Source: Candidatus Melainabacteria bacterium (GTDB taxonomy: Bacteria > Cyanobacteriota > Vampirovibrionia > Obscuribacterales > Obscuribacteraceae). From it: DNA of 64,000 bases. The stretch spans positions 62,001 to 126,000 of the forward strand of contig RXJR01000028.1 in the NCBI GenBank assembly GCA_003963305.1. Reading direction: 5' to 3'. Position numbers and translations under genes: made by a program. Below the pieces are notes generated by a model, which saw only the letters and a program-made list of their open reading frames with translations, had not been told where the DNA came from and searched no databases. This document shows, one piece after another, positions 1 to 64,000 of this stretch. Position 1 is the stretch's first letter. Each line of letters starts with the position of its first letter.

Positions 1-754
1 GCGTCAGCTTAATCGTGCGAAACGACATATCGAGCGCATCGACGAGAAGTAACCTGCCGACCAATGACGTGCCTATAGAAAGAATTGTCTTAATACATTC
101 AGTGGCCTGGATTGTGCCAACTATTCCAGGCAGAACGCCAAGTACGCCAGCCTCGGCGCAATTCAAGAAGGTACCTGCCACTGGCGGCTCAGAGAAAACG
201 CAGCGATAGCAAGGTCCCTGACCGGGAGCAAAAACACTGACCTGTCCATCGAATCGATGCACGGCTCCGTGAATATTTGTCTTACCGAAGACCACACAGG
301 CATCGTTAACAAGGTAGCGTGTCTCAAAATTATCGCTGCCGTCTACTACTATTGAATAATCCGCAAAGATGTCCTCAATGTTGTCGCAGGTCAACCTGGT
401 ATTGTGCGTGTGAATCGATATCTCAGGATTGAGAGAAAGAGCTCGTTTAGCAGCCAGTTCTACTTTCGGAAATCCAACATCCTGGTTCGAAAACAGAATC
501 TGCCTCTGCAAATTAGATTTATCAACATCATCGAAATCTACAATACCAATCGTGCCAACACCTGCCGCACTCAAATACTGAATAACAGGCGAACCAAGTC
601 CACCAGCACCAACAACAAGCACACGCGCGCATTTTAATTTTCGCTGTCCCTCGATACCGACTTCCGAGATCAGTAAGTGACGGCTGTAACGCTGTAACTC
701 GCTGTCAGAGAGGGAATCAGTAGATGAGTCCTTGGAAAAATCAGTTGATGTCAT
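1..754 (-). CDS. MoeB/ThiF-family sulfur-carrier adenylyltransferase, partial (C-terminus beyond left edge)
   Basis: The reverse strand from 754 down to the left edge is open for 251 codons with no stop, so the gene runs off the window. The translation shows an E1-like adenylyltransferase: the N-terminal RYSRHLLISEVG segment, the nucleotide-binding loop GAGGLGSP, the DFDDVD motif followed by NLQRQILF, the VVDGSDNFETRYLVND stretch, a first zinc-binding CxxC (CYRC) and the G-x-P-G-x-x-G-x-x-Q-A-x-E block. Such enzymes adenylate the C-terminal glycine of a ubiquitin-like sulfur carrier (MoaD or ThiS). The second CxxC and any rhodanese domain lie outside the window, so MoeB, ThiF and MoeZ cannot be separated. 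The ATG at 752-754 has a GAGGCGG ribosome site just before it. rmuC lies 67 bp upstream on the same strand. Confidence 0.9.
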   Translation of the reverse strand, partial: MTSTDFSKDSSTDSLSDSELQRYSRHLLISEVGIEGQRKLKCARVLVVGAGGLGSPVIQYLSAAGVGTIGIVDFDDVDKSNLQRQILFSNQDVGFPKVELAAKRALSLNPEISIHTHNTRLTCDNIEDIFADYSIVVDGSDNFETRYLVNDACVVFGKTNIHGAVHRFDGQVSVFAPGQGPCYRCVFSEPPVAGTFLNCAEAGVLGVLPGIVGTIQATECIKTILSIGTSLVGRLLLVDALDMSFRTIKLT

Positions 755-821
755 GCTCCGCCTCAATCAGAGCTGCTATTGTAGCGGATCTCCCTGATGG
801 GGCAATTATTTTTCACGGCCA

Positions 822-2384
822 TTATGAAGCAGCTATCTCCTCACCAGCTACAGTGAGAAGCGGTATCTTGCTCAAATCTTGGGTATTGAGAACGCGTATT
901 GAGCGCTCATGCATCTCCAGTTGCACAATCTCGTCACCGGTAGTGGCTCCCAATTCTTGAAACTTGCGAGCCGAAACAAGCACTCTGGATTCCAGAGAAC
1001 CTACAGTTCTGTTATAAGCATCCACTGTTTTATCTAGACCTTTTCGGACCTCAATAAAATGTGCCACCATAGTTTTTAATCGATCATAAAATTCCTTGCC
1101 TAGCTCGCTGATTTTTTGTGCGTTCTCGGCGAGCTTTTCTTGCTTCCAGCCATAGGCGACTGCCTGAAGCAAGGCAATAAGGGTGGTTGGTGTAGCCAAT
1201 ATAACTCTCTGATTAACGCCATGCTCAATCAAAGCAGGGTCTTGCTCTAGTGCGGCGCTGAACATAGCCTCGCCGGGCAGAAAGAGCACGACGAATTCAG
1301 GAGATGGTTGAAACTGATCCCAATAACTTTTAGTTGACAGCTTGGATAAATGCTCTCGCACCTGTCTGGCATGATCTTTTAGATATTTTTGTCTGGTCTG
1401 ATCGTCGGTTGCCTGGAGGGCGTCAAGATATCCTTGCAACGGCGCCTTGGAGTCGACGACTATGTTCTTGTAGTTCGGAAGTTTTACAACCATGTCCGGG
1501 CGCAGCTTTCCGTCAACGGTATCGGTAGTTTGCTGTTGCACAAAATCACAATGTTCAAGCATGCCGGCCATTTCAACAACTTTCTTCAGCTGGATTTCAC
1601 CCCAGCGACCTCGCACATTAGGGGTACGCAAAGCCCTGACCAGATTTTGTGTCTCCTGCTGCAAATTTGTTTGTCCACAGGCAAGTGCACTAATCTGTTC
1701 TTTCAAGCCGGAGTATGCGCTGATCCGTTCCTTTTCCAAATCCTGGATTTTACCGTCTACGTTTGTTAGCGAATCCTTGAGCGGCTTCACTAACTCATCG
1801 ATCGACTTCTGACGCTGTTCGAGATCAACACGCGCTCCTTCCTGGAATCGCTCCAGCTGTGTTCTAGCCAGATCTAAAAAAGCCTGGTTGTTGGACTTGA
1901 GGGCCTCAGCAGAAAGAGCTTGAAAAGCTGAACTCAGTTTCTCTTGAGCTTGTTCAATCAAAGCGATTTTTTCTGCAGCTGCAACACGCTCTTTGTCTCT
2001 GGACGTCTCGACAACAGCCAGTTGCTGCCGTAGCTGTGAAGCTAATGCATCGGCACTTGCGGCTTGCAAAACCCGCTCATTCAAAGAGCGTTCAAGGGCA
2101 GCCAGGTGATTATTTCTCTCTTCCGCCGCGGACAGCCTCGACTGCAGATTGATCTGATCGCGAGTAAATATCGCTAATTGCTCAGATAGAGCAACTCTTT
2201 CCTGCTTTAACTCGTCGACGCATCTATCTCTTTCTTGCAACCTGGTTACCAGCACATCCTTCTCAGACTGACACTGCGCCAGTGTTCGGTCGATGACTGC
2301 GCCGATCTTGTTTCTCATGACCAGGTAACAGGGCACAGCTCCCAGTGTTAATCCGATTGCCAGAGATATGTAGACATGTTCCAT
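822..2384 (-). CDS. rmuC: RmuC-family DNA recombination/limiting protein
   Basis: A 520-residue protein with an N-terminal membrane anchor (residues about 4-22), a long coiled coil (about 30-220) rich in Glu, Gln and Leu, then the conserved RmuC domain, seen as [38 protein letters not shown] and the [14 protein letters not shown] block. RmuC proteins are thought to be nucleases of the PD-(D/E)XK fold that limit inversions between short repeats; this comes from the family and was not tested here. Length and architecture are normal. The ATG at 2384 follows an AAGGAAG ribosome site. It lies downstream of a nuclease-helicase gene on the same strand, with a gap of about 107 bp, which supports a DNA-repair setting. 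Confidence 0.93.
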
Positions 2385-2491
2385 TTCAAACTTCCTTAGG
2401 TTTGGAGCGAAGCTATTGAGAGTTACTGATTTGTTTGAAATTTTCTTGCTTCAGCTGTTTGCTAACAATCTAGAAACAGCCAAAGGAAATC

Positions 2492-5400
2492 CTAGACCGA
2501 AAGGCTTACTGCTTGCGGCTTTCCCCTTGTATTACTCCCGGACTTTCCCACATTCACTATCTGACAAAAGAAGTTGAGCAGACGCATCTGGCTGAGGCTC
2601 GAACATGGAGTCTTCGTAAGGTTGGGATTACCAACAACGAATGCAATCGTTTGAGCCCTGGAGATAGCCACGTTAAGCCGACTCATGCTGAATAGAAATT
2701 CCATTCCGCGCGGCGATGAGCCACCATCGCTGGCGCACATAGAGAGAATTACAATTGGTGCCTCACGTCCCTGAAACTTATCAACTGAGGCAACCTGCGC
2801 ACCATTGATTTTGCTTGCTATCTTGCGAACTTGCATATTGTACGGAGCAACAATGAGAATGTCGCTCAAAGACACTTGCTTCGTCTCACCATCTTTATTT
2901 GTATAGCAGCACTTGAGCAGTTCGGTAACCAACTCTTCGATGCGTTCCACTTCTTCATCGGAAGCTTGAGCGTTACCTTCATGCGCAACAGGTACAAAGA
3001 CCAGACCTGAACTTTTGCCGATCTTTTCGGCTACCAGAGGATCAGGAAAGCTCAGTACTTGCCTGGCCGTTTGTGCATGAGGCTGGATTCTCGACTCATA
3101 TACGGCATCGGAAATAACTGCACAAACATCAGGATGCATGCGGTACGTAGTGCCTAAAAAGACACCAAGGTGCTCGGGAACAGTGGCATGATCTTGCAGA
3201 AAATATTCCAGTGAAGACTTACCACTCTCACCGGGATGACTCCCTTCCACAGGCTGCTCAAGCTGCATCTGATCGCCCAATAAAATCAGATTGTCAGCGC
3301 TGCGACCCATTCCGACCACATTTGCCAGACAGACCTGCCCGGCTTCGTCTACGAACAGGTAATCAAACGCTCCAACCGCCCCCTCATGACTGAAACACCA
3401 GGCGGTACCGGCAACCAGGTTATAGGCAGAAGCATCTTCTCTGGCAAACAATTGACCGGCGCTACGGCAATGTTCAACGTGGAAGCGAGAACGTTTTGGC
3501 GGCCGACCTCTGGAGGCAGAGGTACCTCCAACCTTCATCGCCCGCACCGGGGTGTTCGAAGCATGGCACTGCTCAACGACTCTGTCCAGCAAATTTTCAA
3601 TGGCTTTATGCGAATTAGACGTGATACCGACGCGTTTGCCCCGACGCAAAAGTTCCACGATTGTTTGAGTTGCGACATAGGTCTTTCCACAACCAGGTGG
3701 TCCCTGTATGCAAAGAGAAGTCTCTTGCATATTAACGATAGCCTGAACAATTTCTGTGACGGCAGCCGATGCCACCACAGGCTCGCCTCTACGAAGCCCC
3801 CTGATGTCTGGCTCACGTCTGAACAACAAGTCTGCGAGTGCCTTGGGCAAAATCCTTGCTTCTGACCAATCAAGAACAGTCTCAAAAATCGAATCAGAAA
3901 TAGTGCGTGAGTGTATTTGCTCGTTTGGCAGGAGCGTGATTTCAGAAGGCAAGACTTTGCCGTCCTTGCTAACAATTATCGACAAAAGTCCGTTCTTTCG
4001 ATCTAGATTACAGATACGAGTGTTGCTCAGGTCGTGCAGAAACAGACAACTGTCACCTTCATCAAGTTTAGTATCCTGATCGGGATCATAAGAGTACTCA
4101 AGAGCAAGTGAGCGACCAACTTCATACGGCGGTCGACTGGTGCGCTTCAACCCGGCCAGACAATCGAGGTCGTCGTACAACTCATCAACCGACCTTTTCT
4201 GCCGATCAAAGCGGCGCCACCACATCGGTCGATCTTCACGTTTATGAAACTCCAGGAGATGAGCCAGCAAAAGCTGCACTCTCTTCTCTTCACTATCTTC
4301 GATATGAACGCTTTCGCTAAGAAGTTCCTGAGTCAAAGCCGAAGCAGGTGTAACTTCAATCTCTCCAGGCGGCTCAGAGACTTTACCGCTGTAGGCGATG
4401 CCATGTTCGAGCTGGCGAGACCAGAGCCAGTTCGCCAATTGTTCGGTCGATACGCAATCAGCCTCATTGTAATCACGTATCTCTTTAAGCAGTCTGGAGT
4501 CTGTCCATTGCTTGCCGTCAGATTGCTGTAACCAGCGTTCATAAAAAACGACCGAATCTGTCGCTTTAGCTACGGCGCCGCTCCGTTTTGGACGATAGAG
4601 ATGCTCAATATGTTTGATCGAATAAGAGGGAACACCGACCAGAAAGGCCTGACGAACTATCTGATAAAGGTCTACAAAAATTTCGTTGCGCAGAAGATTA
4701 TCTACCTCTTCCACCCGAGTAGAATGGCGACCGGCCAGCCGTCTTACTGCTGACACCTCATATGGTGCATAGTGGTAAACGTGCATGTTGGGATCTTGCG
4801 TCCATTTCGTGTAGACGTAGTCGATGAAATCTTCGAAGGCTTGCTTCTCCTGCTCTCTGTCGTGAGCCCACCAGTCGACAAATTGCAGCGTATTTTCGTC
4901 TTTCCTCTCAACTGCGCCGAACAAGTATTCCAGCCCGCCTTCAATATGCGGATAACCTTCCATATCGAAAAATATATCGTTGACTGAACCTGGAGGTAAA
5001 AGGTGTAATCCTTTCCCTTGCACGGGTGGCAAGAGCTTATAGGCGACTTTTTCTTCGGCAACAGTTTGCAATTGCAACCTTGATTGCTCCTGCAGCGTCT
5101 CCAAAACACTTACATTGATAGACTTGATCTGGCTGCTATCGGCCGAAGCCAGTTTGGTGACGGTATCAATTCCTGATTTCTTCAAGCGCTGAATCTGCGC
5201 CTTTCTTATGTTGGCGATGCGCGTCAGGTCGTCACGCTGTTCCAGCAGAGAATCAGCGATAGTCTTCCAACGACTGTAGGTTCCGACAATCAGATCATCG
5301 GGAGGAAGCTCTCTGGAAAAGCTCGATTGAAACTCAAGAAACGAGCTTTTGAGCTGCTGATAGAAATGAATGTACTCTCGAGTCGGAAACTCCATTTCTG

Positions 5401-5917
5401 TACAGTCACCCAAAACGACTCTCAAATGCTCAGGGCAGCGGTCTTGTATTTTTTCGAGCATTTCTGCATAACAGCAGAGCTGAACAACGAAATACGGCTT
5501 TGCCTTTTTCGACAATTTGGTGTCCCATACCTCGTAATGGAAATCACCCAATTTGGACTTGCCGGGAACCCTGACAAGAAAATCGGAGCGTCCCGCAAAT
5601 TGGCCCGCTGCAAGCACGCCTTGATAAATAACCGCCCGGCCCGCCTGCATGGCAGCTATTGTTGCCAGCTCGGCGGACTCGTCACGACCAGTGATTTCGA
5701 CAATATCATCGAACTTCTCCCGCAATTGCTCAAGAAAAGCTATTTCGTGTCGGTTCCCATGGTCTTGAAGGATTGCGGCGCTCTCGTCCTGCTCATCTGC
5801 CTCATATTCGTTTGGGAACTCGACATAGCAACGTTCCATCCAGGAATCGTAGACAGAGTCCATAAACGTTATAAGATCTGATGGTGAGAAAACTAAGTTG
5901 TTAGCAACTTTACGCAT
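2492..5917 (-). CDS. RecB-like nuclease / RNase H-like / superfamily 1 helicase fusion (TM0106 type)
   Basis: An 1141-residue, three-module protein. Residues about 1-200 look like a RecB-family PD-(D/E)XK nuclease: D112, the E129-V-W-D-T-K134 strand and the QLCCY motif at 146-150. Residues about 310-500 resemble a DEDD 3'-5' exonuclease of the YprB/RNase H-like type (FFDMEG at 316-321, NEADC near 484). Residues about 720-1110 form a superfamily 1 helicase: Walker A GPPGCGKT at 739-746, Walker B FVDEAG at 855-860, GDQMQL at 891-896, YRMHP at 925-929, then DKFQGRE and NVAISRAQ. This matches proteins annotated as TM0106 family RecB-like putative nuclease with a C-terminal AAA domain. A role in DNA repair or defence is likely but not shown. 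The start has a GGAGAAGG site. It is divergent from a WYL regulator across 151 bp. Confidence 0.88.
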   Translation of the reverse strand: MRKVANNLVFSPSDLITFMDSVYDSWMERCYVEFPNEYEADEQDESAAILQDHGNRHEIAFLEQLREKFDDIVEITGRDESAELATIAAMQAGRAVIYQGVLAAGQFAGRSDFLVRVPGKSKLGDFHYEVWDTKLSKKAKPYFVVQLCCYAEMLEKIQDRCPEHLRVVLGDCTEMEFPTREYIHFYQQLKSSFLEFQSSFSRELPPDDLIVGTYSRWKTIADSLLEQRDDLTRIANIRKAQIQRLKKSGIDTVTKLASADSSQIKSINVSVLETLQEQSRLQLQTVAEEKVAYKLLPPVQGKGLHLLPPGSVNDIFFDMEGYPHIEGGLEYLFGAVERKDENTLQFVDWWAHDREQEKQAFEDFIDYVYTKWTQDPNMHVYHYAPYEVSAVRRLAGRHSTRVEEVDNLLRNEIFVDLYQIVRQAFLVGVPSYSIKHIEHLYRPKRSGAVAKATDSVVFYERWLQQSDGKQWTDSRLLKEIRDYNEADCVSTEQLANWLWSRQLEHGIAYSGKVSEPPGEIEVTPASALTQELLSESVHIEDSEEKRVQLLLAHLLEFHKREDRPMWWRRFDRQKRSVDELYDDLDCLAGLKRTSRPPYEVGRSLALEYSYDPDQDTKLDEGDSCLFLHDLSNTRICNLDRKNGLLSIIVSKDGKVLPSEITLLPNEQIHSRTISDSIFETVLDWSEARILPKALADLLFRREPDIRGLRRGEPVVASAAVTEIVQAIVNMQETSLCIQGPPGCGKTYVATQTIVELLRRGKRVGITSNSHKAIENLLDRVVEQCHASNTPVRAMKVGGTSASRGRPPKRSRFHVEHCRSAGQLFAREDASAYNLVAGTAWCFSHEGAVGAFDYLFVDEAGQVCLANVVGMGRSADNLILLGDQMQLEQPVEGSHPGESGKSSLEYFLQDHATVPEHLGVFLGTTYRMHPDVCAVISDAVYESRIQPHAQTARQVLSFPDPLVAEKIGKSSGLVFVPVAHEGNAQASDEEVERIEELVTELLKCCYTNKDGETKQVSLSDILIVAPYNMQVRKIASKINGAQVASVDKFQGREAPIVILSMCASDGGSSPRGMEFLFSMSRLNVAISRAQTIAFVVGNPNLTKTPCSSLSQMRLLNFFCQIVNVGKSGSNTRGKPQAVSLSV

Positions 5918-5954
5918 AAACCTTCTCCAGCGGCTAATACCAGAATAGAGAGTG

Positions 5955-5984
5955 CAACTGCGAAATACCTGCAGTTGTTATACT
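5955..5984 (+). promoter_or_regulatory. Inverted repeat and -10 box in the nuclease-helicase/WYL divergent promoter region
   Basis: CAACTGC at 5955-5961 and GCAGTTG at 5971-5977 form a perfect 7-bp inverted repeat with a 9-bp spacer, as expected for a dimeric DNA-binding protein. A TATACT hexamer at 5979-5984 is a plausible forward -10 box for the WYL gene. No clean -35 was found, although the left half-site sits where one would fall. That the WYL protein binds here is an inference. Confidence 0.4.
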
Positions 5985-6068
5985 AAAAGATTAAAAAATC
6001 ACCGGATGTACGCCTCAACCACGAGTCGATATATCCATATAAGTTGAATGTAGATCGAGCGTATATGT

Positions 6069-7031
6069 ATGAGCACCAAACTTGAACGAGTCCTGGCTAT
6101 CGACAGCGAAATTTGCCGGGGGCGCTATCCGAGCGTTACAGACTTGTGCCAGCGCTTCGAGGTCTCAGAGCGAACATTGCACGAGGACATCCGATTCTTG
6201 CGCGAAAATCTGGCTCGTGAGATTGATTTCGATCATGTCCGAAACGGCTATTTCAACAGCAATCCTCAAAAGCGCCTGCCGGCCTTTGAGCTTTCCAGCG
6301 GAGAAGTTTTTGCGCTGACACTTGGCAAGGAATTACTTTCACAATATATCGGAACCTCATTCGAACCGACCCTGCGATCGGCACTGGAAAAGATTTCCGA
6401 GCGTCTACCTGACAAAGTGCAAGTCGATCCAGCCGACGTACAAGCGATTATTCGATTTCGCGGCAGTGCCATCATTCCAATTAGCGGCAAGCTCTTTACC
6501 GACATCAACAAAGCTTGCGATGCGCACAAACAAATCGAGTTCACTTACTTTGCAGCCAGTAAGGGAGAAACCACTTCACGTCTGGTCGACCCGCAGGTGT
6601 TATTGCACGACCGCGGTGCCTGGTACCTGGTGGCATACTGCCATGCACGAAAAGCCTTGCGAATGTTCGCCCTCCATAGAATGCGTGATTACAAGATTCT
6701 GGACACAACCTTCGATCCCATATCCAGACAGGAAATCAACAAATGGATGGATTCAGCGTTTCAGCTTGAACACGGCGAGAAAGAGCACACTATAACCGTG
6801 CAATTCGCACCGCATGCATCGCGATACATTCGCGAACGACTATGGCATCCACAGCAGGTACTCGTGGACGGAGAGAACGGCTCATGCACACTCAGTTTCC
6901 CGGCTTCCAGCCTGGACGAGGTTCTGCGCTGGGTTGGACAATACGGTGCTGACGCTCTGGTGCTCGAACCACCTGAACTCAGGGAGATGGTAAAACAATC
7001 CCTCAGTGCTACTCTGGCACAATACAACTAA
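6069..7031 (+). CDS. WYL-domain transcriptional regulator with N-terminal HTH
   Basis: A 320-residue regulator. Residues about 5-60 form a winged helix-turn-helix of the DeoR/HTH_11 kind (YPSVTDLCQRF, VSERTLHEDIRFLRE). Residues about 150-220 carry the WYL domain (IEFTYFAASKG, then RGAWYLVAYCHARKALRMFALHRM), in which the WYL triplet and downstream Arg residues are ligand-sensing positions in the family. A C-terminal WCX-like extension ends the protein. WYL proteins often sense nucleic acid or nucleotides and control DNA-damage or defence genes. This one is divergent from a nuclease-helicase and lies 58 bp before a metallopeptidase gene it may be co-transcribed with. Confidence 0.9.
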   Translation: MSTKLERVLAIDSEICRGRYPSVTDLCQRFEVSERTLHEDIRFLRENLAREIDFDHVRNGYFNSNPQKRLPAFELSSGEVFALTLGKELLSQYIGTSFEPTLRSALEKISERLPDKVQVDPADVQAIIRFRGSAIIPISGKLFTDINKACDAHKQIEFTYFAASKGETTSRLVDPQVLLHDRGAWYLVAYCHARKALRMFALHRMRDYKILDTTFDPISRQEINKWMDSAFQLEHGEKEHTITVQFAPHASRYIRERLWHPQQVLVDGENGSCTLSFPASSLDEVLRWVGQYGADALVLEPPELREMVKQSLSATLAQYN

Positions 7032-7089
7032 GACTGGCGCTTTCACATCCGGTCTACACCATAAATACCTGGTTTAGAGCAGCTTCTCC

Positions 7090-7674
7090 ATGCATACTGA
7101 CACGATTCCGAGAACAAAAGCAGACAACGCAGAATACCTGCGCAGCGATGAACTCCGCACACTCACCCTGCCATCAGGTGAGAGCCTGAGAGAGCTGGCG
7201 GCAATTTTAAAGGAATCGATGAAAACGGATGATCGAAAGCAAGTACAGGCTGCCAGTGCAGCTTTGCTCGCTGAACTGGCCAATGCATTCGAGGTCTCAC
7301 CACCGCCATTGAAAGTGTTGAACGCTCGCCCGGTCAGGGTAACCGAGAATTATGCCACTGAAACTTTTGGCGACTACGACTTCGACTCGACCTTGATCCG
7401 CCTCTGGATGCGCACAGCAGTGCAAAAGAAGATGACATCTTACGGCACATATCTAAGCACGCTCTGTCACGAATTTTGCCACCATCTCGATGTGGTGGCA
7501 CTGAATCTCCCTCACACCTATCACACGCGCGGATTCTACGAGAGATCTGGTCTCTTGTATCATCATGTGCAAAACACACCCGTGCGAACGATTATCTGGA
7601 ACCCGCACAGAAACGGTACTTTCAGCGTCGATTGGGCGCGTACGATGCGCCAGCAATCACCTAAGGAGACTTGA
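7090..7674 (+). CDS. Putative zinc metallopeptidase (HExxH), function unknown
   Basis: A 194-residue protein with no signal peptide. Its centre carries LCHEFCHHLD, an HExxH zinc-binding motif, followed by a His-rich stretch with HTRGFYER, which could supply the third metal ligand as in SprT- or WSS-like intracellular peptidases. The family is not certain. The N-terminal half is helical and charged. It follows the WYL regulator on the same strand and its last 14 bp overlap the convergent bestrophin-like gene. The position suggests WYL control of an intracellular protease, an inference. Confidence 0.65.
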   Translation: MHTDTIPRTKADNAEYLRSDELRTLTLPSGESLRELAAILKESMKTDDRKQVQAASAALLAELANAFEVSPPPLKVLNARPVRVTENYATETFGDYDFDSTLIRLWMRTAVQKKMTSYGTYLSTLCHEFCHHLDVVALNLPHTYHTRGFYERSGLLYHHVQNTPVRTIIWNPHRNGTFSVDWARTMRQQSPKET

Positions 7675-8698
7675 GCAGGTCAACACGCGGTTTTGCGATT
7701 GTAGTCGTAAAACGCTGGGCGCGCGACACAGGAAGAATTTTACTTACCGTGGTCCGAATCGACGTGCAGATGTTATCCAGAGGCAGATCATCACCGTCAT
7801 GACCAAACGGATCTTCGACATCTTCAGCAATCAGTTCGATACCGATCAAAAAGTATGCTCCGACCAGAAGTGGTGGCATGCTGAACCAGACTGAAAATTC
7901 TTGAGTCAAATACCACGGCCAGGTGAGAAGATTGAGAGCAATACCTTGCCTCATGAAAGCTCGATATGAGACAGCAATGGGACTGTTCTTGATACGTTCA
8001 CATGCACCGCAAATGTCCATCAATGCACGTGTGTGCTGATCCAGAATGATGAAAGTCAAACCGTCTATTAGCCCCTTTTCCTGCCATGATGCGACAGTTT
8101 GATAAATGCGATTGGCGATAGTGAGCGGCAAATGCTCCAGCTCAGAATCGGATAGTTGATTTACACCAGGCAACTGCTCATTCGGCGTCGTGCCACGCAA
8201 GTGATGCTTGAGGGCATAGGCAAACGAAATGACCAGCTCACCAAATTGACGCTTCTCCAATTCCGAGATGGCAACCATCGACGACACTTTCATACAAAGA
8301 TTGCGCGAATCGTTGGTCAATTGCCCCCACAGTTTTCGCCCTTCCCACCAGCGCTCATACGCGGAATTAGTGCGAAAAACAAGCAGCAGACCAAGCACTA
8401 CACTGCTATAAGTACCTGCTACACCAGCTTCTTTAAATAATTTCGTCGGTAAATTAGGGAAGCCGACAGAATCGACCAGCAGGGCATAAAGAGCCAGAAA
8501 GAATAAGTAGATCCAGACCCGCTTAAATACAGGGATCTTGTACATCATCGTGAATGGTCTGGTCCACATCAAAAAGATGTTTTGACCATCTCGCACCGAA
8601 GCGGTAGGGGAGGACACAACAGCATTGGCAATCATTTCGTAGTCGGCAGAACTAATAGAAGCCGATGAAGTCTTGTCTTTGTCTGTGAGTATGGGCAT
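7661..8698 (-). CDS. Bestrophin-like (UPF0187) membrane channel protein
   Basis: A 345-residue membrane protein with hydrophobic segments near residues 62-80 and 92-110 and two more near 240-285. The family pattern is visible as FRTNSAYERWWEGRKLWGQLTNDSRNL, the most conserved part of bacterial bestrophin-like proteins, and the C-terminal EDPFGHDGDDLPLD motif matching the family's ENPFG-x-D-x-NDLPLD. Bacterial homologues form pentameric ion channels, some cation-selective. The ATG at 8698 is preceded by GGAGAG. It converges on and slightly overlaps the metallopeptidase gene. Confidence 0.92.
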   Translation of the reverse strand: MPILTDKDKTSSASISSADYEMIANAVVSSPTASVRDGQNIFLMWTRPFTMMYKIPVFKRVWIYLFFLALYALLVDSVGFPNLPTKLFKEAGVAGTYSSVVLGLLLVFRTNSAYERWWEGRKLWGQLTNDSRNLCMKVSSMVAISELEKRQFGELVISFAYALKHHLRGTTPNEQLPGVNQLSDSELEHLPLTIANRIYQTVASWQEKGLIDGLTFIILDQHTRALMDICGACERIKNSPIAVSYRAFMRQGIALNLLTWPWYLTQEFSVWFSMPPLLVGAYFLIGIELIAEDVEDPFGHDGDDLPLDNICTSIRTTVSKILPVSRAQRFTTTIAKPRVDLLKSP

Positions 8699-9201
8699 GT
8701 GATCTCTCCAAACTATTGGAGTGCCATTATCCGATATCGTTCAGTGAGTTGTCGGGTGGAAAAGGTTAGAAAAGCACAAGCTCAGCCGTTACAGACAGCA
8801 CACTCTGTAATCACTCGACTACAAAAAGCCGGAAAGTCAATCCCAGGTTACTAAAGGGGCTTATCCAGAGTGAACAGAACAGAAAGGCAGGGCTGGGAAT
8901 CTCGCACAACGAAAGTGCGTCATCTTTATTTTATGTAACTCTAGGCTCCGGCGCACCGGACCTCTGCATATCGAATCGCTGCTCGCGAGTTATCGAAATA
9001 CTGCGTTTGATATTACCGAGAAGTGACACTGAGATATCCAACAAACATACATTTTGCACCACATATGGTGAACGCCAGACTGAGTTTCCGATAATGACTT
9101 ATTCTTCCCAACGAATTAATCTCACTCATCCCCGACTGCAGATATTTCGCAGCCGCGACTTGTATTCTCAAAACATAGACAGCTCGACGGAAGGATTCCA
9201 C
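8699..9201. other. Non-coding gap between bestrophin-like gene and a small ORF
   Basis: About 500 bp without a convincing gene. The frame of the downstream small ORF stays open from 9007, but that extension lacks a ribosome site and reads as random composition. A short GC-rich hairpin (TCCGG, loop CGCA, CCGGA) lies near 8949-8962. The segment probably holds the promoters of both flanking genes; I see no clear boxes. Confidence 0.5.
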
Positions 9202-9402
9202 ATGTACTTAACCCCTGAACAATTGTCGGTTATACAAGAAGCGCTGGAATTTGCCTACGACGCCAAACTGCGCGAATTCGAAGATAATCACTGCCGTCTC
9301 GACATCGCCTCCAGGCAGCTGGCAACAAGAGCAGCACGCGCCGTCAAACAGTACGCTGAAATACTCGAGTGCATCGACCCCCAAGAAGGCATGGCGAGCT
9401 AG
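9202..9402 (+). CDS. Small hypothetical protein, 66 residues
   Basis: ATG at 9202 is preceded by GGAAGG about 6 bp upstream, which favours this start over the longer open frame from 9007. The product is acidic, probably all-helical, beginning MYLTPEQLSVIQEALEFAYDAK, with regular heptad-like spacing of Leu, Ala and Ile. I do not recognise a family. No signal peptide or cysteine motif is present. Confidence 0.55.
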   Translation: MYLTPEQLSVIQEALEFAYDAKLREFEDNHCRLDIASRQLATRAARAVKQYAEILECIDPQEGMAS

Positions 9403-9422
9403 GGTTCGGCTAATAGCCGGAC

Positions 9423-10277
9423 TTATCGACTGTACTTATCCAAAAAATCAAACACTTCGGCAGTCGGCTTATCACATGCAAGACCCAGGTCCTCGTTCAA
9501 ACTGGCGTGTGTTTTTCCCTGTACGGCCACGGCTTTTGAAGGTGTTCCAGCCTTCTTGAGGGCGCCATTGAAAGCAAGAGCCTGAGCTGTTGCATCAGCA
9601 CGATTTGGAATGTAGAGGATCAAAAAAGGTGGCATAAAGTTGCCACGTCTCACGTATCTGATAGGAGAGGCCTGCCACCAGACCTGAGAATCTCGTCCGA
9701 AAACCGAGTTGAGCAGGTCATGATGCTTCGACGACCTGGCTGTTGCGGCAAAGTTATAGCTGCCGCCGTCTAAGAGAATTGTCCCCTTAAGACAGGAAGG
9801 TTCAAGTCCATACTGGGCTAGGAATCGGGCATCTGTTGAAATAAGGGCTGCTAGAGCTGCACCGGCTGAATGTCCCATCAAAAACAGACAGTCGGGATCA
9901 CCGCCGTATCGTTTGATGTTCTTGTGAATCCAGGCCACCGACTCTGCCACATCCTGTGCGTGAACGGGATATTTCACCGCCGGAGAAAGCCTGTAATCGA
10001 CAGTGACAAAAATAAATCCCCGGCGGGTAAATGCCAGGGGCTTATTAAAGACGCTAGAACTTTTGTCACCTGAACTGAACTTTCCTCCGTGGAAGAAAAT
10101 AATTACCGGATGAGAACTCCCGGTTCTGGGGGAGAAGACATCCAGTTGATTGAAACTCTTTCGAGCCGGCGCGTAGACCTGATGGGCAAAGCATCGCGGT
10201 CGGAATGTTCGACTCAGCGGAGATGGCGATGAATGCGTTTCAGCTTCAGCACAACAGCTTGAGCTGAGGCTGAACAA
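9423..10277 (-). CDS. Secreted alpha/beta hydrolase (carboxylesterase-like), start uncertain
   Basis: An alpha/beta-hydrolase with the oxyanion HGG motif (FFHGGKFSSGDKS), the VDYRLSP strand and the GHSAGAA nucleophile elbow; the C-terminal KTHASLNEDLG supplies the likely catalytic His. It resembles the BD-FAE/esterase-lipase group. The only standard start in frame is TTG at 10277, yet the frame upstream to a TAG at 10323-10325 encodes a run (ISSIICLALCAVLFSLSSSCCAEA) that looks like a signal peptide. Either translation begins at an ATC/ATT codon near 10301-10313, or a small frameshift hides the start. A small gene ends at 10327 on the same strand, so translational coupling is possible. Confidence 0.8.
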   Translation of the reverse strand: MFSLSSSCCAEAETHSSPSPLSRTFRPRCFAHQVYAPARKSFNQLDVFSPRTGSSHPVIIFFHGGKFSSGDKSSSVFNKPLAFTRRGFIFVTVDYRLSPAVKYPVHAQDVAESVAWIHKNIKRYGGDPDCLFLMGHSAGAALAALISTDARFLAQYGLEPSCLKGTILLDGGSYNFAATARSSKHHDLLNSVFGRDSQVWWQASPIRYVRRGNFMPPFLILYIPNRADATAQALAFNGALKKAGTPSKAVAVQGKTHASLNEDLGLACDKPTAEVFDFLDKYSR

Positions 10278-10326
10278 AACGGCGCAAAGAGCCAGACAGA
10301 TAATTGAGCTGATTGTGCGACCCTAG

Positions 10327-10548
10327 CTAATTTGATTCGGCATCAAAGGTGGACTTGGCATCTATTGAGGAAATTTCCCCGAGAATGCTGCTCAAAGCCA
10401 TTTCAGTGCTAATTGTAAATCGCGGAAAACGTTTCGGAGCAGATGCCGAAACGCTCTTCATCACAGTGTGCTTACTGGAGAAACGCTCTTCCATCTCTTT
10501 CAGCTCTTGCATCAGATCTTTTGTTTCTGGAAAAAGTTTGTTTGCCAT
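10327..10548 (-). CDS. Small hypothetical protein, 73 residues
   Basis: Starts MANKLFPETKDLMQELKEMEERFSS; the frame extends upstream to 10632, but that part looks non-coding and the ATG at 10546-10548 has a GGAAA site. The product has an amphipathic N-terminal helix, then a Ser/Ala/Lys-rich central part and an acidic tail. No family recognised. It sits immediately upstream of the secreted hydrolase on the same strand and may be co-transcribed with it. Confidence 0.5.
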   Translation of the reverse strand: MANKLFPETKDLMQELKEMEERFSSKHTVMKSVSASAPKRFPRFTISTEMALSSILGEISSIDAKSTFDAESN

Positions 10549-10632
10549 GAGCGATTTCCGCCGCCTATGTGTGTTGTAGTAACTGCAAAATTCTAGAGAT
10601 GCCCGCCGACGCAACGGTCCGGCTGTTGGCAA

Positions 10633-11112
10633 CTATAATGCCAGCAACTATTGAAATCAAGCCATTCCTTTAGCGTTACTTAATAATTAGCCGCTCCAAT
10701 CATAAAGACACTTGACGACCTCGCGGTTCTCAACAGATGTACATGCTTGTCAATTTCGAAGTCCAGCAGCTATGCAGGCAGTTATAGCAGCGATATTCGT
10801 TTCTCCAGTTAATACTGTATATGGTGCCGTTTGAGGACAAAGAAACTGTCAAAAAACTAATCAAAAGTCTTCTAACTAAGATGATTATGCCTCGTTCATC
10901 ACTGAATATGAAGCGCCTCAATACATAAGCTTTGACATCACCTGTGCAACACTGACATACTCACTCACCTCTGATGAGTCCGATGCCGGTGAAGGCTAGC
11001 ATCGTGGATTGTGGGTTTCACCTTTTGGAAACAACAGACTGAGTCCCCGTCACCATTTGGGAGTCTGCTCTAGATTGTGCAAGCAAATGCTTGCCCCTAA
11101 AAAGGAAACAAA
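10633..11112 (+). promoter_or_regulatory. 480-bp region with structured leader before the DEAD-box helicase gene
   Basis: No convincing gene lies here. Several hairpins precede the helicase start: CGATGC (10981-10986) with GCATCG (10999-11004); a competing pair GGTGAA (10988-10993) with TTCACC (11017-11022); CAGACT with AGTCTG (about 11035-11068) with an inner CCC/GGG; and GCAAGC (11079-11084) with GCTTGC (11089-11094). The last sits just before the AAGGA ribosome site. Cold- and RNA-responsive control of DEAD-box helicases through structured leaders is known in bacteria; its operation here is an inference. Confidence 0.45.
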
Positions 11113-12582
11113 ATGAACTTTACCGAACTTGGTCTATCCAAGCGAATTGTTGCCGTACTCGAAAAACTAAGCTTTATCGAACCTACTGAAATTCAGCAAA
11201 AAGCAATTCCATTCATCGTCAATGGACGAGACATTCTGGCCTCTGCCGAAACCGGCTCAGGAAAAACTGCCGCCTACGCTTTGCCTATCATCCAAAACCT
11301 GAAGGGTACCTCCGAACGAAAACCACGCTGTCTCGTTCTCGTGCCAACTCGGGAGTTGGCACTGCAAGTGCAGAGCCAGTTCGAGCGCTTCTCGAACAAC
11401 TCTGGACTGAGGACGGTCACCGTATACGGCGGAACAGGATACGAAAAACAAACCAGATTGATGCGCCGGGGCGTTGACGTCGTTGTAGCCACACCTGGAC
11501 GTCTGTTTGATCACATAGAACGAGGCAATGTGGACCTCAGTCACATCTCTCTACTGGTGCTTGACGAAGCTGACCGCATGCTCGACATGGGCTTCCTTCC
11601 TCAGGTAAGAAGAATCGTCGATGAGATGGAAGGCACTAATCGTCAAACATTGATGTTCTCCGCGACAATCAGCGGCACTGTTGAGCGCATCGCATCAGAG
11701 TTTCTTACGAATCCGGTAACGGTTCAAGTCAACACTAAAAGAGTTGAACCAAGCTCAATTGAACAACGCATCTACCATATAGACGAAGCGGGCAAAGACG
11801 CACTGTTAGTCCAGCTGATCCAGGCCGAACCGGAAATGAACTCGGTCCTGGTTTTCACAAAAACCCGTCGAAAAGCAGCCAAAATCAGGAAAAAGCTCTG
11901 TACATCGAACATTACTGCAGAGGAAATTCACGGCGATATTTCACAAAGTCAACGAGAAAAGACTCTGGCACGCTACCGTGAAGGCAGATTCTCCGTGCTC
12001 GTTGCCACAGATATTGCCGCACGTGGATTAGACATCCCGGCAATCAGCCACGTGGTCAATTACGATCTGCCAATGTCTGCCGCCGACTACGTACATCGCA
12101 TTGGTCGCACAGGCCGAGCCGGACGCTCAGGCGTTGCGCTCTCTTTCGTGTGCGCCGACCAGCGCCACCTCATGAAAGACATCGAGAAAGTAACGGGAAG
12201 GCCTCTGGACCCGAACGCTCCACAGCAAGACCACGGCTCCGAGCATCAAAAGGCGAGACGACGACGCTTCAACAGAACTGGCCCCGCCAGAAATGCTGAA
12301 AACGCCGGCGCAAACTCGAACTGGAAACCGAAGGCCAGAACTGGCGGACGCTCCGAGAGCACTACCGGTGACTACGCCGGATACAGCACAGGCGACGACA
12401 ACAGAGCCAACAGCAGATACAAGAAATACGGCAACGCCACCAGTGACCAGGCAAGATCGGGTCAAGGTTCCAGGAACGGCTCGGCAAACGGCAGCACTAA
12501 GCGATTCTGGGGACGTAAGCCTTCAGGTGCGACTGCGAAGCCGCAAGCAGGAAGCCGAAAATCCGCCGCTCAGGCTGTTTGA
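11113..12582 (+). CDS. rhlE: DEAD-box ATP-dependent RNA helicase, RhlE type
   Basis: A 489-residue helicase with all core motifs in order: F-x-ELGLS and the Q motif (EPTEIQQKAIP), Walker A AETGSGKT, PTRELALQ, GG, TPGRL, DEAD in LVLDEADRMLDMGF, SAT, then the second RecA domain with VFTKTRRKA, ATDIAARGLDIP and HRIGRTGRAGRSG. The last 110 residues form a Gly/Ser/Asn/Arg/Lys-rich disordered tail of the kind that binds RNA in this group. It probably remodels RNA or ribosome assembly intermediates. ATG at 11113 follows AAGGA. It stands alone and ends 2 bp from a convergent gene. Confidence 0.93.
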   Translation: MNFTELGLSKRIVAVLEKLSFIEPTEIQQKAIPFIVNGRDILASAETGSGKTAAYALPIIQNLKGTSERKPRCLVLVPTRELALQVQSQFERFSNNSGLRTVTVYGGTGYEKQTRLMRRGVDVVVATPGRLFDHIERGNVDLSHISLLVLDEADRMLDMGFLPQVRRIVDEMEGTNRQTLMFSATISGTVERIASEFLTNPVTVQVNTKRVEPSSIEQRIYHIDEAGKDALLVQLIQAEPEMNSVLVFTKTRRKAAKIRKKLCTSNITAEEIHGDISQSQREKTLARYREGRFSVLVATDIAARGLDIPAISHVVNYDLPMSAADYVHRIGRTGRAGRSGVALSFVCADQRHLMKDIEKVTGRPLDPNAPQQDHGSEHQKARRRRFNRTGPARNAENAGANSNWKPKARTGGRSESTTGDYAGYSTGDDNRANSRYKKYGNATSDQARSGQGSRNGSANGSTKRFWGRKPSGATAKPQAGSRKSAAQAV

Positions 12583-12584
12583 AG

Positions 12585-13136
12585 TTACTTCTTCTTCAAA
12601 GGCACTTCGTCTTGATCTGACATTACCGGCACGCCTCGCTTGTGCACGATAATGGCATACATCTTTCGAGCCAGGTCTTCATCCAGGCGACGATACTCGT
12701 ATGCTATTCCGGCACTGACGTTGTCGTAGTAGTCGACGCGACCGTTTTTTGCCCTGTATTCAGTCAATTTGAGACGATTAGCCATAAGACTGGTCAACGG
12801 TGATTGCTTGCTGATACCGTCTTTGGTGACAACAGCCGAACCTGCTGAAGCGATTTGAATCGCTTTGCCATCTTTATCGTAGAACACTTTCAACATCACT
12901 GTCGTCAGACCTTTGTCCTTCCAATCAGCGTGTTCGACTTTTACGCCTGAAGGTAGAGTGTAGGAACCATCGAAGTTACCTGCTGCTTCTTTCATTTTTT
13001 GCGCAGTCATGCCAAGCTTTGCCACCCCGATTCCTACTCCGGGCGTAGCGAGCACCTTCTCAACGGCCAGACACGGCACATTTGCAAATCCAAATGAAAG
13101 GCCCAGGATTAGCAACGCAGACAGGGAAACTCTCAT
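12585..13136 (-). CDS. Secreted hypothetical protein, 183 residues
   Basis: Begins MRVSLSALLILGLSFGFANVPCLAVEK, a signal peptide with likely cleavage near residue 23-25. ATG at 13136 has an AAGGAAG site 7 bp upstream; a TTG one codon earlier is less likely. The mature part contains an N-terminal GVGIGVAKLGMTAQKMKEAAG segment, recalling periplasmic proteins that repeat a G-x-x-LG-x-T/S-x-x-V pattern, and a C-terminal Lys-rich tail. No enzyme motif is seen. It converges with the helicase gene with a 2-bp gap. Confidence 0.7.
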   Translation of the reverse strand: MRVSLSALLILGLSFGFANVPCLAVEKVLATPGVGIGVAKLGMTAQKMKEAAGNFDGSYTLPSGVKVEHADWKDKGLTTVMLKVFYDKDGKAIQIASAGSAVVTKDGISKQSPLTSLMANRLKLTEYRAKNGRVDYYDNVSAGIAYEYRRLDEDLARKMYAIIVHKRGVPVMSDQDEVPLKKK

Positions 13137-13350
13137 CAAATATCTTCCTTTTTAGTAGGGCAGTTAAGAGCAGATTCTACTATGTCGACATGGTTCATCG
13201 AGGCAATGCATATGTTCATCGACCAACCGGAAAGCCTGCACTGATAAACGATTTGAAGCTTTAATCAAAAAAGACGGAAAAATAATCGATTTGAAGTGAA
13301 CTTTTTGCCTGTCACTTACGTATTAGTGTTAGGTGATAGATGAGGCGCAT

Positions 13351-14418
13351 ATGAAAAAATCAATTGCTCTAGTGACAATAGGAATGATTGCTACCCTGCA
13401 CTTCGGTGGCACTCTTTTGCGGTCGACTGCGACTGCAGCCGCACCAAAAACAACGACAGCTGAAACCCTCGCTACCTCTCAAATTCAAGTTATTTATGAC
13501 GATTGGTCTTATGCAAATAAAGACCGCTCGCTGCCGGTCAAAATCTATCTTCCAAAACGAGCGGACCATCCTCTTCCGGTCGTCATCTTCTCGCATGGTC
13601 TGGGTGGCTCGCGTGAAGCGGCTCCTTATCTTGGTGATTACTGGGCAGAGCACGGCTATATCGGGGTGTTCATTCAACATCCCGGCAGCGACGAATCATT
13701 TTGGAAGCCATCACTTTCGCAAGGCGGTCCTATTAGCAAGGCAGCACTGCTTCCTAAATTCAGGCAACAACTGACCAACCCTGCTCATGCTATCAATCGA
13801 GCCCAGGATGTACATTTCATCATCGACAAACTGACTGAGTTGAACAAGAGCTCTGGTCCACTGTCGGGGAAAATGGATCTTAACGCTCTCGCCATAGCTG
13901 GGCACTCTTTTGGCTCATGGACGGCATTGACAGCAAGCGGGCAAACATTTGTCAGCCCAGGCGGCAAGAAAATTGAGGCTGGCGATCCTCGAATCAAAGC
14001 CGCAATTTACCTGAGTCCAACCGTGGCCAAAAAAGGTTCCGACCTTGATATCGCCTACGGAGGCATCAAAATACCGGGACTTCATCTGACTGGCACCAAA
14101 GATGATTCACCTGTAAACGGCACCAGAGCAGATGAACGGCGTGTGCCATTCGATCACATCAGCAAAAGTGATCAATACCTGGTCATACTTGACGGCGCAG
14201 ACCACATGGTTTTCGGTGCCGGACGGAAAAGACTGAGAGCCGATCACGATGACGTCGCTCAGCAAGAAATCGTTGCGGACGTATCCACAAAATTCTTAGA
14301 TGCCTACCTCAAACATGATTCGTCCGCTTTGACGTGGTTACGTGGTGCTGGAGCAAAAGCAGAGATAAACGGCAAAGGTACGTACGAATACAAACTGGCA
14401 AATGCCGCCCGAACATAA
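13351..14418 (+). CDS. Secreted alpha/beta hydrolase (dienelactone hydrolase / PAF-acetylhydrolase-like)
   Basis: The chosen ATG at 13351 has a GAGG site and starts a signal peptide (MKKSIALVTIGMIATLHFGGTLL); a GTG six codons earlier is open but weaker. The 355-residue product has the PVVIFSHGLGGSREA oxyanion segment, the GHSFGSWTAL nucleophile elbow (Ser in G-x-S-x-G), a strand with HLTGTKDDSPV offering the acidic residue, and LDGADHMVF with the catalytic His. This order suits an esterase or lipase-like enzyme acting outside the cytoplasm. The substrate cannot be read from sequence. Confidence 0.85.
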   Translation: MKKSIALVTIGMIATLHFGGTLLRSTATAAAPKTTTAETLATSQIQVIYDDWSYANKDRSLPVKIYLPKRADHPLPVVIFSHGLGGSREAAPYLGDYWAEHGYIGVFIQHPGSDESFWKPSLSQGGPISKAALLPKFRQQLTNPAHAINRAQDVHFIIDKLTELNKSSGPLSGKMDLNALAIAGHSFGSWTALTASGQTFVSPGGKKIEAGDPRIKAAIYLSPTVAKKGSDLDIAYGGIKIPGLHLTGTKDDSPVNGTRADERRVPFDHISKSDQYLVILDGADHMVFGAGRKRLRADHDDVAQQEIVADVSTKFLDAYLKHDSSALTWLRGAGAKAEINGKGTYEYKLANAART

Positions 14419-14542
14419 ATTTCTCTCTGTTTCAGTGGGGGAATTACGCTAAAGAGGACTGCGAAGGCTCTAGCATTCAGCATGTATGAAGAGTATTTTA
14501 ATTTTGTCTCTTCGCCCACAATCAGCTAATCGGGTAGTGAAC

Positions 14543-15124
14543 ATGAGTGCCGAGAAATCGAGCAAGAAAGGCTTTGCGATTCTTTTCGTAGGAGTAATGA
14601 TAGGTATCGGCGTCGGCATAGCGGCTTGTGTCACAACAATGGTGCACCCTGCCACAGCAACAGCCAATGAAAAATCAGTAGCTGTTGCTGCCAGACCGGC
14701 AAAGCCTCTACCGAGTCTCTACCCTCCTCCTCCCCAGACTGCCTCTTTGAACGCAGGCTATGACGCAGTCACAGCACCACTACAACCCGACCAGAGTCAA
14801 TCAGTCGCTGCGTATCAGCAGCCAACAACGAACTTTCAACCAGCTCTGGCACCAGCTCTGGCACCAGCTCTGGCACCAGCACAAGGAATTTCACAAGGAA
14901 CAGCCATTCAGTCTCAAGACGGCTCGTTACTGATGCCTGGCGTGAACGCATATGCCACCACAGCTCAAGCGCCCGCTGCAACGATGGCAACGTACGAAGC
15001 AACAGCAGACACGATCACGGCTGGGCACGTCAATCCAAACTGGACGATCGGTAAAAACGGACTGATTCAGAATCCCTGTGTCGATCCACCTTCTGCACAT
15101 GGCAGACAGACCGGTCAGTATTAA
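14543..15124 (+). CDS. Membrane-anchored, Pro/Ala-rich hypothetical protein
   Basis: Starts MSAEKSSKKGFAILFVGVMIGIGVGIAACV: a short basic head and one transmembrane segment (about 10-30). An upstream in-frame ATG at 14486 is possible but lacks a ribosome site. The rest is low-complexity, rich in Pro, Ala, Gln and Thr, with a PALA tandem at 14841-14879. The C-terminal end (NPNWTIGKNGLIQNPCVDPP) is more ordered. It looks like a periplasm-facing linker or surface protein; no domain recognised. Confidence 0.65.
   Translation: MSAEKSSKKGFAILFVGVMIGIGVGIAACVTTMVHPATATANEKSVAVAARPAKPLPSLYPPPPQTASLNAGYDAVTAPLQPDQSQSVAAYQQPTTNFQPALAPALAPALAPAQGISQGTAIQSQDGSLLMPGVNAYATTAQAPAATMATYEATADTITAGHVNPNWTIGKNGLIQNPCVDPPSAHGRQTGQY
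14841..14879 (+). repeat. 12-bp in-gene tandem repeat encoding PALA
   Basis: Three copies of the unit CCAGCTCTGGCA lie head to tail inside the Pro/Ala-rich protein gene and encode Pro-Ala-Leu-Ala. The copies are identical at the DNA level, so the number could change by slippage. Confidence 0.85.
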
Positions 15125-15236
15125 CTGCGAGTTCCGAACTGGGATCTGGAAATCGAACAGAAATTCCAAACTCGACGCACTGGAACCTGCACCGAGTTCC
15201 TCGCCCATCCTTGATGAACGTCTCAGCTAAAGCTGC

Positions 15237-16259
15237 TTAGTTCACTTCCAGTGAAGTCAAAAACTTATCGGCACTTGCCGTGTCCGGAGCCTCTTTAGAG
15301 CTTAAGAAAGTCAGCTCATAGAGAGCGTCTTTGACCCAGTAGACGCGACCCAAGCGAAGCGCACCGTCTTTATCTTTGATCTCATATGATTTGCCAGGGG
15401 CGCCTTTCAAATCAATGTCGGCAGTCTTCACAACAGTGCCACCATTTTGGCGAGAGGCTAAATCTACAGCATCATCAATGTTTTTCTTGGGGTCATTGAA
15501 CCAATTTTTCAGAGTCTCTGGCTCAAATGTCGTGCAAGCAGCTCTGTAGCTCTCCTTGTTATCGGGATCATTGACGCGTTTGCCCTGCTCGCCACATCGA
15601 GCCCAATGCTGAGTGGTCTTGATGTCGGCTGTATTTTTGACGACACCATATGAATCGGGATTCTCAGCTGCAGCCTTACCAAATTGCTTTTCGAGCGCAG
15701 CTTTGCCCGGCTCTGCTTCGTTCGGCATCAGTACCGACCAGTTGCTCTTAGGCAATGAAACACGCTGCCAGCCGAATGCATACGCGGGAGTAGCATCAGG
15801 AGCGGGCTCAACACCCACCTCGTAATAGATACCGTCTTTGATACCAATCGGAATGGTCGTAGAAATTGAACTGTTCTTTCCTTCAGCCGACAACTTAAGA
15901 AGATTGGTCGGCTTCAAATTCGCTTTGTAGAAAAGCCCGTCCGGTCCCATATTGGGCTTATCCATATCAGGCTTTGGTGGCAAAATTTCAAACTTGGTGA
16001 ATTTGTTTCCATCCTTCATCGAGGCTTCGGTGATGCCGTCAATCAATTCCTGCATGCTGGACTGAACCTTCACTGGCATGCGCAACTTGCGCAGCCCCTC
16101 AACATCATTAGCGTTGAAGGTCTTCATGTACAACGCGCCAAACTGCTCTGGTGTCTTCCGGGAGCCGTCCTGAGCAAAAGCACCTACCGAACAAGTCATT
16201 GCCACCAGAAAGGCAATTCCGGAGTGTAGCAATTTAGATTTCGATGTTGCAGACGGCAT
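15237..16259 (-). CDS. Secreted hypothetical protein, about 340 residues
   Basis: Starting at ATG 16259, preceded by GGAG, the product begins MPSATSKSKLLHSGIAFLVAMTCSVGAFAQDG, a typical signal peptide with an AFA-Q cleavage site. The mature part has a helical KTPEQFGALYMKTFNANDVEGL segment reminiscent of SnoaL-like scaffolds, then beta-rich stretches, and ends with YELTFLSSKEAPDTASADKFLTSLEVN, a form seen at the end of many periplasmic stress proteins. The function is unknown. The open frame extends eight codons further upstream without a ribosome site. Confidence 0.7.
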   Translation of the reverse strand: MPSATSKSKLLHSGIAFLVAMTCSVGAFAQDGSRKTPEQFGALYMKTFNANDVEGLRKLRMPVKVQSSMQELIDGITEASMKDGNKFTKFEILPPKPDMDKPNMGPDGLFYKANLKPTNLLKLSAEGKNSSISTTIPIGIKDGIYYEVGVEPAPDATPAYAFGWQRVSLPKSNWSVLMPNEAEPGKAALEKQFGKAAAENPDSYGVVKNTADIKTTQHWARCGEQGKRVNDPDNKESYRAACTTFEPETLKNWFNDPKKNIDDAVDLASRQNGGTVVKTADIDLKGAPGKSYEIKDKDGALRLGRVYWVKDALYELTFLSSKEAPDTASADKFLTSLEVN

Positions 16260-16367
16260 AGACTCTCCTCGTAAAAAATGCACTCACTTCACTGCTGGCA
16301 GTAAAAATTTAGGCGACGCTTACAGATCGTATTCGTATATCGAACCCGATGCTTCCTGCTCAGTTAT

Positions 16368-16763
16368 TCACCTTTGATAAACCTCAAGAGGCAGTCCGTC
16401 TGGATCTGCAAAAAAGAAAAACTTCTTGTCCGTTATTTCGTCGATTCTAATCTCTTCCACTGCCACACCCTTCTCACTCAGGCGGCGGTGAGTCTCCTCG
16501 ACATCCTCGACCTGGAAAGCGAGGTGACGCAGTCCACATGCTTCCGGTCTGGATACACGCGGTGGCGGCGAGGGAAAGGAAAACAACTCAATCTGCGCAT
16601 GGCGCCCGACTCTCAAATCTAACTTGTATGAGTTGCGTTCAGCCCGAAAGGTCTCTTCCAGCACCGCAAAACCGAGCGTTTCAGTGTAGAAAGCCCTGGA
16701 ACGCTCATAGTTAGAGCAGATTATCGCAACGTGGTGAATCTCACTTTCAGCTAACACAAACAA
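16368..16763 (-). CDS. gloA2: VOC-family metalloenzyme, GloA2/YaeR-like
   Basis: A 131-residue single-domain glyoxalase-fold protein. It matches the YaeR/GloA2 group closely: IHHVAIICSNYERSRAFYTETLGF, IELFSFPSPPPRVSRPEACGLRHLAFQVEDVE and FFFADPDGLPLEVYQR. The likely metal ligands are the His near position 10, the Glu of IELF, the His of RHLAF and the Glu of LEVY. The group is often annotated as a lactoylglutathione lyase-like protein, but its substrate is not settled. The first codon is TTG at 16763 or the GTG two codons later. Confidence 0.88.
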   Translation of the reverse strand: MFVLAESEIHHVAIICSNYERSRAFYTETLGFAVLEETFRAERNSYKLDLRVGRHAQIELFSFPSPPPRVSRPEACGLRHLAFQVEDVEETHRRLSEKGVAVEEIRIDEITDKKFFFFADPDGLPLEVYQR

Positions 16764-16964
16764 CCTAACTATATCTAAGGATTATGCAATCGCTTTCACA
16801 GCCGACAAAATTGAGCCGAATCGATTACAGGAGCTAGGATTACAGCACATGACAACCCGCATAGCTGCTTCTGAATAAATCAGTAATATTTCTTGAAGTA
16901 AAGTAGCTCGGATGTATCATTGCATGTCTAACAGTGCACTCTTCATCAAAGGGCTGGCGAATTT

Positions 16965-18803
16965 ATGATAAACACGCTGTCATCAAATCCGGTTGTCAAC
17001 GTCACCGCCAGCTATTCGGTCAGACACATCACCCTGGCTAAATGGGTGATGGAGATTGCCTCCCTCTGCAAACCAGATCAAATTCACTGGTGCGACGGAT
17101 CTCAGGACGAGTATGATTCGCTTTGCAAAGAGATGACAGCAAAGGGAACATTGATTCGCCTCAACCCTTCTTTGCGTCCAAACAGCTTTCTGGCTCGTAC
17201 CCACTCCTCAGATGTTGCACCGGCAGACGACTGCACCTACATTTGCTCTCAAACTGAAGCGGAAGCAGGACCAACTAACAATTGGAAAGCTCCTGCTGAA
17301 GCCAAAAGCACCTTAACTGGTCTTTTCGAAGGCTGCATGCGCGGTCGCACTATGTATGTCGTTCCTTTCAGCATGGGACCGCTTGGTTCATCGATTTCAC
17401 AGATCGGTGTGCAGCTCACCGACTCACCATATGTAGTGGCAAGCATGCGCCTGATCAGCAGAGTCGGCAAGAAAGTTGTCGAAGCTCTCGGTGTTTACGG
17501 TGATTTCGTTCGATGCCTGCACAGCGTTGGAAAACCACTTGCTGCTGGTGAAGTTGACACCGCCTGGCCTTGCAACGCAGAAACAAAGTTTATCGCTCAC
17601 TTTCCCGATAGCAGAGAAATCTGGTCATACGGCTCAGGCTACGGTGCCAATGCTCTGCTCGGCAAAAAGAGCCTTGGTCTTAGAATCGCCTCGACCATGG
17701 CCCGCGACGAGGGCTGGTTAGCAGAGCACATGGTTATTTTAGGAATTCAATCACCTCAGGGTGATAAGAAGTACATTGCCGCAGCATTTCCGAGCGCATG
17801 CGGAAAAACCAACCTGGCTATGCTGGCTCCTCCAGCTGCTCTCAGCGGCTGGAAAGTCACCACTGTTGGTGACGATATAGCATGGATCAAACCGGGAGCC
17901 GACGGCAAATTTTATGCCATCAACCCGGAAGCTGGATATTTTGGAATCGTGGCAGGCATTTCCGAAAAAACGAACCAGAACGCATTGAACACTATGCGCG
18001 AAAATTGCATTTTCACCAACGTCGCCCTTACAGAAGATGGCGATGTCTGGTGGGAAGGATTAACAGAAAAACCGCCAGCCAAACTGACAGACTGGCAGGG
18101 TAACGAGTGGACAGCATATTGCGGTCGACCGGCGGCCCACAAAAACGCGAGATTCACTGTTCCAGCAGCGAACTGCCCTTCGCTGGACTCGAAGTGGAAC
18201 GACCCGAAAGGTGTTCCAATCAGTGCATTCGTTTTTGGCAACCGCCGTGCCACCGCAATTCCACTTGTCACCGAAGCCTTCAACTGGGATTACGGCGTTT
18301 ATCTCGCCTCCGTCAGCGGTTCCGAGCGCACTCGCGCCATGGGTGCAGTCAGCGAAGTCAGCCGTGACCCGATGGCCATGCTCGCCTACTGCGGCTACAA
18401 CATGGGTGACTACTTCAGCCACTGGTTGCAAATGGGACGCGAAGTCAAGTCACCGCCACCAATTTTTTCAGTCAATTGGTTCCGCATCGACGCCAACGGA
18501 AAGATCATCTGGCCGGGCTTTGGCGAGAATTTCCGCGTTTTAAAGTGGATATTTGAGCGAGCACAGAGAAAAGCATCGGCTGTACAATCTGAGTTGGGAT
18601 GGATGCCAACTTATGATGACATCGATTGGACAGGCTGCACGAGCGTTTCGAAAGAAAAATTCGAGTCCGTCATGACCGTCGACAAGAAAATTTGGCAGAA
18701 AGAACTGGAATCTCATCAAACGTTGTTTGACACTTTCGCCACAAAAATTCCAAAGCAATTTACACTGCTGCGAGAATTACTCCAGTTAGGATTTAAAAGA
18801 TAA
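16965..18803 (+). CDS. pckG: Phosphoenolpyruvate carboxykinase (GTP)
   Basis: A 612-residue enzyme of normal length that converts oxaloacetate and GTP to phosphoenolpyruvate, CO2 and GDP, the entry step of gluconeogenesis. Diagnostic features of the GTP-dependent class are the substrate-binding [22 protein letters not shown] stretch, the P-loop [13 protein letters not shown] with the reactive Cys of the family, the metal-binding GDDIAWIK, and WEGLTEKPP. No residue appears missing. The next gene starts 3 bp after its stop, so the two are almost certainly co-transcribed. Confidence 0.97.
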
Positions 18804-18806
18804 CGC

Positions 18807-19931
18807 ATGCTCGAAATTGTGAACCGCCGCGTACTCCTCGCTAGTATGCTACTTTTGCCGTCGCTCTCAACTGCGGCGGAGGCAGCCGCTTTGAGTACGT
18901 CTCAGTTAAACGCACTCCTCAAGGACCCTGGCTTCAAGGTTTCGGCAACCAGCAGCATCGTCATGGGTACGGGACCGATTGTTACCGTCCTCACTGAAGA
19001 AGATGCGAAAACAGCGGACCAGGACTTGAAAATCGACGCGCTCCTTCTGTCGAAAACGCTGATGGAAGCAGCGCCAGGGCAGATAGAAAAAGTGAAAGTG
19101 CTTTTCTCACAAAGTGGTCACAGTGGGCGTTTTATTATTATCGACAATAGAGAGATTCAAGATTTCGGCCACGGCAAAATCTCTCCAGAAAAGATGCTTG
19201 CCTCCTTGCGTTTCTCTGATGTAGAGCCCGAACGAGCACCAGATGTAGTGCCCGGTCCGGAATTCGAGAGACGATTGTTAGCCTGGAATAGAATCAAACG
19301 ATTGCGCCAACAGGGAACCGGAGTCGGTCCCTTCGAGAATATCTTTCGCGAAATCGAAAACGTTGCAAAATCCGGTGAGTCAGCCAAAGTCAGTGAAAGA
19401 GTCGCTTATCTAGAATCCAAACTAAGCGACCAGGAAGAACAGGTCAAACAGGCAAAGAAATCAGCTCAGGGTCGCGGCGTTCCGTCCATTGCATCAAGGT
19501 CATCAGTTGCATCGACACCCGCAGGGTCAGGCAGCCAATCGACAGCTCCTACCGGGGGCCACTCCGGCTTTGTTCCTCCAGATGCTGAGAGAATCAAACG
19601 AATCTACACCCAGGATAGCGAAAGTTGGCTGCGCAATCTGGAAGCTAAGAACAGCAGTCAGGCAGCGACCTTCCGAAAAATGAAGAAATCTGTGGACGAA
19701 AAATTTGCCACCAAGCAAGACGCTGCAGCTTTTGAAGAGCTCAGCAGCATGATTACTCTGGTCAAGCAGGACCTCGGATTTGATCCGTTCAGACCAGATG
19801 GTGACGGCGGCAGAGGTCAGGCCGGAGGCGGACCTAATGGCGGCGGACCCAACGGCGGCGGACCCAACGGCGGCGGACCCAACGGCGGCGGCGGTCCCAT
19901 GGGCGGTCCCAACGGACCCGGCGGCTTTTAA
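18807..19931 (+). CDS. Secreted protein with Gly/Asn/Pro-rich tail, function unknown
   Basis: A 374-residue protein whose ATG lies 3 bp after the pckG stop. Residues 1-26 form a signal peptide (LLASMLLLPSLSTAAEAAA). A globular N-terminal domain of about 110 residues follows, then a coiled-coil-like charged part, a Ser/Gly linker, a second helical domain, and a tail built from GGGPN repeats ending at GGF. No enzyme motif is recognised. Tight linkage to pckG is unusual for a secreted protein and may reflect only shared transcription. Confidence 0.75.
   Translation: MLEIVNRRVLLASMLLLPSLSTAAEAAALSTSQLNALLKDPGFKVSATSSIVMGTGPIVTVLTEEDAKTADQDLKIDALLLSKTLMEAAPGQIEKVKVLFSQSGHSGRFIIIDNREIQDFGHGKISPEKMLASLRFSDVEPERAPDVVPGPEFERRLLAWNRIKRLRQQGTGVGPFENIFREIENVAKSGESAKVSERVAYLESKLSDQEEQVKQAKKSAQGRGVPSIASRSSVASTPAGSGSQSTAPTGGHSGFVPPDAERIKRIYTQDSESWLRNLEAKNSSQAATFRKMKKSVDEKFATKQDAAAFEELSSMITLVKQDLGFDPFRPDGDGGRGQAGGGPNGGGPNGGGPNGGGPNGGGGPMGGPNGPGGF
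19824..19923 (+). repeat. 15-bp in-gene repeats encoding GGGPN
   Basis: Near-identical 15-bp units around GGCGGCGGACCCAAC recur about four times and then degenerate, encoding Gly-Gly-Gly-Pro-Asn. They make up the disordered C-terminus of the secreted protein. Confidence 0.8.
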
Positions 19932-20039
19932 GCCCGACCAGAGCTTTCGTGCGGACTCCGGTCTGAAGTGATAAATTGCAATAGGTTCACGCCACAGGGA
20001 ATATAGAGGGCGGGACCACTGTCGGAACCAACAATTTTC

Positions 20040-21884
20040 ATGACTTCAGAGCCTCCGAAAAGCGAATCAACGTCACCTCCAAGCCGAAAGCGGGTCGATC
20101 CTCTGGTCGGAACAGTTTTGGACGGACGCTTTGAGATTGAGGAAGTTCTCGGCTCAGGCGGCATGAGCGTCGTATATAAGGCAAATCAACTGCGCGTTAA
20201 CCGACATGTCGCTGTCAAGACTTTGCGCATGCAGCTTGATTCTAAGCCCATTTATCGGGAAAGATTCCAAAACGAAATCAACTTGCTTTGCGCCCTGAGT
20301 CACCCCAATATCGTCACTGTTTACGATTGTGTTATCGGACCCGACGACCAGCCTTACGTAATCATGGACTACCTGCGAGGTCGCAGCCTGGAGGTCCTGA
20401 TCGGTCAAGAAGGTCCGATATCAGTAGAGCGTTTTATGCGAATCGCGGTGCAGGTCTGCGGCGCCCTCGATCACGCCCATCGGAAAGGCGTAATCCATCG
20501 GGATCTGAAACCAGGCAATATCGTGTTGATGGATGATGAATCAGATTTTGTAAAAGTCGTGGACTTCGGTCTAGCCAAATTGAACGACACAAATCGGCGT
20601 TTGACACAATCAGGTGAACTCTGGGGCAGCCCTCCATACATGAGCCCGGAACACTGCCAGAGCAAACCGGAAGACGAGCGATCCGATTTGTACTCCTTTG
20701 GCTGTGTGATGTACGAGATGCTCACAGGAAAAGACCCTTTCCACTTTGCCACCAGCGTTTACGAGCTGATTCAAATTCATATCAATACTCAACCACCATC
20801 GCTGGCAGAGGCAAATCCACTCGTGCATGTACCGGCTGAACTCGAGACGGTCATCTTCAAGGCAATGGCTAAACTACCGGAAGATCGTTACCAGACCGCG
20901 GCTGAATTGAGGGATGCACTGGTAGCAGTAAGCAGCAGCATGGGCCGTCATTCAGGAGACTTGCTCGCGCTACCGACAGCCGGCAAAAGATCTAACTCTA
21001 CAGGAGAAATAATTCCGGCGCCCGGAGCTGCAAATTTCACACCGGCAGAGCCAAACCGTTCAACGAGTCCCAGTGAACATTTCAGACGAGCACTCGATCC
21101 CATGCGCGGTATCAATGTTGATCAATTATTTGACGGCACCGCAGATAGTGCTGAGTTTTCCAGTCGAAACACCGCCGGCCCAGGCTCAGCACGTACTGAG
21201 AACAGTACTCAACCCGACATCATTTCCAAACCTGCCAATTCCAATCACAGCAGCACCGCCGCCGATAGCGACTCTGCGGTTAAACATGCCAAACCGCCAG
21301 CGGGAATGCCGCCGCAGGCTGGCAGTAACATTCGCAGAATGCAAAGCGAGACTCAGAAACCGCTATTGCCCGCAATGCTTGCTGGCGCACTTTTAGGAGC
21401 TGGAATGATTGTGGCCTTTATCTTTGCAGTACCTCAATTTATGCACAAAACCCCCGGCGATAAATCCGCAACAGATTCAACATCAGTACCAAAGGGTGCT
21501 GAAGATCCGGCAATACACACGGCACCGGCACTGCACTCAACATCGGCACTGCATTCAACGACTGCTGGGCAACCCAAAACAGACGCTCCCCCAGCAGCAG
21601 CCCTATCAAATCCCGCCATGATTTCAAATACCACCGCTGGTTCACATCCCACCCCTGGTATACATCCTGCCGCTGGTTCACGTCCCGCCGCGGTTCCGCA
21701 TGCCACTGCGATGTCCCACCCGACAGCCTCCCGACCAGCAGCTGCCCACACCCCAGCCTCCCATCCGGCAGCCATTTCCCACACAGCCACCAATCAGCGT
21801 AGCGCTGCTACCCACGCGACGCCATCATCCGCGAAAAGCTCGAATCCATGGGATGCACTGCAGGGGCTGCGCAAAGGCAAATGA
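20040..21884 (+). CDS. Membrane Ser/Thr protein kinase (Hanks type)
   Basis: A 614-residue protein. Residues about 30-295 form an apparently active kinase: GSGGMSVVYKA glycine loop, VAVKTLR lysine, HRDLKPGNIVL catalytic loop, DFGLAKL metal-binding DFG and SPPYMSPEH as the APE-like segment. A disordered juxtamembrane region leads to one transmembrane helix near residue 450 (MLAGALLGAGMIVAFIFAVPQF). The extracytoplasmic part is a His/Ala/Pro/Thr-rich low-complexity sequence with no PASTA domain. The kinase probably phosphorylates cytoplasmic targets; the outer part may contact the envelope. A CPBP protease gene begins 4 bp after its stop, suggesting joint function. Confidence 0.92.
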   Translation: MTSEPPKSESTSPPSRKRVDPLVGTVLDGRFEIEEVLGSGGMSVVYKANQLRVNRHVAVKTLRMQLDSKPIYRERFQNEINLLCALSHPNIVTVYDCVIGPDDQPYVIMDYLRGRSLEVLIGQEGPISVERFMRIAVQVCGALDHAHRKGVIHRDLKPGNIVLMDDESDFVKVVDFGLAKLNDTNRRLTQSGELWGSPPYMSPEHCQSKPEDERSDLYSFGCVMYEMLTGKDPFHFATSVYELIQIHINTQPPSLAEANPLVHVPAELETVIFKAMAKLPEDRYQTAAELRDALVAVSSSMGRHSGDLLALPTAGKRSNSTGEIIPAPGAANFTPAEPNRSTSPSEHFRRALDPMRGINVDQLFDGTADSAEFSSRNTAGPGSARTENSTQPDIISKPANSNHSSTAADSDSAVKHAKPPAGMPPQAGSNIRRMQSETQKPLLPAMLAGALLGAGMIVAFIFAVPQFMHKTPGDKSATDSTSVPKGAEDPAIHTAPALHSTSALHSTTAGQPKTDAPPAAALSNPAMISNTTAGSHPTPGIHPAAGSRPAAVPHATAMSHPTASRPAAAHTPASHPAAISHTATNQRSAATHATPSSAKSSNPWDALQGLRKGK

Positions 21885-21888
21885 TTTT

Positions 21889-22590
21889 GTGACGCCCGAA
21901 TCGAATTCGCACGAGAAGCATGCTCTTACAGCACCAGTTATCTACGCGCTCTGCATTCTGCCATGCATTGCAATGTGGTACGGGCTCTACGTCCTGAGAA
22001 ACACCAACATCACCCTGGCGCTCTACCACATGCTTTGTCTGATGCCAGGCATCATACTTGGGTCTTCTCTGTGGCGAAATGATTTCAAGATTCCAAGCCC
22101 GAAACAATGGCTGCTTTTGTTTCTGGCCGCTGTTTCATTCAATGCCCTGACAATTTGGCTCTATGACCACATCGGTTCTCTCTTTTTGAACAACGACAAC
22201 GTAATGACTTTGATTACTGAACTCGGTTTCAAAAAGGGACATCTTCTTGCGCTCAGCCTTTACTTTATCTTTGTCAATTCCACCCTTGAAGAGCTTTTCT
22301 GGAGAGGCTCGATTCTAAATCAGCTCGATCGCATGCGCGCACCATTCAAACACTATGGAATCATTCTTTCATCAGTGATGTATGCAGCCTTTCACTATCT
22401 GATCCTGCGGCTAGTGGTGTATCCAGGCTGGGCTGAGGTCGGTTTCGTCATGCTTGCCATATATGGCTGGATTCTCGCCATTCTCTATCGCAAAACAGGT
22501 TCAATCCTCATTCCTATCCTGGTTCATGCCTTTTTAACCGATCTCGTAGCGATGCTGCTGACAGTCGATTTGCTCAGTCACTACCACTGA
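21889..22590 (+). CDS. CPBP-family intramembrane metalloprotease
   Basis: GTG at 21889, 4 bp after the kinase stop, gives a 233-residue membrane protein; the open frame further upstream overlaps the kinase and is not used. The three family motifs are visible in membrane segments: EELFWRG (EExxxR), an FHY segment (AAFHYLIL, FxxxH-like) and HAFLTD (HxxxD/N). CPBP/Abi proteases resemble the eukaryotic prenyl-protein protease Rce1; bacterial members serve in bacteriocin immunity, signalling or surface display. Coupling to a membrane kinase suggests a regulatory role, an inference. Confidence 0.85.
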   Translation: MTPESNSHEKHALTAPVIYALCILPCIAMWYGLYVLRNTNITLALYHMLCLMPGIILGSSLWRNDFKIPSPKQWLLLFLAAVSFNALTIWLYDHIGSLFLNNDNVMTLITELGFKKGHLLALSLYFIFVNSTLEELFWRGSILNQLDRMRAPFKHYGIILSSVMYAAFHYLILRLVVYPGWAEVGFVMLAIYGWILAILYRKTGSILIPILVHAFLTDLVAMLLTVDLLSHYH

Positions 22591-22621
22591 TGGCTGAACG
22601 CGCCGTATATTCGGAAAAATC

Positions 22622-22996
22622 ATGAATTCAGCCAGGGTGCATATAATTGCACCTGCCTGGGAATATTTAAACAAAGCCATTGAGGACCAAGCCATGCTCA
22701 GCGATGTATCTCAGCAAGTACCTGGTGAAGCTGCAGACGATTTAGTCGATCTCTTGAAGGCTGGCATGTACGAAGATTTTTTGGAAACATACAGACAAAA
22801 GGCAAAAGTCTGCAAAGATGGCGCTGTTATCCTTGCTGAAATGATCAACGAACGCATGCGCAAGATGTTTCCAGAATGCGAGACCACGCTGGTAGTTTCT
22901 CAGCAGATGCATGATAAACACCTGGTCGTAATCCAGGATGGATCAAGATTTTTCGGCGACAGTTGGACAGTGACTCGAAATATGTTCGTAGTTTAG
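22622..22996 (+). CDS. Hypothetical protein, 124 residues
   Basis: Begins 31 bp after the CPBP protease on the same strand, so it may belong to the kinase operon. It has no signal peptide. A helical N-terminal half (WEYLNKAIEDQAML, DLVDLLKAGMYEDFLETYRQKAKV) is followed by a short alpha/beta part with TLVVSQQMHDKHLVVIQDGSRFFGDSW, which looks like three strands. No recognised motif. Confidence 0.65.
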   Translation: MNSARVHIIAPAWEYLNKAIEDQAMLSDVSQQVPGEAADDLVDLLKAGMYEDFLETYRQKAKVCKDGAVILAEMINERMRKMFPECETTLVVSQQMHDKHLVVIQDGSRFFGDSWTVTRNMFVV

Positions 22997-23020
22997 ACAA
23001 ACTGTGGCAACGTGAGAGCT

Positions 23021-23926
23021 TTAGAATAAGTGAAAAATGCGGAGTGCATTGCCACGCACGACAAGCTCAAATTGATCTTTCGGCAGCTTACCCTTCAGAA
23101 ACTCAATTAGCTCCTGATACTGCTTGTAATGCCCCTTGCCGAAGTAAGTTGCATCAGTTCCAAACAATACGTACTGGGCACCTAGTTCTGTCACGGCTTT
23201 CAGTGCTGACGCAGGATCCACCTGCGCAGTATCAAGATACAATCTTGCATCATTACGCTTAATTGACTTTTTCACGACTTCGATAGCGTCACCGTGATTG
23301 GTGCCGAAACCCATGTGATACAAAATTATCGGGACTGATGGATGCCGTTTAGCAATGTTGTAGATTCGCTCCGGCGACGATTTTGAATTTTTACCACCGC
23401 AGTGAAATACCGCAGGCACGTTGTTCGCAGCGCATAAGTCCAGGTACGGATCAACACGCGGATCATCGGCGTTGAATTGATTGAATTCAGGATGAAATTT
23501 CACGCCGACAAAAATTGCTTTGCCATTGTCATCTTTCATAGCAAATAAAGGAGCCAGGTTATTGACTGATCCATCTTCGGGTCTGGACCACGCCAAACCT
23601 CGAAACAAATCTGGATGTTTACGCACCAGCTCAGCGGTGATTTCGTTGGTTTGTGCTTCATTCAGCTGACGCGTGTTCGGTACATCTGCGCCGTCTATAT
23701 TCGAAACGAGCGCCAGCTTGATGCCAGCCCGCTGCACTTCGTCTATCAAGGTCTGAGTGCCGATATCAAAACCGCTGAATTGCCCTATGTGAGCGTGAAT
23801 ATCAATCATGTCAAAAGGCGTCCACTTATCGCTTTGAGAACAGACAGGCTGTCCGGCAAGTGCCAGCAGCGCCGCGACAAAAGCGCAAAAAATCGAACTG
23901 TTATAAATTGAATCTTTTCTTTTCAT
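23021..23926 (-). CDS. Secreted amidohydrolase-family (Amidohydro_2, TIM-barrel) metal-dependent hydrolase
   Basis: A 301-residue protein with an N-terminal signal peptide (SIFCAFVAALLALAGQPVCSQS). The barrel carries the metal-binding IDIHAHIG (HxH) at strand 1, VKFHPEFN, FHCGGKNS, ILYHMGFG and the strand-8 FGTDATYF with its Asp. This is the pattern of Amidohydro_2 (COG2159-like) hydrolases and decarboxylases. Export is unusual for the family. The substrate is not predictable. It is divergent from the DMT transporter across 49 bp. Confidence 0.85.
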   Translation of the reverse strand: MKRKDSIYNSSIFCAFVAALLALAGQPVCSQSDKWTPFDMIDIHAHIGQFSGFDIGTQTLIDEVQRAGIKLALVSNIDGADVPNTRQLNEAQTNEITAELVRKHPDLFRGLAWSRPEDGSVNNLAPLFAMKDDNGKAIFVGVKFHPEFNQFNADDPRVDPYLDLCAANNVPAVFHCGGKNSKSSPERIYNIAKRHPSVPIILYHMGFGTNHGDAIEVVKKSIKRNDARLYLDTAQVDPASALKAVTELGAQYVLFGTDATYFGKGHYKQYQELIEFLKGKLPKDQFELVVRGNALRIFHLF

Positions 23927-23975
23927 TGACTTCTCAAGCGGTGCTCTCTACCATTAAGAGGCCCAGGGGTCGACC

Positions 23976-24947
23976 ATGCAAAGATGTGATAAAGACGAGG
24001 CCAGTCTGTCGACAGCCACGTCTGAAGAAATTATAGACGCCAAAACATCCGAATCAACAAACAAGTCCAAGGCGAAAGTAATCCTTGCCTATTTTCTTTG
24101 CGCCACAATTTGGGGGACCACCTGGTATGCAATTCGCGTATGCATTGCTCCGGACGGATTTCCAACCTATCCAGCAGCTGCATTGCGCTTTACCTTTTCA
24201 GCAGCAATTTTAGGAATTTACTGGTTCGTTCGACATCGGAAATACAAGAAGCCATCACAGGCTGAATTAAAATGGTTATTTTGCGCAGGAGGAATCAGCG
24301 GTATCGCATATGGTTTGCTCTATTCCGCTGAAGAACAAATCTCAGGCGGGTTGACCGCCGTGCTTTCCGCAACTGGTCCACTTATAGCCGCCATGATAGC
24401 GATGGCAACCAGAACGGAAGCAACTTCTCGAATCAAAATCTTTGGATCCATCTTCGCTATAGCCGGAGTCGCCCTCGTCTTTCATGACCGACTTCAAGTG
24501 TCAGTTGCGCAAGCCTCGGCAGTTGGCATTGTCACTCTCGTGTGCATTCTTAACGCGTGCTCCAATGTGGTAATGAAACGATATGCGAGGGAAGTCGCAG
24601 CAATAGCCTGCAATACAGTATTTTTCACCGCGGCATCTGTGACGTTGTGGCTAGCCGCGATCATCAGCGGAAAATACAGCGTAACGGAATGGAACCTGGC
24701 TCCAACAGTGGCCCTACTGTACTTGACTATATTTGGGACGTTGATTGCGTTTGCGTGCTTTTTCTACCTGCTAAAACATGTACGTTTGTCAACAGCGATG
24801 ACGCTTTCTTTTGTCACACCGATCATTGCTCTGGCAGTCGATGCAGTTTATGAAAAGGGTACAATATTGACCACCGAAACTTATGTCGGGATAGCAATAG
24901 TACTTTTAAGCGTGGCGATCAGTGTACTCGTGAAAGATCGCGCCTGA
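23976..24947 (+). CDS. EamA-family (DMT) transporter
   Basis: A 323-residue membrane protein with ten predicted transmembrane segments arranged as two EamA repeats (residues about 35-165 and 180-315). The first repeat has the typical CATIWGTTWYAIRVCI and ALRFTFSAAILG; the second has VTLVCILNACSNVVMKRY and YLLKHVRLSTAMTLSFVTPIIALAVD. DMT exporters move amino acids, nucleosides or other metabolites. A charged cytoplasmic N-terminus of about 30 residues precedes the first helix. The substrate is unknown. Confidence 0.9.
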   Translation: MQRCDKDEASLSTATSEEIIDAKTSESTNKSKAKVILAYFLCATIWGTTWYAIRVCIAPDGFPTYPAAALRFTFSAAILGIYWFVRHRKYKKPSQAELKWLFCAGGISGIAYGLLYSAEEQISGGLTAVLSATGPLIAAMIAMATRTEATSRIKIFGSIFAIAGVALVFHDRLQVSVAQASAVGIVTLVCILNACSNVVMKRYAREVAAIACNTVFFTAASVTLWLAAIISGKYSVTEWNLAPTVALLYLTIFGTLIAFACFFYLLKHVRLSTAMTLSFVTPIIALAVDAVYEKGTILTTETYVGIAIVLLSVAISVLVKDRA

Positions 24948-24984
24948 TGCGTTAGCAAGAACGGAACCAAAAGAGGAATTAGAT

Positions 24985-26940
24985 ATGCTTTCAAGGCTGC
25001 AACGTCAGGTTGGTTGCAATTTTCTCACTGCGCTTTTTACCGTAATCTTCTTTGCAATGAATGCGATTCCCGCAGCTAAATCACAAGATTCGCGAACAAC
25101 GAAAATGCAGTCACAGGCGACAACACGATACGTCGAAACAACGCAGTCCTTAGTAACATTGCAGTCCGCAAAGACAAGACAGTCCGCAATCGCATCACTG
25201 CCCGCTACGCCGGAATCAGAACCACCGCTCTCAATAGTCAACATCGACCTGTGCACCCTCGCCTATCAGCTCTATCATCAATCGCTATGTCTTCCACTAG
25301 ACCCCTGGTACGACAATGTGTCTCGCGTGGGCAGCGACCGCCGCAACAACATTTGTCGATTCACCCACGATTACGCTGTTAAACTAGGCAACCTGCCTTC
25401 TGGTGATGCCTTCTATAGCGGACCGAACGCAGCGCGTGGCTGGAAGAATAGCAACTTGCGCCTCGATCCCATCATTACCAACTACAAACACATCGATGCA
25501 AAACTGCCAGCCTTTACTCGTGACGGAGAAAGGTACATGGCAATCTTTGCACCGCCTTACATTACCGACCGAATCAAATCGATTGAAGGTTTCCGGTACA
25601 AAACCCAGCCGACAAATTTTCCACATTACGACGTGGAGCGATATCAGATTCGCGAATACCCAGATGGTGAAAATCGATTGCTGGTATTCGAGGGAGGAAC
25701 CGGCATCGTCGGCAGCAGCCAACCAGGCTGGAGCCCGATGGGTTTTGTCTTGATGCGAAAAACTGCCACCGGATATGATGCCCATATCGTCTTTCGTGGC
25801 AGCCGCAGTGGAGCCTCTCTTGCCAAGACAGTCTGGAATGCCCAGGACGCCATTGGTGATGCTAAGGGCAATCCAGACTGGATCACTGATCTGCGCAGCA
25901 GCAAGCAAATCGACCAACCGTTGATTAGCAAGACAGGAAAAGTAACAGAAGGATTCGCCGCGGCGCTACCGACAATGCTGGGAACGATAACAGCTTCTTG
26001 CCAGTATCTTGCCCAGGACTATCCAGCACCGGAACATGTTTACGTCACCGGCCATAGTCTCGGTGCCGGGCTGGCCAGTCAGTTTGTCAGCGCGATCGAG
26101 CAGGGCAGTTTTGGAGATGAACTGCGCAAAAAGGTGAGCGCCTGGCCGTGGGATAAGACTTCCCTAGTTGCATATGCTCAACCCATACCAGGTGATCCGA
26201 CCTTTGCCGCCAACTTCGACAAAGTATCACCAAATTCGGTGCACTACTGGGTTGAAGGCGACAGCGTCGTTGAAGCAACCTCCAACGCAGTGGTAGGAAT
26301 GGTCATCGACAAGGGCGAACACGTGGGTGCCCAGAAGAAACTGTCGAACCTCAGCGGCTGCAACGACAATCCGCACGAAGTTTTTGTTATCAGAGATGCA
26401 CTCGTGCGCGAACTGGAAGATGGTAATTCGGCGCTGGCGCATGAACTTGGATCCCAAAACACCTGGGGTTACTACCAGTCATTTTCAAAAATGATCACAG
26501 GAGAGCCCTTGAACTTTGTCTACGCCGGCGCCCCTGCACCCAGACTGGTGACGGAAACCAATTTGCGCAGTATGCTGCAAAACTACGATTTCGGACCCGA
26601 ATTCGACCGCTGGCTGGAAGAAGTGTACGCAAAGATGATCGCAGACAAAAGCAGCTACATCGGATTCAAATTTCAAAGCACTTTAGATGACAGACAGAAA
26701 CTGGTTCTCGAACTGGTCAATCACATGCGCAAGCCCTCGGTGAACAATCATTCGCAAGACGTTGAAAATCTTGCCAGTGATTTCAAACTAATTGACGGAA
26801 ACCTCGGCTTGACCAACGAAGAAAAGTGGATCTTCAGCGGCATGATTTTGTCTCGCCTGCAAAACTCAAACCTAACCCTGAAGGACTTACAGTCGAATTC
26901 CGAAATAAACAACTGCCTCAACGCAGCTGTCGCTGAATAG
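24985..26940 (+). CDS. Secreted class 3 lipase-like protein
   Basis: A 651-residue protein starting at an ATG with an AGAGGAAT site and a signal peptide (LTALFTVIFFAMNAIPAAKS). The region around residues 230-420 has HIVFRGSRSG (oxyanion strand) and the lipase elbow VYVTGHSLGAGLASQF with Ser in G-x-S-x-G, matching class 3 triglyceride lipases; the Asp is likely in AYAQPIPGDPTF. The C-terminal 200 residues are helical and of unknown function. It is much longer than a typical single-domain lipase. The enzyme would act on lipids outside the cytoplasm. Confidence 0.83.
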   Translation: MLSRLQRQVGCNFLTALFTVIFFAMNAIPAAKSQDSRTTKMQSQATTRYVETTQSLVTLQSAKTRQSAIASLPATPESEPPLSIVNIDLCTLAYQLYHQSLCLPLDPWYDNVSRVGSDRRNNICRFTHDYAVKLGNLPSGDAFYSGPNAARGWKNSNLRLDPIITNYKHIDAKLPAFTRDGERYMAIFAPPYITDRIKSIEGFRYKTQPTNFPHYDVERYQIREYPDGENRLLVFEGGTGIVGSSQPGWSPMGFVLMRKTATGYDAHIVFRGSRSGASLAKTVWNAQDAIGDAKGNPDWITDLRSSKQIDQPLISKTGKVTEGFAAALPTMLGTITASCQYLAQDYPAPEHVYVTGHSLGAGLASQFVSAIEQGSFGDELRKKVSAWPWDKTSLVAYAQPIPGDPTFAANFDKVSPNSVHYWVEGDSVVEATSNAVVGMVIDKGEHVGAQKKLSNLSGCNDNPHEVFVIRDALVRELEDGNSALAHELGSQNTWGYYQSFSKMITGEPLNFVYAGAPAPRLVTETNLRSMLQNYDFGPEFDRWLEEVYAKMIADKSSYIGFKFQSTLDDRQKLVLELVNHMRKPSVNNHSQDVENLASDFKLIDGNLGLTNEEKWIFSGMILSRLQNSNLTLKDLQSNSEINNCLNAAVAE

Positions 26941-27012
26941 GGCACGAAGTGCGTAATTAGATATAAGTCAAAGTACGCAAGAAGAGATTCGCCGGGGTGC
27001 ACAACTAGTGAC

Positions 27013-27042
27013 ACGGTAGGAATCAGGACCGATTCCTACCGT
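27013..27042 (+). terminator. Perfect 12-bp hairpin downstream of the lipase gene
   Basis: ACGGTAGGAATC (27013-27024) and GATTCCTACCGT (27031-27042) pair perfectly around the loop AGGACC. It has no T run, so it is at best a weak terminator or an mRNA 3'-end stabiliser for the lipase transcript. A 13-bp repeat array starts within its last two bases. Confidence 0.5.
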
Positions 27043-27105
27043 ATATACGTACCGGATATACGTACCAGACATACGTACCAGATATACGTCCCGAATATAC
27101 GATCC
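27041..27105 (+). repeat. Five tandem 13-bp repeats (consensus GATATACGTACC)
   Basis: Five contiguous 13-bp units at 27041, 27054, 27067, 27080 and 27093, each reading close to R-G/N-A-T-A-T-A-C-G-T-A-C-C; the last two are more diverged. Most units contain the palindrome TACGTA. They lie in a non-coding gap and look like an iteron or a protein-binding array. No replication gene is nearby. Confidence 0.75.
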
Positions 27106-27261
27106 TCTCGCACATACTCGGCGCCATGGGCCGAGCGCTTGTCATTGCAGTAAGACAGCGAAGATGCGCTTCAAAAGCTGCTCTATACGACGCCAAATTC
27201 CTTCCATTAAATCGAGTGTGGGGTACTGGTAGAACATTTTTGCCTTGCTATACTTATTTCA

Positions 27262-27465
27262 TACCGGTGAGCACTGACTTAAATGTTCAGTACTTTGAGC
27301 CGAGGGGCAATGCGGAAACGTCAGGTCGGCGCCGACCAGAAACTGTAGCAACCAGCCCGATGCACGTGACGGACTGACTGAAGCGAGCATAAATACTGAG
27401 TCCTTCGAACGGACAGTCAGGCAGTATCTTAAAAGCCACCGCAAAGCGATTTGGGTGGCTTTTTT
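27262..27465 (+). ncRNA. Candidate structured non-coding RNA ending in an intrinsic terminator
   Basis: A TATACT box at 27249-27254 precedes about 200 nt of densely paired sequence: CGTCA (27319-27323) with TGACG (27367-27371) around the perfect palindrome hairpin at 27324-27337; CTGACTG (27374-27380) with CAGTCAG (27414-27420) enclosing GTCC/GGAC; and a competing ATACTG/CAGTAT pair. It ends at a strong terminator. No forward gene follows (the photolyase gene is convergent), so a riboswitch role is unlikely. I do not recognise the family; 6S, tmRNA, RNase P and SRP RNA signatures are absent. Confidence 0.4.
27431..27465 (+). terminator. Rho-independent terminator, probably bidirectional
   Basis: AAAAGCCACC (27431-27440) pairs with GGTGGCTTTT (27454-27463), followed by a T run to 27465. 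On the reverse strand the same stem is followed by TTTT, so it can also end the photolyase transcript whose stop lies about 15 bp away. Confidence 0.85.
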
Positions 27466-27479
27466 GTTTGTCTAATTTT

Positions 27480-29018
27480 CTAAATTCGTTCGCCGCGAGC
27501 CATCGCATTCAAATAATGCTTGGCTTGCTCTCGAATCTCGCTAATTTGCTCTTCACCCTTGCCATCCAGATTGCGCATCATCATGACCATGCGATGATTA
27601 TGTTCGAATTTGGAATAATTACGCGCAAGAAAATCCCAATACAAAGAATTGAATGGGCACGCATCTTTGCCGACCACTGTTTTGGGATTGTACTTACATT
27701 TTTTGCAGTAATCAGACATCTTATTGATGTAATTTGCTGACGCAGCGTAAGGTTTTGTGCCGACATAACCACCATCAGCATGCAGCACCATGCCAATTAC
27801 ATTTGGCACCATTACCCAATCGTATCCATCGATGAACATCGCCCAGAACCAGTCGTTCACTTGCACCGGTTCCAGAGCGGCAAGCAGCGAAAAATTGCCC
27901 AGGACCATCAAACGTAAGATGTGGTGGGCATATGCAAATTCTCGCACATGGCTCAGAGCCTCGCTCATACACTTCATATCCGTGTCACCGGTCCAGAAAA
28001 ACTCCGGCAGTGAATTATTTGCATCAAGTGTATTGCGCTTACGGTACTCCGGCATAAGTCTCCAGTAAACTCGCCAGATGTATTCTCGCCAACCGATCAG
28101 CTGTCTGACATACCCCTCTACTGAAGCCAATCTTGCGGTGCCATTCAAATAGCGAGACTCAGCTTCACGCGCTAATTCCAGAGGATGAAGCAAGCCCACA
28201 TTGATGTATGCGGAAAGCATCGAGTGATTCATCGAAACCTGACCGGTGACCATGGCGTCCTGATATGGACCAAACAAATCAAGCCGATTATCAAAGAAGT
28301 CTGCTGCTTCTTTTAAAGCATCTTCGCGAGTAACAGCGAGATTCCACGTCGATTTACTAACCGAACCAATGTGCGAAGCAAAATGACGGTTAACCATATC
28401 TATAACATCAGCGGTGATCTTATCGGCAGGCGATGCTAAGGGCTGCGAAAAATGCACAGACTTTCCAGGCGGCTGACGATTTTCTTTGTCGTAGTTCCAA
28501 CTACCACCAAACGGCTCTTTGCCATCCATGAGCAACCCCGTTTTCATGCGCATCTTGTGATAGAAGGTTTCCATCGTGACACGCGAATCAGGTGTTTTAT
28601 GCAATGAATCAAAATCTTCCGCGCTCGAAATAAACTGAGTATGAGAAGTTACCTGGCAGGGAATAGGACCCAAATTCTTTACCATTCGTTCTGTGACGCC
28701 GAATTCAGACTGCTCCATCATTCGAAATCCGGTTGGCTTACGAGTCTCAATATGTTCTTTTAGAGGATCTTCAAAGTTCTCTCTCTCCTCGTAATAATCG
28801 ACAGTCCAACCAGCTTTCCGCAGCTCAGCGGCAAAATGTCGCATCACAGAATAGATAAGAACCAACTTGCGTTTATGGTAAGAACGTTGCTGAGCTCTTT
28901 TAATCGACTCAATCATCAATACGGTCGTAGTCTTTTTGTCACAACCCGCCAGAGCGGAATTCTGCAATGTGCACTGATCGCCTGTAATCCAGACTGTGGT
29001 TCCTCGATGATTGCTCAC
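27480..29018 (-). CDS. Iron-sulfur cryptochrome/photolyase-related protein (FeS-BCP group)
   Basis: A 512-residue protein of the deoxyribodipyrimidine photolyase-related (prokaryotic 6-4 photolyase/CryB) group. The N-terminal domain starts VWITGDQCTL and includes LIYSVMRHFAAEL. The FAD-binding C-terminal half contains GYVRQLIGWREYIWRVYW, HHILRLMVLGN and WFWAMFIDGYDWVMVPN. Four cysteines fit the family's 4Fe-4S cluster: one in DMKCMSE, then YCKKC and DACPFN. These enzymes repair (6-4) photoproducts or sense light. The start is GTG at 29018 after GAGGA. It stands alone. Confidence 0.92.
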   Translation of the reverse strand: MSNHRGTTVWITGDQCTLQNSALAGCDKKTTTVLMIESIKRAQQRSYHKRKLVLIYSVMRHFAAELRKAGWTVDYYEERENFEDPLKEHIETRKPTGFRMMEQSEFGVTERMVKNLGPIPCQVTSHTQFISSAEDFDSLHKTPDSRVTMETFYHKMRMKTGLLMDGKEPFGGSWNYDKENRQPPGKSVHFSQPLASPADKITADVIDMVNRHFASHIGSVSKSTWNLAVTREDALKEAADFFDNRLDLFGPYQDAMVTGQVSMNHSMLSAYINVGLLHPLELAREAESRYLNGTARLASVEGYVRQLIGWREYIWRVYWRLMPEYRKRNTLDANNSLPEFFWTGDTDMKCMSEALSHVREFAYAHHILRLMVLGNFSLLAALEPVQVNDWFWAMFIDGYDWVMVPNVIGMVLHADGGYVGTKPYAASANYINKMSDYCKKCKYNPKTVVGKDACPFNSLYWDFLARNYSKFEHNHRMVMMMRNLDGKGEEQISEIREQAKHYLNAMARGERI

Positions 29019-29160
29019 ATTTCCTCAACATGTAGTCGACAAAAAATTAGTGTACATGGCGCCGCCCATGACGGAGCAATCAAAGTGACGATAATAATGT
29101 CATTTGTGGCTCGCCGGACTTCCGGCGATGCTACGATCTGTGCACCTGGAGGCTGCAAAT

Positions 29161-29958
29161 TTGACAAGTTTCAAAGAGTTCGAACACGAAGGTTGGGAAT
29201 TAGTCGCTGAGAAATATCACGAATATTTCGAACAACTTACCACGCAGACAATTCCAACCCTGATGGAAGTACTGAATCCCGGCGCCGAAACTATTGACGT
29301 CGCATCCGGGCCCGGCTACGTGGCTGCTGCCGCTGCTGAAAAAGGCTGTAGTGTAACCGGCGTTGACTTCAGCAAAGTCATGGTGGAGCGGGCGAAGAAA
29401 TTGTTCCCGCAAATCAAGTTCGTCGAAGGTGATGCTGAGAGTCTTCCCTTCGACGATCAATCATTTGATAACTTTCTGATGAACTTCGGACTCCTGCACC
29501 TCGAACATCCGGAAAAGGCGCTATCAGAAGCCTTTCGGGTGCTGCGTAAAGGTGGAATAGCCGCTTTCACAGTATGGGCGCCACCAGACAGATCGGCTGG
29601 CTTTCGATGCATTTTAGGAAGCATTGCTGAACACGGCGATTCAACAGTTACCCTGCCACAAGGTCCTGCGTTCTTTCGCTTCAGCGATAAATACGAGTTC
29701 TTAAATCAACTTACGGACGTAGGCTTCAAAGATGTCAAATTTCGCCACATCAACATGACCTGGAAGCTTCCCGACGGAGAAGCACTGTTTAACGCATTCT
29801 TTCAGGGCACCCCAAGGACGGGCGGCACCCTGCGGGCACAATCTGCGGAGAGTCTGGCTGCCATTAAAAAATCGGTGCTGGAGACCTCCCTGCAATTTGA
29901 GCAGAGCGGATCATTGGAAATTCCCATGGTTTCATTGCTTGCTCTGGGCAAAAAGTAA
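29161..29958 (+). CDS. Class I SAM-dependent methyltransferase (UbiE-like)
   Basis: The frame is open from 29104, but TTG at 29161 has an ideal GGAGG site 8 bp upstream, giving a 265-residue protein. It shows motif I IDVASGPGYVAAAAAEKG, the acidic VTGVDFS strand end, GDAESLPFDDQSFD, the FGLLHLEHPEKALSEAFRVLRKGG post-motif, and AFTVWAPP. This is the UbiE/MenG-like Methyltransf_11 fold. The acceptor substrate cannot be named. Next on the same strand is a Ser/Thr kinase gene 29 bp downstream. Confidence 0.88.
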   Translation: MTSFKEFEHEGWELVAEKYHEYFEQLTTQTIPTLMEVLNPGAETIDVASGPGYVAAAAAEKGCSVTGVDFSKVMVERAKKLFPQIKFVEGDAESLPFDDQSFDNFLMNFGLLHLEHPEKALSEAFRVLRKGGIAAFTVWAPPDRSAGFRCILGSIAEHGDSTVTLPQGPAFFRFSDKYEFLNQLTDVGFKDVKFRHINMTWKLPDGEALFNAFFQGTPRTGGTLRAQSAESLAAIKKSVLETSLQFEQSGSLEIPMVSLLALGKK

Positions 29959-29987
29959 TTACGACACTGCCCAGCCTGGCTTGAACG

Positions 29988-32384
29988 ATGGCTCAATTAG
30001 ACGACAATGAAAAAACTATAGTTTCGGCTCAGGCTCAGTCATCTAACCCGACTGTTGTTGCGGCTCGGCACTGTCCCAAGTGTGGGCTGGCAGTCGCAGA
30101 CTCGACCACTAACTGCCCTCAAGATGGCACGCAGATATTTGAAACCCAGGCGGGAATATTAGCGACCAAGTACGACTTTATAACCGTCACCGGCTCAGGC
30201 GGCATGAGCGTCGTCTACAAAGCTCGCCGACGCGACAGTGGTGAGATTGTTGCCATAAAAATGTTGCACTCTCTGCTAATGAACGAACAGGCGATGAAGC
30301 GCTTTCAGCAGGAAGCAAAAGCGATAACGAGCCTACGCCATCCGAACATTATTAACGTGCACGACTTCGGCGTGTCCGAGCATGGGCAACCATATATGGT
30401 GATGGACTTTATCGAAGGCAACACCCTGGCCGATGTTATCAAAGAGAAAGGCGGCCTGACCCTGGAAGAATCACTGCATCGATTTATTCAACTATGCGAT
30501 GCACTGGAACATGCACATGAAGTGGGTGTGCTCCACCGCGACCTCAAGCCGAGCAACATAATGCTTTCCAATCGTGATGGCAACTTCGCAGATGCACGCA
30601 TTGTGGATTTCGGTATCGCAAAACTTCTCGACAAAGAAGATGAACAAACAGATTCCGGTCACCTGACAAAAACAGGAGAGCTTTTCGGAAGCCCACTCTA
30701 CATGAGCCCCGAGCAATGCCGTGGCAGTCATGTCGACGCCCGCTCAGACATATATTCAATGGGTTGTGTCATGTATGAGACCCTGACTGGTCAGCCACCA
30801 TTGAAAGGCGCCTCGATGGTAGAAACGTTCGTTTTGCAGATGACTGAAATTCCTCAGCCAATGTCAAAAGTCTGCGTAAACCGCAGCTTTCCAGACGAAC
30901 TGGAAGCTGTCATTGCAAAGACGCTTGCCAAAGATCCTGAAGATAGATTTCAATCAATGACAGAGCTTGAATATGCATTAATGCAGATTCAACCAAATCA
31001 GAGCAGTAGTAAACAATCTAGCAGGACAAAAGTAAAGCTTCAGGCACCAGTAATACCAAAAACCGTACTGGTCGGAGCCGTTTCGGCGGTATCCGGATTC
31101 ATTCTCGCCAGCATCATAGTTTCAGCGATGCTGTCACACCACGAAAAATCGCAGAATGGAGCAGACAGCGCTACCGGTAAACAATCGGGTGGACAGGAAG
31201 TTTCACAACAGGGCGCACCAAAAGGTGCCGAACAGCAAAAAATCGACATCGCCGATTATGCAAAACGCAATAGAAAAGTGAAGAGAACACTTGAACATGG
31301 AGACGAAGATCTTGCAGCAGCACTCAGGGGCGACGATCTTGGTCTGTCACGAGTCGATCTTAGTGAGGCAAAAACGCCAATTACCGATCAGTCGGGAGTG
31401 TTGCTCGGCAACTTAAAAAGTCTGACCGACCTGGACCTCGACGAAAACCGAATTGGGGACAGAACTCTCGCGGCTGTGCAGAATTTGCCCATCACCAAAC
31501 TATCACTCCGACGAACGCTCGTCACAGATTTGGGCATCTTCGAACTGTGCCACCATTCCATAAACAAACGTCTTGAATCACTTGCTATCACAGGTTGCTC
31601 GAGGATCACGGATGAATCCGTAGCGAGCATTGGTGAACACTTGCAAGCACTGAAATCGCTTGCCATCAGCAGTTTGCCATTTACCGATAAAGGCTTCTCC
31701 AAGTTGAGTAATCTTCATTTGCTGCATTTATTTGCAGACGATACCGCGGTTACCGATGCCGGTCTAGCCGCTCTCTCGAATATGACCTCTCTAAAAGAAC
31801 TGCAACTCAATTACACAAAAACTGCAGACGCCGGCATCAGCCACCTTGCAAAACTGGACGAGCTCGAGACCTTGGGACTGGCGGGCACAGTAGTAACAGA
31901 CAAAGCCACGTCTGACCTGGCTAAGTTACGGAACCTTAAAGCGCTTGACTTAGGATATACCTTAATCACCGGTCATGGGCTGAAAAATCTTGCACCGCTT
32001 CAAAACTTGACCAAACTCGGTCTCTACAACACGAGACTCAAGGATGAAGATCTTAAGGTACTGAGTAACTTTCCTCGACTCGAATCTCTCAATCTCGCTA
32101 ACACCAACATCACCGATGATGGCGTCAATGAGCTCGTTAAACTGAAAAGTCTGCGTACTCTTGATATTGGTGGCAGCCGAGTTACCAACAAGGGTGTGAA
32201 AAAACTAGCGGCTCTCCCCAACTTGCAAAAGGTAATACTCTACGACCTGGCAATCGACCTTGAAAGCGTTCGAAAACTCAGAGATAAAAAGCCCGAATTG
32301 CAAATAAAGCTAATAGCACCGCTTGAAAAAGAAGAAGGGTTTTACGATGACCCGCGCAACTTCCACCAATTTCCTAACAGCTAA
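29988..32384 (+). CDS. Ser/Thr protein kinase with zinc-ribbon head, TM helix and leucine-rich repeats
   Basis: A 798-residue protein. Residues about 24-48 form a small zinc ribbon (CPKCG and CPQDG). A Hanks-type kinase spans about 60-325 with GSGGMSVVYKA, VAIKMLH, HRDLKPSNIML, DFGIAKLL and SPLYMSPEQ, so all catalytic residues are present. One transmembrane helix lies near 360-385. After a helical linker, about eleven 23-25-residue leucine-rich repeats of the L-x-x-L-x-L-x-x-T-x-I-T-D-x-G-L type fill the C-terminus. The LRRs are probably extracytoplasmic and could bind a ligand that controls the kinase; this is inferred from architecture. Confidence 0.93.
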   Translation: MAQLDDNEKTIVSAQAQSSNPTVVAARHCPKCGLAVADSTTNCPQDGTQIFETQAGILATKYDFITVTGSGGMSVVYKARRRDSGEIVAIKMLHSLLMNEQAMKRFQQEAKAITSLRHPNIINVHDFGVSEHGQPYMVMDFIEGNTLADVIKEKGGLTLEESLHRFIQLCDALEHAHEVGVLHRDLKPSNIMLSNRDGNFADARIVDFGIAKLLDKEDEQTDSGHLTKTGELFGSPLYMSPEQCRGSHVDARSDIYSMGCVMYETLTGQPPLKGASMVETFVLQMTEIPQPMSKVCVNRSFPDELEAVIAKTLAKDPEDRFQSMTELEYALMQIQPNQSSSKQSSRTKVKLQAPVIPKTVLVGAVSAVSGFILASIIVSAMLSHHEKSQNGADSATGKQSGGQEVSQQGAPKGAEQQKIDIADYAKRNRKVKRTLEHGDEDLAAALRGDDLGLSRVDLSEAKTPITDQSGVLLGNLKSLTDLDLDENRIGDRTLAAVQNLPITKLSLRRTLVTDLGIFELCHHSINKRLESLAITGCSRITDESVASIGEHLQALKSLAISSLPFTDKGFSKLSNLHLLHLFADDTAVTDAGLAALSNMTSLKELQLNYTKTADAGISHLAKLDELETLGLAGTVVTDKATSDLAKLRNLKALDLGYTLITGHGLKNLAPLQNLTKLGLYNTRLKDEDLKVLSNFPRLESLNLANTNITDDGVNELVKLKSLRTLDIGGSRVTNKGVKKLAALPNLQKVILYDLAIDLESVRKLRDKKPELQIKLIAPLEKEEGFYDDPRNFHQFPNS

Positions 32385-32401
32385 AGCGGAACCGCCAGTA
32401 C

Positions 32402-32496
32402 GCATAGCGCTATGCTTGAACGCATTCTGCCGGCTTCAGCGCAGTCTGCCAGCTTCAGCGCATTCTGCAGGCGAAGCGCATTCCGCAGGCTTCAAC
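32402..32496. repeat. Palindrome plus four tandem 18-19-bp repeats between convergent genes
   Basis: A perfect 14-bp palindrome GCATAGCGCTATGC (32402-32415) precedes four units at 32422, 32441, 32460 and 32478 near GCATTCTGCAGGCTTCAGC. The third copy has GAAGC in place of CTTCAGC, allowing pairing with its neighbours. The block fills the 107 bp between two convergent genes, so it probably serves as a folded 3'-end or terminator-like element similar to REP/BIME sequences. A related GTTCTGCAGGCGCA motif occurs near 43338. Confidence 0.7.
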
Positions 32497-34801
32497 GCCT
32501 GTATCTCATACGAGAAGAAACACCGACAATTACAATCAAAACAAAAACAGCCATCAATGCAGCCAGATACTTGAATGTAATGCTGTCTGATTTCGGCATC
32601 TCAGTTTCGGACAGACAGATATCCGAGTCACCAAAATCTTTGGAAAAATTCTGACTGGTTGACGAGTACATGTTTCCATTCTTATCTGTCAGCAAGAAAA
32701 ACCGCCCAGGTCCGCTTCCGCCAATCAATTTGCCGTCACGATCGAATGCATGTACATAGAAACATTGTGTTTGCCATGTGTAGGTATTTTCGGCTTCGGA
32801 AAATATTGGTTGACCGCTCACAGATTGAGCGTGCACTTCGCCTGGTGCACCGGCAGGCTCATTCTTGAACAGTTCGCCGGATTGATACGTAACATCCAGA
32901 GGCGAATCAGGTCGGGAATCAACTCGCTTGTTATCGACAGTAGAAAGAAGCACGAGCGCCGATGCTTTGCCGGAATAAGGATTTGGATAGCTAGCCAGCT
33001 CGCCTAAATCAGTAGAGAGAGAGGGGAATTTCTTGTTGTCGTTGAAATACTTCTGGGCTGCTTCAGCTACGGCATTGCAATAAAAAATGGTTTTCCGCTC
33101 AGGCGCATCGAGAGAATAAAATGTCGCGCCATTTTGATCCTTAAGCACGCCCTGCTTTACCACCAACCAGCGAGAATGACTGAATGCACCTTGCAGCAAT
33201 GCCAGCTCATCGCGCCAGTCACCATTCCAGATCTTCAGCCGGGCATCACGATTAACGCCACCGCTAATACCCACTTTAGAACGATCGATGGTCAACGAGA
33301 GCGCACCATCAGCAGTGACAAATTTACGTCCGACAAGATCAATGACAAATGCCGGCAAATTTCCGCTTGATTTTGGAGGTGTTAGCCCTTGCACGATGAA
33401 AAACCCGGCACAGAGCATTAACACCAATCCGATAATTGGTGAAATCAGCTTCAGTGTCGAAAGGGCTTTTTGCGATGTCGGAACGATTGTTTCGACGCGA
33501 CCATCTACACGCAATTGATCCACATCGGGTGCCGGCTGTTCAACATCAGTTGCTTTCTTGACGGCATCAGCTTGCTGCAAAAAGCTGCGGGTTGCTTCCG
33601 GCATCGAAACAGCCTCTACTGCAAGTGACGGAGCAGCGATTTGACCGTCGCCTACGAGTCCCGTAGATCTGAGAGTCCGCTTCGGTCTTCTTCCAACAAA
33701 TTTAGCCAGATCGCCCTGGTAAAAATCATTTGACTTGGGCAGGTCCGCATCTAATTGCGAAGCTGCCGCCGAGGGATACATGTCCTGGGGCAAAGATGAC
33801 GGATCGATTTCAGGCGGACGAGAATTTCCGCTCGCAAATGGCGAGTACGTGACAGGCAAAGGGGTTGGCTCCGGCAGCGGAGATGCGTCAAACTCTCCGG
33901 TGCGTCTGGGATCGAATTCACCACGTGCAGGAGATCCCGTCTGTTGCGCAGCAGCAGCGTCATCAGTAACGTCTGGAATGTCCGGCGCATTGGTCAGACC
34001 GTCACCTGCAGGTTTGCCACCATGATCTTTCGACATTGCGGACCTGAGACTAGAACGTTGACCCGAGCGCTTAGAACTCTTATTTTTCGAATCACCTTTG
34101 CGCAAGAATTTCCGCTCTGCAACTTCTTGCTCGACAGTTTTATCTGTCTTCTTCTCCAAAACCGTCGGCGCCTTCTCTTCAGACTCAGGTTCTGCTGTTT
34201 TTTTGGTTCTAAATCTGTCCAACCGTGACTTCAACACGACGAATTCTTCACCAGCAGGTTTCTTCGGCGTAATCGGAGTCGGAATACTATCGGGTGAAAC
34301 TTCCTCAATTTCATCTTTTACAACAGCATCATTTCTTTTGATGCCTAACTCATCTTCCAGCTTTACAAGCAGTTCACCGTTTGATCCCTGCGCCCGCAGA
34401 TAATCGGCGTATGCGTCGATCACTGAACGCCTCAAAAAGTGTGTCGCCGACAACGTGCTGAGTAATTCATAGGCAGTCTGAAAATTCTTCGATGCGTCGT
34501 CGTGCTCATCGCATTTGTCGGCACTTCTCGCCAACTTGAGATATGCCGAAACTCTGTCCCTGGCAGCGAATCCATCACCTTCCTGCAAAACAACGAGACG
34601 GGCATAACTCTCGCGCGCTGCTGAGAAGTTATTCTGTGCATACTGACAGTCAGCCAGTTTCTGTACCAGGCTAGCTAGATTTTTCGGATCAGCGTCGCCG
34701 TTATCGCATTTAGCCACAGCCTCGGCATAGAGCGTCGCAGCAGCGTCGAAATTGCCCTGCTGAAATTCAGTGTCTGCTTGAGATACGGTCTCGCTAACCA
34801 T
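32492..34801 (-). CDS. TPR-containing membrane protein, function unknown
   Basis: A 769-residue protein. The first 150 residues carry TPR repeats (ADTEFQQGNFDAAATLYAEAVAK, LADCQYAQNNFSAARESYARL). A long charged and Pro-rich disordered stretch follows (about 150-440). A transmembrane helix lies near 455-475 (LISPIIGLVLMLCAGFFIVQGL). An ordered, probably extracytoplasmic domain follows, containing KKFPSLSTDLGELASYPNPYSGKASALVLLS, and a last helix at the very C-terminus (MAVFVLIVIVGVSSRMRYRR). It converges with the LRR kinase. The function is unknown. Confidence 0.8.
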   Translation of the reverse strand: MVSETVSQADTEFQQGNFDAAATLYAEAVAKCDNGDADPKNLASLVQKLADCQYAQNNFSAARESYARLVVLQEGDGFAARDRVSAYLKLARSADKCDEHDDASKNFQTAYELLSTLSATHFLRRSVIDAYADYLRAQGSNGELLVKLEDELGIKRNDAVVKDEIEEVSPDSIPTPITPKKPAGEEFVVLKSRLDRFRTKKTAEPESEEKAPTVLEKKTDKTVEQEVAERKFLRKGDSKNKSSKRSGQRSSLRSAMSKDHGGKPAGDGLTNAPDIPDVTDDAAAAQQTGSPARGEFDPRRTGEFDASPLPEPTPLPVTYSPFASGNSRPPEIDPSSLPQDMYPSAAASQLDADLPKSNDFYQGDLAKFVGRRPKRTLRSTGLVGDGQIAAPSLAVEAVSMPEATRSFLQQADAVKKATDVEQPAPDVDQLRVDGRVETIVPTSQKALSTLKLISPIIGLVLMLCAGFFIVQGLTPPKSSGNLPAFVIDLVGRKFVTADGALSLTIDRSKVGISGGVNRDARLKIWNGDWRDELALLQGAFSHSRWLVVKQGVLKDQNGATFYSLDAPERKTIFYCNAVAEAAQKYFNDNKKFPSLSTDLGELASYPNPYSGKASALVLLSTVDNKRVDSRPDSPLDVTYQSGELFKNEPAGAPGEVHAQSVSGQPIFSEAENTYTWQTQCFYVHAFDRDGKLIGGSGPGRFFLLTDKNGNMYSSTSQNFSKDFGDSDICLSETEMPKSDSITFKYLAALMAVFVLIVIVGVSSRMRYRR

Positions 34802-35040
34802 TCACACTTCGCTTACTCCGCAGGCTTGAGTCGCGTCAACCTCAACCTACGATTTCGCCTCTGGACTTAAACGTTATTGTCACCGGTTAGACCATAGTAC
34901 CGTGACATTCCCTGCCTGGTCTCCGGCCCGGGGAATGACTTACCTGGAAAGATACGAATCTCTTCACAATTAACCTCCCCTCAAGCTCCGAGGCAGCGGT
35001 ATCTGGACAATGGGTACTTCGAACGAAGTTTCCATTGAAA

Positions 35041-36309
35041 ATGAATACCGATAGCCCTTACGCTTCATTGAAAATAGCCGACTTCCGCTCCCTGTTAGCA
35101 GGGCGCCTGTTGGCAACCATCGCCTTACAGATTCAAAGCATGGCTGTGGGCTGGCAGATATATGCCCTGACCAGAGATCCATTAGCTCTCGGTCTGGTCG
35201 GGCTCTCTGAAGCTCTACCAGCGATTGGCGTGGCGCTTTACGCCGGGCACATCGCTGACCGAGTGGACCGTAGAAAAATCGCACTCTGGTGTCTATTAAC
35301 TCTGGTTATCTGCCTGGGCGCCCTCTCGGCTTGCTCGGCAGCCGTTCATGACAACGCCCTGCTGTCCGGACTGATTTACCTGATCATTGCTCTATCCGGT
35401 ATCGCGCGGGGCTTCCAGGGACCAGCCGTATTCGGGCTGACGGGTGACATCGTGCCTCGAGAGCTTTACGCGAATGCCGCGGCGTGGGGCAGTGCATCAT
35501 GGCAAGCATCAGCAGTGGCGGGTCCGATTCTCGGAGGACTTCTTTTTCTAGCAATGGGCGCTTCGGCAACTTATTTAATTTCAACGATTTTACTTGTCTG
35601 CTCGTTAGTTTTATTTTTCCGCATTAAAACACGCACAAAGCTCACGCAAAATAAAGAAGCGACGGTATCTGAAAACATCAAAGAAGGATTGCAGTTCGTC
35701 TTCTCCAATCAAATTATTCTCGGAGCAATGGCGATGGATCTATTCGCCGTTCTTTTTGGCGGTGCGGTAGCCCTTTTGCCGATTTTCACCAACGAGATTT
35801 TTCATATGGGACCACAGGCACTTGGCGTGCTGCGAGCCGCACCGTCTGTAGGGGCGTTACTGATCGCTGCGTATCTAGCACATAGACCGATCACAAAAGA
35901 TGCGGGATACATTTTCTTGTACTCAGTTGCCGGCTTCGGGCTATGCATGATCGGATTCGGATTGACGACCAATTTTTACCTAGCTCTCATCCTCCTGGGA
36001 CTGAGCGGCATGCTGGATGGCGTCAGCGTTTACGTGCGGGGCACCATTTATCAGCTCATGACTCCTGACGACATGAAAGGCAGGGTCTCAGCGGTAAACA
36101 ATATCTTCATAGGATCGTCCAATGAAATCGGCGAATTCGAGTCAGGCGTCGCGGCAAAATTGCTCGGCGTGGTTCGCTCTGTAGTTGTAGGCGGCACCCT
36201 TACACTTCTGGTTGTGGCGGTCACAGCGTTTAAGGCTCCAAAGCTGCGCAAGCTCGATATGAGCACACTCTACAAACATCCTGAACGGGCTCCATCGCCT
36301 TCCAAATAG
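35041..36309 (+). CDS. MFS transporter (EntS/MFS_3-like)
   Basis: A 422-residue membrane protein with twelve hydrophobic segments. The N-terminal ASLKIADFRSLLAGRLLATIALQIQSMAVGWQIYALTRDPLALGLVGL and the loop HIADRVDRRKIAL (motif A) identify the MFS_3 group that includes the enterobactin exporter EntS and macrolide-efflux relatives. It probably exports a small molecule by proton antiport. ATG at 35041 is chosen over a TTG two codons earlier; no clear ribosome site is visible. It stands alone. Confidence 0.9.
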   Translation: MNTDSPYASLKIADFRSLLAGRLLATIALQIQSMAVGWQIYALTRDPLALGLVGLSEALPAIGVALYAGHIADRVDRRKIALWCLLTLVICLGALSACSAAVHDNALLSGLIYLIIALSGIARGFQGPAVFGLTGDIVPRELYANAAAWGSASWQASAVAGPILGGLLFLAMGASATYLISTILLVCSLVLFFRIKTRTKLTQNKEATVSENIKEGLQFVFSNQIILGAMAMDLFAVLFGGAVALLPIFTNEIFHMGPQALGVLRAAPSVGALLIAAYLAHRPITKDAGYIFLYSVAGFGLCMIGFGLTTNFYLALILLGLSGMLDGVSVYVRGTIYQLMTPDDMKGRVSAVNNIFIGSSNEIGEFESGVAAKLLGVVRSVVVGGTLTLLVVAVTAFKAPKLRKLDMSTLYKHPERAPSPSK

Positions 36310-36586
36310 TCAGCCCTGATTTTGCCAAATTTAGAAGCTAAAGTTCGATAGTCGACATCGATGAAGATAATGGCATGGACAAAATGCAACCAAATTTCAG
36401 CGATCCCCCTCAATCGAATAGATTCGATCGCGTTGTTAATTGGTGCGAAAGAACCGTCAAGAATTTCTACGATCTTTCGAGCCCGAATCTTTCTGGTCCT
36501 GGACATTCTCCGCAATACACCCCAAACCTGCTCCTGTCGGCAAGAGCAGTAAATCGTCGGGTAAATCTGTATTCAGGAGAATTAAA

Positions 36587-36736
36587 ATGCAATTTTGGAA
36601 AATCTTTCAATTTCTATTCATGATCTGGCAGGGCATAATACCGCTTTCTCTGTTGGTACCATATCCAGTGCTGGCGTGGATTTTGCTGGATGACACACAT
36701 ACAGATGGATCATTATGCAAATCTGTGACTCCCTGA
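36587..36736 (+). CDS. Small membrane protein, 49 residues
   Basis: ATG at 36587 lies 5 bp after a strong AGGAGA ribosome site. The product begins MQFWKIFQFLFMIWQGIIPL and continues as one or two hydrophobic helices followed by a short polar tail. Its end overlaps the alternative start (36715) of the next gene, so the two may be translationally coupled. No family recognised; the good ribosome site and amphipathic pattern support it being real. Confidence 0.5.
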   Translation: MQFWKIFQFLFMIWQGIIPLSLLVPYPVLAWILLDDTHTDGSLCKSVTP

Positions 36737-37863
36737 AATGCAACAATAAGGGAATGCATCGCAACTTCAAATCACTCTCAGAAAGAAAGAACGTCCGAAA
36801 GATAGCAACTGCAACTGCAGGTGCTGGCGCAGCCTTAACATTGCTGCTGTTCAGCACTTCTCCGGTCGCATATTGCCAGAATCAACAGCTTAAGAATATT
36901 AGAGACGCATATTTCCAGGGCTCATTCGACCAGGTGCTATCAGAGTATTCGCATCTTCCGGCGGAGCAGCGCAACAATGCTCAGGCTTACTTTTTTGTCG
37001 GGCAATCATATCTGCGCAGACATGATATTGAAAACGCAGAAGACTATCTGAAGAAAGCTCAAATAACCGGGTTGTCCAGGGATCAACAAGACCGAACCGC
37101 TGCTGCTCTGGCCCGCATTGCGGTGTTAAAAAATTTGCGACCGCCCTTCTTTCATGATTACATCCTCGGTGCCTACAAAATCAGAGTTTTTGCCAGAGAT
37201 TCAGCATGGTCGAGAAACTTATCGAAACAGTTTCCAGACTTTCTGTTGAGAGCCCGAGAAGCATTCGGGAAAGATAATTATGCAAACGTTTCTTTCTATC
37301 TATTCGAAAATCGAGCCATCTACGACAAATTTTTTGACAGCTGGACAGTCGAACCAAAGAACATTCTGCACCGCGGCACAGGCGGCATGCAAATAGTCAT
37401 GTACTGTCGCTACTATCCCACAGGCAAGGAAGTTGGGGCGAACAATATTAACGATCTGTACTTTCGTGTATTGCACGAATACAGCCACGCTCTTTGCAAC
37501 ACCACATACGGTGACCGCTTTCATATGCCTCATTGGTTAAACGAAGGAATGGCAGATTACTTTGGCTGGAAGTACAAAGCAGATGGAATTACTCAGGCCC
37601 GAGAAAAGCTGCGGCAACTCGGTTCACAAAGAATGCCGGGAACCTATGAAGCAATGTGTTCACAGCCCCAGCAGGATGCCGACTTGAAGTACTTAATTGG
37701 CGATGTGATGGTGAGCGAAATTTTTGCGAATAAACCGCTGAGCATATATGGACAGCTCATCAAGACAGCACGTGCTAATGGCGGCAATTTCGAAGCGGCA
37801 ATTCAGAACTTAACCGGTCAGAACCCACGCGATGTTTATACTCGGCTTTTACAAAGGTACTAA
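36715..37863 (+). CDS. Secreted gluzincin-type metallopeptidase with TPR-like region
   Basis: A 382-residue protein with a signal-peptide-like segment (TATAGAGAALTLLLFSTSPVAYCQ), a TPR-like helical region (AYFQGSFDQVLSEY, YFFVGQSYLRRHDIENAEDYLKKA), then a peptidase MA-type domain: HEYSHALC (HExxH) and, 19 residues on, WLNEGMADYF supplying the third Glu ligand. The arrangement is that of DUF1570/peptidase_MA_2 proteins. The start may be ATG 36715 or ATG 36754; the latter gives a tidier signal peptide. It overlaps the small membrane ORF before it. Confidence 0.82.
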   Translation: MQICDSLKCNNKGMHRNFKSLSERKNVRKIATATAGAGAALTLLLFSTSPVAYCQNQQLKNIRDAYFQGSFDQVLSEYSHLPAEQRNNAQAYFFVGQSYLRRHDIENAEDYLKKAQITGLSRDQQDRTAAALARIAVLKNLRPPFFHDYILGAYKIRVFARDSAWSRNLSKQFPDFLLRAREAFGKDNYANVSFYLFENRAIYDKFFDSWTVEPKNILHRGTGGMQIVMYCRYYPTGKEVGANNINDLYFRVLHEYSHALCNTTYGDRFHMPHWLNEGMADYFGWKYKADGITQAREKLRQLGSQRMPGTYEAMCSQPQQDADLKYLIGDVMVSEIFANKPLSIYGQLIKTARANGGNFEAAIQNLTGQNPRDVYTRLLQRY

Positions 37864-37885
37864 CCTGGTCCTGAAAGAACAGAAG

Positions 37886-37913
37886 AAAAACGGAGCAGCT
37901 TAACGCCACTCCG
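37886..37913 (-). terminator. Rho-independent terminator of the 38.0-38.6 kb gene
   Basis: Read on the reverse strand, CGGAG (37913-37909) pairs with CTCCG (37895-37891) and is followed by a TTTTT run (37890-37886). It lies about 118 bp after the stop of the reverse-strand secreted protein gene and faces the end of the metallopeptidase gene. Confidence 0.6.
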
Positions 37914-38030
37914 CTTTCACTCACCCGCCAGAGAGTCATCTCTTACTGACGATCGGTCTTTCCTTTCAAATTGCTCCACTCAAATGAACTCTACTTAAAT
38001 GGACTTCGCAACTTAAATCAGTCGGACCAA

Positions 38031-38597
38031 CTAAGGTGTCACTTCTGTACGCACTGTCGTCGTTTTCGTCACTGCTGGGGCAGGCGTTATTACAGTCCGC
38101 GTCGTAGTCGCGCCAGGTACGACGGCAGCGGGCACAATAGTAGTGGCGGGCACCATAACTGTTGGTTCTGATGGCTGAACTATTGAACTCTGGTTACCTG
38201 TTATTGGTGTCACAGGAACTACTGCCGGAATCGCGACTGCATTCCCTTCCGTGCTAGACGCAACCTTACGGTTGCTCGTTAAAATTCTCGCCTCGAAGAC
38301 GTCGAGGTCTTTGGAAATACTGTCGAAATTGGAGCCATCCAAGCCACCTGCCTTGGTCAATTTTCGGTCTTCCTTAACCAGAATACCGTCGAGGTCACGT
38401 TGCATAGATGCGAGCTCGGTAGAGCTGATCAGCCCGGCGGCGTAAGATGCGTTCAACTTGTTCTGAATTTCAACTTCCCGGCTGTGCAGTGTGCCCTGGA
38501 CAGGCTGATTATTGTCGATTTGGGATTGCGCGAATACTGGCGCTGACATCGCAAGTGTTGTGATAAGCGATAGGCCTAAAGATCGTTTGTTAAGCAT
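38031..38597 (-). CDS. Secreted protein with Thr/Val/Pro-rich tail, function unknown
   Basis: ATG at 38597 with a GGAGAG site gives 188 residues beginning with a signal peptide (MLNKRSLGLSLITTLAMSAPVFAQS). A central helical part (VEIQNKLNASYAAGLISSTELASMQRDLDGILVKEDRKL and onward) is predicted as two or three helices that could form a bundle. The last 60 residues are Thr/Val/Pro-rich low complexity. No domain recognised. Longer in-frame starts exist but lack ribosome sites. Confidence 0.7.
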   Translation of the reverse strand: MLNKRSLGLSLITTLAMSAPVFAQSQIDNNQPVQGTLHSREVEIQNKLNASYAAGLISSTELASMQRDLDGILVKEDRKLTKAGGLDGSNFDSISKDLDVFEARILTSNRKVASSTEGNAVAIPAVVPVTPITGNQSSIVQPSEPTVMVPATTIVPAAVVPGATTTRTVITPAPAVTKTTTVRTEVTP

Positions 38598-38780
38598 GAT
38601 GTGTCTCTCCATAGCGTTTTGCTTATAGATAGCGATGGGCGCGATTCGGTTCCCGTTCGACGAAATTTCGCGTTCAGTCTCCACAGTTTCGTCACATCTT
38701 CGTCACAACTCCGTTTACCAATCATCACAACAAAAATCTATGGTTAGAGAGTCAACACCGATTTCGCAGGAGAGCTCGTT

Positions 38781-39440
38781 ATGCCACCATTCCAGGAATT
38801 CTCCAACCCAGAACAAAGAGCTGCCAGATTCGAGCGCACTCAGGACAGCACCCAGTTCTCAGCCCAAGCCGTAGACCTGCTAGAACAGTACAAAGCAGTC
38901 AAAAAATTGCAGTCCGTCAATTCAATTAGTAATGAAATTCTGCCTGTGTTCACAATTGAAGAGAAGAAAAATGCAGCAGAGAAGACCGCGGTCGCCAAGA
39001 AACTGGCAATGAGCGCTGCGGGTGCGGAATCCGAAAGTGTGGATGGTGTCGCAAAAGAAAAGAAAGACTCGACCGTCGTCGACAAGAAACTAGTCGATCA
39101 GAAAGAAAACGAGAAAAAAGTTGCCGAGAAGGAGTCACCAGAGGAAATTGCAAAGCATTGGCATGATCTTCAACAAAAGCAGTATGCGCACAACAAACAA
39201 GTTTTCACCGAAATAGACACCAATCATAACGGGCGTATCAGCCTCAAGGAAATTGAACATGCGCTCAACGACCCGTCTGCAGATTTCACCAAAGCAGACC
39301 GCGTGCAACTGCAGAAACGAGCTGACGAGATGCTGAAAGAGATATTTCGTTTCGGTCCCTTCGGTGTAACACCCGAACGCGTCAACAGGCAGGACATAAC
39401 TCGTGCCGAATATCTAGAACAAAATCGTCTGGTCTTCTAA
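38781..39440 (+). CDS. EF-hand-containing charged protein
   Basis: A 219-residue, highly charged, Lys/Glu-rich protein without signal peptide; ATG at 38781 has a GGAG site. Near residue 145-165 it has FTEIDTNHNGRISLKEIEHAL, a canonical EF-hand: Asp-x-Asn-x-Asn-Gly-x-Ile-Ser-x-x-Glu spacing. One hand is clear; a second, degenerate one may follow. Much of the middle is predicted coiled coil. It may act as a calcium-responsive scaffold, an inference. Confidence 0.72.
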   Translation: MPPFQEFSNPEQRAARFERTQDSTQFSAQAVDLLEQYKAVKKLQSVNSISNEILPVFTIEEKKNAAEKTAVAKKLAMSAAGAESESVDGVAKEKKDSTVVDKKLVDQKENEKKVAEKESPEEIAKHWHDLQQKQYAHNKQVFTEIDTNHNGRISLKEIEHALNDPSADFTKADRVQLQKRADEMLKEIFRFGPFGVTPERVNRQDITRAEYLEQNRLVF

Positions 39441-39499
39441 TCCGGGAGTTCGAGCCAAAACGCCACGAGACAACTAGCTTAAGGAGCTCAAAACAATAC

Positions 39500-39994
39500 T
39501 TATTCTGTCAATTTGGATTTAGCCATTTTCAGCACCGCCTTGAACTGCGGTGCTGTTACTGGCTGCACAGACAATCGGCTGCCCTTCTGCAGCAAAACCA
39601 TATCTTTCAGCGCCGGATTTTTGCGCAGTTCCTCCAGCGGTAAAAGATTCTTGAAAGTTTCAACATGCCGTACGTCCACCATCATCCAGGTCGGTTTTTT
39701 AGGGTCGCTCTTCTCGTCAAAATGAACGTCTTTCGGATCGAAAGCGGTCGAATCCGGATAACCTTCTTTGACAATTTCAGCGACACCGGCAACTCCAGAA
39801 GGTTCGGCATTGCTGTGATAGTACAGAACTAAATCGCCAATCTTCATCGAATCGCGCATATAGTTTCGAGCCTGATAGTTTCTGACGCCGTCCCAGAATG
39901 TCGTTTTGTCAGGAGCTTTCTCCAGATCTTCAATAGAAAAAACGGACGGCTCGGATTTCATCAACCAGTAGTTTTTTCCAGATTTCGCAGTCAT
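39500..39994 (-). CDS. EVE-domain protein (PUA/YTH-like fold)
   Basis: A 164-residue single-domain protein: YWLMKSEPSVFSIEDLEKAP, TFWDGVRNYQARNYMRDSMKIGDLVLYYHSN, GVAGVAEIVKEGYPDSTAFDP, PTWMMVDVRHVETF and the C-terminal LVxLQKGSRLSVQPVTAPQF. This is the EVE domain, related to YTH and PUA domains, which recognises modified bases in RNA or DNA. Bacterial EVE proteins often sit near modification-dependent restriction genes, but not here. ATG at 39994. Confidence 0.93.
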   Translation of the reverse strand: MTAKSGKNYWLMKSEPSVFSIEDLEKAPDKTTFWDGVRNYQARNYMRDSMKIGDLVLYYHSNAEPSGVAGVAEIVKEGYPDSTAFDPKDVHFDEKSDPKKPTWMMVDVRHVETFKNLLPLEELRKNPALKDMVLLQKGSRLSVQPVTAPQFKAVLKMAKSKLTE

Positions 39995-40117
39995 AGGGCA
40001 CCTTCGAGCTATTTAGACAGGCAGATTATAGTGGATGCCTGATCTTGACATCGAAATCATGCTGGCGGGATGGGAAGAAATTCCCCAGGATAGTATCATT
40101 GGTGCGCTAAGAGGCAC

Positions 40118-41551
40118 ATGGTGATGGCAAAAAATCTGGTTGGCATTCGGGGATCATTTTTCGATTTCGTCGATGACCCGTGGAAGCATGTCGGCGAAGA
40201 GGAAAAGGCGGCGCGGTTTTATCCTGACGGGCTTCTTGTCACCGAAAACGGAATTATCAAAGCTTTTGGACCGTTCGAAACGGTCTCTCAGAAATTTAGC
40301 GACCTCAAAATAACCCAAATCAAGGACCGGCTGATTCTTCCGGGATTTATCGACGGGCACGTGCACGTTCCCCAGACACGGGTCATCGGCTCATTTGGTC
40401 ACCAACTGCTCGGTTGGCTGCAAGAGTGGATTTTTCCGGAGGAGATGAAATACAAAGAGCGCCCATACGCAAAAGAGGGTGCGCGCCACTGCATCGACAA
40501 CATGCTGGCAGCAGGCACCACCACCTGCCAGGCGTTCACAACTAGCAGCCCCGTTTCGACAGAAGAGTTTTTCGAAGAAGCAGCTCGAAGGAATATGCTT
40601 GTCATAGCAGGTTTGACGGGCATCGATCGCTTCGCGCCCGAGGATTACATCGACACCCCTGAGAATTTTCAAAGAGACTCTGCGCGTTTGATCAAAACGT
40701 ACCATGGCGTGGCTCGCAATCTCTATGCGATCACGCCAAGATTCGCCCTGGGCGCCAGTCACGAATTGATGATGGCGTGCCGAAATCTAAAGCACGAATT
40801 TCCCGACACCTGGATACACACGCACATCTCTGAAAACCCCTCTGAAATTACCCAACTCAAACAATTTCATCAGTGCAACGATTATCTTTCGGTCTACGAA
40901 AAATATGACCTTGTCGGAAAGAAATTCACGGGCGGACATGGCGTCTACTTGTCTGAACACGAATTTCGCCGGATCGCCAGAGCTGATGCGGCAATAACGT
41001 TCTGCCCATGTTCGAATTTGTTTCTCGGCAGCGGCATGTTCAGGCTGGGACGAGCAACAGATCCCGAACATCGGATCAGACTGACTTTTGGAACCGATGT
41101 GGGCGCCGGAAATCGTTTTTCAATGCTGAATGTTCTTGACGAAGCGTACAAAGTCGGAATGTGCAACAACACAGTGCTCGATGGAAGCATTGATCCCCGC
41201 CATCACAACCACGCTGAGGCGGAGAGAAATAAGCTCTCTCCATATCGTGCTTTCTACTCGATCACTCTTGGTGGAGCGCATGGATTGTGTCTGGACGATC
41301 GCATAGGCAATTTCGACGTCGGAAAAGAAGCAGATTTTGTAGTGCTCGATTGGTCTGCAGGGCAGCAAGCCATCGCCTGGCACGATTCACTGCTAATAAG
41401 CAAAGGCGGGCCGAAAACAATGAATGAAGCAGCACAACTGCTGTTCTCCATGATGATTCTGGGAGACGACAGGAACGTCGATGAAACATGGATCATGGCT
41501 GAACGTGCGTACAAGAAAGCATCGGCAGAAGAGACTGCCGCATTACGGTGA
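40118..41551 (+). CDS. guaD: Guanine deaminase
   Basis: A 477-residue amidohydrolase that deaminates guanine to xanthine in purine salvage and breakdown. It has the strand-1 PGFIDGHVHVPQTRVIGS (HxH), the family signature HTHISENPSEI, GGHGVYLSEHEF, FCPCSNLFLGSGMF and FGTDVGAGNRFSML, with all expected zinc ligands and the catalytic Asp. Length is typical for the long bacterial guanine deaminases. Starts at ATG 40118 or the ATG two codons on, after GAGG. The next gene begins 17 bp downstream. Confidence 0.94.
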   Translation: MVMAKNLVGIRGSFFDFVDDPWKHVGEEEKAARFYPDGLLVTENGIIKAFGPFETVSQKFSDLKITQIKDRLILPGFIDGHVHVPQTRVIGSFGHQLLGWLQEWIFPEEMKYKERPYAKEGARHCIDNMLAAGTTTCQAFTTSSPVSTEEFFEEAARRNMLVIAGLTGIDRFAPEDYIDTPENFQRDSARLIKTYHGVARNLYAITPRFALGASHELMMACRNLKHEFPDTWIHTHISENPSEITQLKQFHQCNDYLSVYEKYDLVGKKFTGGHGVYLSEHEFRRIARADAAITFCPCSNLFLGSGMFRLGRATDPEHRIRLTFGTDVGAGNRFSMLNVLDEAYKVGMCNNTVLDGSIDPRHHNHAEAERNKLSPYRAFYSITLGGAHGLCLDDRIGNFDVGKEADFVVLDWSAGQQAIAWHDSLLISKGGPKTMNEAAQLLFSMMILGDDRNVDETWIMAERAYKKASAEETAALR

Positions 41552-41568
41552 CACAGCGAGAATAGAAT

Positions 41569-42510
41569 TTGTCTGATGATTTTGTGTCTCTTGTAACGAG
41601 AATAGAGAAACCAATTGAATTATCCCTGAAGGGCTTCACACCATTAGTGGTGCATCTCATGGTGGCAGGCGCGAAGTCGAAAGGTTTTGTCAGCTCTGAG
41701 ATTACACCGCCGCAGAATAGTGCCCATCTGGAGTGGTGTCTTACACAGCGTTTCAACAACAGAGAGAATCTTGAAGCCTGGCAATCGTCACCCGAGCGAA
41801 AGGCAATTTTCGCCGATTTCGAAACTTCGCAAAATGCAAAGTCAACCAAAATCTCAGAGGAAGTGAGCTCCGGAGATCCTGTCGATGAAGTAGCAACCGT
41901 CATCTTCACAGACCTGAAACCAGGAATGGAAGATCAGTATTTCGACTGGGAACTGAAGATGCAGAGCACACAGGCTGCCTTCCCTGGTTACCTCGGTACA
42001 CATATTCGCCCCCCGAGCCAGGATCAACCGGCGCGCTGGGCGACGTTAATTAGGTTTCGCTCGGCTGAGGATCTTGAGAGATGGTTCACATCGCCAGAGC
42101 GCGCACAACTGGTGGACGAGAAGCAGCAATTTGTAAAAGGCACGCAGATACAGAAGGTTGACAGCGCTTTCCCTGGTTGGTTTGCGGTGGATGCAAAAGG
42201 AAAGAGTCCACCGAATTGGAAAACAGCACAACTTGTTCTGCTAGGAATTTTTCCGATTGTGATGCTGCAAATCAAATACTGCAACCCGCTGTATACATCG
42301 TTGAATCAGTTGAGCCCAGCAATCGGCATGCTGCTCAATATGATGATGAGCTGCACACTTGTAGCCTGGGTGACGATGCCGTTTTTCATTAAGGTGTTTC
42401 GCTTCTGGCTGTATCCAGACAAGCGAACAACGAAAGTTGACTTGCTGGGTGAACTGACTGTGCTCGCGGCGCTCAGCACAGAGATGGCTTTGCTGTGGCG
42501 GCTTCTGTAA
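41569..42510 (+). CDS. Membrane protein with two antibiotic-biosynthesis-monooxygenase-like domains
   Basis: A 313-residue protein starting at TTG 41569. Residues about 1-95 and 105-205 each look like an ABM ferredoxin-like fold; both contain the paired pattern of F-x-x-x-E-x-L-E-x-W-x-x-SPER-x-x-x (ENLEAWQSSPERKAIF and EDLERWFTSPERAQLV). The C-terminal 90 residues hold three hydrophobic helices. Proteins of this form exist among ABM-family membrane proteins, but the reaction is unknown; the ABM fold also serves heme degradation and signalling. Confidence 0.75.
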   Translation: MSDDFVSLVTRIEKPIELSLKGFTPLVVHLMVAGAKSKGFVSSEITPPQNSAHLEWCLTQRFNNRENLEAWQSSPERKAIFADFETSQNAKSTKISEEVSSGDPVDEVATVIFTDLKPGMEDQYFDWELKMQSTQAAFPGYLGTHIRPPSQDQPARWATLIRFRSAEDLERWFTSPERAQLVDEKQQFVKGTQIQKVDSAFPGWFAVDAKGKSPPNWKTAQLVLLGIFPIVMLQIKYCNPLYTSLNQLSPAIGMLLNMMMSCTLVAWVTMPFFIKVFRFWLYPDKRTTKVDLLGELTVLAALSTEMALLWRLL

Positions 42511-42519
42511 TGCTACTGC

Positions 42520-42574
42520 CTTTCCTATCATAAGTAAACGTCGAGAAAATTATTCACCCCCGGAAAAGTGATCT
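42520..42574 (+). repeat. Left copy of a 55-bp direct repeat flanking the toxin-antitoxin pair
   Basis: CTTTCC...GTGATCT segment that recurs at 43715-43768 with four substitutions and one single-base gap (about 90% identity). Shared core includes TTATTCACCCCCGG. The copy lies 10 bp after the stop of the preceding gene. Confidence 0.85.
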
Positions 42575-42591
42575 GAATTTGATTTGTCAAA

Positions 42592-42613
42592 AACGCTCTT
42601 ACGCTCAGGCGTT
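42592..42613 (-). terminator. Probable terminator after the PIN toxin gene
   Basis: On the reverse strand AACGC (42613-42609) pairs with GCGTT (42596-42592), followed by TTT. It lies 18 bp after the toxin stop codon. The stem is short, so termination may be weak. Confidence 0.45.
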
Positions 42614-42630
42614 AAAACTCACTTGCATGA

Positions 42631-43053
42631 CTAGCTTTTGCCGCCGGTGAGAATTTCGAGAAAATCAGCCACGGGAATAATTTTTGTTCGGTGATACTCC
42701 CCGATTACCAGTAAGTCACCGTCGCCAGTAACAATGTAGTCCGCGTGTGACTGCAAAGCACAAGCAAGAAAGGCGTCATCATTGGGATCTCGGCTCACGG
42801 TTGGTAAACTACTGGGCTCTACGAGAATGCCTTGATCCTCGATAAGCGAAATGATGTTCGATATGTCGTCGGCTGTTATCCGTTTAGCCAATCTAGGCTT
42901 AGAGAGTGTGTTGCGAATTTCATCCAATAGCCAGTTGGGATAAATGACAGTAAATTCTCCCAGCGCGAATCGAGCAACTAACTCTCTCGATTTGCCACCA
43001 GCTACTAAAAGAGCACTAATCCAGATGTTCGAATCAACTACTACCTTGAGCAC
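42631..43053 (-). CDS. PIN-domain toxin (type II toxin-antitoxin)
   Basis: A 140-residue PIN-domain protein of the COG1569 kind: VVVDSNIWISALL (first acidic residue), a Glu in LLDEIRNTL, and SRDPNDDAFLACALQSHADYIVTGDGDLL with the remaining acidic residues. Such toxins cleave RNA, often tRNA or mRNA, in a metal-dependent way. GTG at 43053 lies inside the upstream antitoxin gene (20-bp overlap) and is translationally coupled. The pair is framed by a 55-bp direct repeat. Confidence 0.9.
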   Translation of the reverse strand: MLKVVVDSNIWISALLVAGGKSRELVARFALGEFTVIYPNWLLDEIRNTLSKPRLAKRITADDISNIISLIEDQGILVEPSSLPTVSRDPNDDAFLACALQSHADYIVTGDGDLLVIGEYHRTKIIPVADFLEILTGGKS

Positions 43054-43291
43054 GTTCTGCCTTCAATTCATTGCGGATTTCTTTCAATTCCGCAAATACT
43101 TGCTGCTCAGTTAGTGGTGGCAGATCCTTTCCCTGTCTATCGACTTTGGCGCAAAGTGCTCGCCACTTGTCACTCCAAGATTTTAGATCCAATTTTCTGT
43201 AAAGCTCTTCACGATCTGCAGGAGACAACTTATCGACCAACTGAATAAGTTGATCGACCGTAAATTGAGGTTTTGGTTTTCGTTGTACCAT
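43034..43291 (-). CDS. Putative antitoxin of the PIN toxin
   Basis: An 85-residue acidic/basic mixed, helical protein: an N-terminal FTVDQLIQLVDKLSPADREELYRKLDL segment seen in many small antitoxins, a middle helix, and the C-terminal QVFAELKEIRNELKAE helix that could thread into the PIN toxin. It precedes and overlaps the toxin gene, the usual antitoxin-first order. DNA binding is not obvious from sequence. ATG at 43291. Confidence 0.8.
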   Translation of the reverse strand: MVQRKPKPQFTVDQLIQLVDKLSPADREELYRKLDLKSWSDKWRALCAKVDRQGKDLPPLTEQQVFAELKEIRNELKAERAQGSS

Positions 43292-43840
43292 TCGCGCGCT
43301 CCCTTACTCCTCCAGTATACCGCATCAGTTCTCTTCGCGTTCTGCAGGCGCACTGGAGTCGAAGCGGTCCTTCGGACTTGCATCCCCCTCGAACAAGCAC
43401 AAAAAACACTGCGATATTCTCTCCATGAAACCTCGTAGCCTTTCGACATCAACGACAGGTAGCAGTCAGTCGACCATCGCTTTTGTATGCTTGCAATAGG
43501 TTCCGCCAGCCAATCACCCAAGCATCGTTCTAAGGCTCAGTTGATCGAGCGTGTAAAAATAGTTTGTCGCACTGTTCATTTGCCCTTAGTAAAAAACTTC
43601 TTTGTTAGCGCCCCTGCAGCGTCCCTCTCTTCTGTCCGATTTCAAATAGCCCAAACAAATTGCTTTTGGCTAATTACGCTGCTGCAGTCATTTCGATGGT
43701 TGAGATATTTCTCCCTTTCCCATCATATGCAAACGTCGAAAAATTATTCACCCCCGGATAAGTGATCTTGATCACGGAGTGGTATCGAAGTCGGTGATTT
43801 ACTTTCTCCTACAAACGGAAAAACTTATTCACTAATTCTG
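43292..43840. other. 549-bp gap with no credible gene
   Basis: Open frames on both strands are short and lack ribosome sites or family resemblance. The segment holds the promoter side of the toxin-antitoxin operon, a single GTTCTGCAGGCGCA motif near 43338 related to the repeat block at 32.4 kb, and the right 55-bp repeat at 43715-43768. It may contain decayed mobile DNA. Confidence 0.5.
43715..43768 (+). repeat. Right copy of the 55-bp direct repeat
   Basis: Same orientation as the copy at 42520-42574; differences are T/C, A/T, T/C and A/T substitutions plus one missing G. It lies in non-coding sequence 73 bp before the stop of the nucleotidyltransferase gene. Confidence 0.85.
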
Positions 43841-44245
43841 CTACAACTTTACGCTGCGAATGCTCTCTGCAAGTTCCCCTCGTGGATCAAAAATGATTTG
43901 TGCACCGTCTGCGATAATTTTTCCGGTGCTGCCTTGCAGCTGTTCCTGAGAAAGCCAATCCATATCGGTTATGCCGAATTCAACCTCTAGACCGGTTTGA
44001 AAAATTATCCGCCAACTTTTCACCAGACCCCAGTCTTCCAGTTCGGCTTTCTTAATTGCTCCAAAAACTTCTGCCCATCGGCAATTATCCACATACGCCA
44101 GTGGCTGCATGGAAATCAAGATCAAATCAACATCCGAATCAGGCTTCGCAGTCCCTCTGGCATAAGATCCGATTAAAAGCAGACCCAACAAATCCTGTCG
44201 CTGTCCACACCAGGTATTCAAAGACCGCAAGAACTCATCAAGCAC
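43841..44245 (-). CDS. Nucleotidyltransferase-domain protein (MNT-like)
   Basis: A 134-residue protein with the polymerase-beta-type nucleotidyltransferase signature LLLIGSYARGTAKPDSDVDLILIS: Gly-Ser, then Asp-x-Asp for metal binding; a third acidic residue is likely in VEFGITDMDWL. Such minimal nucleotidyltransferases are often antitoxins that AMPylate a HEPN toxin, but no HEPN gene is adjacent. It could also act on a small molecule. Start is GTG at 44245. Confidence 0.82.
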   Translation of the reverse strand: MLDEFLRSLNTWCGQRQDLLGLLLIGSYARGTAKPDSDVDLILISMQPLAYVDNCRWAEVFGAIKKAELEDWGLVKSWRIIFQTGLEVEFGITDMDWLSQEQLQGSTGKIIADGAQIIFDPRGELAESIRSVKL

Positions 44246-44365
44246 TCAATATGACCACTCACATACACGCCATTATTACTGTCAGTCTTTTAGATCATTG
44301 CTCATAAGTCCCCTCACAAAACTCGACTCAAAAACAACGGCAGTTCAAGGACGAACAGCCCCCAC

Positions 44366-45292
44366 CTACTGAGGCACCTGCTCAAGAACCGGATCGGCAG
44401 TGATCAAGGTGCCATGCTCCTGCGGTGCCTTGAATCCATTTAGCAGCGCGTGCGGCTCGAAGCTGTTCAAAATCGCTATTTTATCGACGCCGCCTTGAAT
44501 TCCGCCCATACAGCTTTTGATCTTCGGCAACATGCCACCGCTAATGGTTCCTTCATCGATGCACTTCTGCGCATCTGAAACAGTCAAATGTCCAATTCGA
44601 GTCGAAGGATCTTTCAAGTCTTTCATAACACCAGGAACATCAGTGCAGAAGATCAATGCATCAGCCTGCAGATGCGTTGCCACAGCCAGAGCCGCATGAT
44701 CTGCGTTGATGTTGTAGTAATTGCCTTCCAGGTCGCGTCCGATTGGTGAAATGATTGGCACCCAACCTGCCCATAGCCAGCTCTCGAGACTTGCAGACTC
44801 GACACTGACAATTTCACCGACCCAGCCCAGATCGACTGGCTTGCCATCTTTGTCTTCCATCTGCATCTTCTTGGTGATGATCGGGTTAGCTGAATTCGAG
44901 CAGAAGCTCAGACTCTGAATGCCACGCTGCCGCAATTTTTCGGTCAGCATCTCATTGATAGTCATAAACGTCTTAACTGCAATCTCCAGCGTTTCAGAAT
45001 CAGTGACACGCAGTCCGTTGATTTTTTCGGTCTTCTTGCCGATCGCAGCCAGCGCATCGTTAACGGCAGTACCGCCACCGTGCACGACAATCACTTTCAC
45101 GCCCATCTTCAAAAGCTCGATCGTATCTTCTATCAACGAATCGAAAACCGCCTCGTTGCCTATAGAATTCCCGCCGAACTTGACGATTACTACCTTCCCA
45201 TCCATCGAATTGAGCATTTCTCTGTCACCTGAAGACTTAGACGCAAATAGCAAAGTTGAGCTTGTTGAACTTTTCAATGTAGATAACGTCAT
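44366..45292 (-). CDS. argB: Acetylglutamate kinase
   Basis: Phosphorylates N-acetylglutamate in arginine biosynthesis. Visible motifs: VVIVKFGGNSIGNEA (Lys and Gly loop), VIVVHGGGTAVNDAL, NADHAALAVATHL and SGGMLPKIKSCMGGIQGGVDKI. The 308-residue form starts at ATG 45292 after AGGGGT; an ATG at 45217 with AGGTGA 7 bp upstream would give 283 residues and remove a Ser/Thr-rich head that does not resemble the N-terminal arginine-sensing helix of related kinases. argC lies 237 bp upstream on the same strand, with a folded leader between. Confidence 0.95.
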   Translation of the reverse strand: MTLSTLKSSTSSTLLFASKSSGDREMLNSMDGKVVIVKFGGNSIGNEAVFDSLIEDTIELLKMGVKVIVVHGGGTAVNDALAAIGKKTEKINGLRVTDSETLEIAVKTFMTINEMLTEKLRQRGIQSLSFCSNSANPIITKKMQMEDKDGKPVDLGWVGEIVSVESASLESWLWAGWVPIISPIGRDLEGNYYNINADHAALAVATHLQADALIFCTDVPGVMKDLKDPSTRIGHLTVSDAQKCIDEGTISGGMLPKIKSCMGGIQGGVDKIAILNSFEPHALLNGFKAPQEHGTLITADPVLEQVPQ

Positions 45293-45314
45293 CTTGCACC
45301 CCTAGCTTACAAAT

Positions 45315-45398
45315 ATCCCCGAGTACATAAGGCGCTCGGGGATCGAAGAATTTGGATGGTGAACGGTCAATCAACACTACCAAAAGCTCCCCGAGCGC
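45315..45398 (-). promoter_or_regulatory. Three-segment mutually exclusive hairpin region in the argC-argB gap
   Basis: In transcript order (reverse strand), segment 1 (45398-45388, GCGCTCGGGGA), segment 2 (45342-45332, TCCCCGAGCGC) and segment 3 (45323-45315, CTCGGGGAT). Segment 2 pairs perfectly with segment 1 over 11 bp, or with segment 3 over 9 bp, but not both. This is the layout of an attenuator or switch. No T run follows segment 3, which ends about 20 nt before the argB ribosome site, so translational or processing control is more likely than simple termination. Confidence 0.5.
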
Positions 45399-45529
45399 AC
45401 GCGTCGTCGCAGAAGAGTTCGGTTGAAGTTGAGAGCGATAAGAGCCATATCTTTATATGTAGTGTTCGAGCCAACTTTTGCAGATTACAACCCACTTGGC
45501 AAATCTGTCAACAGAACGTTAAGTTGTGA

Positions 45530-46585
45530 TCAAGACGGAAAAGTAGGCAACTGGGTGATTCCGGTGGTCTCAGGCCAACCAAACAGGATGTTCATATTCT
45601 GTAGAGCTTGCCCAGCGGCGCCCTTGATCAAATTATCGATGGCGCCAACTGCAATGACTCGATCAGTACGTGCGTCCACGGTGACCCCAATATCACAGAA
45701 ATTGGAACCTTTTACCCAGCGAGTTTCAGGGAAGCGATATTCGCCTTTCGCCGAGTCGAAAAGCCTTATGAAAGGCTCCTTACTGTAAGCTGAGTTGTAA
45801 ATGTCAAACAACTCATCGTCTGACATTTCGCGATTGAGAATGGAATAGCTCGTGATCAAAATGCCTCGATGCATGGGCACCAGATGCGGTGTGAATGATA
45901 GCAGCACGGCTTCTTTGGCCTGCAGTGAAAGCTCCTGCTCAATCTCAGGCGTGTGCCGATGGCAGCCCACTTTGTAAGCCTTGATCGATTCATTGCACTC
46001 ATCAAAGTGCGTGCCGAGCGCCAGAGACCTTCCCGCACCGGAGACGCCCGATTTACCATCAATGATGATGGATTCAAGGTCAATAACGCCGGCCCGCAAT
46101 AGAGGCGTCAGGGTCAGAATGGAGCAAGTGGCATAACAGCCTGGATTTGCTACCAGGCGCGCTCCTTTGATTCTGTCGCGATTCAGCTCAGGAAGCCCAT
46201 AAACAGCTTCTTTGACAATGGATTTATTGGGATGCTTGTACTCGTACCATTGTTCATATTCTTTGGTATTTTGCAGTCGGAAATCAGCCCCGAGGTCGAT
46301 GACCGCGCATTTATCCAGCACTTTCTTCGTCACAGTCTTGGCTGCGATACCATGCGGCAAAGCCATGAAAATCACATCGACTTTGCCTGCCACTGATTCG
46401 ATATCCTCATCAGTGAGCGTCAAATCGGTCGACTTAGCCAGATTCGGATAGACGTCGGCAAGCTTCTTACCGGCACTGCTCTGCGAAACAGCTGTGTGTA
46501 GAGTAACTTTGTCGTGCTGGAGGATGAGTCGAATCAGCTCCTGTCCCGTATAGCCGGTAGCACCGACAACCGCAACCTTTTTCAT
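45530..46585 (-). CDS. argC: N-acetyl-gamma-glutamyl-phosphate reductase
   Basis: Reduces N-acetylglutamyl phosphate to the semialdehyde with NADPH, following ArgB. The 351-residue protein begins MKKVAVVGATGYTGQELIRL (Rossmann loop) and has VFMALPHGIA, the active-site NPGCYATCSILTLTPLL with catalytic Cys, GKSGVSGAGRSL, and the HRHTPEIEQEL histidine region. ATG at 46585 is one codon inside a TTG. A TPR-protein gene ends 23 bp upstream on the same strand; argB follows after 237 bp. Confidence 0.96.
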   Translation of the reverse strand: MKKVAVVGATGYTGQELIRLILQHDKVTLHTAVSQSSAGKKLADVYPNLAKSTDLTLTDEDIESVAGKVDVIFMALPHGIAAKTVTKKVLDKCAVIDLGADFRLQNTKEYEQWYEYKHPNKSIVKEAVYGLPELNRDRIKGARLVANPGCYATCSILTLTPLLRAGVIDLESIIIDGKSGVSGAGRSLALGTHFDECNESIKAYKVGCHRHTPEIEQELSLQAKEAVLLSFTPHLVPMHRGILITSYSILNREMSDDELFDIYNSAYSKEPFIRLFDSAKGEYRFPETRWVKGSNFCDIGVTVDARTDRVIAVGAIDNLIKGAAGQALQNMNILFGWPETTGITQLPTFPS

Positions 46586-46608
46586 CAATTTCGCCTATTT
46601 GCTGACGC

Positions 46609-48093
46609 TTACTCGTCCGGATTGAGTCGCATGACGTCCGGCAGTTCCAGAATCTTCCATGACCCGGTAATAGCCTGCTCACTATAGCTCAATTTAGACG
46701 GTGCTGTCGGCGCGGCCGTCGCTTTTTCAGGTTGCTTAACAGGTTCTTGCGTTGGCTTGACCGGTGCAACGGGCTTCTTCGCCGCCAGGATTTTTGCGTA
46801 ATTATCAAAAACCTTCTTCGTGTCGGGATGATCGGGACCGAGCATGCGCTTACGCATTTCCCAGCATCTGCGATAAACAGACTCTGCTTCCTGCAGCTTC
46901 ATCTGCTGGTGATAAATCATGGCGAAATTGTACAGAGCGCTGGCAGTCTCGGTGTGATCACCCAGACCCTTTTCGTAAATCTGAATGCAATCGCCCATCA
47001 ATGTCTCTGCCATCAAATAATTTTTCTGTTGATAATAGAGACGTGCCAATGTCGAAACACTCATCGCCACGAGCGGATGAAGCTGCCCAAGGACTTCGGT
47101 TTTCAAGCCAATACAACGTGTCATCAGTTGTTCGGCCTCTTCGTACTTCTTTATACGGCACAAAATGTCTGCAAGCGAGTCAAGGGCATACGCTAGTTTC
47201 TGCTTGTCGAGATTCTGGCTCTCAGCTTCCTGCAAAGCGGCGCGCCACTGTGTTTCCGCAACCTGCATCAACCCGCGGCGCAGGGCTTCTTCGGCGAATT
47301 CCTTATATACGAACCAGTTTATGGGATTTGGACCCGCCTGACCATTGGCATTAGGGGCAGATGGAGCGACGATTGGCGCCTTTTTTTCGACCGCCGGAGT
47401 AGTCTGAATGCCAGCCTTGTTTGAGCCGCCAGCCGAGGCTGAAGCCGTCCCCGCGGTCGGTAAATTAGTCTGAGATTGACTGGGTTGCTGCAAAGCGGGT
47501 TGCGAACCGGTCTGTGTGGCAGCCTGCTGCGGTGCGGTCGGTGCACCTGCTTGTCCATTCGGAGCTTTGGCTGCCGGCATATCCATTTTCGTCCGGTCCC
47601 ACTTGCCAGTGGAAAGCCCTTGTGCGCACACCTGCAAGTGACGGGCTTCGTCCTCTCTGTGGGTCTTCATGAGCAAATCGGCGTAACCTTCCAGCAAACG
47701 CATGACATCTGGATGGTTAGCCCCTAAAACCTTGGTCTTGATAGCGATAGATTGCTTGTAGAGCGGCTCAGCGTCCGCGTAGTTGTGGCTCATATGCAAC
47801 AGCATGGCGAGATTGCTCGACGTTATGCCGACGTCAATGTGGTCTGGTCCGTGGACGCGGCGATACAAACTTAGCAACCTGCGGCAAGTAGCCTCGGCAT
47901 CTTTGTTCTTGCCTTGACGAAAATACGCTTCCGATAAACCTTCGTAAGTCACAGCACGCCGGCTGTCGTTTTCCGGGAAATCTTCCGCTTCTTCGAGGGC
48001 AGCCAGCCACATCGATTCAGCCTCGCCGAGAGCCCCCCGCATCAGAGCTTGCTCACCGGAACTTTTGTACTTTTGCCAATTGTCGTTTGTCAT
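46609..48093 (-). CDS. TPR-repeat protein (kinesin-light-chain-like TPRs)
   Basis: From ATG 48093 (GGCGGA upstream) the protein is 494 residues. Two blocks of tetratricopeptide repeats of the TPR_10/12 type (SEAYFRQGKNKDAEATCRRLLSLYRRVHGPDHIDVGITSSNLAMLLHMS, and DILCRIKKYEEAEQLMTRCIGLKTEVLGQLHP) flank a Gln/Ala/Pro-rich linker. The H-P-D-V and G-P-D-H-P-D spacing is typical. It is a cytoplasmic scaffold of unknown partner. It lies just upstream of argC and may share its transcript. A start 20 codons earlier (48153) is open but unlikely. Confidence 0.85.
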   Translation of the reverse strand: MTNDNWQKYKSSGEQALMRGALGEAESMWLAALEEAEDFPENDSRRAVTYEGLSEAYFRQGKNKDAEATCRRLLSLYRRVHGPDHIDVGITSSNLAMLLHMSHNYADAEPLYKQSIAIKTKVLGANHPDVMRLLEGYADLLMKTHREDEARHLQVCAQGLSTGKWDRTKMDMPAAKAPNGQAGAPTAPQQAATQTGSQPALQQPSQSQTNLPTAGTASASAGGSNKAGIQTTPAVEKKAPIVAPSAPNANGQAGPNPINWFVYKEFAEEALRRGLMQVAETQWRAALQEAESQNLDKQKLAYALDSLADILCRIKKYEEAEQLMTRCIGLKTEVLGQLHPLVAMSVSTLARLYYQQKNYLMAETLMGDCIQIYEKGLGDHTETASALYNFAMIYHQQMKLQEAESVYRRCWEMRKRMLGPDHPDTKKVFDNYAKILAAKKPVAPVKPTQEPVKQPEKATAAPTAPSKLSYSEQAITGSWKILELPDVMRLNPDE

Positions 48094-48343
48094 GGATTCC
48101 GCCAGGGAAAAAACCACTTCGCATAATACTGCCTTACCCAATTTTACAGCCAATTGCTGCGTTTAGGATATAACCCCTTGACCATAAACTTTTGCTGCCG
48201 GTGATAGCCCCGCTAGCCAGACCAGACCCCGGCGAATTCGACGGACCAGAACAAGCGGAGATAGCGACCTACTTGAACCGGCTGAACCAGCTCAAGGCAC
48301 CGCAGCCTCCTGAGACCCGGACTATGGAAAGCACGAAAAACCT

Positions 48344-50446
48344 CTACCTGATGGGCAGAGCCATAAGTACAACAGCAGATCTGGCTTGCACGCGATAATG
48401 ATTGTGCACTATCTGTGGTGCCTCGTCAGGCAGACGGATATCAGATCCGGTAGGAAGGTAAGTATCTATAATTCGATGCCAGGTATAGCCGCTCAGCGGT
48501 TTAGGCAGTTCGAAAAACAGTGGCTTCCAGAAAGCATTGAGCATAATGTGCAGCTCTTCCTGATGATCTGGATGATAAAGCGTGAACGCGAGACTATGAG
48601 AATTGTCACCGAGATCAGGCTCTTCCAGCTCAACGCCGTGCCATACGATGTGCGGTTCGTTAGACTCAGGAGAAGTAACGAGCAACCTCCGCTCCTTAAA
48701 AATTTCGAGCGCCTGAGTATAAGCGATCAACTTTCTCGTGAAATGCAGCATGTCTTTCTGCTTTTCCACCAGAGACCAGTCGAACCAACTCAGTTCGTTA
48801 TCCTGACAGTAAGCGTTGTTATTGCCCTGCTGTGTGCGTCTTACTTCATCACCCATTAGAAGCATCGGAGTGCCCTGTGAAGTGAAGAGAATGGTGAGGA
48901 AATTCTTGATCTGCCGCTCGCGCAATTTGTCTATTTGATCATCTGCTGTAGGACCTTCGACGCCACAATTCCAACTGTGATTGTCATTGCTTCCATCTGC
49001 GTTGAACTCGCCGTTTGCAGCATTATGTTTTTTGTCGTATGAAACAAGATCGTTCATCGTGAAGCCGTCGTGGCAAGTGATGAAGTGAACGGTGCGGTTG
49101 GGCTCACGATCCGGCTTGATATAGATATCCGAACTGCCCAGTATGCGCGCGGCAAGATTCTTTACTGTTTTCTTGTCACCTTTGACGAACCTGCGAACAT
49201 CGTCTCGGAATGGTCCGTTCCATTCGCCAAAAAAGTTGCTGCGATTGATGAACAGTCCAACTTGATACAAGCCTATGTCCCATGCCTCTGCAATCAGCTT
49301 TATTCCTGCCATAACAGGGTCTGATTCAACAGTCCACAATACTGCCGGCATATCATTCGGTTGCCCGATCAGATCTCTCGTCAGGACCGAGGCAAGGTCG
49401 AATCTGAATCCATCCACATGCATCTCGGAGACCCAGTAGCGCAGACTGTCTAAAATGAAACGACCGACGACAGGATGATTAGCTCGGAGGGTATTTCCGC
49501 AACCGCTGTAGTTCTTGTAGTAAGTCTGATCGTCTTCGAGAAGATAGTAAGTCGAATTATCAAAACCTCTAAAAGATTGAGTCGGACCGGATTCATTTCC
49601 TTCACAAGTATGGTTGTACACTACATCGAGAATTACTTCGATACCGGCTTTGTGCAATGCCTTGACCATGTCGCGAAATTCGTCGATTGGTCCAAAAACT
49701 TCCTGGTTCGAGCTGTAAGAACGGTGCGGCGCAAAAAACGCAAGCGGACTGTAACCCCAATAATTCTTCAAGCCTGGTCGGGCATCAAATTCGTCAAACT
49801 GCTGAATCGGCATCAACTCAACTGCCGTCACGCCCAGTTCTTTCAAATAAGGAATCTTCTCTATTAACCCGGCGTAGGTACCACGCTTATCCGCCGAAAC
49901 TCCGGAATTCGGATGCTTCGTGAAACCAGCCAGGTGCATCTCGTAAATGACGCTTTCAGCGTTTGGCAGGCGCAACGGTGTATCACCTTCCCAATCATAA
50001 GTGGACGTATCAGTTACCACCGCCCGCAGTGCTTTGTGGCAATTATCACCTGGTGCAGTCGCAGAGGCGCGGTCATAATTTTCGAAGTTCACGACTGTAA
50101 GCGCATGAGGGTCGAGCAGCACTTTGTTGCGGTCGAAGCGCTCGCCTTTTTCAGGAGCGAAATCTCCATCGACTCGATAGGCATAAACCTGACCGACTTG
50201 CACTCCTTCTAAAAAGATATGCCAGTAAAATCCTGTCTTATTGATTTGAGGATCAAGGGTTATAACAGTAGATGGCTCGGGTGAAGTAGGCTCATCGAAA
50301 AGCAAAAGATCCACGCCCGTGCAGTGCTTGGAGAATATACAGAAGTTGGTGCCCTGCTCGCTGTGCGAGGCGCCAAGAGGATAACTCCTCCCTGGGTGGA
50401 TCTTTATAGTTATTCGAGTTGTTGATTCCGTTGACAGACTGTGCAT
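48344..50446 (-). CDS. glgX: Glycogen debranching enzyme, GlgX/isoamylase type
   Basis: A glycoside hydrolase family 13 enzyme of about 700 residues that cleaves alpha-1,6 branches. The N-terminal CBM48-like domain has GASHSEQGTNFCIFSKH. The barrel shows NYWGYSPLAFFAP, VVYNHTCEGNE, DGFRFDLAS (nucleophile Asp), KLIAEAWD (acid/base Glu) and FITCHDGFTMNDLVSYDKKHN (transition-state His-Asp). GlgX-type insertions (NNAYCQDNELSWFDW) are present. The start is ambiguous: TTG 50455, GTG 50452 or ATG 50446. The TPR gene starts about 250 bp downstream on the same strand. Confidence 0.95.
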   Translation of the reverse strand: MHSLSTESTTRITIKIHPGRSYPLGASHSEQGTNFCIFSKHCTGVDLLLFDEPTSPEPSTVITLDPQINKTGFYWHIFLEGVQVGQVYAYRVDGDFAPEKGERFDRNKVLLDPHALTVVNFENYDRASATAPGDNCHKALRAVVTDTSTYDWEGDTPLRLPNAESVIYEMHLAGFTKHPNSGVSADKRGTYAGLIEKIPYLKELGVTAVELMPIQQFDEFDARPGLKNYWGYSPLAFFAPHRSYSSNQEVFGPIDEFRDMVKALHKAGIEVILDVVYNHTCEGNESGPTQSFRGFDNSTYYLLEDDQTYYKNYSGCGNTLRANHPVVGRFILDSLRYWVSEMHVDGFRFDLASVLTRDLIGQPNDMPAVLWTVESDPVMAGIKLIAEAWDIGLYQVGLFINRSNFFGEWNGPFRDDVRRFVKGDKKTVKNLAARILGSSDIYIKPDREPNRTVHFITCHDGFTMNDLVSYDKKHNAANGEFNADGSNDNHSWNCGVEGPTADDQIDKLRERQIKNFLTILFTSQGTPMLLMGDEVRRTQQGNNNAYCQDNELSWFDWSLVEKQKDMLHFTRKLIAYTQALEIFKERRLLVTSPESNEPHIVWHGVELEEPDLGDNSHSLAFTLYHPDHQEELHIMLNAFWKPLFFELPKPLSGYTWHRIIDTYLPTGSDIRLPDEAPQIVHNHYRVQARSAVVLMALPIR

Positions 50447-50469
50447 ATTCACCAATTGTTTGTACGTAC

Positions 50470-51561
50470 CTAAACTTTTGAACCTTCAAGCTGGATCACC
50501 TGGCCGGATGCTGAACTTTTCAATGCGGCTTCGATTATTTGCATTGTTCTCAGCGCATCTCGGGGTTGAACTGGAATTTCTCCATCGTGCAAAATCGCAT
50601 CACGCAATGAGCTGTAGAAGGTTTTATATGCTCCCGGTAACGTTTCAATCCGTCCTTCGAACGCCAGCCCGCCCACCTGAGCGCTCAGTCGCCCCCAGGC
50701 GCTTTCCGGCTCGCGTCCAAAGTCTGCGGAACTCGGCAAAATTCCAGCTTTCAACTTTTCTTCCTGCGGGTCAATTCCGTATTTTTCGTATGCGCCCTTC
50801 AGACCCAGTACGCGAAAGCGCGGTCCTTTTAGTCGAGCAACCGAACTTGCCCACAAATGCGCTTTCACGCCATCAGTAAACTGCAGCGCCACGAATGCAT
50901 CATCGTCTACCTCGGCGCCTGTTCTGCGAGCATCTAGTTCGGCATAAACAGTTTTAGGATCACCAAAGAGAGTACAAGCCTGATCAATCAAGTGGCTGCC
51001 CAAATCAAACAATAAACCGCCTGCATCCTTCGCATCAGCAGACTCTCGCCAGGCGTTCGCTTTTGGCTCAGGTCTGTAACGCTCATATCGAGATTCAAAA
51101 CGAGTAAGCGTACCGAGCGTGCCTTCCTCAATCAACTTTTGCACGGTCAAGAAATCGTTGTCCCAACGTCGATTGTGGAATACAGAAAGAATCTTTCCTT
51201 TCTTCTGACTGAGATTGATCAGGTCTCGACAATCCTGAACAGTGGCAGCAACTGGTTTATCCACGACCACATGCATATTGGCATTCAACGCGGCATATGC
51301 ATGATCGTAGTGAAAACGATTCGGTGAAGCGACTACAACAAGATCATAATCATTTGCCGATTTCCAAATTTCGTCGACCGACGAAAAAATCTGCGCAGAG
51401 GGATAGGTGAATCCAGCCTGCGCCTGACGTTGTGAGTTTGCCGTGACTATAGCCGTTAAACGCAAACCGTCTACGGAATCTATAAGTGGTGCATGGAAAA
51501 CGGAACCGGCTAGACCGAAACCAATCAAGGCGACTCTGACGTCTTTTCGCTGTGCGGTCAT
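50470..51561 (-). CDS. Gfo/Idh/MocA-family oxidoreductase
   Basis: A 363-residue NAD(P)-dependent dehydrogenase when started at ATG 51561. The N-terminal Rossmann domain has VALIGFGLAGSVFHAPLI, then VVASPNRFHYDHAYAAL, the conserved VVDKPVAATVQDCRDL (EKP-like motif with the catalytic Lys) and VFHNRRWDNDFLTV. The C-terminal GFO_IDH domain includes GGLLFDLGSHLIDQACTLFG. The E. coli YdhH/YvaA-like group acts on sugars or inositols; the substrate here is unknown. The frame is open 24 codons further upstream. Confidence 0.92.
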   Translation of the reverse strand: MTAQRKDVRVALIGFGLAGSVFHAPLIDSVDGLRLTAIVTANSQRQAQAGFTYPSAQIFSSVDEIWKSANDYDLVVVASPNRFHYDHAYAALNANMHVVVDKPVAATVQDCRDLINLSQKKGKILSVFHNRRWDNDFLTVQKLIEEGTLGTLTRFESRYERYRPEPKANAWRESADAKDAGGLLFDLGSHLIDQACTLFGDPKTVYAELDARRTGAEVDDDAFVALQFTDGVKAHLWASSVARLKGPRFRVLGLKGAYEKYGIDPQEEKLKAGILPSSADFGREPESAWGRLSAQVGGLAFEGRIETLPGAYKTFYSSLRDAILHDGEIPVQPRDALRTMQIIEAALKSSASGQVIQLEGSKV

Positions 51562-51773
51562 ATGGCTAAAACCTGAAGATGCTAACGGGCTATGAAGCTT
51601 ACAAGTATAGAGCTTCAGAAGCGATTCAGACACCCATTCAATCGACTTAAACTTTGATGGGCAGGCGACGTTTGATGAAAAGACCGGCCCGCCGAAAAAG
51701 AGGCGGTAGTCAGGATGACCTGTACATCGTAAAAAGAAAAAAACTAATTATCGACGCTCAATTCAACTGATGC

Positions 51774-52898
51774 TCAGGTCAACTGTAACGATGCAGCCAG
51801 CGACGCGCGAGCCTGGAAATCTTCTATTTCAGAAGCGGTTGGGAGAGTTAGAGTCATGCCGCGCTGCAGCGCAGCAAGCGGATTTCCATTGCTATCTGTT
51901 TCAGTCGAGAGATTGTTCTTCTCCGCAAGCAACTGCCAATTTTTGACATCGTTCAAATCGCGAAGCGCAATAGATCTAAGTGTCTCGCCGAGGCGTGTCT
52001 TGATTGTTTTTTGCCCCTCTCCAGCTTGCTGTGTGTCCTTCGTTTCACTGATTTCTTTTACAGCAGCTGTCGTTATGTCATTGAGTTCACTTTTTTCGGA
52101 CACCAGCCTTTGCTCGGCAAATCCAGATTCAGATGCGGATTTAGTATTCTCGGGTGCTTCGACTGGTGCCACAGCCAATTCCTCACCCGGGCGCAATGCT
52201 TGCCCTCGCTCACCGATAAGAATTGTGCCGTCTGGTCTCAAGTATCGCCCCAATTCCATAGCGCTCAATGCTCTTCCGTCATCACGAACTAACGCAACGC
52301 CATCTTGCTGTGATGGTGCACCATCGCCACGAGGCGCTACAAGCAGTACCTGGCCATCACTTCCTTTCTGCATCTTCAAATCGTAAATTGATACCTGCTG
52401 CAGACCTTGCGACGCAAAACCAGAATTCGCAAGCGAGACGAATGAGGCGGCATCACCAGCGATAGCACTTGCGGCAAGTGCCTGCAGTTCGGCTAAATAC
52501 TGCTGTTCCGCACCTAGAGTACTGTCGCCATTTTGCTCTCGGCCGAGCCTTTCCCTGCGTTCCGCACCCACCTTATCAACAGATGCGGCATAACCATAAG
52601 CGTGAAGTGGAGCACTAGAGTCGACTCCATTGACCTCTACAGACGTATCCGGACTGCCAGGGTCATCGTCACCTTTGTGCGGATCTGAATCAACTTGACC
52701 AAATGTAAGCTCCAACGAGGGCAAAAAACCGTTCGACCCATCGCGAGCGCTGTCGCGCATGCTTGAGAGACTGTTCATCCACTCCTCACGGTCTTTTTCG
52801 CTGGTGGGGGACTGGACTAAAGGTTGTTCGCGAACCACCTCAGTTTCACGAACATTACTGTCGTTCGGCGGCGGTGGTGCTTCAATTTCTCTGACCAT
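51774..52898 (-). CDS. LysM-domain-like protein, otherwise disordered
   Basis: A 374-residue, acidic, Ser/Pro/Glu-rich protein without signal peptide; ATG at 52898 after TTAGGT. Residues about 305-365 resemble a LysM module (KTRLGETLRSIALRDLNDVKNWQLLAEKNNL, then GNPLAALQRGMTLTLPT), the sort of peptidoglycan-binding or scaffold motif placed at protein C-termini. A middle domain (QVLLVAPRGDGAPSQQDGVALVRDDGRALSAMELGRYLRPDG) appears beta-rich. Without export signal its role in peptidoglycan binding is uncertain. Confidence 0.65.
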   Translation of the reverse strand: MVREIEAPPPPNDSNVRETEVVREQPLVQSPTSEKDREEWMNSLSSMRDSARDGSNGFLPSLELTFGQVDSDPHKGDDDPGSPDTSVEVNGVDSSAPLHAYGYAASVDKVGAERRERLGREQNGDSTLGAEQQYLAELQALAASAIAGDAASFVSLANSGFASQGLQQVSIYDLKMQKGSDGQVLLVAPRGDGAPSQQDGVALVRDDGRALSAMELGRYLRPDGTILIGERGQALRPGEELAVAPVEAPENTKSASESGFAEQRLVSEKSELNDITTAAVKEISETKDTQQAGEGQKTIKTRLGETLRSIALRDLNDVKNWQLLAEKNNLSTETDSNGNPLAALQRGMTLTLPTASEIEDFQARASLAASLQLT

Positions 52899-53159
52899 TA
52901 CCTAACCCGGCAACCTACTAACCCGACCAAGTGCATCCATCGTATTAATGATCCCAAGCTATTGTGGTGATTTGGTACCTTAAATGCCGACGTTGAACAG
53001 CGTCAGTTTGAATCGCACTAAACTTGCGAAGATTTTTTTTCAGGGCTTTTCCCAGTGTAACTATTGCGGAGAAGAGTATATTGTCGTCTCAGTACGCACT
53101 TACTAAAGAACTAACAATACTCTGAACTCATGGTCGCATCGCGTTCCATGGAGGTGTCT

Positions 53160-54215
53160 ATGCATTTGCCTAAACAGGTAGTTGCAGCAATTACCATCAA
53201 AAAACGACATGTTGCCTGTGCGCTCGCTCTTGTCGCGGCAATAATGCTGGTCGCCAAGAATCAGTTACCTTTGCTTCCTTTACCAATTCCCAGGCAAAAC
53301 ATTGGTTTCGGTCACACCCAGCCGCCAATCGATACCAGGTCAGACAAGGCATTCAGGGAAGCAATAAAACAAATCCACAGACATGGTGAAGGTTATGAAA
53401 ATGCCCAAGTTGATGCTCCAGCGCTGGGACTCGAAGAGGTGCTTAAAATGGCAGTGGACTCCAGCCGCAGCGGTAATCCTGATGCTGAGTATTTAATTGG
53501 TTGGATGCTTGAAACCCACGAGTGCCTTGATCTTGAATATATTGAACTGGTCAACCAAGTCAACAGAATGTTTGAATGTAACTGGCTAAGCGACCGGAGA
53601 CTTAAACTCGCAACGCAATGGTATCAACTTGCATGTGAGCATGGGTCTATACCGGCAGCAGCGGAACTAGGATATATGTATCAAGAGGGTCTGGGAGTTC
53701 CCGTAAATTACGCTCTCGCAGCGAAGTGGTATCAAAAAGCTGTAACTGCTGGCGATGGGCAAGCTCAGATCGATCTTGGCAGAATGTATCAGAATGGTCT
53801 GGGAATGAAGACAGACCCAGCGAAAGCCATGACTCTATACGAAGAAGCTGCAAATGGCGAATGCTCAACTCAAGCCAGAGTCATGGTGGAAATCTTGTGG
53901 GCAATTTATGGCACAAAGCCATCAAAGAAATTGTCAAAAGGTGAGTTGAATGCCTTTGACTTTGTCACTAAATATGGTGATTTCTGGGAAACAGGCGTTC
54001 TTGCACAACTTTACGATACGCCTGAAAAATTTAGAGAATCAAATAACGACAGCGCTATTCAAAAACGTCTGCAAGACCCACAAAAGGCACTTTTTCTCTA
54101 CAAGCTCTCAAGATCGCAAAAATCATTCCCAGCCAACAGCAGATCCGAAGCGCAGTTCTTCTCGGAGATAAATCAGGGAATCGAGAAATTAGAAAGGTCC
54201 CAAAATAGTGGCTAG
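53160..54215 (+). CDS. Sel1-repeat protein with N-terminal membrane anchor
   Basis: ATG at 53160 has a GGAGGTG site 4 bp upstream, favouring it over ATGs at 53130 and 53148. The 351-residue protein has an N-terminal hydrophobic segment (HVACALALVAAIMLVA). Two clear Sel1 repeats follow: AAAELGYMYQEGLGVPVNYALAAKWYQKA and AQIDLGRMYQNGLGMKTDPAKAMTLYEEA, with a degenerate one before them. Sel1 proteins mediate protein interactions, often in the periplasm. The C-terminal 120 residues have no recognised domain. Confidence 0.85.
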   Translation: MHLPKQVVAAITIKKRHVACALALVAAIMLVAKNQLPLLPLPIPRQNIGFGHTQPPIDTRSDKAFREAIKQIHRHGEGYENAQVDAPALGLEEVLKMAVDSSRSGNPDAEYLIGWMLETHECLDLEYIELVNQVNRMFECNWLSDRRLKLATQWYQLACEHGSIPAAAELGYMYQEGLGVPVNYALAAKWYQKAVTAGDGQAQIDLGRMYQNGLGMKTDPAKAMTLYEEAANGECSTQARVMVEILWAIYGTKPSKKLSKGELNAFDFVTKYGDFWETGVLAQLYDTPEKFRESNNDSAIQKRLQDPQKALFLYKLSRSQKSFPANSRSEAQFFSEINQGIEKLERSQNSG

Positions 54216-54275
54216 AATCCCGTAAGTACCCTGTAAAACTGATGCCACACTTTGGTTCGAAAACATATACTCCCA

Positions 54276-55211
54276 TTAATATCTCAACGTGACAAAAACG
54301 GGCAAGTGATCGGATCCGAGATCAGGACCTACAGTCCGCTTGACAGTAAAGAAGTTAGAGCTGGTCAGACAATGATCAATTGGCAACAACTGGATGAACA
54401 TCCTTGAATCAAAAGTACACTGCGGCCCATATCCGCGTTCTGTGTCAAACAAACGCCCATCGCGAAGCAACTTTCTAAAATAAAACGACCATGGAGTACA
54501 GTTCAAATCACCGATCAAAATAACGGGATTTGTCGAAACCTGCGCTTCAGTCGCTAATTCCTGCAATTCCTCGTTTCGATACTCCGGCAGCACAGGCAAA
54601 ATTGGATGCGCAAAACAAAATCGAATTTTGCTTCGACCTGTCTCGAAGTCTCCCACAATGCGTGGACGCTTAGCGATTTTACTGTATCTAGTTACAATAT
54701 CCGACAACCTGTATTTACTGTACACAGCCAGACCATCAGAGCGTCCGAGATCAACTGAATAACGGTAGCTATAATCCCGAAGTTTTTCATCAAGAACAGC
54801 TATCCAACGCTCATTGACCTCGCTCAGTGCAACGAGATCAGGTTGCTTGTTTCTGACTAATGAAACAAGATCCTCGAACCGAGCATTCCTATCTCCGGCT
54901 GCATTAAACTGCAATACAGATATCAATGAAGCAGATGAATGCAGAGTTCGATCCGGTTGCACATACATCCAAGCAACATCACTCACATTCACCAACAAGA
55001 GAATCGCACTAGCTCCCGCAAAATCGAACCGTCGCACGAGAACAAGAAAAGAAGACAGCACTAGTAAGACAAGAATCCATAGAAGTCTCAAATGACTCAA
55101 AAGTTCGCAAACTTGATCCTGTTCACTGAAAAACGACGCGATCGACAACGCTGCTACAAGCAGCAGACTCAGCACGAGGAAAATCGTTGCGACTCTCCGA
55201 ACTTTCGACAA
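54276..55211 (-). CDS. Membrane endonuclease/exonuclease/phosphatase-fold protein
   Basis: The N-terminal 100 residues form three hydrophobic helices; the rest is an EEP domain: VLQFNAAGDRN (first Asn), LVALSEVNERW (catalytic Glu), VILIGDLNCTPWSFYF (Asp-x-Asn) and DLGSDHLPVFV (terminal Asp-His). The same layout occurs in YafD-like and exported EEP proteins. It may be a phosphodiesterase facing the periplasm. TTG at 55211 sits 7 bp from AGAGGA and is preferred to TTG 55217. Confidence 0.88.
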   Translation of the reverse strand: MSKVRRVATIFLVLSLLLVAALSIASFFSEQDQVCELLSHLRLLWILVLLVLSSFLVLVRRFDFAGASAILLLVNVSDVAWMYVQPDRTLHSSASLISVLQFNAAGDRNARFEDLVSLVRNKQPDLVALSEVNERWIAVLDEKLRDYSYRYSVDLGRSDGLAVYSKYRLSDIVTRYSKIAKRPRIVGDFETGRSKIRFCFAHPILPVLPEYRNEELQELATEAQVSTNPVILIGDLNCTPWSFYFRKLLRDGRLFDTERGYGPQCTFDSRMFIQLLPIDHCLTSSNFFTVKRTVGPDLGSDHLPVFVTLRY

Positions 55212-55362
55212 AAACAAATCCTCTTGCTGATGAGGACAAAACGCTGTGTCATAAATACACAGATCCTATCATCAAAACTATGCACCACCAAATTTAGTGC
55301 TTAAGCGATGAGCGCCGCGGAGGTAACGGCGCACACAAGATCTAGCTGAAAGGACGATAAGA

Positions 55363-55482
55363 TCAGCGAATTTCAACGTAAGTCGCAGAGTCCACATGAC
55401 CTTTAGCTGAAACTTTATCGATCAGACGAGATTGACAGCCTGCAAAAAGATCTGCGACTTTCTCTTGTCTTTCGTCGCTCAT
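55363..55482 (-). CDS. Possible 39-residue peptide
   Basis: MSDERQEKVADLFAGCQSRLIDKVSAKGHVDSATYVEIR from ATG 55482, with GAGGAA 8 bp upstream. A strong hairpin lies 30 bp upstream in the same transcript. The sequence is hydrophilic and of unknown family. The good ribosome site is the main support. Confidence 0.35.
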   Translation of the reverse strand: MSDERQEKVADLFAGCQSRLIDKVSAKGHVDSATYVEIR

Positions 55483-55511
55483 TTCATTCTTCCTCATGCG
55501 ATATTTCTTCT

Positions 55512-55540
55512 CCGAGACCTTGATGCTATCAAGGTCTCGG
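55512..55540 (-). other. Perfect 13-bp inverted repeat with 3-nt loop
   Basis: CCGAGACCTTGAT (55512-55524) and ATCAAGGTCTCGG (55528-55540) pair fully around GCT. No T run follows on either strand. On the reverse strand it directly precedes the 39-codon ORF; it could be a regulatory hairpin, a protein-binding palindrome or an mRNA end. Confidence 0.6.
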
Positions 55541-55758
55541 CGCATGTTGGCAAATTCAAGTGGGTCGATTAAACCTGCGTCCTAATCATGAGAGATGAAG
55601 GGACGCCTAGGGAGCAGCACTCAACGCGGAAGGCAGGAAGGTTCGACGCTGCCCATCATACGTATGTCCATCACAAATATGAGTAATATCCATTAAGGGC
55701 GGGAAGAATATCGAAGCAAGGCAAGTAATATATTCATCCCCCGCGAAAGGTAGAGGTT

Positions 55759-56646
55759 ATGGCAGCGAGAGCGATATGGACTGGAGTCATCACATTCGGA
55801 ATGGTGAGCATTCCAGTCAAGCTTTATTCAGCGACTGAAAACAAAGACATCTCCTTTAATCAGTTGCACAGAGATTGCAAGGGTCGTATAAAACAGCAAA
55901 CGTTCTGCCCGACTTGCGACAGAAAGATTGAATACGATGAAATCGAAAAAGGTTACGAGTACGGAAAAGACCAGTACGTCGTAATTACGAAGGAAGATCT
56001 CGAAAAACTTCCTGTGCCGAACAAAAACATTGTGGAAGTGACTTCTTTTATCAAGCAAGATGAAATCGACCCGATATTTTACGACAAGAATTATTACATC
56101 GAGCCCGACCCAGCAGCGAAGAAACCCTTCGCCTTGTTCCTTAAGGCGATGAAAGAGAAAGATGTTGTCGCAGTAGCAAGCATCGCCCTTCGCAGCAAGC
56201 AACGGCTGTGCGCACTGCGATTGCTGGATGGCACACTGATGTTGAACACGCTCCTCTATCCAGACGAAATCCGTGTTCAACGAGGCACACCTCTGCCAGA
56301 CGTTCAGCTGTCCGATAAAGAAATGGCCATGGCGAACAGCCTGATAGACCTCATGACCAGCGACTTTGAGCCGGAACAGTTGAAAGACACATACCGCGAA
56401 GCCCTGCTCACGACCATTCAAGCAAAACTGGAAGGCAAAGAAGTTGTCGAAGCTCCTGCAGTTCCAAGCAGCAACGTGGTCGACCTGATGGACGCGTTGA
56501 AAGCAAGCATGGAAGCAATGAAAGCTCAAAAGGAAGCAGCAGCAGCTACAAAAGCAGAAAAAGCAGAAAAAGCCGAGAAAGCTCCAAAAGAAGCTGCCAC
56601 CGCAGGCGCAGCCAAGAGCAGCAAGAAGAAAGCAGCCGCTGGATAA
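55759..56646 (+). CDS. ku: Ku, DNA end-binding protein for non-homologous end joining
   Basis: A 295-residue bacterial Ku that forms a homodimeric ring on DNA ends and recruits LigD. The start MAARAIWTGVITFGMVSIPVKLYSATE is diagnostic, followed by CKGRIKQQTFCPTCDRKIEYDEIEKGYEYGKDQYVVIT, with paired Cys as in many bacterial Ku proteins, and the DPIFYDKNYYIEPDPAAKKPFALF core. The last 45 residues are a Lys/Ala/Glu tail, a form seen in bacterial Ku where it aids DNA binding. ATG at 55759 after AGAGG. ligD follows after 45 bp. Confidence 0.96.
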   Translation: MAARAIWTGVITFGMVSIPVKLYSATENKDISFNQLHRDCKGRIKQQTFCPTCDRKIEYDEIEKGYEYGKDQYVVITKEDLEKLPVPNKNIVEVTSFIKQDEIDPIFYDKNYYIEPDPAAKKPFALFLKAMKEKDVVAVASIALRSKQRLCALRLLDGTLMLNTLLYPDEIRVQRGTPLPDVQLSDKEMAMANSLIDLMTSDFEPEQLKDTYREALLTTIQAKLEGKEVVEAPAVPSSNVVDLMDALKASMEAMKAQKEAAAATKAEKAEKAEKAPKEAATAGAAKSSKKKAAAG

Positions 56647-56691
56647 CAATCCGGAACTTGTGCTAGTCGCTCGTGGAGGAGTTTCGTTTCG

Positions 56692-58854
56692 TTGGCACCG
56701 TCGGACAAAGATGCGTCCAGATCGCTCGAACTCGATTTAGTCGGTTTTAAGGGCGCAAGAGTTGCACCGTTTCCGATAACTTTATCGCCGATGCTGGCGA
56801 GCCCCTGCAAAGCACCGTTCTCCAACGCTGATTGGATCTCCGAACCGAAAATGGACGGCATTCGCGGCATTGCTTTCGTCAAAGCCGGACAGACCAAACT
56901 TCATTCCAGAAGAGGCTTAAATCTAACGTCGCAGTACCCGGTGTTATCAGACGCGCTCGCCAGCTTATGTCCGGTAGACATGGTGCTTGATGGAGAAATA
57001 ATCGCATTAGATAATGCAGGTCGACCTTCATTTCAGCATCTTCAACAAAGAATGAATTTGATGAAGGAGGCGGATGTTGAGAGAGCTGAGAAAAGCGTCC
57101 CTGTCTTTTACTTTGTCTTCGACATTCTATATGCGGGAAACGTAAGTCTGCTTTCAGTGCCGTTAAGAGAACGCAAGTTAATCCTCAAGACAATTTTGGG
57201 CTCTCATCCGCAAATTCAAATCTTGCAGCATTTTGACTCAGACGCTGAACTCGCATACGAAAGCTGCATCAATCTCGGCTTTGAAGGCATCGTAGAAAAA
57301 CGTTTAGACAGCCTGTACGAGAGCGGAAGAAGGTCGCCGTCATGGCTCAAAATAAAAGCTCAACAGACTGACGAATTCGTGATCGGTGGATTCACAGCAG
57401 GACAAGGCTCACGTGGCACTACCTTTGGTGCACTGCTGCTGGGTCAGTACAACGAGACCGGAGAATTCATCTACTGCGGCAGCGTAGGAACAGGATTCGA
57501 CGAGCGCCTTCTCAACCAGACCATGCGTAAAATGCTGCCTTTGCACATTTCGAAGTGTCCGTTCAAGAAAAGACCGGACGAGAAAAAGCAAGTCGTCTGG
57601 ATAAAACCCGAAATTGTTATTGAAGCGAAGTTTATGGACTGGACACGAGACAGGCATCTGCGCACTCCCGTTTTCTTGCGATTTCGTGATGACAAAGACC
57701 CGGCAGAAGTGCGCCCTCAGCAGGAGGAAAAAACGCTCATCGCCGCGCGCATTGAGCAGGATGAATCTATCAAGTCGCAAATCAAACAATCTGCACAAAC
57801 AATTATTGATGGGGACGAGATAAAGAAAGTTCTAGATCAACTATCAGCAAAAGAAGAGACCTTCGAACTGCTGGTTGCTAATGAAAAGGTCAAACTCACC
57901 CACTTAAATCGCCCCTTCTGGCCAGCGACGGAACTGGCGCCGGCGATAACAAAACGAGACTATCTGATTTTTCTCACAAAGCTTTCTCCATTTATTCTGC
58001 CTCAGTTGCATAATCGCCCGCTTACAGTAATTCGAGCGACGTCAGGCGTGCACAAGAAGCAGTTCTATCAAAAACACTGGAGCTACTCACTTCCTGAATT
58101 TGTTGACGCAGTGGTCGTCGAGCCGGAAGACGCAGCACAAGAAGCGGTTGAGCATGTAGTTTGCAACAACCTGGCAGCACTACTCTACTTTGCGCAGCAC
58201 AGTGTCATTGAATTTCACTGCATGCCGGCCCGACTGGAACTGATACCAGATTTGGAGCATCTGGAAAGCTGCGACTCGCGCTATCTACTGAACTACCCTG
58301 ACTATATCGTTTTCGATCTGGACTTACATAAGGACGGACGGGGCGCGAGAAATCCTTCAATAGAAAAAGACGAATCTAAAAGGCTCTGTGAAGTGGCTCT
58401 AAAGCTACGAGCATTGCTGGATTCTATGTCTCTACAGGCAAGAGTAAAAACCTCCGGCCGCACAGGACTGCACATAACCGTTCCGATTATCAGGAACTTA
58501 GAATTTGACATCGCGAGAAATATGGCTGAGCTGATCGGTCGCTTCCTCACCGCGCAGAATCAAGACACCGTCACGCAGGCTGCCCTGGTGGCAAAGAGCA
58601 GTGGAAAGATCTTCATCGATCACAGCCCCAACGCTCGAGGGAAAACAGTGGCTTGCGCCTACACACCTCGTGCTACGGCAGACGCAGCGGTATCAACGCC
58701 GGTGACCTGGGATGAGCTGGAGTCAATCTCCCCGGCGACCTATACAGTACACAACCTGATCGCGCGTCTAACGGATACAGGAGATATATGGGCAGATTTC
58801 TACAGGCAAAAACGTGATTTGCAACTGCTTCTAAATTCAATATCTCGTAAATGA
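56692..58854 (+). CDS. ligD: ATP-dependent DNA ligase D (ligase then polymerase domain)
   Basis: A 720-residue LigD. The N-terminal ligase domain has the adenylation motif EPKMDGIRG (Lys of KxDG), DGEIIALD, FEGIVEKRLDSLYESGRRSPSWLKIKA and the OB-fold. The C-terminal polymerase/primase domain has FWPATELAPAITKRDYLIFL, YVVFDLDLHKDG-like YIVFDLDLHKDGR with its Asp pair, and KTSGRTGLHITVPI. The 3'-phosphoesterase domain of three-domain LigD proteins is absent. It fills and seals broken ends bound by Ku. Start is TTG at 56692 after GGAGGAG; no ATG is available before the ligase core. Confidence 0.95.
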   Translation: MAPSDKDASRSLELDLVGFKGARVAPFPITLSPMLASPCKAPFSNADWISEPKMDGIRGIAFVKAGQTKLHSRRGLNLTSQYPVLSDALASLCPVDMVLDGEIIALDNAGRPSFQHLQQRMNLMKEADVERAEKSVPVFYFVFDILYAGNVSLLSVPLRERKLILKTILGSHPQIQILQHFDSDAELAYESCINLGFEGIVEKRLDSLYESGRRSPSWLKIKAQQTDEFVIGGFTAGQGSRGTTFGALLLGQYNETGEFIYCGSVGTGFDERLLNQTMRKMLPLHISKCPFKKRPDEKKQVVWIKPEIVIEAKFMDWTRDRHLRTPVFLRFRDDKDPAEVRPQQEEKTLIAARIEQDESIKSQIKQSAQTIIDGDEIKKVLDQLSAKEETFELLVANEKVKLTHLNRPFWPATELAPAITKRDYLIFLTKLSPFILPQLHNRPLTVIRATSGVHKKQFYQKHWSYSLPEFVDAVVVEPEDAAQEAVEHVVCNNLAALLYFAQHSVIEFHCMPARLELIPDLEHLESCDSRYLLNYPDYIVFDLDLHKDGRGARNPSIEKDESKRLCEVALKLRALLDSMSLQARVKTSGRTGLHITVPIIRNLEFDIARNMAELIGRFLTAQNQDTVTQAALVAKSSGKIFIDHSPNARGKTVACAYTPRATADAAVSTPVTWDELESISPATYTVHNLIARLTDTGDIWADFYRQKRDLQLLLNSISRK

Positions 58855-58927
58855 GACGATCTGATATGCGGCAAAAACCAGCTCTATATATCAATCAGGA
58901 TAATTGTCTAAGGAATGAAAGTCTCTG

Positions 58928-58956
58928 TTGACTTTGATTTCAGCGTGCTTTTAGAT
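58928..58956 (+). promoter_or_regulatory. Sigma70-like promoter upstream of the retron RNA
   Basis: TTGACT (58928-58933), a 17-bp spacer, then TTAGAT (58951-58956). Transcription would begin near 58963, about 43 bp before the outer stem of the predicted retron RNA. The -35 is a near-consensus match, the -10 weaker. Confidence 0.5.
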
Positions 58957-59005
58957 ATGTAAGAACCAACCGACGCAACATCATCGGTGGTATCGCATCC
59001 ATAAC

Positions 59006-59203
59006 TGAAGGGGAATGGATATCTCTGGACCGCGCGGGCGGTGACGGTTGATGATTCGTCAACCATTTTTCCAAAGGCATCCCATTCCGCACTCGAAATC
59101 GCAGGATTTGCGCAAGCGCAGAACCTGACGACTTCGCGTATATCGTTTCTAGAACGACTCTGTATAAATCAGATCTTTAGCAGAGATATCCAGCCCCACT
59201 TCA
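59006..59203 (+). ncRNA. Predicted retron msr-msd RNA
   Basis: A 198-nt segment directly before the retron RT gene, closed by a long inverted repeat matching the a1/a2 stem of retrons: 59016-59027 pairs perfectly (12 bp) with 59181-59192 (core GGATATCTCTG / CAGAGATATCC), extended by GGG (59011-59013) with CCC (59194-59196) and TGAAG (59006-59010) with CTTCA (59199-59203). Inside, in order: hairpin ACCGC/GCGGT (59029-59042), hairpin GGTTGA/TCAACC (59046-59064), a long interrupted hairpin (59094-59136, CGAAATCG/CGACTTCG, CAGG/CCTG, TTTGCG/CGCAGA), and TCGTT/AACGA (59043+100 to 59157). G59028, unpaired between outer stem and first hairpin, is a candidate branching G. The first two hairpins would be msr, the long one msd. 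Confidence 0.75.
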
Positions 59204-59221
59204 ATATACGAGAAATATCGC

Positions 59222-60067
59222 ATGACCCTAAACAGCAAAGTCAGTCTCGCAAAAGCCCTGGAAATGTCCGAGTTTGAACTGAGCAAGTATATATTTAGGG
59301 CCGACTATCTATACAAACGTTTCTCTATACCCAAAAAGTCCGGCGGACACCGGCACATCTCAGCACCATCTAGAGAACTAAAACGCATCCAGAAGTGGAT
59401 CGCTCATAACCTCCTCAAGCCACTGCCAGTGCATGATGCATGCACAGGGTACAGAGTGGGGATGTGCATAGTCGACAATGCCCGTCCGCACGTAGGAAAA
59501 GATTTTGTTCTGAATGCAGACATCGAAGATTTCTTTCCATCGATAACTATTGATAGAGTCAACGAATTTTTCGAATCAGTCGGATACGACCAGAAGTTTG
59601 CCGGTTATCTAAGCCGTCTTTGCACCCACGATGAGCTTCTTCCCCAGGGAGCACCAACCTCGCCGGATCTGGCGAACCTGATCTGTAACAAGCTGGACAC
59701 GCTCCTGAGCCAATTTTGCGCTGAAAGAAATTGGAGCTACACGAGATATTGTGATGACATAACAGTATCTGGCGAAGGTCAGATCACGAGAGCCGAAATC
59801 AACACCATATGCGACATCATCACATCGGAAGGTTTCAAAGTAAACGATAAGAAGCTGAGAGTGGCACGCAAAACTTCTCAGCAGAAAGTTACCGGTCTCG
59901 TCGTCAACGAGCGCATCAACTTGCCTCGCCGCGAGCGTCGCCGTGTCAGAGCAATGATCCACCGCCAGGAAACAACAGGCGTCGCATCACAATCGACCTG
60001 CAGCAAAATTCACGGGCACATCGCTTTCGCTCGTATGGTTGCCTCCGCTTCAGAAACGCTGGAATAA
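59222..60067 (+). CDS. Retron-type reverse transcriptase
   Basis: A 281-residue RT with the retron-specific features: NAxxH as NARPH (residues 86-90) and the VTG triplet in KVTGLVVN (223-225), which in the family help bind the cognate msr-msd RNA. Catalytic motifs are LNADIEDFFPSI (first Asp, residue 100), QGAPTSPDLANL (142-153) and YCDD (176-179). It would extend from the 2'-OH of a branching G to make msDNA. The protein is at the short end of the family; no fused effector domain is present. Its ATG lies 19 bp after the predicted RNA. ligD is 367 bp upstream on the same strand. Confidence 0.95.
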   Translation: MTLNSKVSLAKALEMSEFELSKYIFRADYLYKRFSIPKKSGGHRHISAPSRELKRIQKWIAHNLLKPLPVHDACTGYRVGMCIVDNARPHVGKDFVLNADIEDFFPSITIDRVNEFFESVGYDQKFAGYLSRLCTHDELLPQGAPTSPDLANLICNKLDTLLSQFCAERNWSYTRYCDDITVSGEGQITRAEINTICDIITSEGFKVNDKKLRVARKTSQQKVTGLVVNERINLPRRERRRVRAMIHRQETTGVASQSTCSKIHGHIAFARMVASASETLE

Positions 60068-60119
60068 TTGAAAGGACCTGACCACGGCGATGAATTTGAT
60101 TAATGCTGTCTGCGCATAA

Positions 60120-60401
60120 TCAGTCGTAGTCAACTACACCCATCGGGTTGTCATCGCGCATCTGATCTTTTGAATCGTAATGCATCAATCTCTTTAACTC
60201 TTGTTCAGTGGGCGCAAAGAAACCTGGATTGACGTAGGCAAAAGTGACGAAAGCCAAAACTGCAAAAAACGCCCAGACTAATTGCCCCATAAGCAATAAC
60301 GGCGTTGGTATAAGCAATATATAAATGATGAAATGACCAACCATCGTCCGCCTGGCGGCGGCTTTGGAAATTATTTCCCGTTCCTGGGACCTTAGCTCCA
60401 A
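60120..60401 (-). CDS. Small two-transmembrane protein
   Basis: A 93-residue protein starting at TTG 60401 with a GAGGAG site 7 bp upstream. An N-terminal charged helix (ELRSQEREIISKAAARRTMVGH) leads into two membrane helices (FIIYILLIPTPLLLMGQL, VWAFFAVLAFVTFAYV) and an acidic cytoplasmic tail. The layout recalls 2TM-domain proteins. It is convergent with the retron RT with a 52-bp gap. Some retrons use 2TM effectors, but those are normally co-directional with the RT, so a link is unproven. Confidence 0.7.
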   Translation of the reverse strand: MELRSQEREIISKAAARRTMVGHFIIYILLIPTPLLLMGQLVWAFFAVLAFVTFAYVNPGFFAPTEQELKRLMHYDSKDQMRDDNPMGVVDYD

Positions 60402-60495
60402 TACAGTTCTCCTCAGGCACGCTGCTGGCTCTCAGCCGGAATTAGCTTTCACTTTCACTATATCGCGATCTAGTCAATAGCTCAACTTCAGGACC

Positions 60496-60519
60496 GTGTG
60501 CAGGTGTGCAGGTGTGCAG
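60496..60519 (+). repeat. Three tandem GTGTGCAG units
   Basis: An exact 8-bp triplication about 60 bp before the OPT transporter start, in its presumed promoter region. Unit copy number could vary by slippage. Its function is unknown. Confidence 0.7.
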
Positions 60520-60551
60520 TTGATCTATTAATGGGCGAATTCAGCTATGAT

Positions 60552-60576
60552 CGGTCGATCGCCGTCGACCGGAGGT
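60552..60576 (+). promoter_or_regulatory. Hairpin overlapping the ribosome site of the OPT transporter gene
   Basis: CGGTCGA (60552-60558) and TCGACCG (60565-60571) form a perfect 7-bp stem. Its last base is the first of the GGAGGT Shine-Dalgarno (60571-60576) before GTG 60581. Folding could limit ribosome access. Confidence 0.45.
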
Positions 60577-60580
60577 AATC

Positions 60581-62683
60581 GTGTCCGAAACCAATCTTGA
60601 ATTCAAACCATACATAGCCCCCGAAGAGAAAATCAAAGAATTCACACCCAGAGCTGTCCTATTGGGTGCCATTTTCGGAGTGTTATTCGGCGCTGCATCA
60701 GTCTATCTGGCATTGAAATCAGGATTGTCTGTATCCGCATCTATACCAGTTGCGGTGCTCGCCATTTCTGTGGGACGTAAGTTTCTCAACACAACTATTC
60801 TCGAAAACAATATTATTCAAACAACTGCCTCTGCCGGTGAATCGATTGCCGCGGGTGTTGTTTTCACTTTGACGGGGTTTCTCTTTCTATCAGCAAGTGA
60901 AACTGGCGGGGAAAGTGTTGGTGCCGCTTACTTCAACTACTGGACCATATTCATTCTGGCTGTGCTGGGTGGAATTCTCGGCACACTAATGATGATTCCG
61001 CTAAGGCGCTCCCTGATCGTCAAGGAACACGGCAACCTCCCTTATCCGGAGGGAACTGCATGCGGTTCGGTTCTGATCGCAGGCGACAAAGGCGGCGACT
61101 TTGCCAAAACCGCTTATCAGGGTCTTGGTTTCGCGATGGCGTATGCCTTTTTGCAACATGTCCTGCACATAATTTCGGAAGCACCCAGCTACGTTACGCA
61201 GCAGATGAATAAGTTTTTTCCATCTGCAACCATCGCCGGTGACATAACTCCGGAATATCTTGGAGTCGGATACATCATAGGCTTTCGCATCGCGGGCATT
61301 CTCGTAGCTGGAGGCGTTCTTGCATGGCTCGGGGTGATTCCCCTGCTGGCTGCCTTAGTCCCGATGGATACAATTGCCGCTCAGCTGGTAAAGCTTGGGA
61401 ATTTACACAGTCTCACAACAGCGGGTGGTCCCGGACACTGGGATCCGACTACTCACACTTTTGCGCGCACATCAGAGGCAATTTACCACGCTTATATTCG
61501 ACAAATCGGCGCCGGGGCAGTTGCAGCAGGCGGTTTTATAACTCTGATAAAAACAATCCCAACCATTGTTTCTTCATTCCGAGACAGCTTAGACTCGTTC
61601 AAGCAACAAAATGACGGCACTGTTCAACTGAGAACCGAAAACGATCTGTCTGTGAAAGTCGTTCTCTTCGGTTCGATTGCGCTTGTCTCGTTGATGGTTC
61701 TTCTGCCTCAAATTCCAGGAGAAAACCTCTGGCAGAAACTGTTGCTGGGGATCCTGGTCGTATTCTTCGGATTCTTTTTTGTGACGGTATCGAGTCGCAT
61801 CGTTGGAATCATCGGCTCCAGCTCAAATCCAATCTCAGGGATGACGATCGCCACATTAATGGCAACATCGCTCGTATTCATAGCCTTCGGATTGACAGGA
61901 CGTATATTTGAGCCGATGGTGCTTGTAGTCGGAGGTATCGTCTGTATTGCGGCAGCAAATGGCGGTGCCACATCTCAAGACTTGAAAACAGGTTATATTG
62001 TCGGCGCGACACCACGCTATCAGCAAATCACTCTATTCATCGGCGCAGTCGTAGCGTCGATAGTGATTGGTATCACCGTCAAACTGCTTGATTATCCGTC
62101 ACCAGACATGCAGGCTCTCGGAATAGTGCACGCAATTGGCAGTGACAAATTTCCGGCACCGCAAGGCACCCTGATGGCAACTCTGATCAAAGGGATGCTG
62201 TCTTTCAACCTTGATTGGAACTTTGTTCTTGTCGGCATCTTTTTAGCAATAACAATGGAATTGTGCGGCGTCAATGCCCTCAATTTTGCCGTCGGGGCGT
62301 ATCTACCAATCTCAACCACTCTTCCAATTTTTGTGGGCGGCGTCGTTAAGAAGCTAGTTGACTTGCGAGCAGAACGACGCGGCGAGAAAACTGAAGACGC
62401 AGAGATTGGCAGTGGAAGCCTCTTCGCAACAGGGCTGGTGGCTGGAGGAGCGCTGGCAGGGGTAATAGTTGCACTGCTTTCAATACCACCGCAAATCTAT
62501 GAACAGTTGCAGCGTGTCAGTATGGAAGAGTCAATTACTAAGGCCCTTTCATCGGATGGCTACCAGCTTCTTGGTGTTGTTTTCTTCACTGTCATGGCTG
62601 GCACGCTCTTCTACGTTGCCACAAAAAGCACGCCCAGCAAGTCGGAACCTAATTCGGAACGAATATCGAACTCGGGAACATAA
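60581..62683 (+). CDS. OPT-family oligopeptide transporter
   Basis: A 700-residue membrane protein with about 15 hydrophobic segments, starting at GTG 60581 after GGAGGT. Family features are EFTPRAVLLGAIFGVLFGAASVYLALKSGLSVSASIPVAVLAI, NIIQTTASAGESIAAGVVFTLTGFLF, HGNLPYPEGTACGSVLIAGDKGG (the NPGPF-like/EGTA signature of bacterial OPT) and SNPISGMTIATLMAT. Bacterial OPT proteins import peptides or peptide-bound metals using proton coupling. Length is normal. The substrate is not predictable. Confidence 0.93.
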   Translation: MSETNLEFKPYIAPEEKIKEFTPRAVLLGAIFGVLFGAASVYLALKSGLSVSASIPVAVLAISVGRKFLNTTILENNIIQTTASAGESIAAGVVFTLTGFLFLSASETGGESVGAAYFNYWTIFILAVLGGILGTLMMIPLRRSLIVKEHGNLPYPEGTACGSVLIAGDKGGDFAKTAYQGLGFAMAYAFLQHVLHIISEAPSYVTQQMNKFFPSATIAGDITPEYLGVGYIIGFRIAGILVAGGVLAWLGVIPLLAALVPMDTIAAQLVKLGNLHSLTTAGGPGHWDPTTHTFARTSEAIYHAYIRQIGAGAVAAGGFITLIKTIPTIVSSFRDSLDSFKQQNDGTVQLRTENDLSVKVVLFGSIALVSLMVLLPQIPGENLWQKLLLGILVVFFGFFFVTVSSRIVGIIGSSSNPISGMTIATLMATSLVFIAFGLTGRIFEPMVLVVGGIVCIAAANGGATSQDLKTGYIVGATPRYQQITLFIGAVVASIVIGITVKLLDYPSPDMQALGIVHAIGSDKFPAPQGTLMATLIKGMLSFNLDWNFVLVGIFLAITMELCGVNALNFAVGAYLPISTTLPIFVGGVVKKLVDLRAERRGEKTEDAEIGSGSLFATGLVAGGALAGVIVALLSIPPQIYEQLQRVSMEESITKALSSDGYQLLGVVFFTVMAGTLFYVATKSTPSKSEPNSERISNSGT

Positions 62684-62718
62684 TTGGAATAGGGATAATT
62701 GAAATCGGGACCAGCCAG

Positions 62719-64000
62719 CTAAACGTTCCTGCGCATCTGAGCAACTAGTCCTTTAACGACTTCAGTCATCGGAAAATCTTTGACGTTGGGCGCCTTCAGG
62801 CAAAACACACCAGCTGCGGTGCCAACACGGTAACAGAAAAATGAGCGCGTGTCTTGCGCCAGCAATCTGTCGATATTCAACTTCTCCTCATCGGAAATCA
62901 GCTCAAACTGTGGAGAGGTATTAACCTGATTAATCCAGTTTTGAATGGTCCTGTTCTTCGGCTTACGTCCATCGACTCTGAAGATCTGCGGACCAAGGGA
63001 GTCCGCATCTTTCTTAGTGAGAGTAAAGCAACACATCGTTTTAACACCAATGGTAAGCTGACTTCGAAAATCTTCAGGCAAATGCTGAAGCGTCTTAATG
63101 CTGCCGATAAAGCCAATCTTAAGTTCTTCGGAATCGAGAGTTATTGAATTGAAGGTTTCCTTTTCAATGAAATTATCTAATTCATCAAGGTATAACGCGA
63201 CTGGAGGCTGCTCACATGATGTAGTTTCGGACAGAGAAAGCGCAGCTTGTTTGACTCCAGTAACAATCAGACTCCCCAACAAATTAGCGTGCTGATCGAA
63301 CTTTCCTCTCTGAATTTTGACAATAAGTATTCGTCTGTCTTTGATGACGTTCTCAAGTTTTAAATCGCTTACTGGTTTGGTTAAGATCGAACGAATTCGA
63401 TCATCCCCAAGCATCGGAGTAACTCTGTTTAGAATGGGTTCAACCCAGGAAATCCACTGGTCACCCCTAGCCAGGCGCTTATAGTTTCCCCAGGTCTCAA
63501 GCAATGTTGTAAATTCACTTCGTTCAAATCTTCGCTTTTCGACTGTTTCAAGCAAAACATCTCGAAAATCACTGTCATTGAGTAACACCGGCAGATCGAC
63601 CAGGGTTCGTCCATTAACCATCAGCAGCATCGCTGCGCTTCTCAGTATGTTCGCAGTCTGCTGAGTCCACTGGCTCTGTGAGTTGGGAGGCTCCATATAC
63701 AATGCTTTGAAGCCGTATACCACGGCAGCCGCAGCACTCTGCAAATCGCCGTCGGGCGGAAACTCAAGCGGATTGTATCCGATTGACGCTCCTTTACTTG
63801 TGGGCTCTAAAAGAGTCACGCGTTCTGCCAAATGTTCGCGATTGGGCTGAGCGGCAATCCACCGAGTAATTAAATCAGTCAGGTTTCCATCAGAATCTAC
63901 AACAACTACAGCACGATCGGCAGACTTTATGTCATGTATGACCATATTAGCCATCAAGCGAGATTTACCGGTGTCACCTGTTCCTGCAATCAAGACATGC
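62719..64000 (-). CDS. VirD4/TraD/HerA-like P-loop ATPase, partial (N-terminus beyond right edge)
   Basis: The frame is open past the right edge (the TTG at 63993 is not a real start), so the N-terminus is missing. The visible 426 residues begin with HVLIAGTGDTGKSR, a Walker A (GTGDTGKS), then VVVVDSDGNLTDLITRWIAAQP, and a Walker B PVALYLDELDNFIEK. Downstream GFIGSIKTLQHLPEDFRSQLTIGVKTMCCFTLTKKDADSLGPQIF recalls the TraD/VirD4 and DUF87/HerA sets, in which a ring ATPase moves DNA. Such genes mark conjugative elements or phages, but identity cannot be fixed without the rest. It converges with the OPT gene. Confidence 0.75.
   Translation of the reverse strand, partial: HVLIAGTGDTGKSRLMANMVIHDIKSADRAVVVVDSDGNLTDLITRWIAAQPNREHLAERVTLLEPTSKGASIGYNPLEFPPDGDLQSAAAAVVYGFKALYMEPPNSQSQWTQQTANILRSAAMLLMVNGRTLVDLPVLLNDSDFRDVLLETVEKRRFERSEFTTLLETWGNYKRLARGDQWISWVEPILNRVTPMLGDDRIRSILTKPVSDLKLENVIKDRRILIVKIQRGKFDQHANLLGSLIVTGVKQAALSLSETTSCEQPPVALYLDELDNFIEKETFNSITLDSEELKIGFIGSIKTLQHLPEDFRSQLTIGVKTMCCFTLTKKDADSLGPQIFRVDGRKPKNRTIQNWINQVNTSPQFELISDEEKLNIDRLLAQDTRSFFCYRVGTAAGVFCLKAPNVKDFPMTEVVKGLVAQMRRNV

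Follow-up and report, generated by a model that had tools for sequence, protein, structure and literature searches.

In the window, by which we mean the whole 64,000-nucleotide stretch of melainabacterial DNA analysed here, argC and argB lie on the minus strand and are separated by a gap of 237 bp (45293-45529). Does this gap hold an RNA switch that controls argB, and if so, what would such a switch sense? The original prediction, made from the sequence alone, described three segments in the gap that can pair in two mutually exclusive ways, and proposed that argB is controlled at the RNA level by arginine or another signal through these alternative structures. The segments and their coordinates were correct: segment 1 (45388-45398) pairs with segment 2 (45332-45342) over 11 of 11 bp, and 45335-45343 pairs with segment 3 (45315-45323) over 9 of 9 bp. 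The remark that no T run follows is also right for the window genome, in which the 9-bp stem is followed by ATTTGTAA. However, the description was incomplete, as it overlooked both the arginine-rich reading frame in which segment 1 lies and, further upstream, a promoter-like pair of boxes. The features are as follows:

45530..46588, minus strand: argC, N-acetyl-gamma-glutamyl-phosphate reductase, 5' of the leader (Pfam PF01118, PF22698, PF02774)
45506..45511, minus strand: candidate -35 box, TTGACA in the minus-strand reading, the same in three congeners
45484..45489, minus strand: candidate -10 box, TGTAAT, after a 16-nt spacer, the same in three congeners
45377..45448, minus strand: leader reading frame (ATG 45448, TAG 45377) of 23 codons and TAG, encoding MALIALNFNRTLLRRRVRSGSFW, with 5 Arg codons
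45401..45409, minus strand: tandem Arg codons CGA CGA CGC, beginning 11 nt before segment 1
45388..45398, minus strand: segment 1, 5' arm of the antiterminator, within the leader frame
45332..45342, minus strand: segment 2, 3' arm of the antiterminator and 5' arm of the terminator
45315..45323, minus strand: segment 3, 3' arm of the terminator
45307..45314, minus strand: weak U tract ATTTGTAA, 3' of the terminator stem, 4 T of 8
45299..45303, minus strand: Shine-Dalgarno-like AGGGG of argB, outside the 2:3 hairpin and about 12 nt beyond it
44366..45292, minus strand: argB, N-acetylglutamate kinase, the gene proposed to be under control (Pfam AA_kinase, PF00696)

Read along the minus strand, the order is thus argC stop codon, TTGACA, TGTAAT, Arg frame, segments 1, 2 and 3, ATTTGTAA, AGGGG and the ATG of argB. 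The name argC was assigned from its Pfam semialdehyde dehydrogenase domains and argB from its AA_kinase family, in both cases together with the neighbourhood, and the argB start at ATG 45292 agrees with the aligned congeners. A gene for a TPR-repeat protein (46609-48153, minus strand) ends about 20 bp 5' of argC on the same strand, so the two may be co-transcribed; argC in the window has no attenuator of its own. Directly 3' of argB, again on the same strand, lies a gene for a small nucleotidyltransferase-domain protein (43841-44245, minus strand, PF01909). The window also holds a gene for a PIN-domain protein (42631-43053, minus strand, PF13470), which is overlapped by a small upstream frame (43034-43291) with no Pfam match; the layout of this pair (42631-43291, minus strand) resembles that of a toxin-antitoxin system.

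The congeners, which are filed under Cyanobacteriota and Candidatus Melainabacteria, retain these parts. In G001 and G002 all three segments are identical to those of the window, the promoter-like boxes are kept, and so is the leader frame, which reads MTLTAFSFNRHTLRRRVRSGSFW and MTFSALNFNRHSFRRTKRSGKIWLC, each followed by a stop codon. Across the three congeners there are no differences in the 2:3 hairpin or in the first bases 3' of its stem. No clear strong Shine-Dalgarno sequence precedes the leader frame of the window. From the candidate promoter, transcription would be expected to start near 45477. A sigma-70 promoter scan of the window did not list the TTGACA/TGTAAT pair (45511-45484), because the scan requires an A at the second position of the -10 box and TGTAAT lacks it. 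The original prediction depended on segment 1 being transcribed; the candidate promoter pair lies upstream of segment 1 and not inside segments 1-2, so segment 1 would be in the transcript. The stretch that begins with the argC stop codon and includes the promoter-like pair (45484-45530, minus strand) is near-invariant in the three congeners, exceeding the end of argC in this respect, and holds an imperfect inverted repeat, CAGATT...AATCTG. Since the repressor ArgR is present in the window's genus, this block is possibly an operator.

Could the three segments have arisen by chance? None of 20,000 dinucleotide shuffles of the gap gave the overlapping three-segment layout, and any perfect 11-bp inverted repeat appeared in 74 of 20,000. 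For the leader as a whole, the fold energy is unremarkable (z -0.57), with 57 of 200 shuffles folding equally well or better.

Comparison with relatives shows that this arrangement is widespread in the family. A strong argC match is present in 25 family genomes (loci L066-L090); we surveyed, by position, the DNA that follows argC in each, and in 18 found an Arg-rich frame with the same segments and a hairpin after it. Among the other seven, G016 has its leader before argC, five (G064, G025, G013, G009 and G034) have only 27-34 bp after argC, and G035 has no leader in this stretch. Independently of any protein search, a DNA pattern for the hairpin matched in 9 of 289 genomes of the class, once in each and always in the gap after argC, and its reversed control gave 0 matches in every row. 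A first covariance model, built from 20 leaders and encoding the terminator helix 2:3 only, was searched against 50 family genomes. Its further matches precede argF, argG and argC, frequently in genomes with an argJ leader as well, and five additional argC leaders were read from these same loci. The resulting alignment of 46 leaders was made from sequence only and spans 24 genomes and 11 genera, with 15 leaders before argJ (x_G003 among them), 13 before argC, 13 before argF, 4 before argB and 1 before argG.

A second model, R2, gave 8 matches at E <= 3e-5 in the 50 family genomes outside its own building set. Seven of these are complete and precede argF (5), argG (1) and argC (1), all with a tandem-Arg frame; the eighth (L142), of the argF type, is truncated where its contig ends. 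This brings the complete leaders to 53, spread over 28 of the 50 family genomes and 11 of 24 genera, and every one of the 53 is followed by an arginine gene (argF 18, argJ 15, argC 14, argB 4, argG 2), named from the next reading frame and checked by Pfam for the window's argB and argC and for one argF. Several arg operons carry two attenuators, one before argC and one between argC and argJ (L077, L078, L076, L079, L069, L081, L071 and others). The G033 bin (L072, L096) has two copies of argC-argJ-argB, each with its own argC and argJ leader, which could be due to a strain mixture or to duplication. By the R2 search, argB is the sole gene with a detected leader in the window genome, and argF of the three congeners has no such leader.

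Several other matches were read and set aside. The next full-length R2 matches in the window's genus (G000:C11:22396 and G001:C14:474) have a 5S rRNA-like end and a terminator, and were rejected as leaders; we take them to be the end of a 5S rRNA gene with its terminator. The weak matches G006:C205, G034:C153 and G072:C146 are likewise 5S-like with a terminator, and the R2 match G001:C6:41599 and the weak family matches L139, L140, L143 and L145 did not read as leaders either. The leader counts also leave out the weak R2 matches G016:C201, G073:C354, G035:C206 and G069:C80.

In each of the 46 aligned leaders, a run of 2-5 tandem Arg codons within an open frame begins 11-27 nt before segment 1, although this count is not independent of discovery, because most leaders were found with models containing the region; the position-based count of 18 of 25 is less affected. 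The stop codon falls at -2 to +31 nt from the start of segment 1, and one frame (F_G061) is cut before its start codon by the contig end. A strict criterion of frame and geometry picked out 45 of the 46 leaders, compared with 1.7% of dinucleotide shuffles, and the seven later complete leaders, which lie outside model R2, have an RR-containing frame in every case (7/7). The Arg codons are mainly CGC (114 of 238) and CGA (76 of 238). Outside the Arg run the leader peptides share little, varying among genes and genera, and within groups they drift, with 120 non-synonymous against 55 synonymous codon differences. A codon-position test on the leader peptides gave little sign of selection beyond Arg. 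Such drift is what one would expect of a leader in which nothing matters but the control codons and the RNA.

The original prediction looked to compensatory changes in homologues, and these are present in both helices. In the 46 leaders, 90.4% of cells are paired in helix 1:2, with 48 two-sided cells in 6 of 11 pairs, and 93.7% in helix 2:3, with 46 two-sided cells in 6 of 10 pairs, where cells count sequences rather than events and are inflated by the relatedness of the sequences. For each helix, 0 of 500 shuffles reached the observed value for cells paired, two-sided cells or covariation score. The other two measures were reached more often: two-sided pairs in 24 of 500 shuffles for helix 1:2 and 20 of 500 for helix 2:3, and pair types in 49 and 170 of 500, respectively. 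Slid registers pair at most 55.8% (1:2) and 61.4% (2:3) of cells. With the first 20 leaders, helix 2:3 was already supported (0 of 500 shuffles on three measures), whereas helix 1:2 was above shuffles on no measure, because segment 1 is near-invariant among the argJ and argB leaders, and its compensatory changes were seen only once the argF and argC leaders were added. Since the search models encode helix 2:3 only, helix 1:2 was not imposed on the added leaders. In the seven later leaders the antiterminator has 6-11 pairs in 7 of 7, by best ungapped match, which is a weak test. Both mutually exclusive helices, antiterminator and terminator, are therefore conserved across the 46 leaders, and RNA-level control of argB is supported by the compensatory changes in homologues.

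Taken together, these data narrow the choice to a leader-peptide attenuator whose control codons encode Arg, as opposed to a metabolite-binding riboswitch. We consider it probable that a promoter and a ribosome-mediated transcription attenuator lie in the argC-argB gap, and that the attenuator gauges arginine by how far tRNA-Arg is charged. Sequence and comparison show which parts are present, how they are ordered and spaced, that both helices have compensatory changes and that the leaders sit before arg genes; from these we infer translation of the leader frame, stalling, termination and the sign of the response. In the proposed sequence of events, RNA polymerase would start near 45477 and a ribosome would begin the 23-codon leader frame. 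When arginyl-tRNA is scarce, the ribosome would stall at CGA CGA CGC and leave segment 1, just ahead, free to pair with segment 2 once that is made (the antiterminator); segment 3 would then stay unpaired and transcription would continue into argB. When arginyl-tRNA is ample, the ribosome would reach the stop codon and cover segment 1, so that 2:3 would form (the terminator) and transcription would end, at a T-rich tail in the relatives and at a weak tail here. Several observations weigh against this account: the leader frame of the window lacks a clear Shine-Dalgarno sequence, the promoter pair escaped the scan, the U tract of the genus is weak, the peptide gives little sign of selection beyond Arg, and the window genome has ArgR as well, with a detected leader at argB alone.

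We computed how a ribosome at different positions would affect the choice between the helices. With the transcript cut off after segment 2, helix 1:2 forms at least 6 pairs in 44 of 46 leaders when the ribosome sits on the first Arg codon, and in 46 of 46 when the best Arg codon is used instead. Without a ribosome the count is 26 of 46, and with a control ribosome placed 24 nt upstream it is 31 of 46; even a ribosome at the stop codon would still permit 1:2 in 16 of 46, and these counts speak against the model. In the window leader, the number of 1:2 pairs is 10.7 in free RNA; it is 9.7, 6.1 and 0.0 for a ribosome on Arg codons one, two and three, respectively, and 0.0 for one at the stop codon; a ribosome stalled at the third Arg codon would cover segment 1. 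Once segment 3 is present, 2:3 is favoured at equilibrium in most leaders and in all ribosome states. Helix 1:2 exceeds 2:3 in 2 of 46 leaders when free, 7 of 46 at the first Arg codon, 4 of 46 at the second and 0 of 46 at the stop codon, and never in the window leader. The choice between the helices must therefore be kinetic, an assumption also made for classical attenuators. Prediction on the first 20 leaders gave a protector hairpin (0:1) between Arg codons and segment 1, which is absent from the consensus of 46.

The terminator is where the window's genus departs from its relatives. In 43 of 46 aligned leaders, 6-8 of the 8 bases after the stem are T, whereas in the three leaders of the window's genus the tail is ATTTGTA[AT], with 4-5 T of 8, and a terminator scan of the window did not list the 2:3 hairpin. 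Termination at 2:3 may be weak or assisted in this genus, and for that reason we kept a different read-out as the main rival: the same peptide and helices would operate, but 2:3 would be no efficient intrinsic terminator, and Rho-dependent termination, RNA stability or argB translation would give the response. The three weak tails against the T-rich ones of the other 43 leaders speak for it, ArgR in the window's genus could relax the need for tight termination, and, according to the available text of PMC6386406, orf34 of Salmonella speF acts through Rho, sequestration of the ribosome-binding site and RNase G. Yet the hairpin and the first bases beyond it are identical in the three congeners, and the Shine-Dalgarno-like site of argB lies about 12 nt past the hairpin, outside 2:3. 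We regard this read-out as rather unlikely, and transcription attenuation at 2:3 as the better account.

The remaining alternatives concern what is sensed, or whether there is an RNA switch at all. In fungi, arginine can act on the ribosome translating a leader frame (the arginine attenuator peptide), and by this precedent the leader peptide could be an arrest peptide and respond, within the ribosome, to free arginine instead of uncharged tRNA. Known arrest peptides have a fixed core, however, while the peptides here share little but the Arg run and differ by gene and genus, which makes this reading very improbable. A metabolite-binding riboswitch without a sensor peptide was suggested by the argument, made in the original prediction, that expression platforms typically also have mutually exclusive helices. 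We give it hardly any credence: there is no Rfam match, the Arg frame is present in 46 of 46 leaders, and, the Arg run and the three segments apart, leaders of different genes vary so strongly that no aptamer-like core is seen. Searches with Rfam 15 gave 0 matches in the window leader at E <= 1 and 0 at the gathering score in 10 loci with leaders; the only Rfam match of the window is a poplar-1 RNA (RF03041) at 27294-27431 on the plus strand (129.8 bits against a gathering score of 110.5). For want of an Rfam match and of any conserved core besides the Arg run and the three segments, we rejected the riboswitch and T-box readings. Finally, the arms are near-palindromic, GC-rich boxes and the fold energy is ordinary, as might be seen if there were no RNA switch and the arms were either an operator made of protein-binding inverted repeats or a product of chance. 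Against this stand the failure of all 20,000 shuffles to give the layout, the compensatory changes in both helices, the Arg frames (46/46) and the T-rich tails (43/46), and such an origin seems extremely improbable. Attenuation through tRNA-Arg charging thus remains our preferred reading.

How does this compare with known systems? Like the trp, his, leu, ilv, thr and phe attenuators, these leaders have a short frame with tandem control codons, an antiterminator and a terminator that share a segment, and a biosynthetic gene 3'. They differ from the classical amino-acid attenuators in the proposed control by arginine and in their melainabacterial lineage, in being placed gene by gene over argC, argJ, argB, argF and argG, sometimes with two leaders in an operon, and in the protector hairpin, which was predicted on 20 leaders and not on 46. 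T-boxes bind tRNA directly and need no translation. The model proposed here shares with the T-box leaders of arginine genes (PMC1262725, from its available text) an RNA-level response to tRNA-Arg charging, but the melainabacterial leaders match no Rfam family. The available text of the same study of Actinobacteria from 2005 reports attenuators for his, thr and phe genes, T-boxes for tyr and arg genes in other species, and no conserved RNA structures before arginine operons in Actinobacteria.

Two further systems bear comparison. In ilvBNC of Corynebacterium glutamicum, as described in the available part of PMC11857589, terminator and antiterminator hairpins also overlap and the leader codons decide between them; that system differs in responding to branched-chain amino acids, in belonging to another phylum and in having an anti-antiterminator hairpin in the proposed model. 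In the Salmonella speF leader, to go by the available text of PMC6386406, orf34 also has two consecutive Arg codons, and pausing without arginine alters the folding of the leader, but the target is ornithine decarboxylase, and Rho, RBS sequestration and RNase G are involved. Unlike speF, the melainabacterial leaders precede arginine biosynthesis genes and have a conserved 2:3 hairpin with a T-rich tail. Membership in the orf34 family (DUF2618) was rejected, as by inspection the peptides lack the HIRRT..HIMM core and the downstream genes are those of arginine biosynthesis.

A survey from 2010 (PMC2965389) states, in its available text, that leader-peptide systems were previously known only from Proteobacteria and Actinobacteria, and adds Firmicutes. 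We found no description of an arginine leader-peptide attenuator of arginine biosynthesis genes in the open-access literature, of which partial texts were available, and this does not establish its absence from print; the available portions of PMC8632094 (on uORF motifs), PMC9239276 and PMC11668279 describe none. As far as this literature goes, the mechanism, leader-peptide attenuation, is already known, and the arginine specificity and the host lineage appear to be what is new.

Beyond the window, the distribution of ArgR (PF01316) bears on what the attenuators may be doing in the family. ArgR was detected in 8 of 50 family genomes (G000, G001, G002, G003, G009, G025, G034 and G064). Among the 25 genomes with a strong argC match, ArgR went undetected in 17, and all of these but G035 (16 genomes) carry one or more attenuators, up to several per genome. 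In the 8 of 25 with ArgR, G000-G003 have one detected attenuator each and the other four none. Because the genomes are related and many are incomplete, this pattern is a lead rather than a test.

We also searched R2 against 386 genomes of the phylum. Of the 56 with a match at E <= 0.01, G000 was the only family member and the only genome with a strong full-length match. Among the matches listed for the other 55, all start at model position 49 or later except the full-length ones in G424 and G487. The stretches in G424, G487 and G475 were read and none is an Arg leader; the remaining matches were judged solely by model coordinates, and weak leaders elsewhere in the phylum may be missed because stricter filters were used.

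Leader-peptide attenuation is textbook biology, but here it appears gene by gene over a whole pathway and in another lineage, mostly where ArgR is undetected. On balance, we lean slightly towards the view that in this melainabacterial branch of the cyanobacterial lineage arginine-specific, ribosome-mediated attenuation acts regulon-wide, on argC, argJ, argB, argF and argG singly, and largely stands in for ArgR. If this is true, these bacteria would offer a natural case for studying how control by RNA and by protein repressors can take each other's place, and the leaders would predict which genes of uncultured bacteria respond to arginine.
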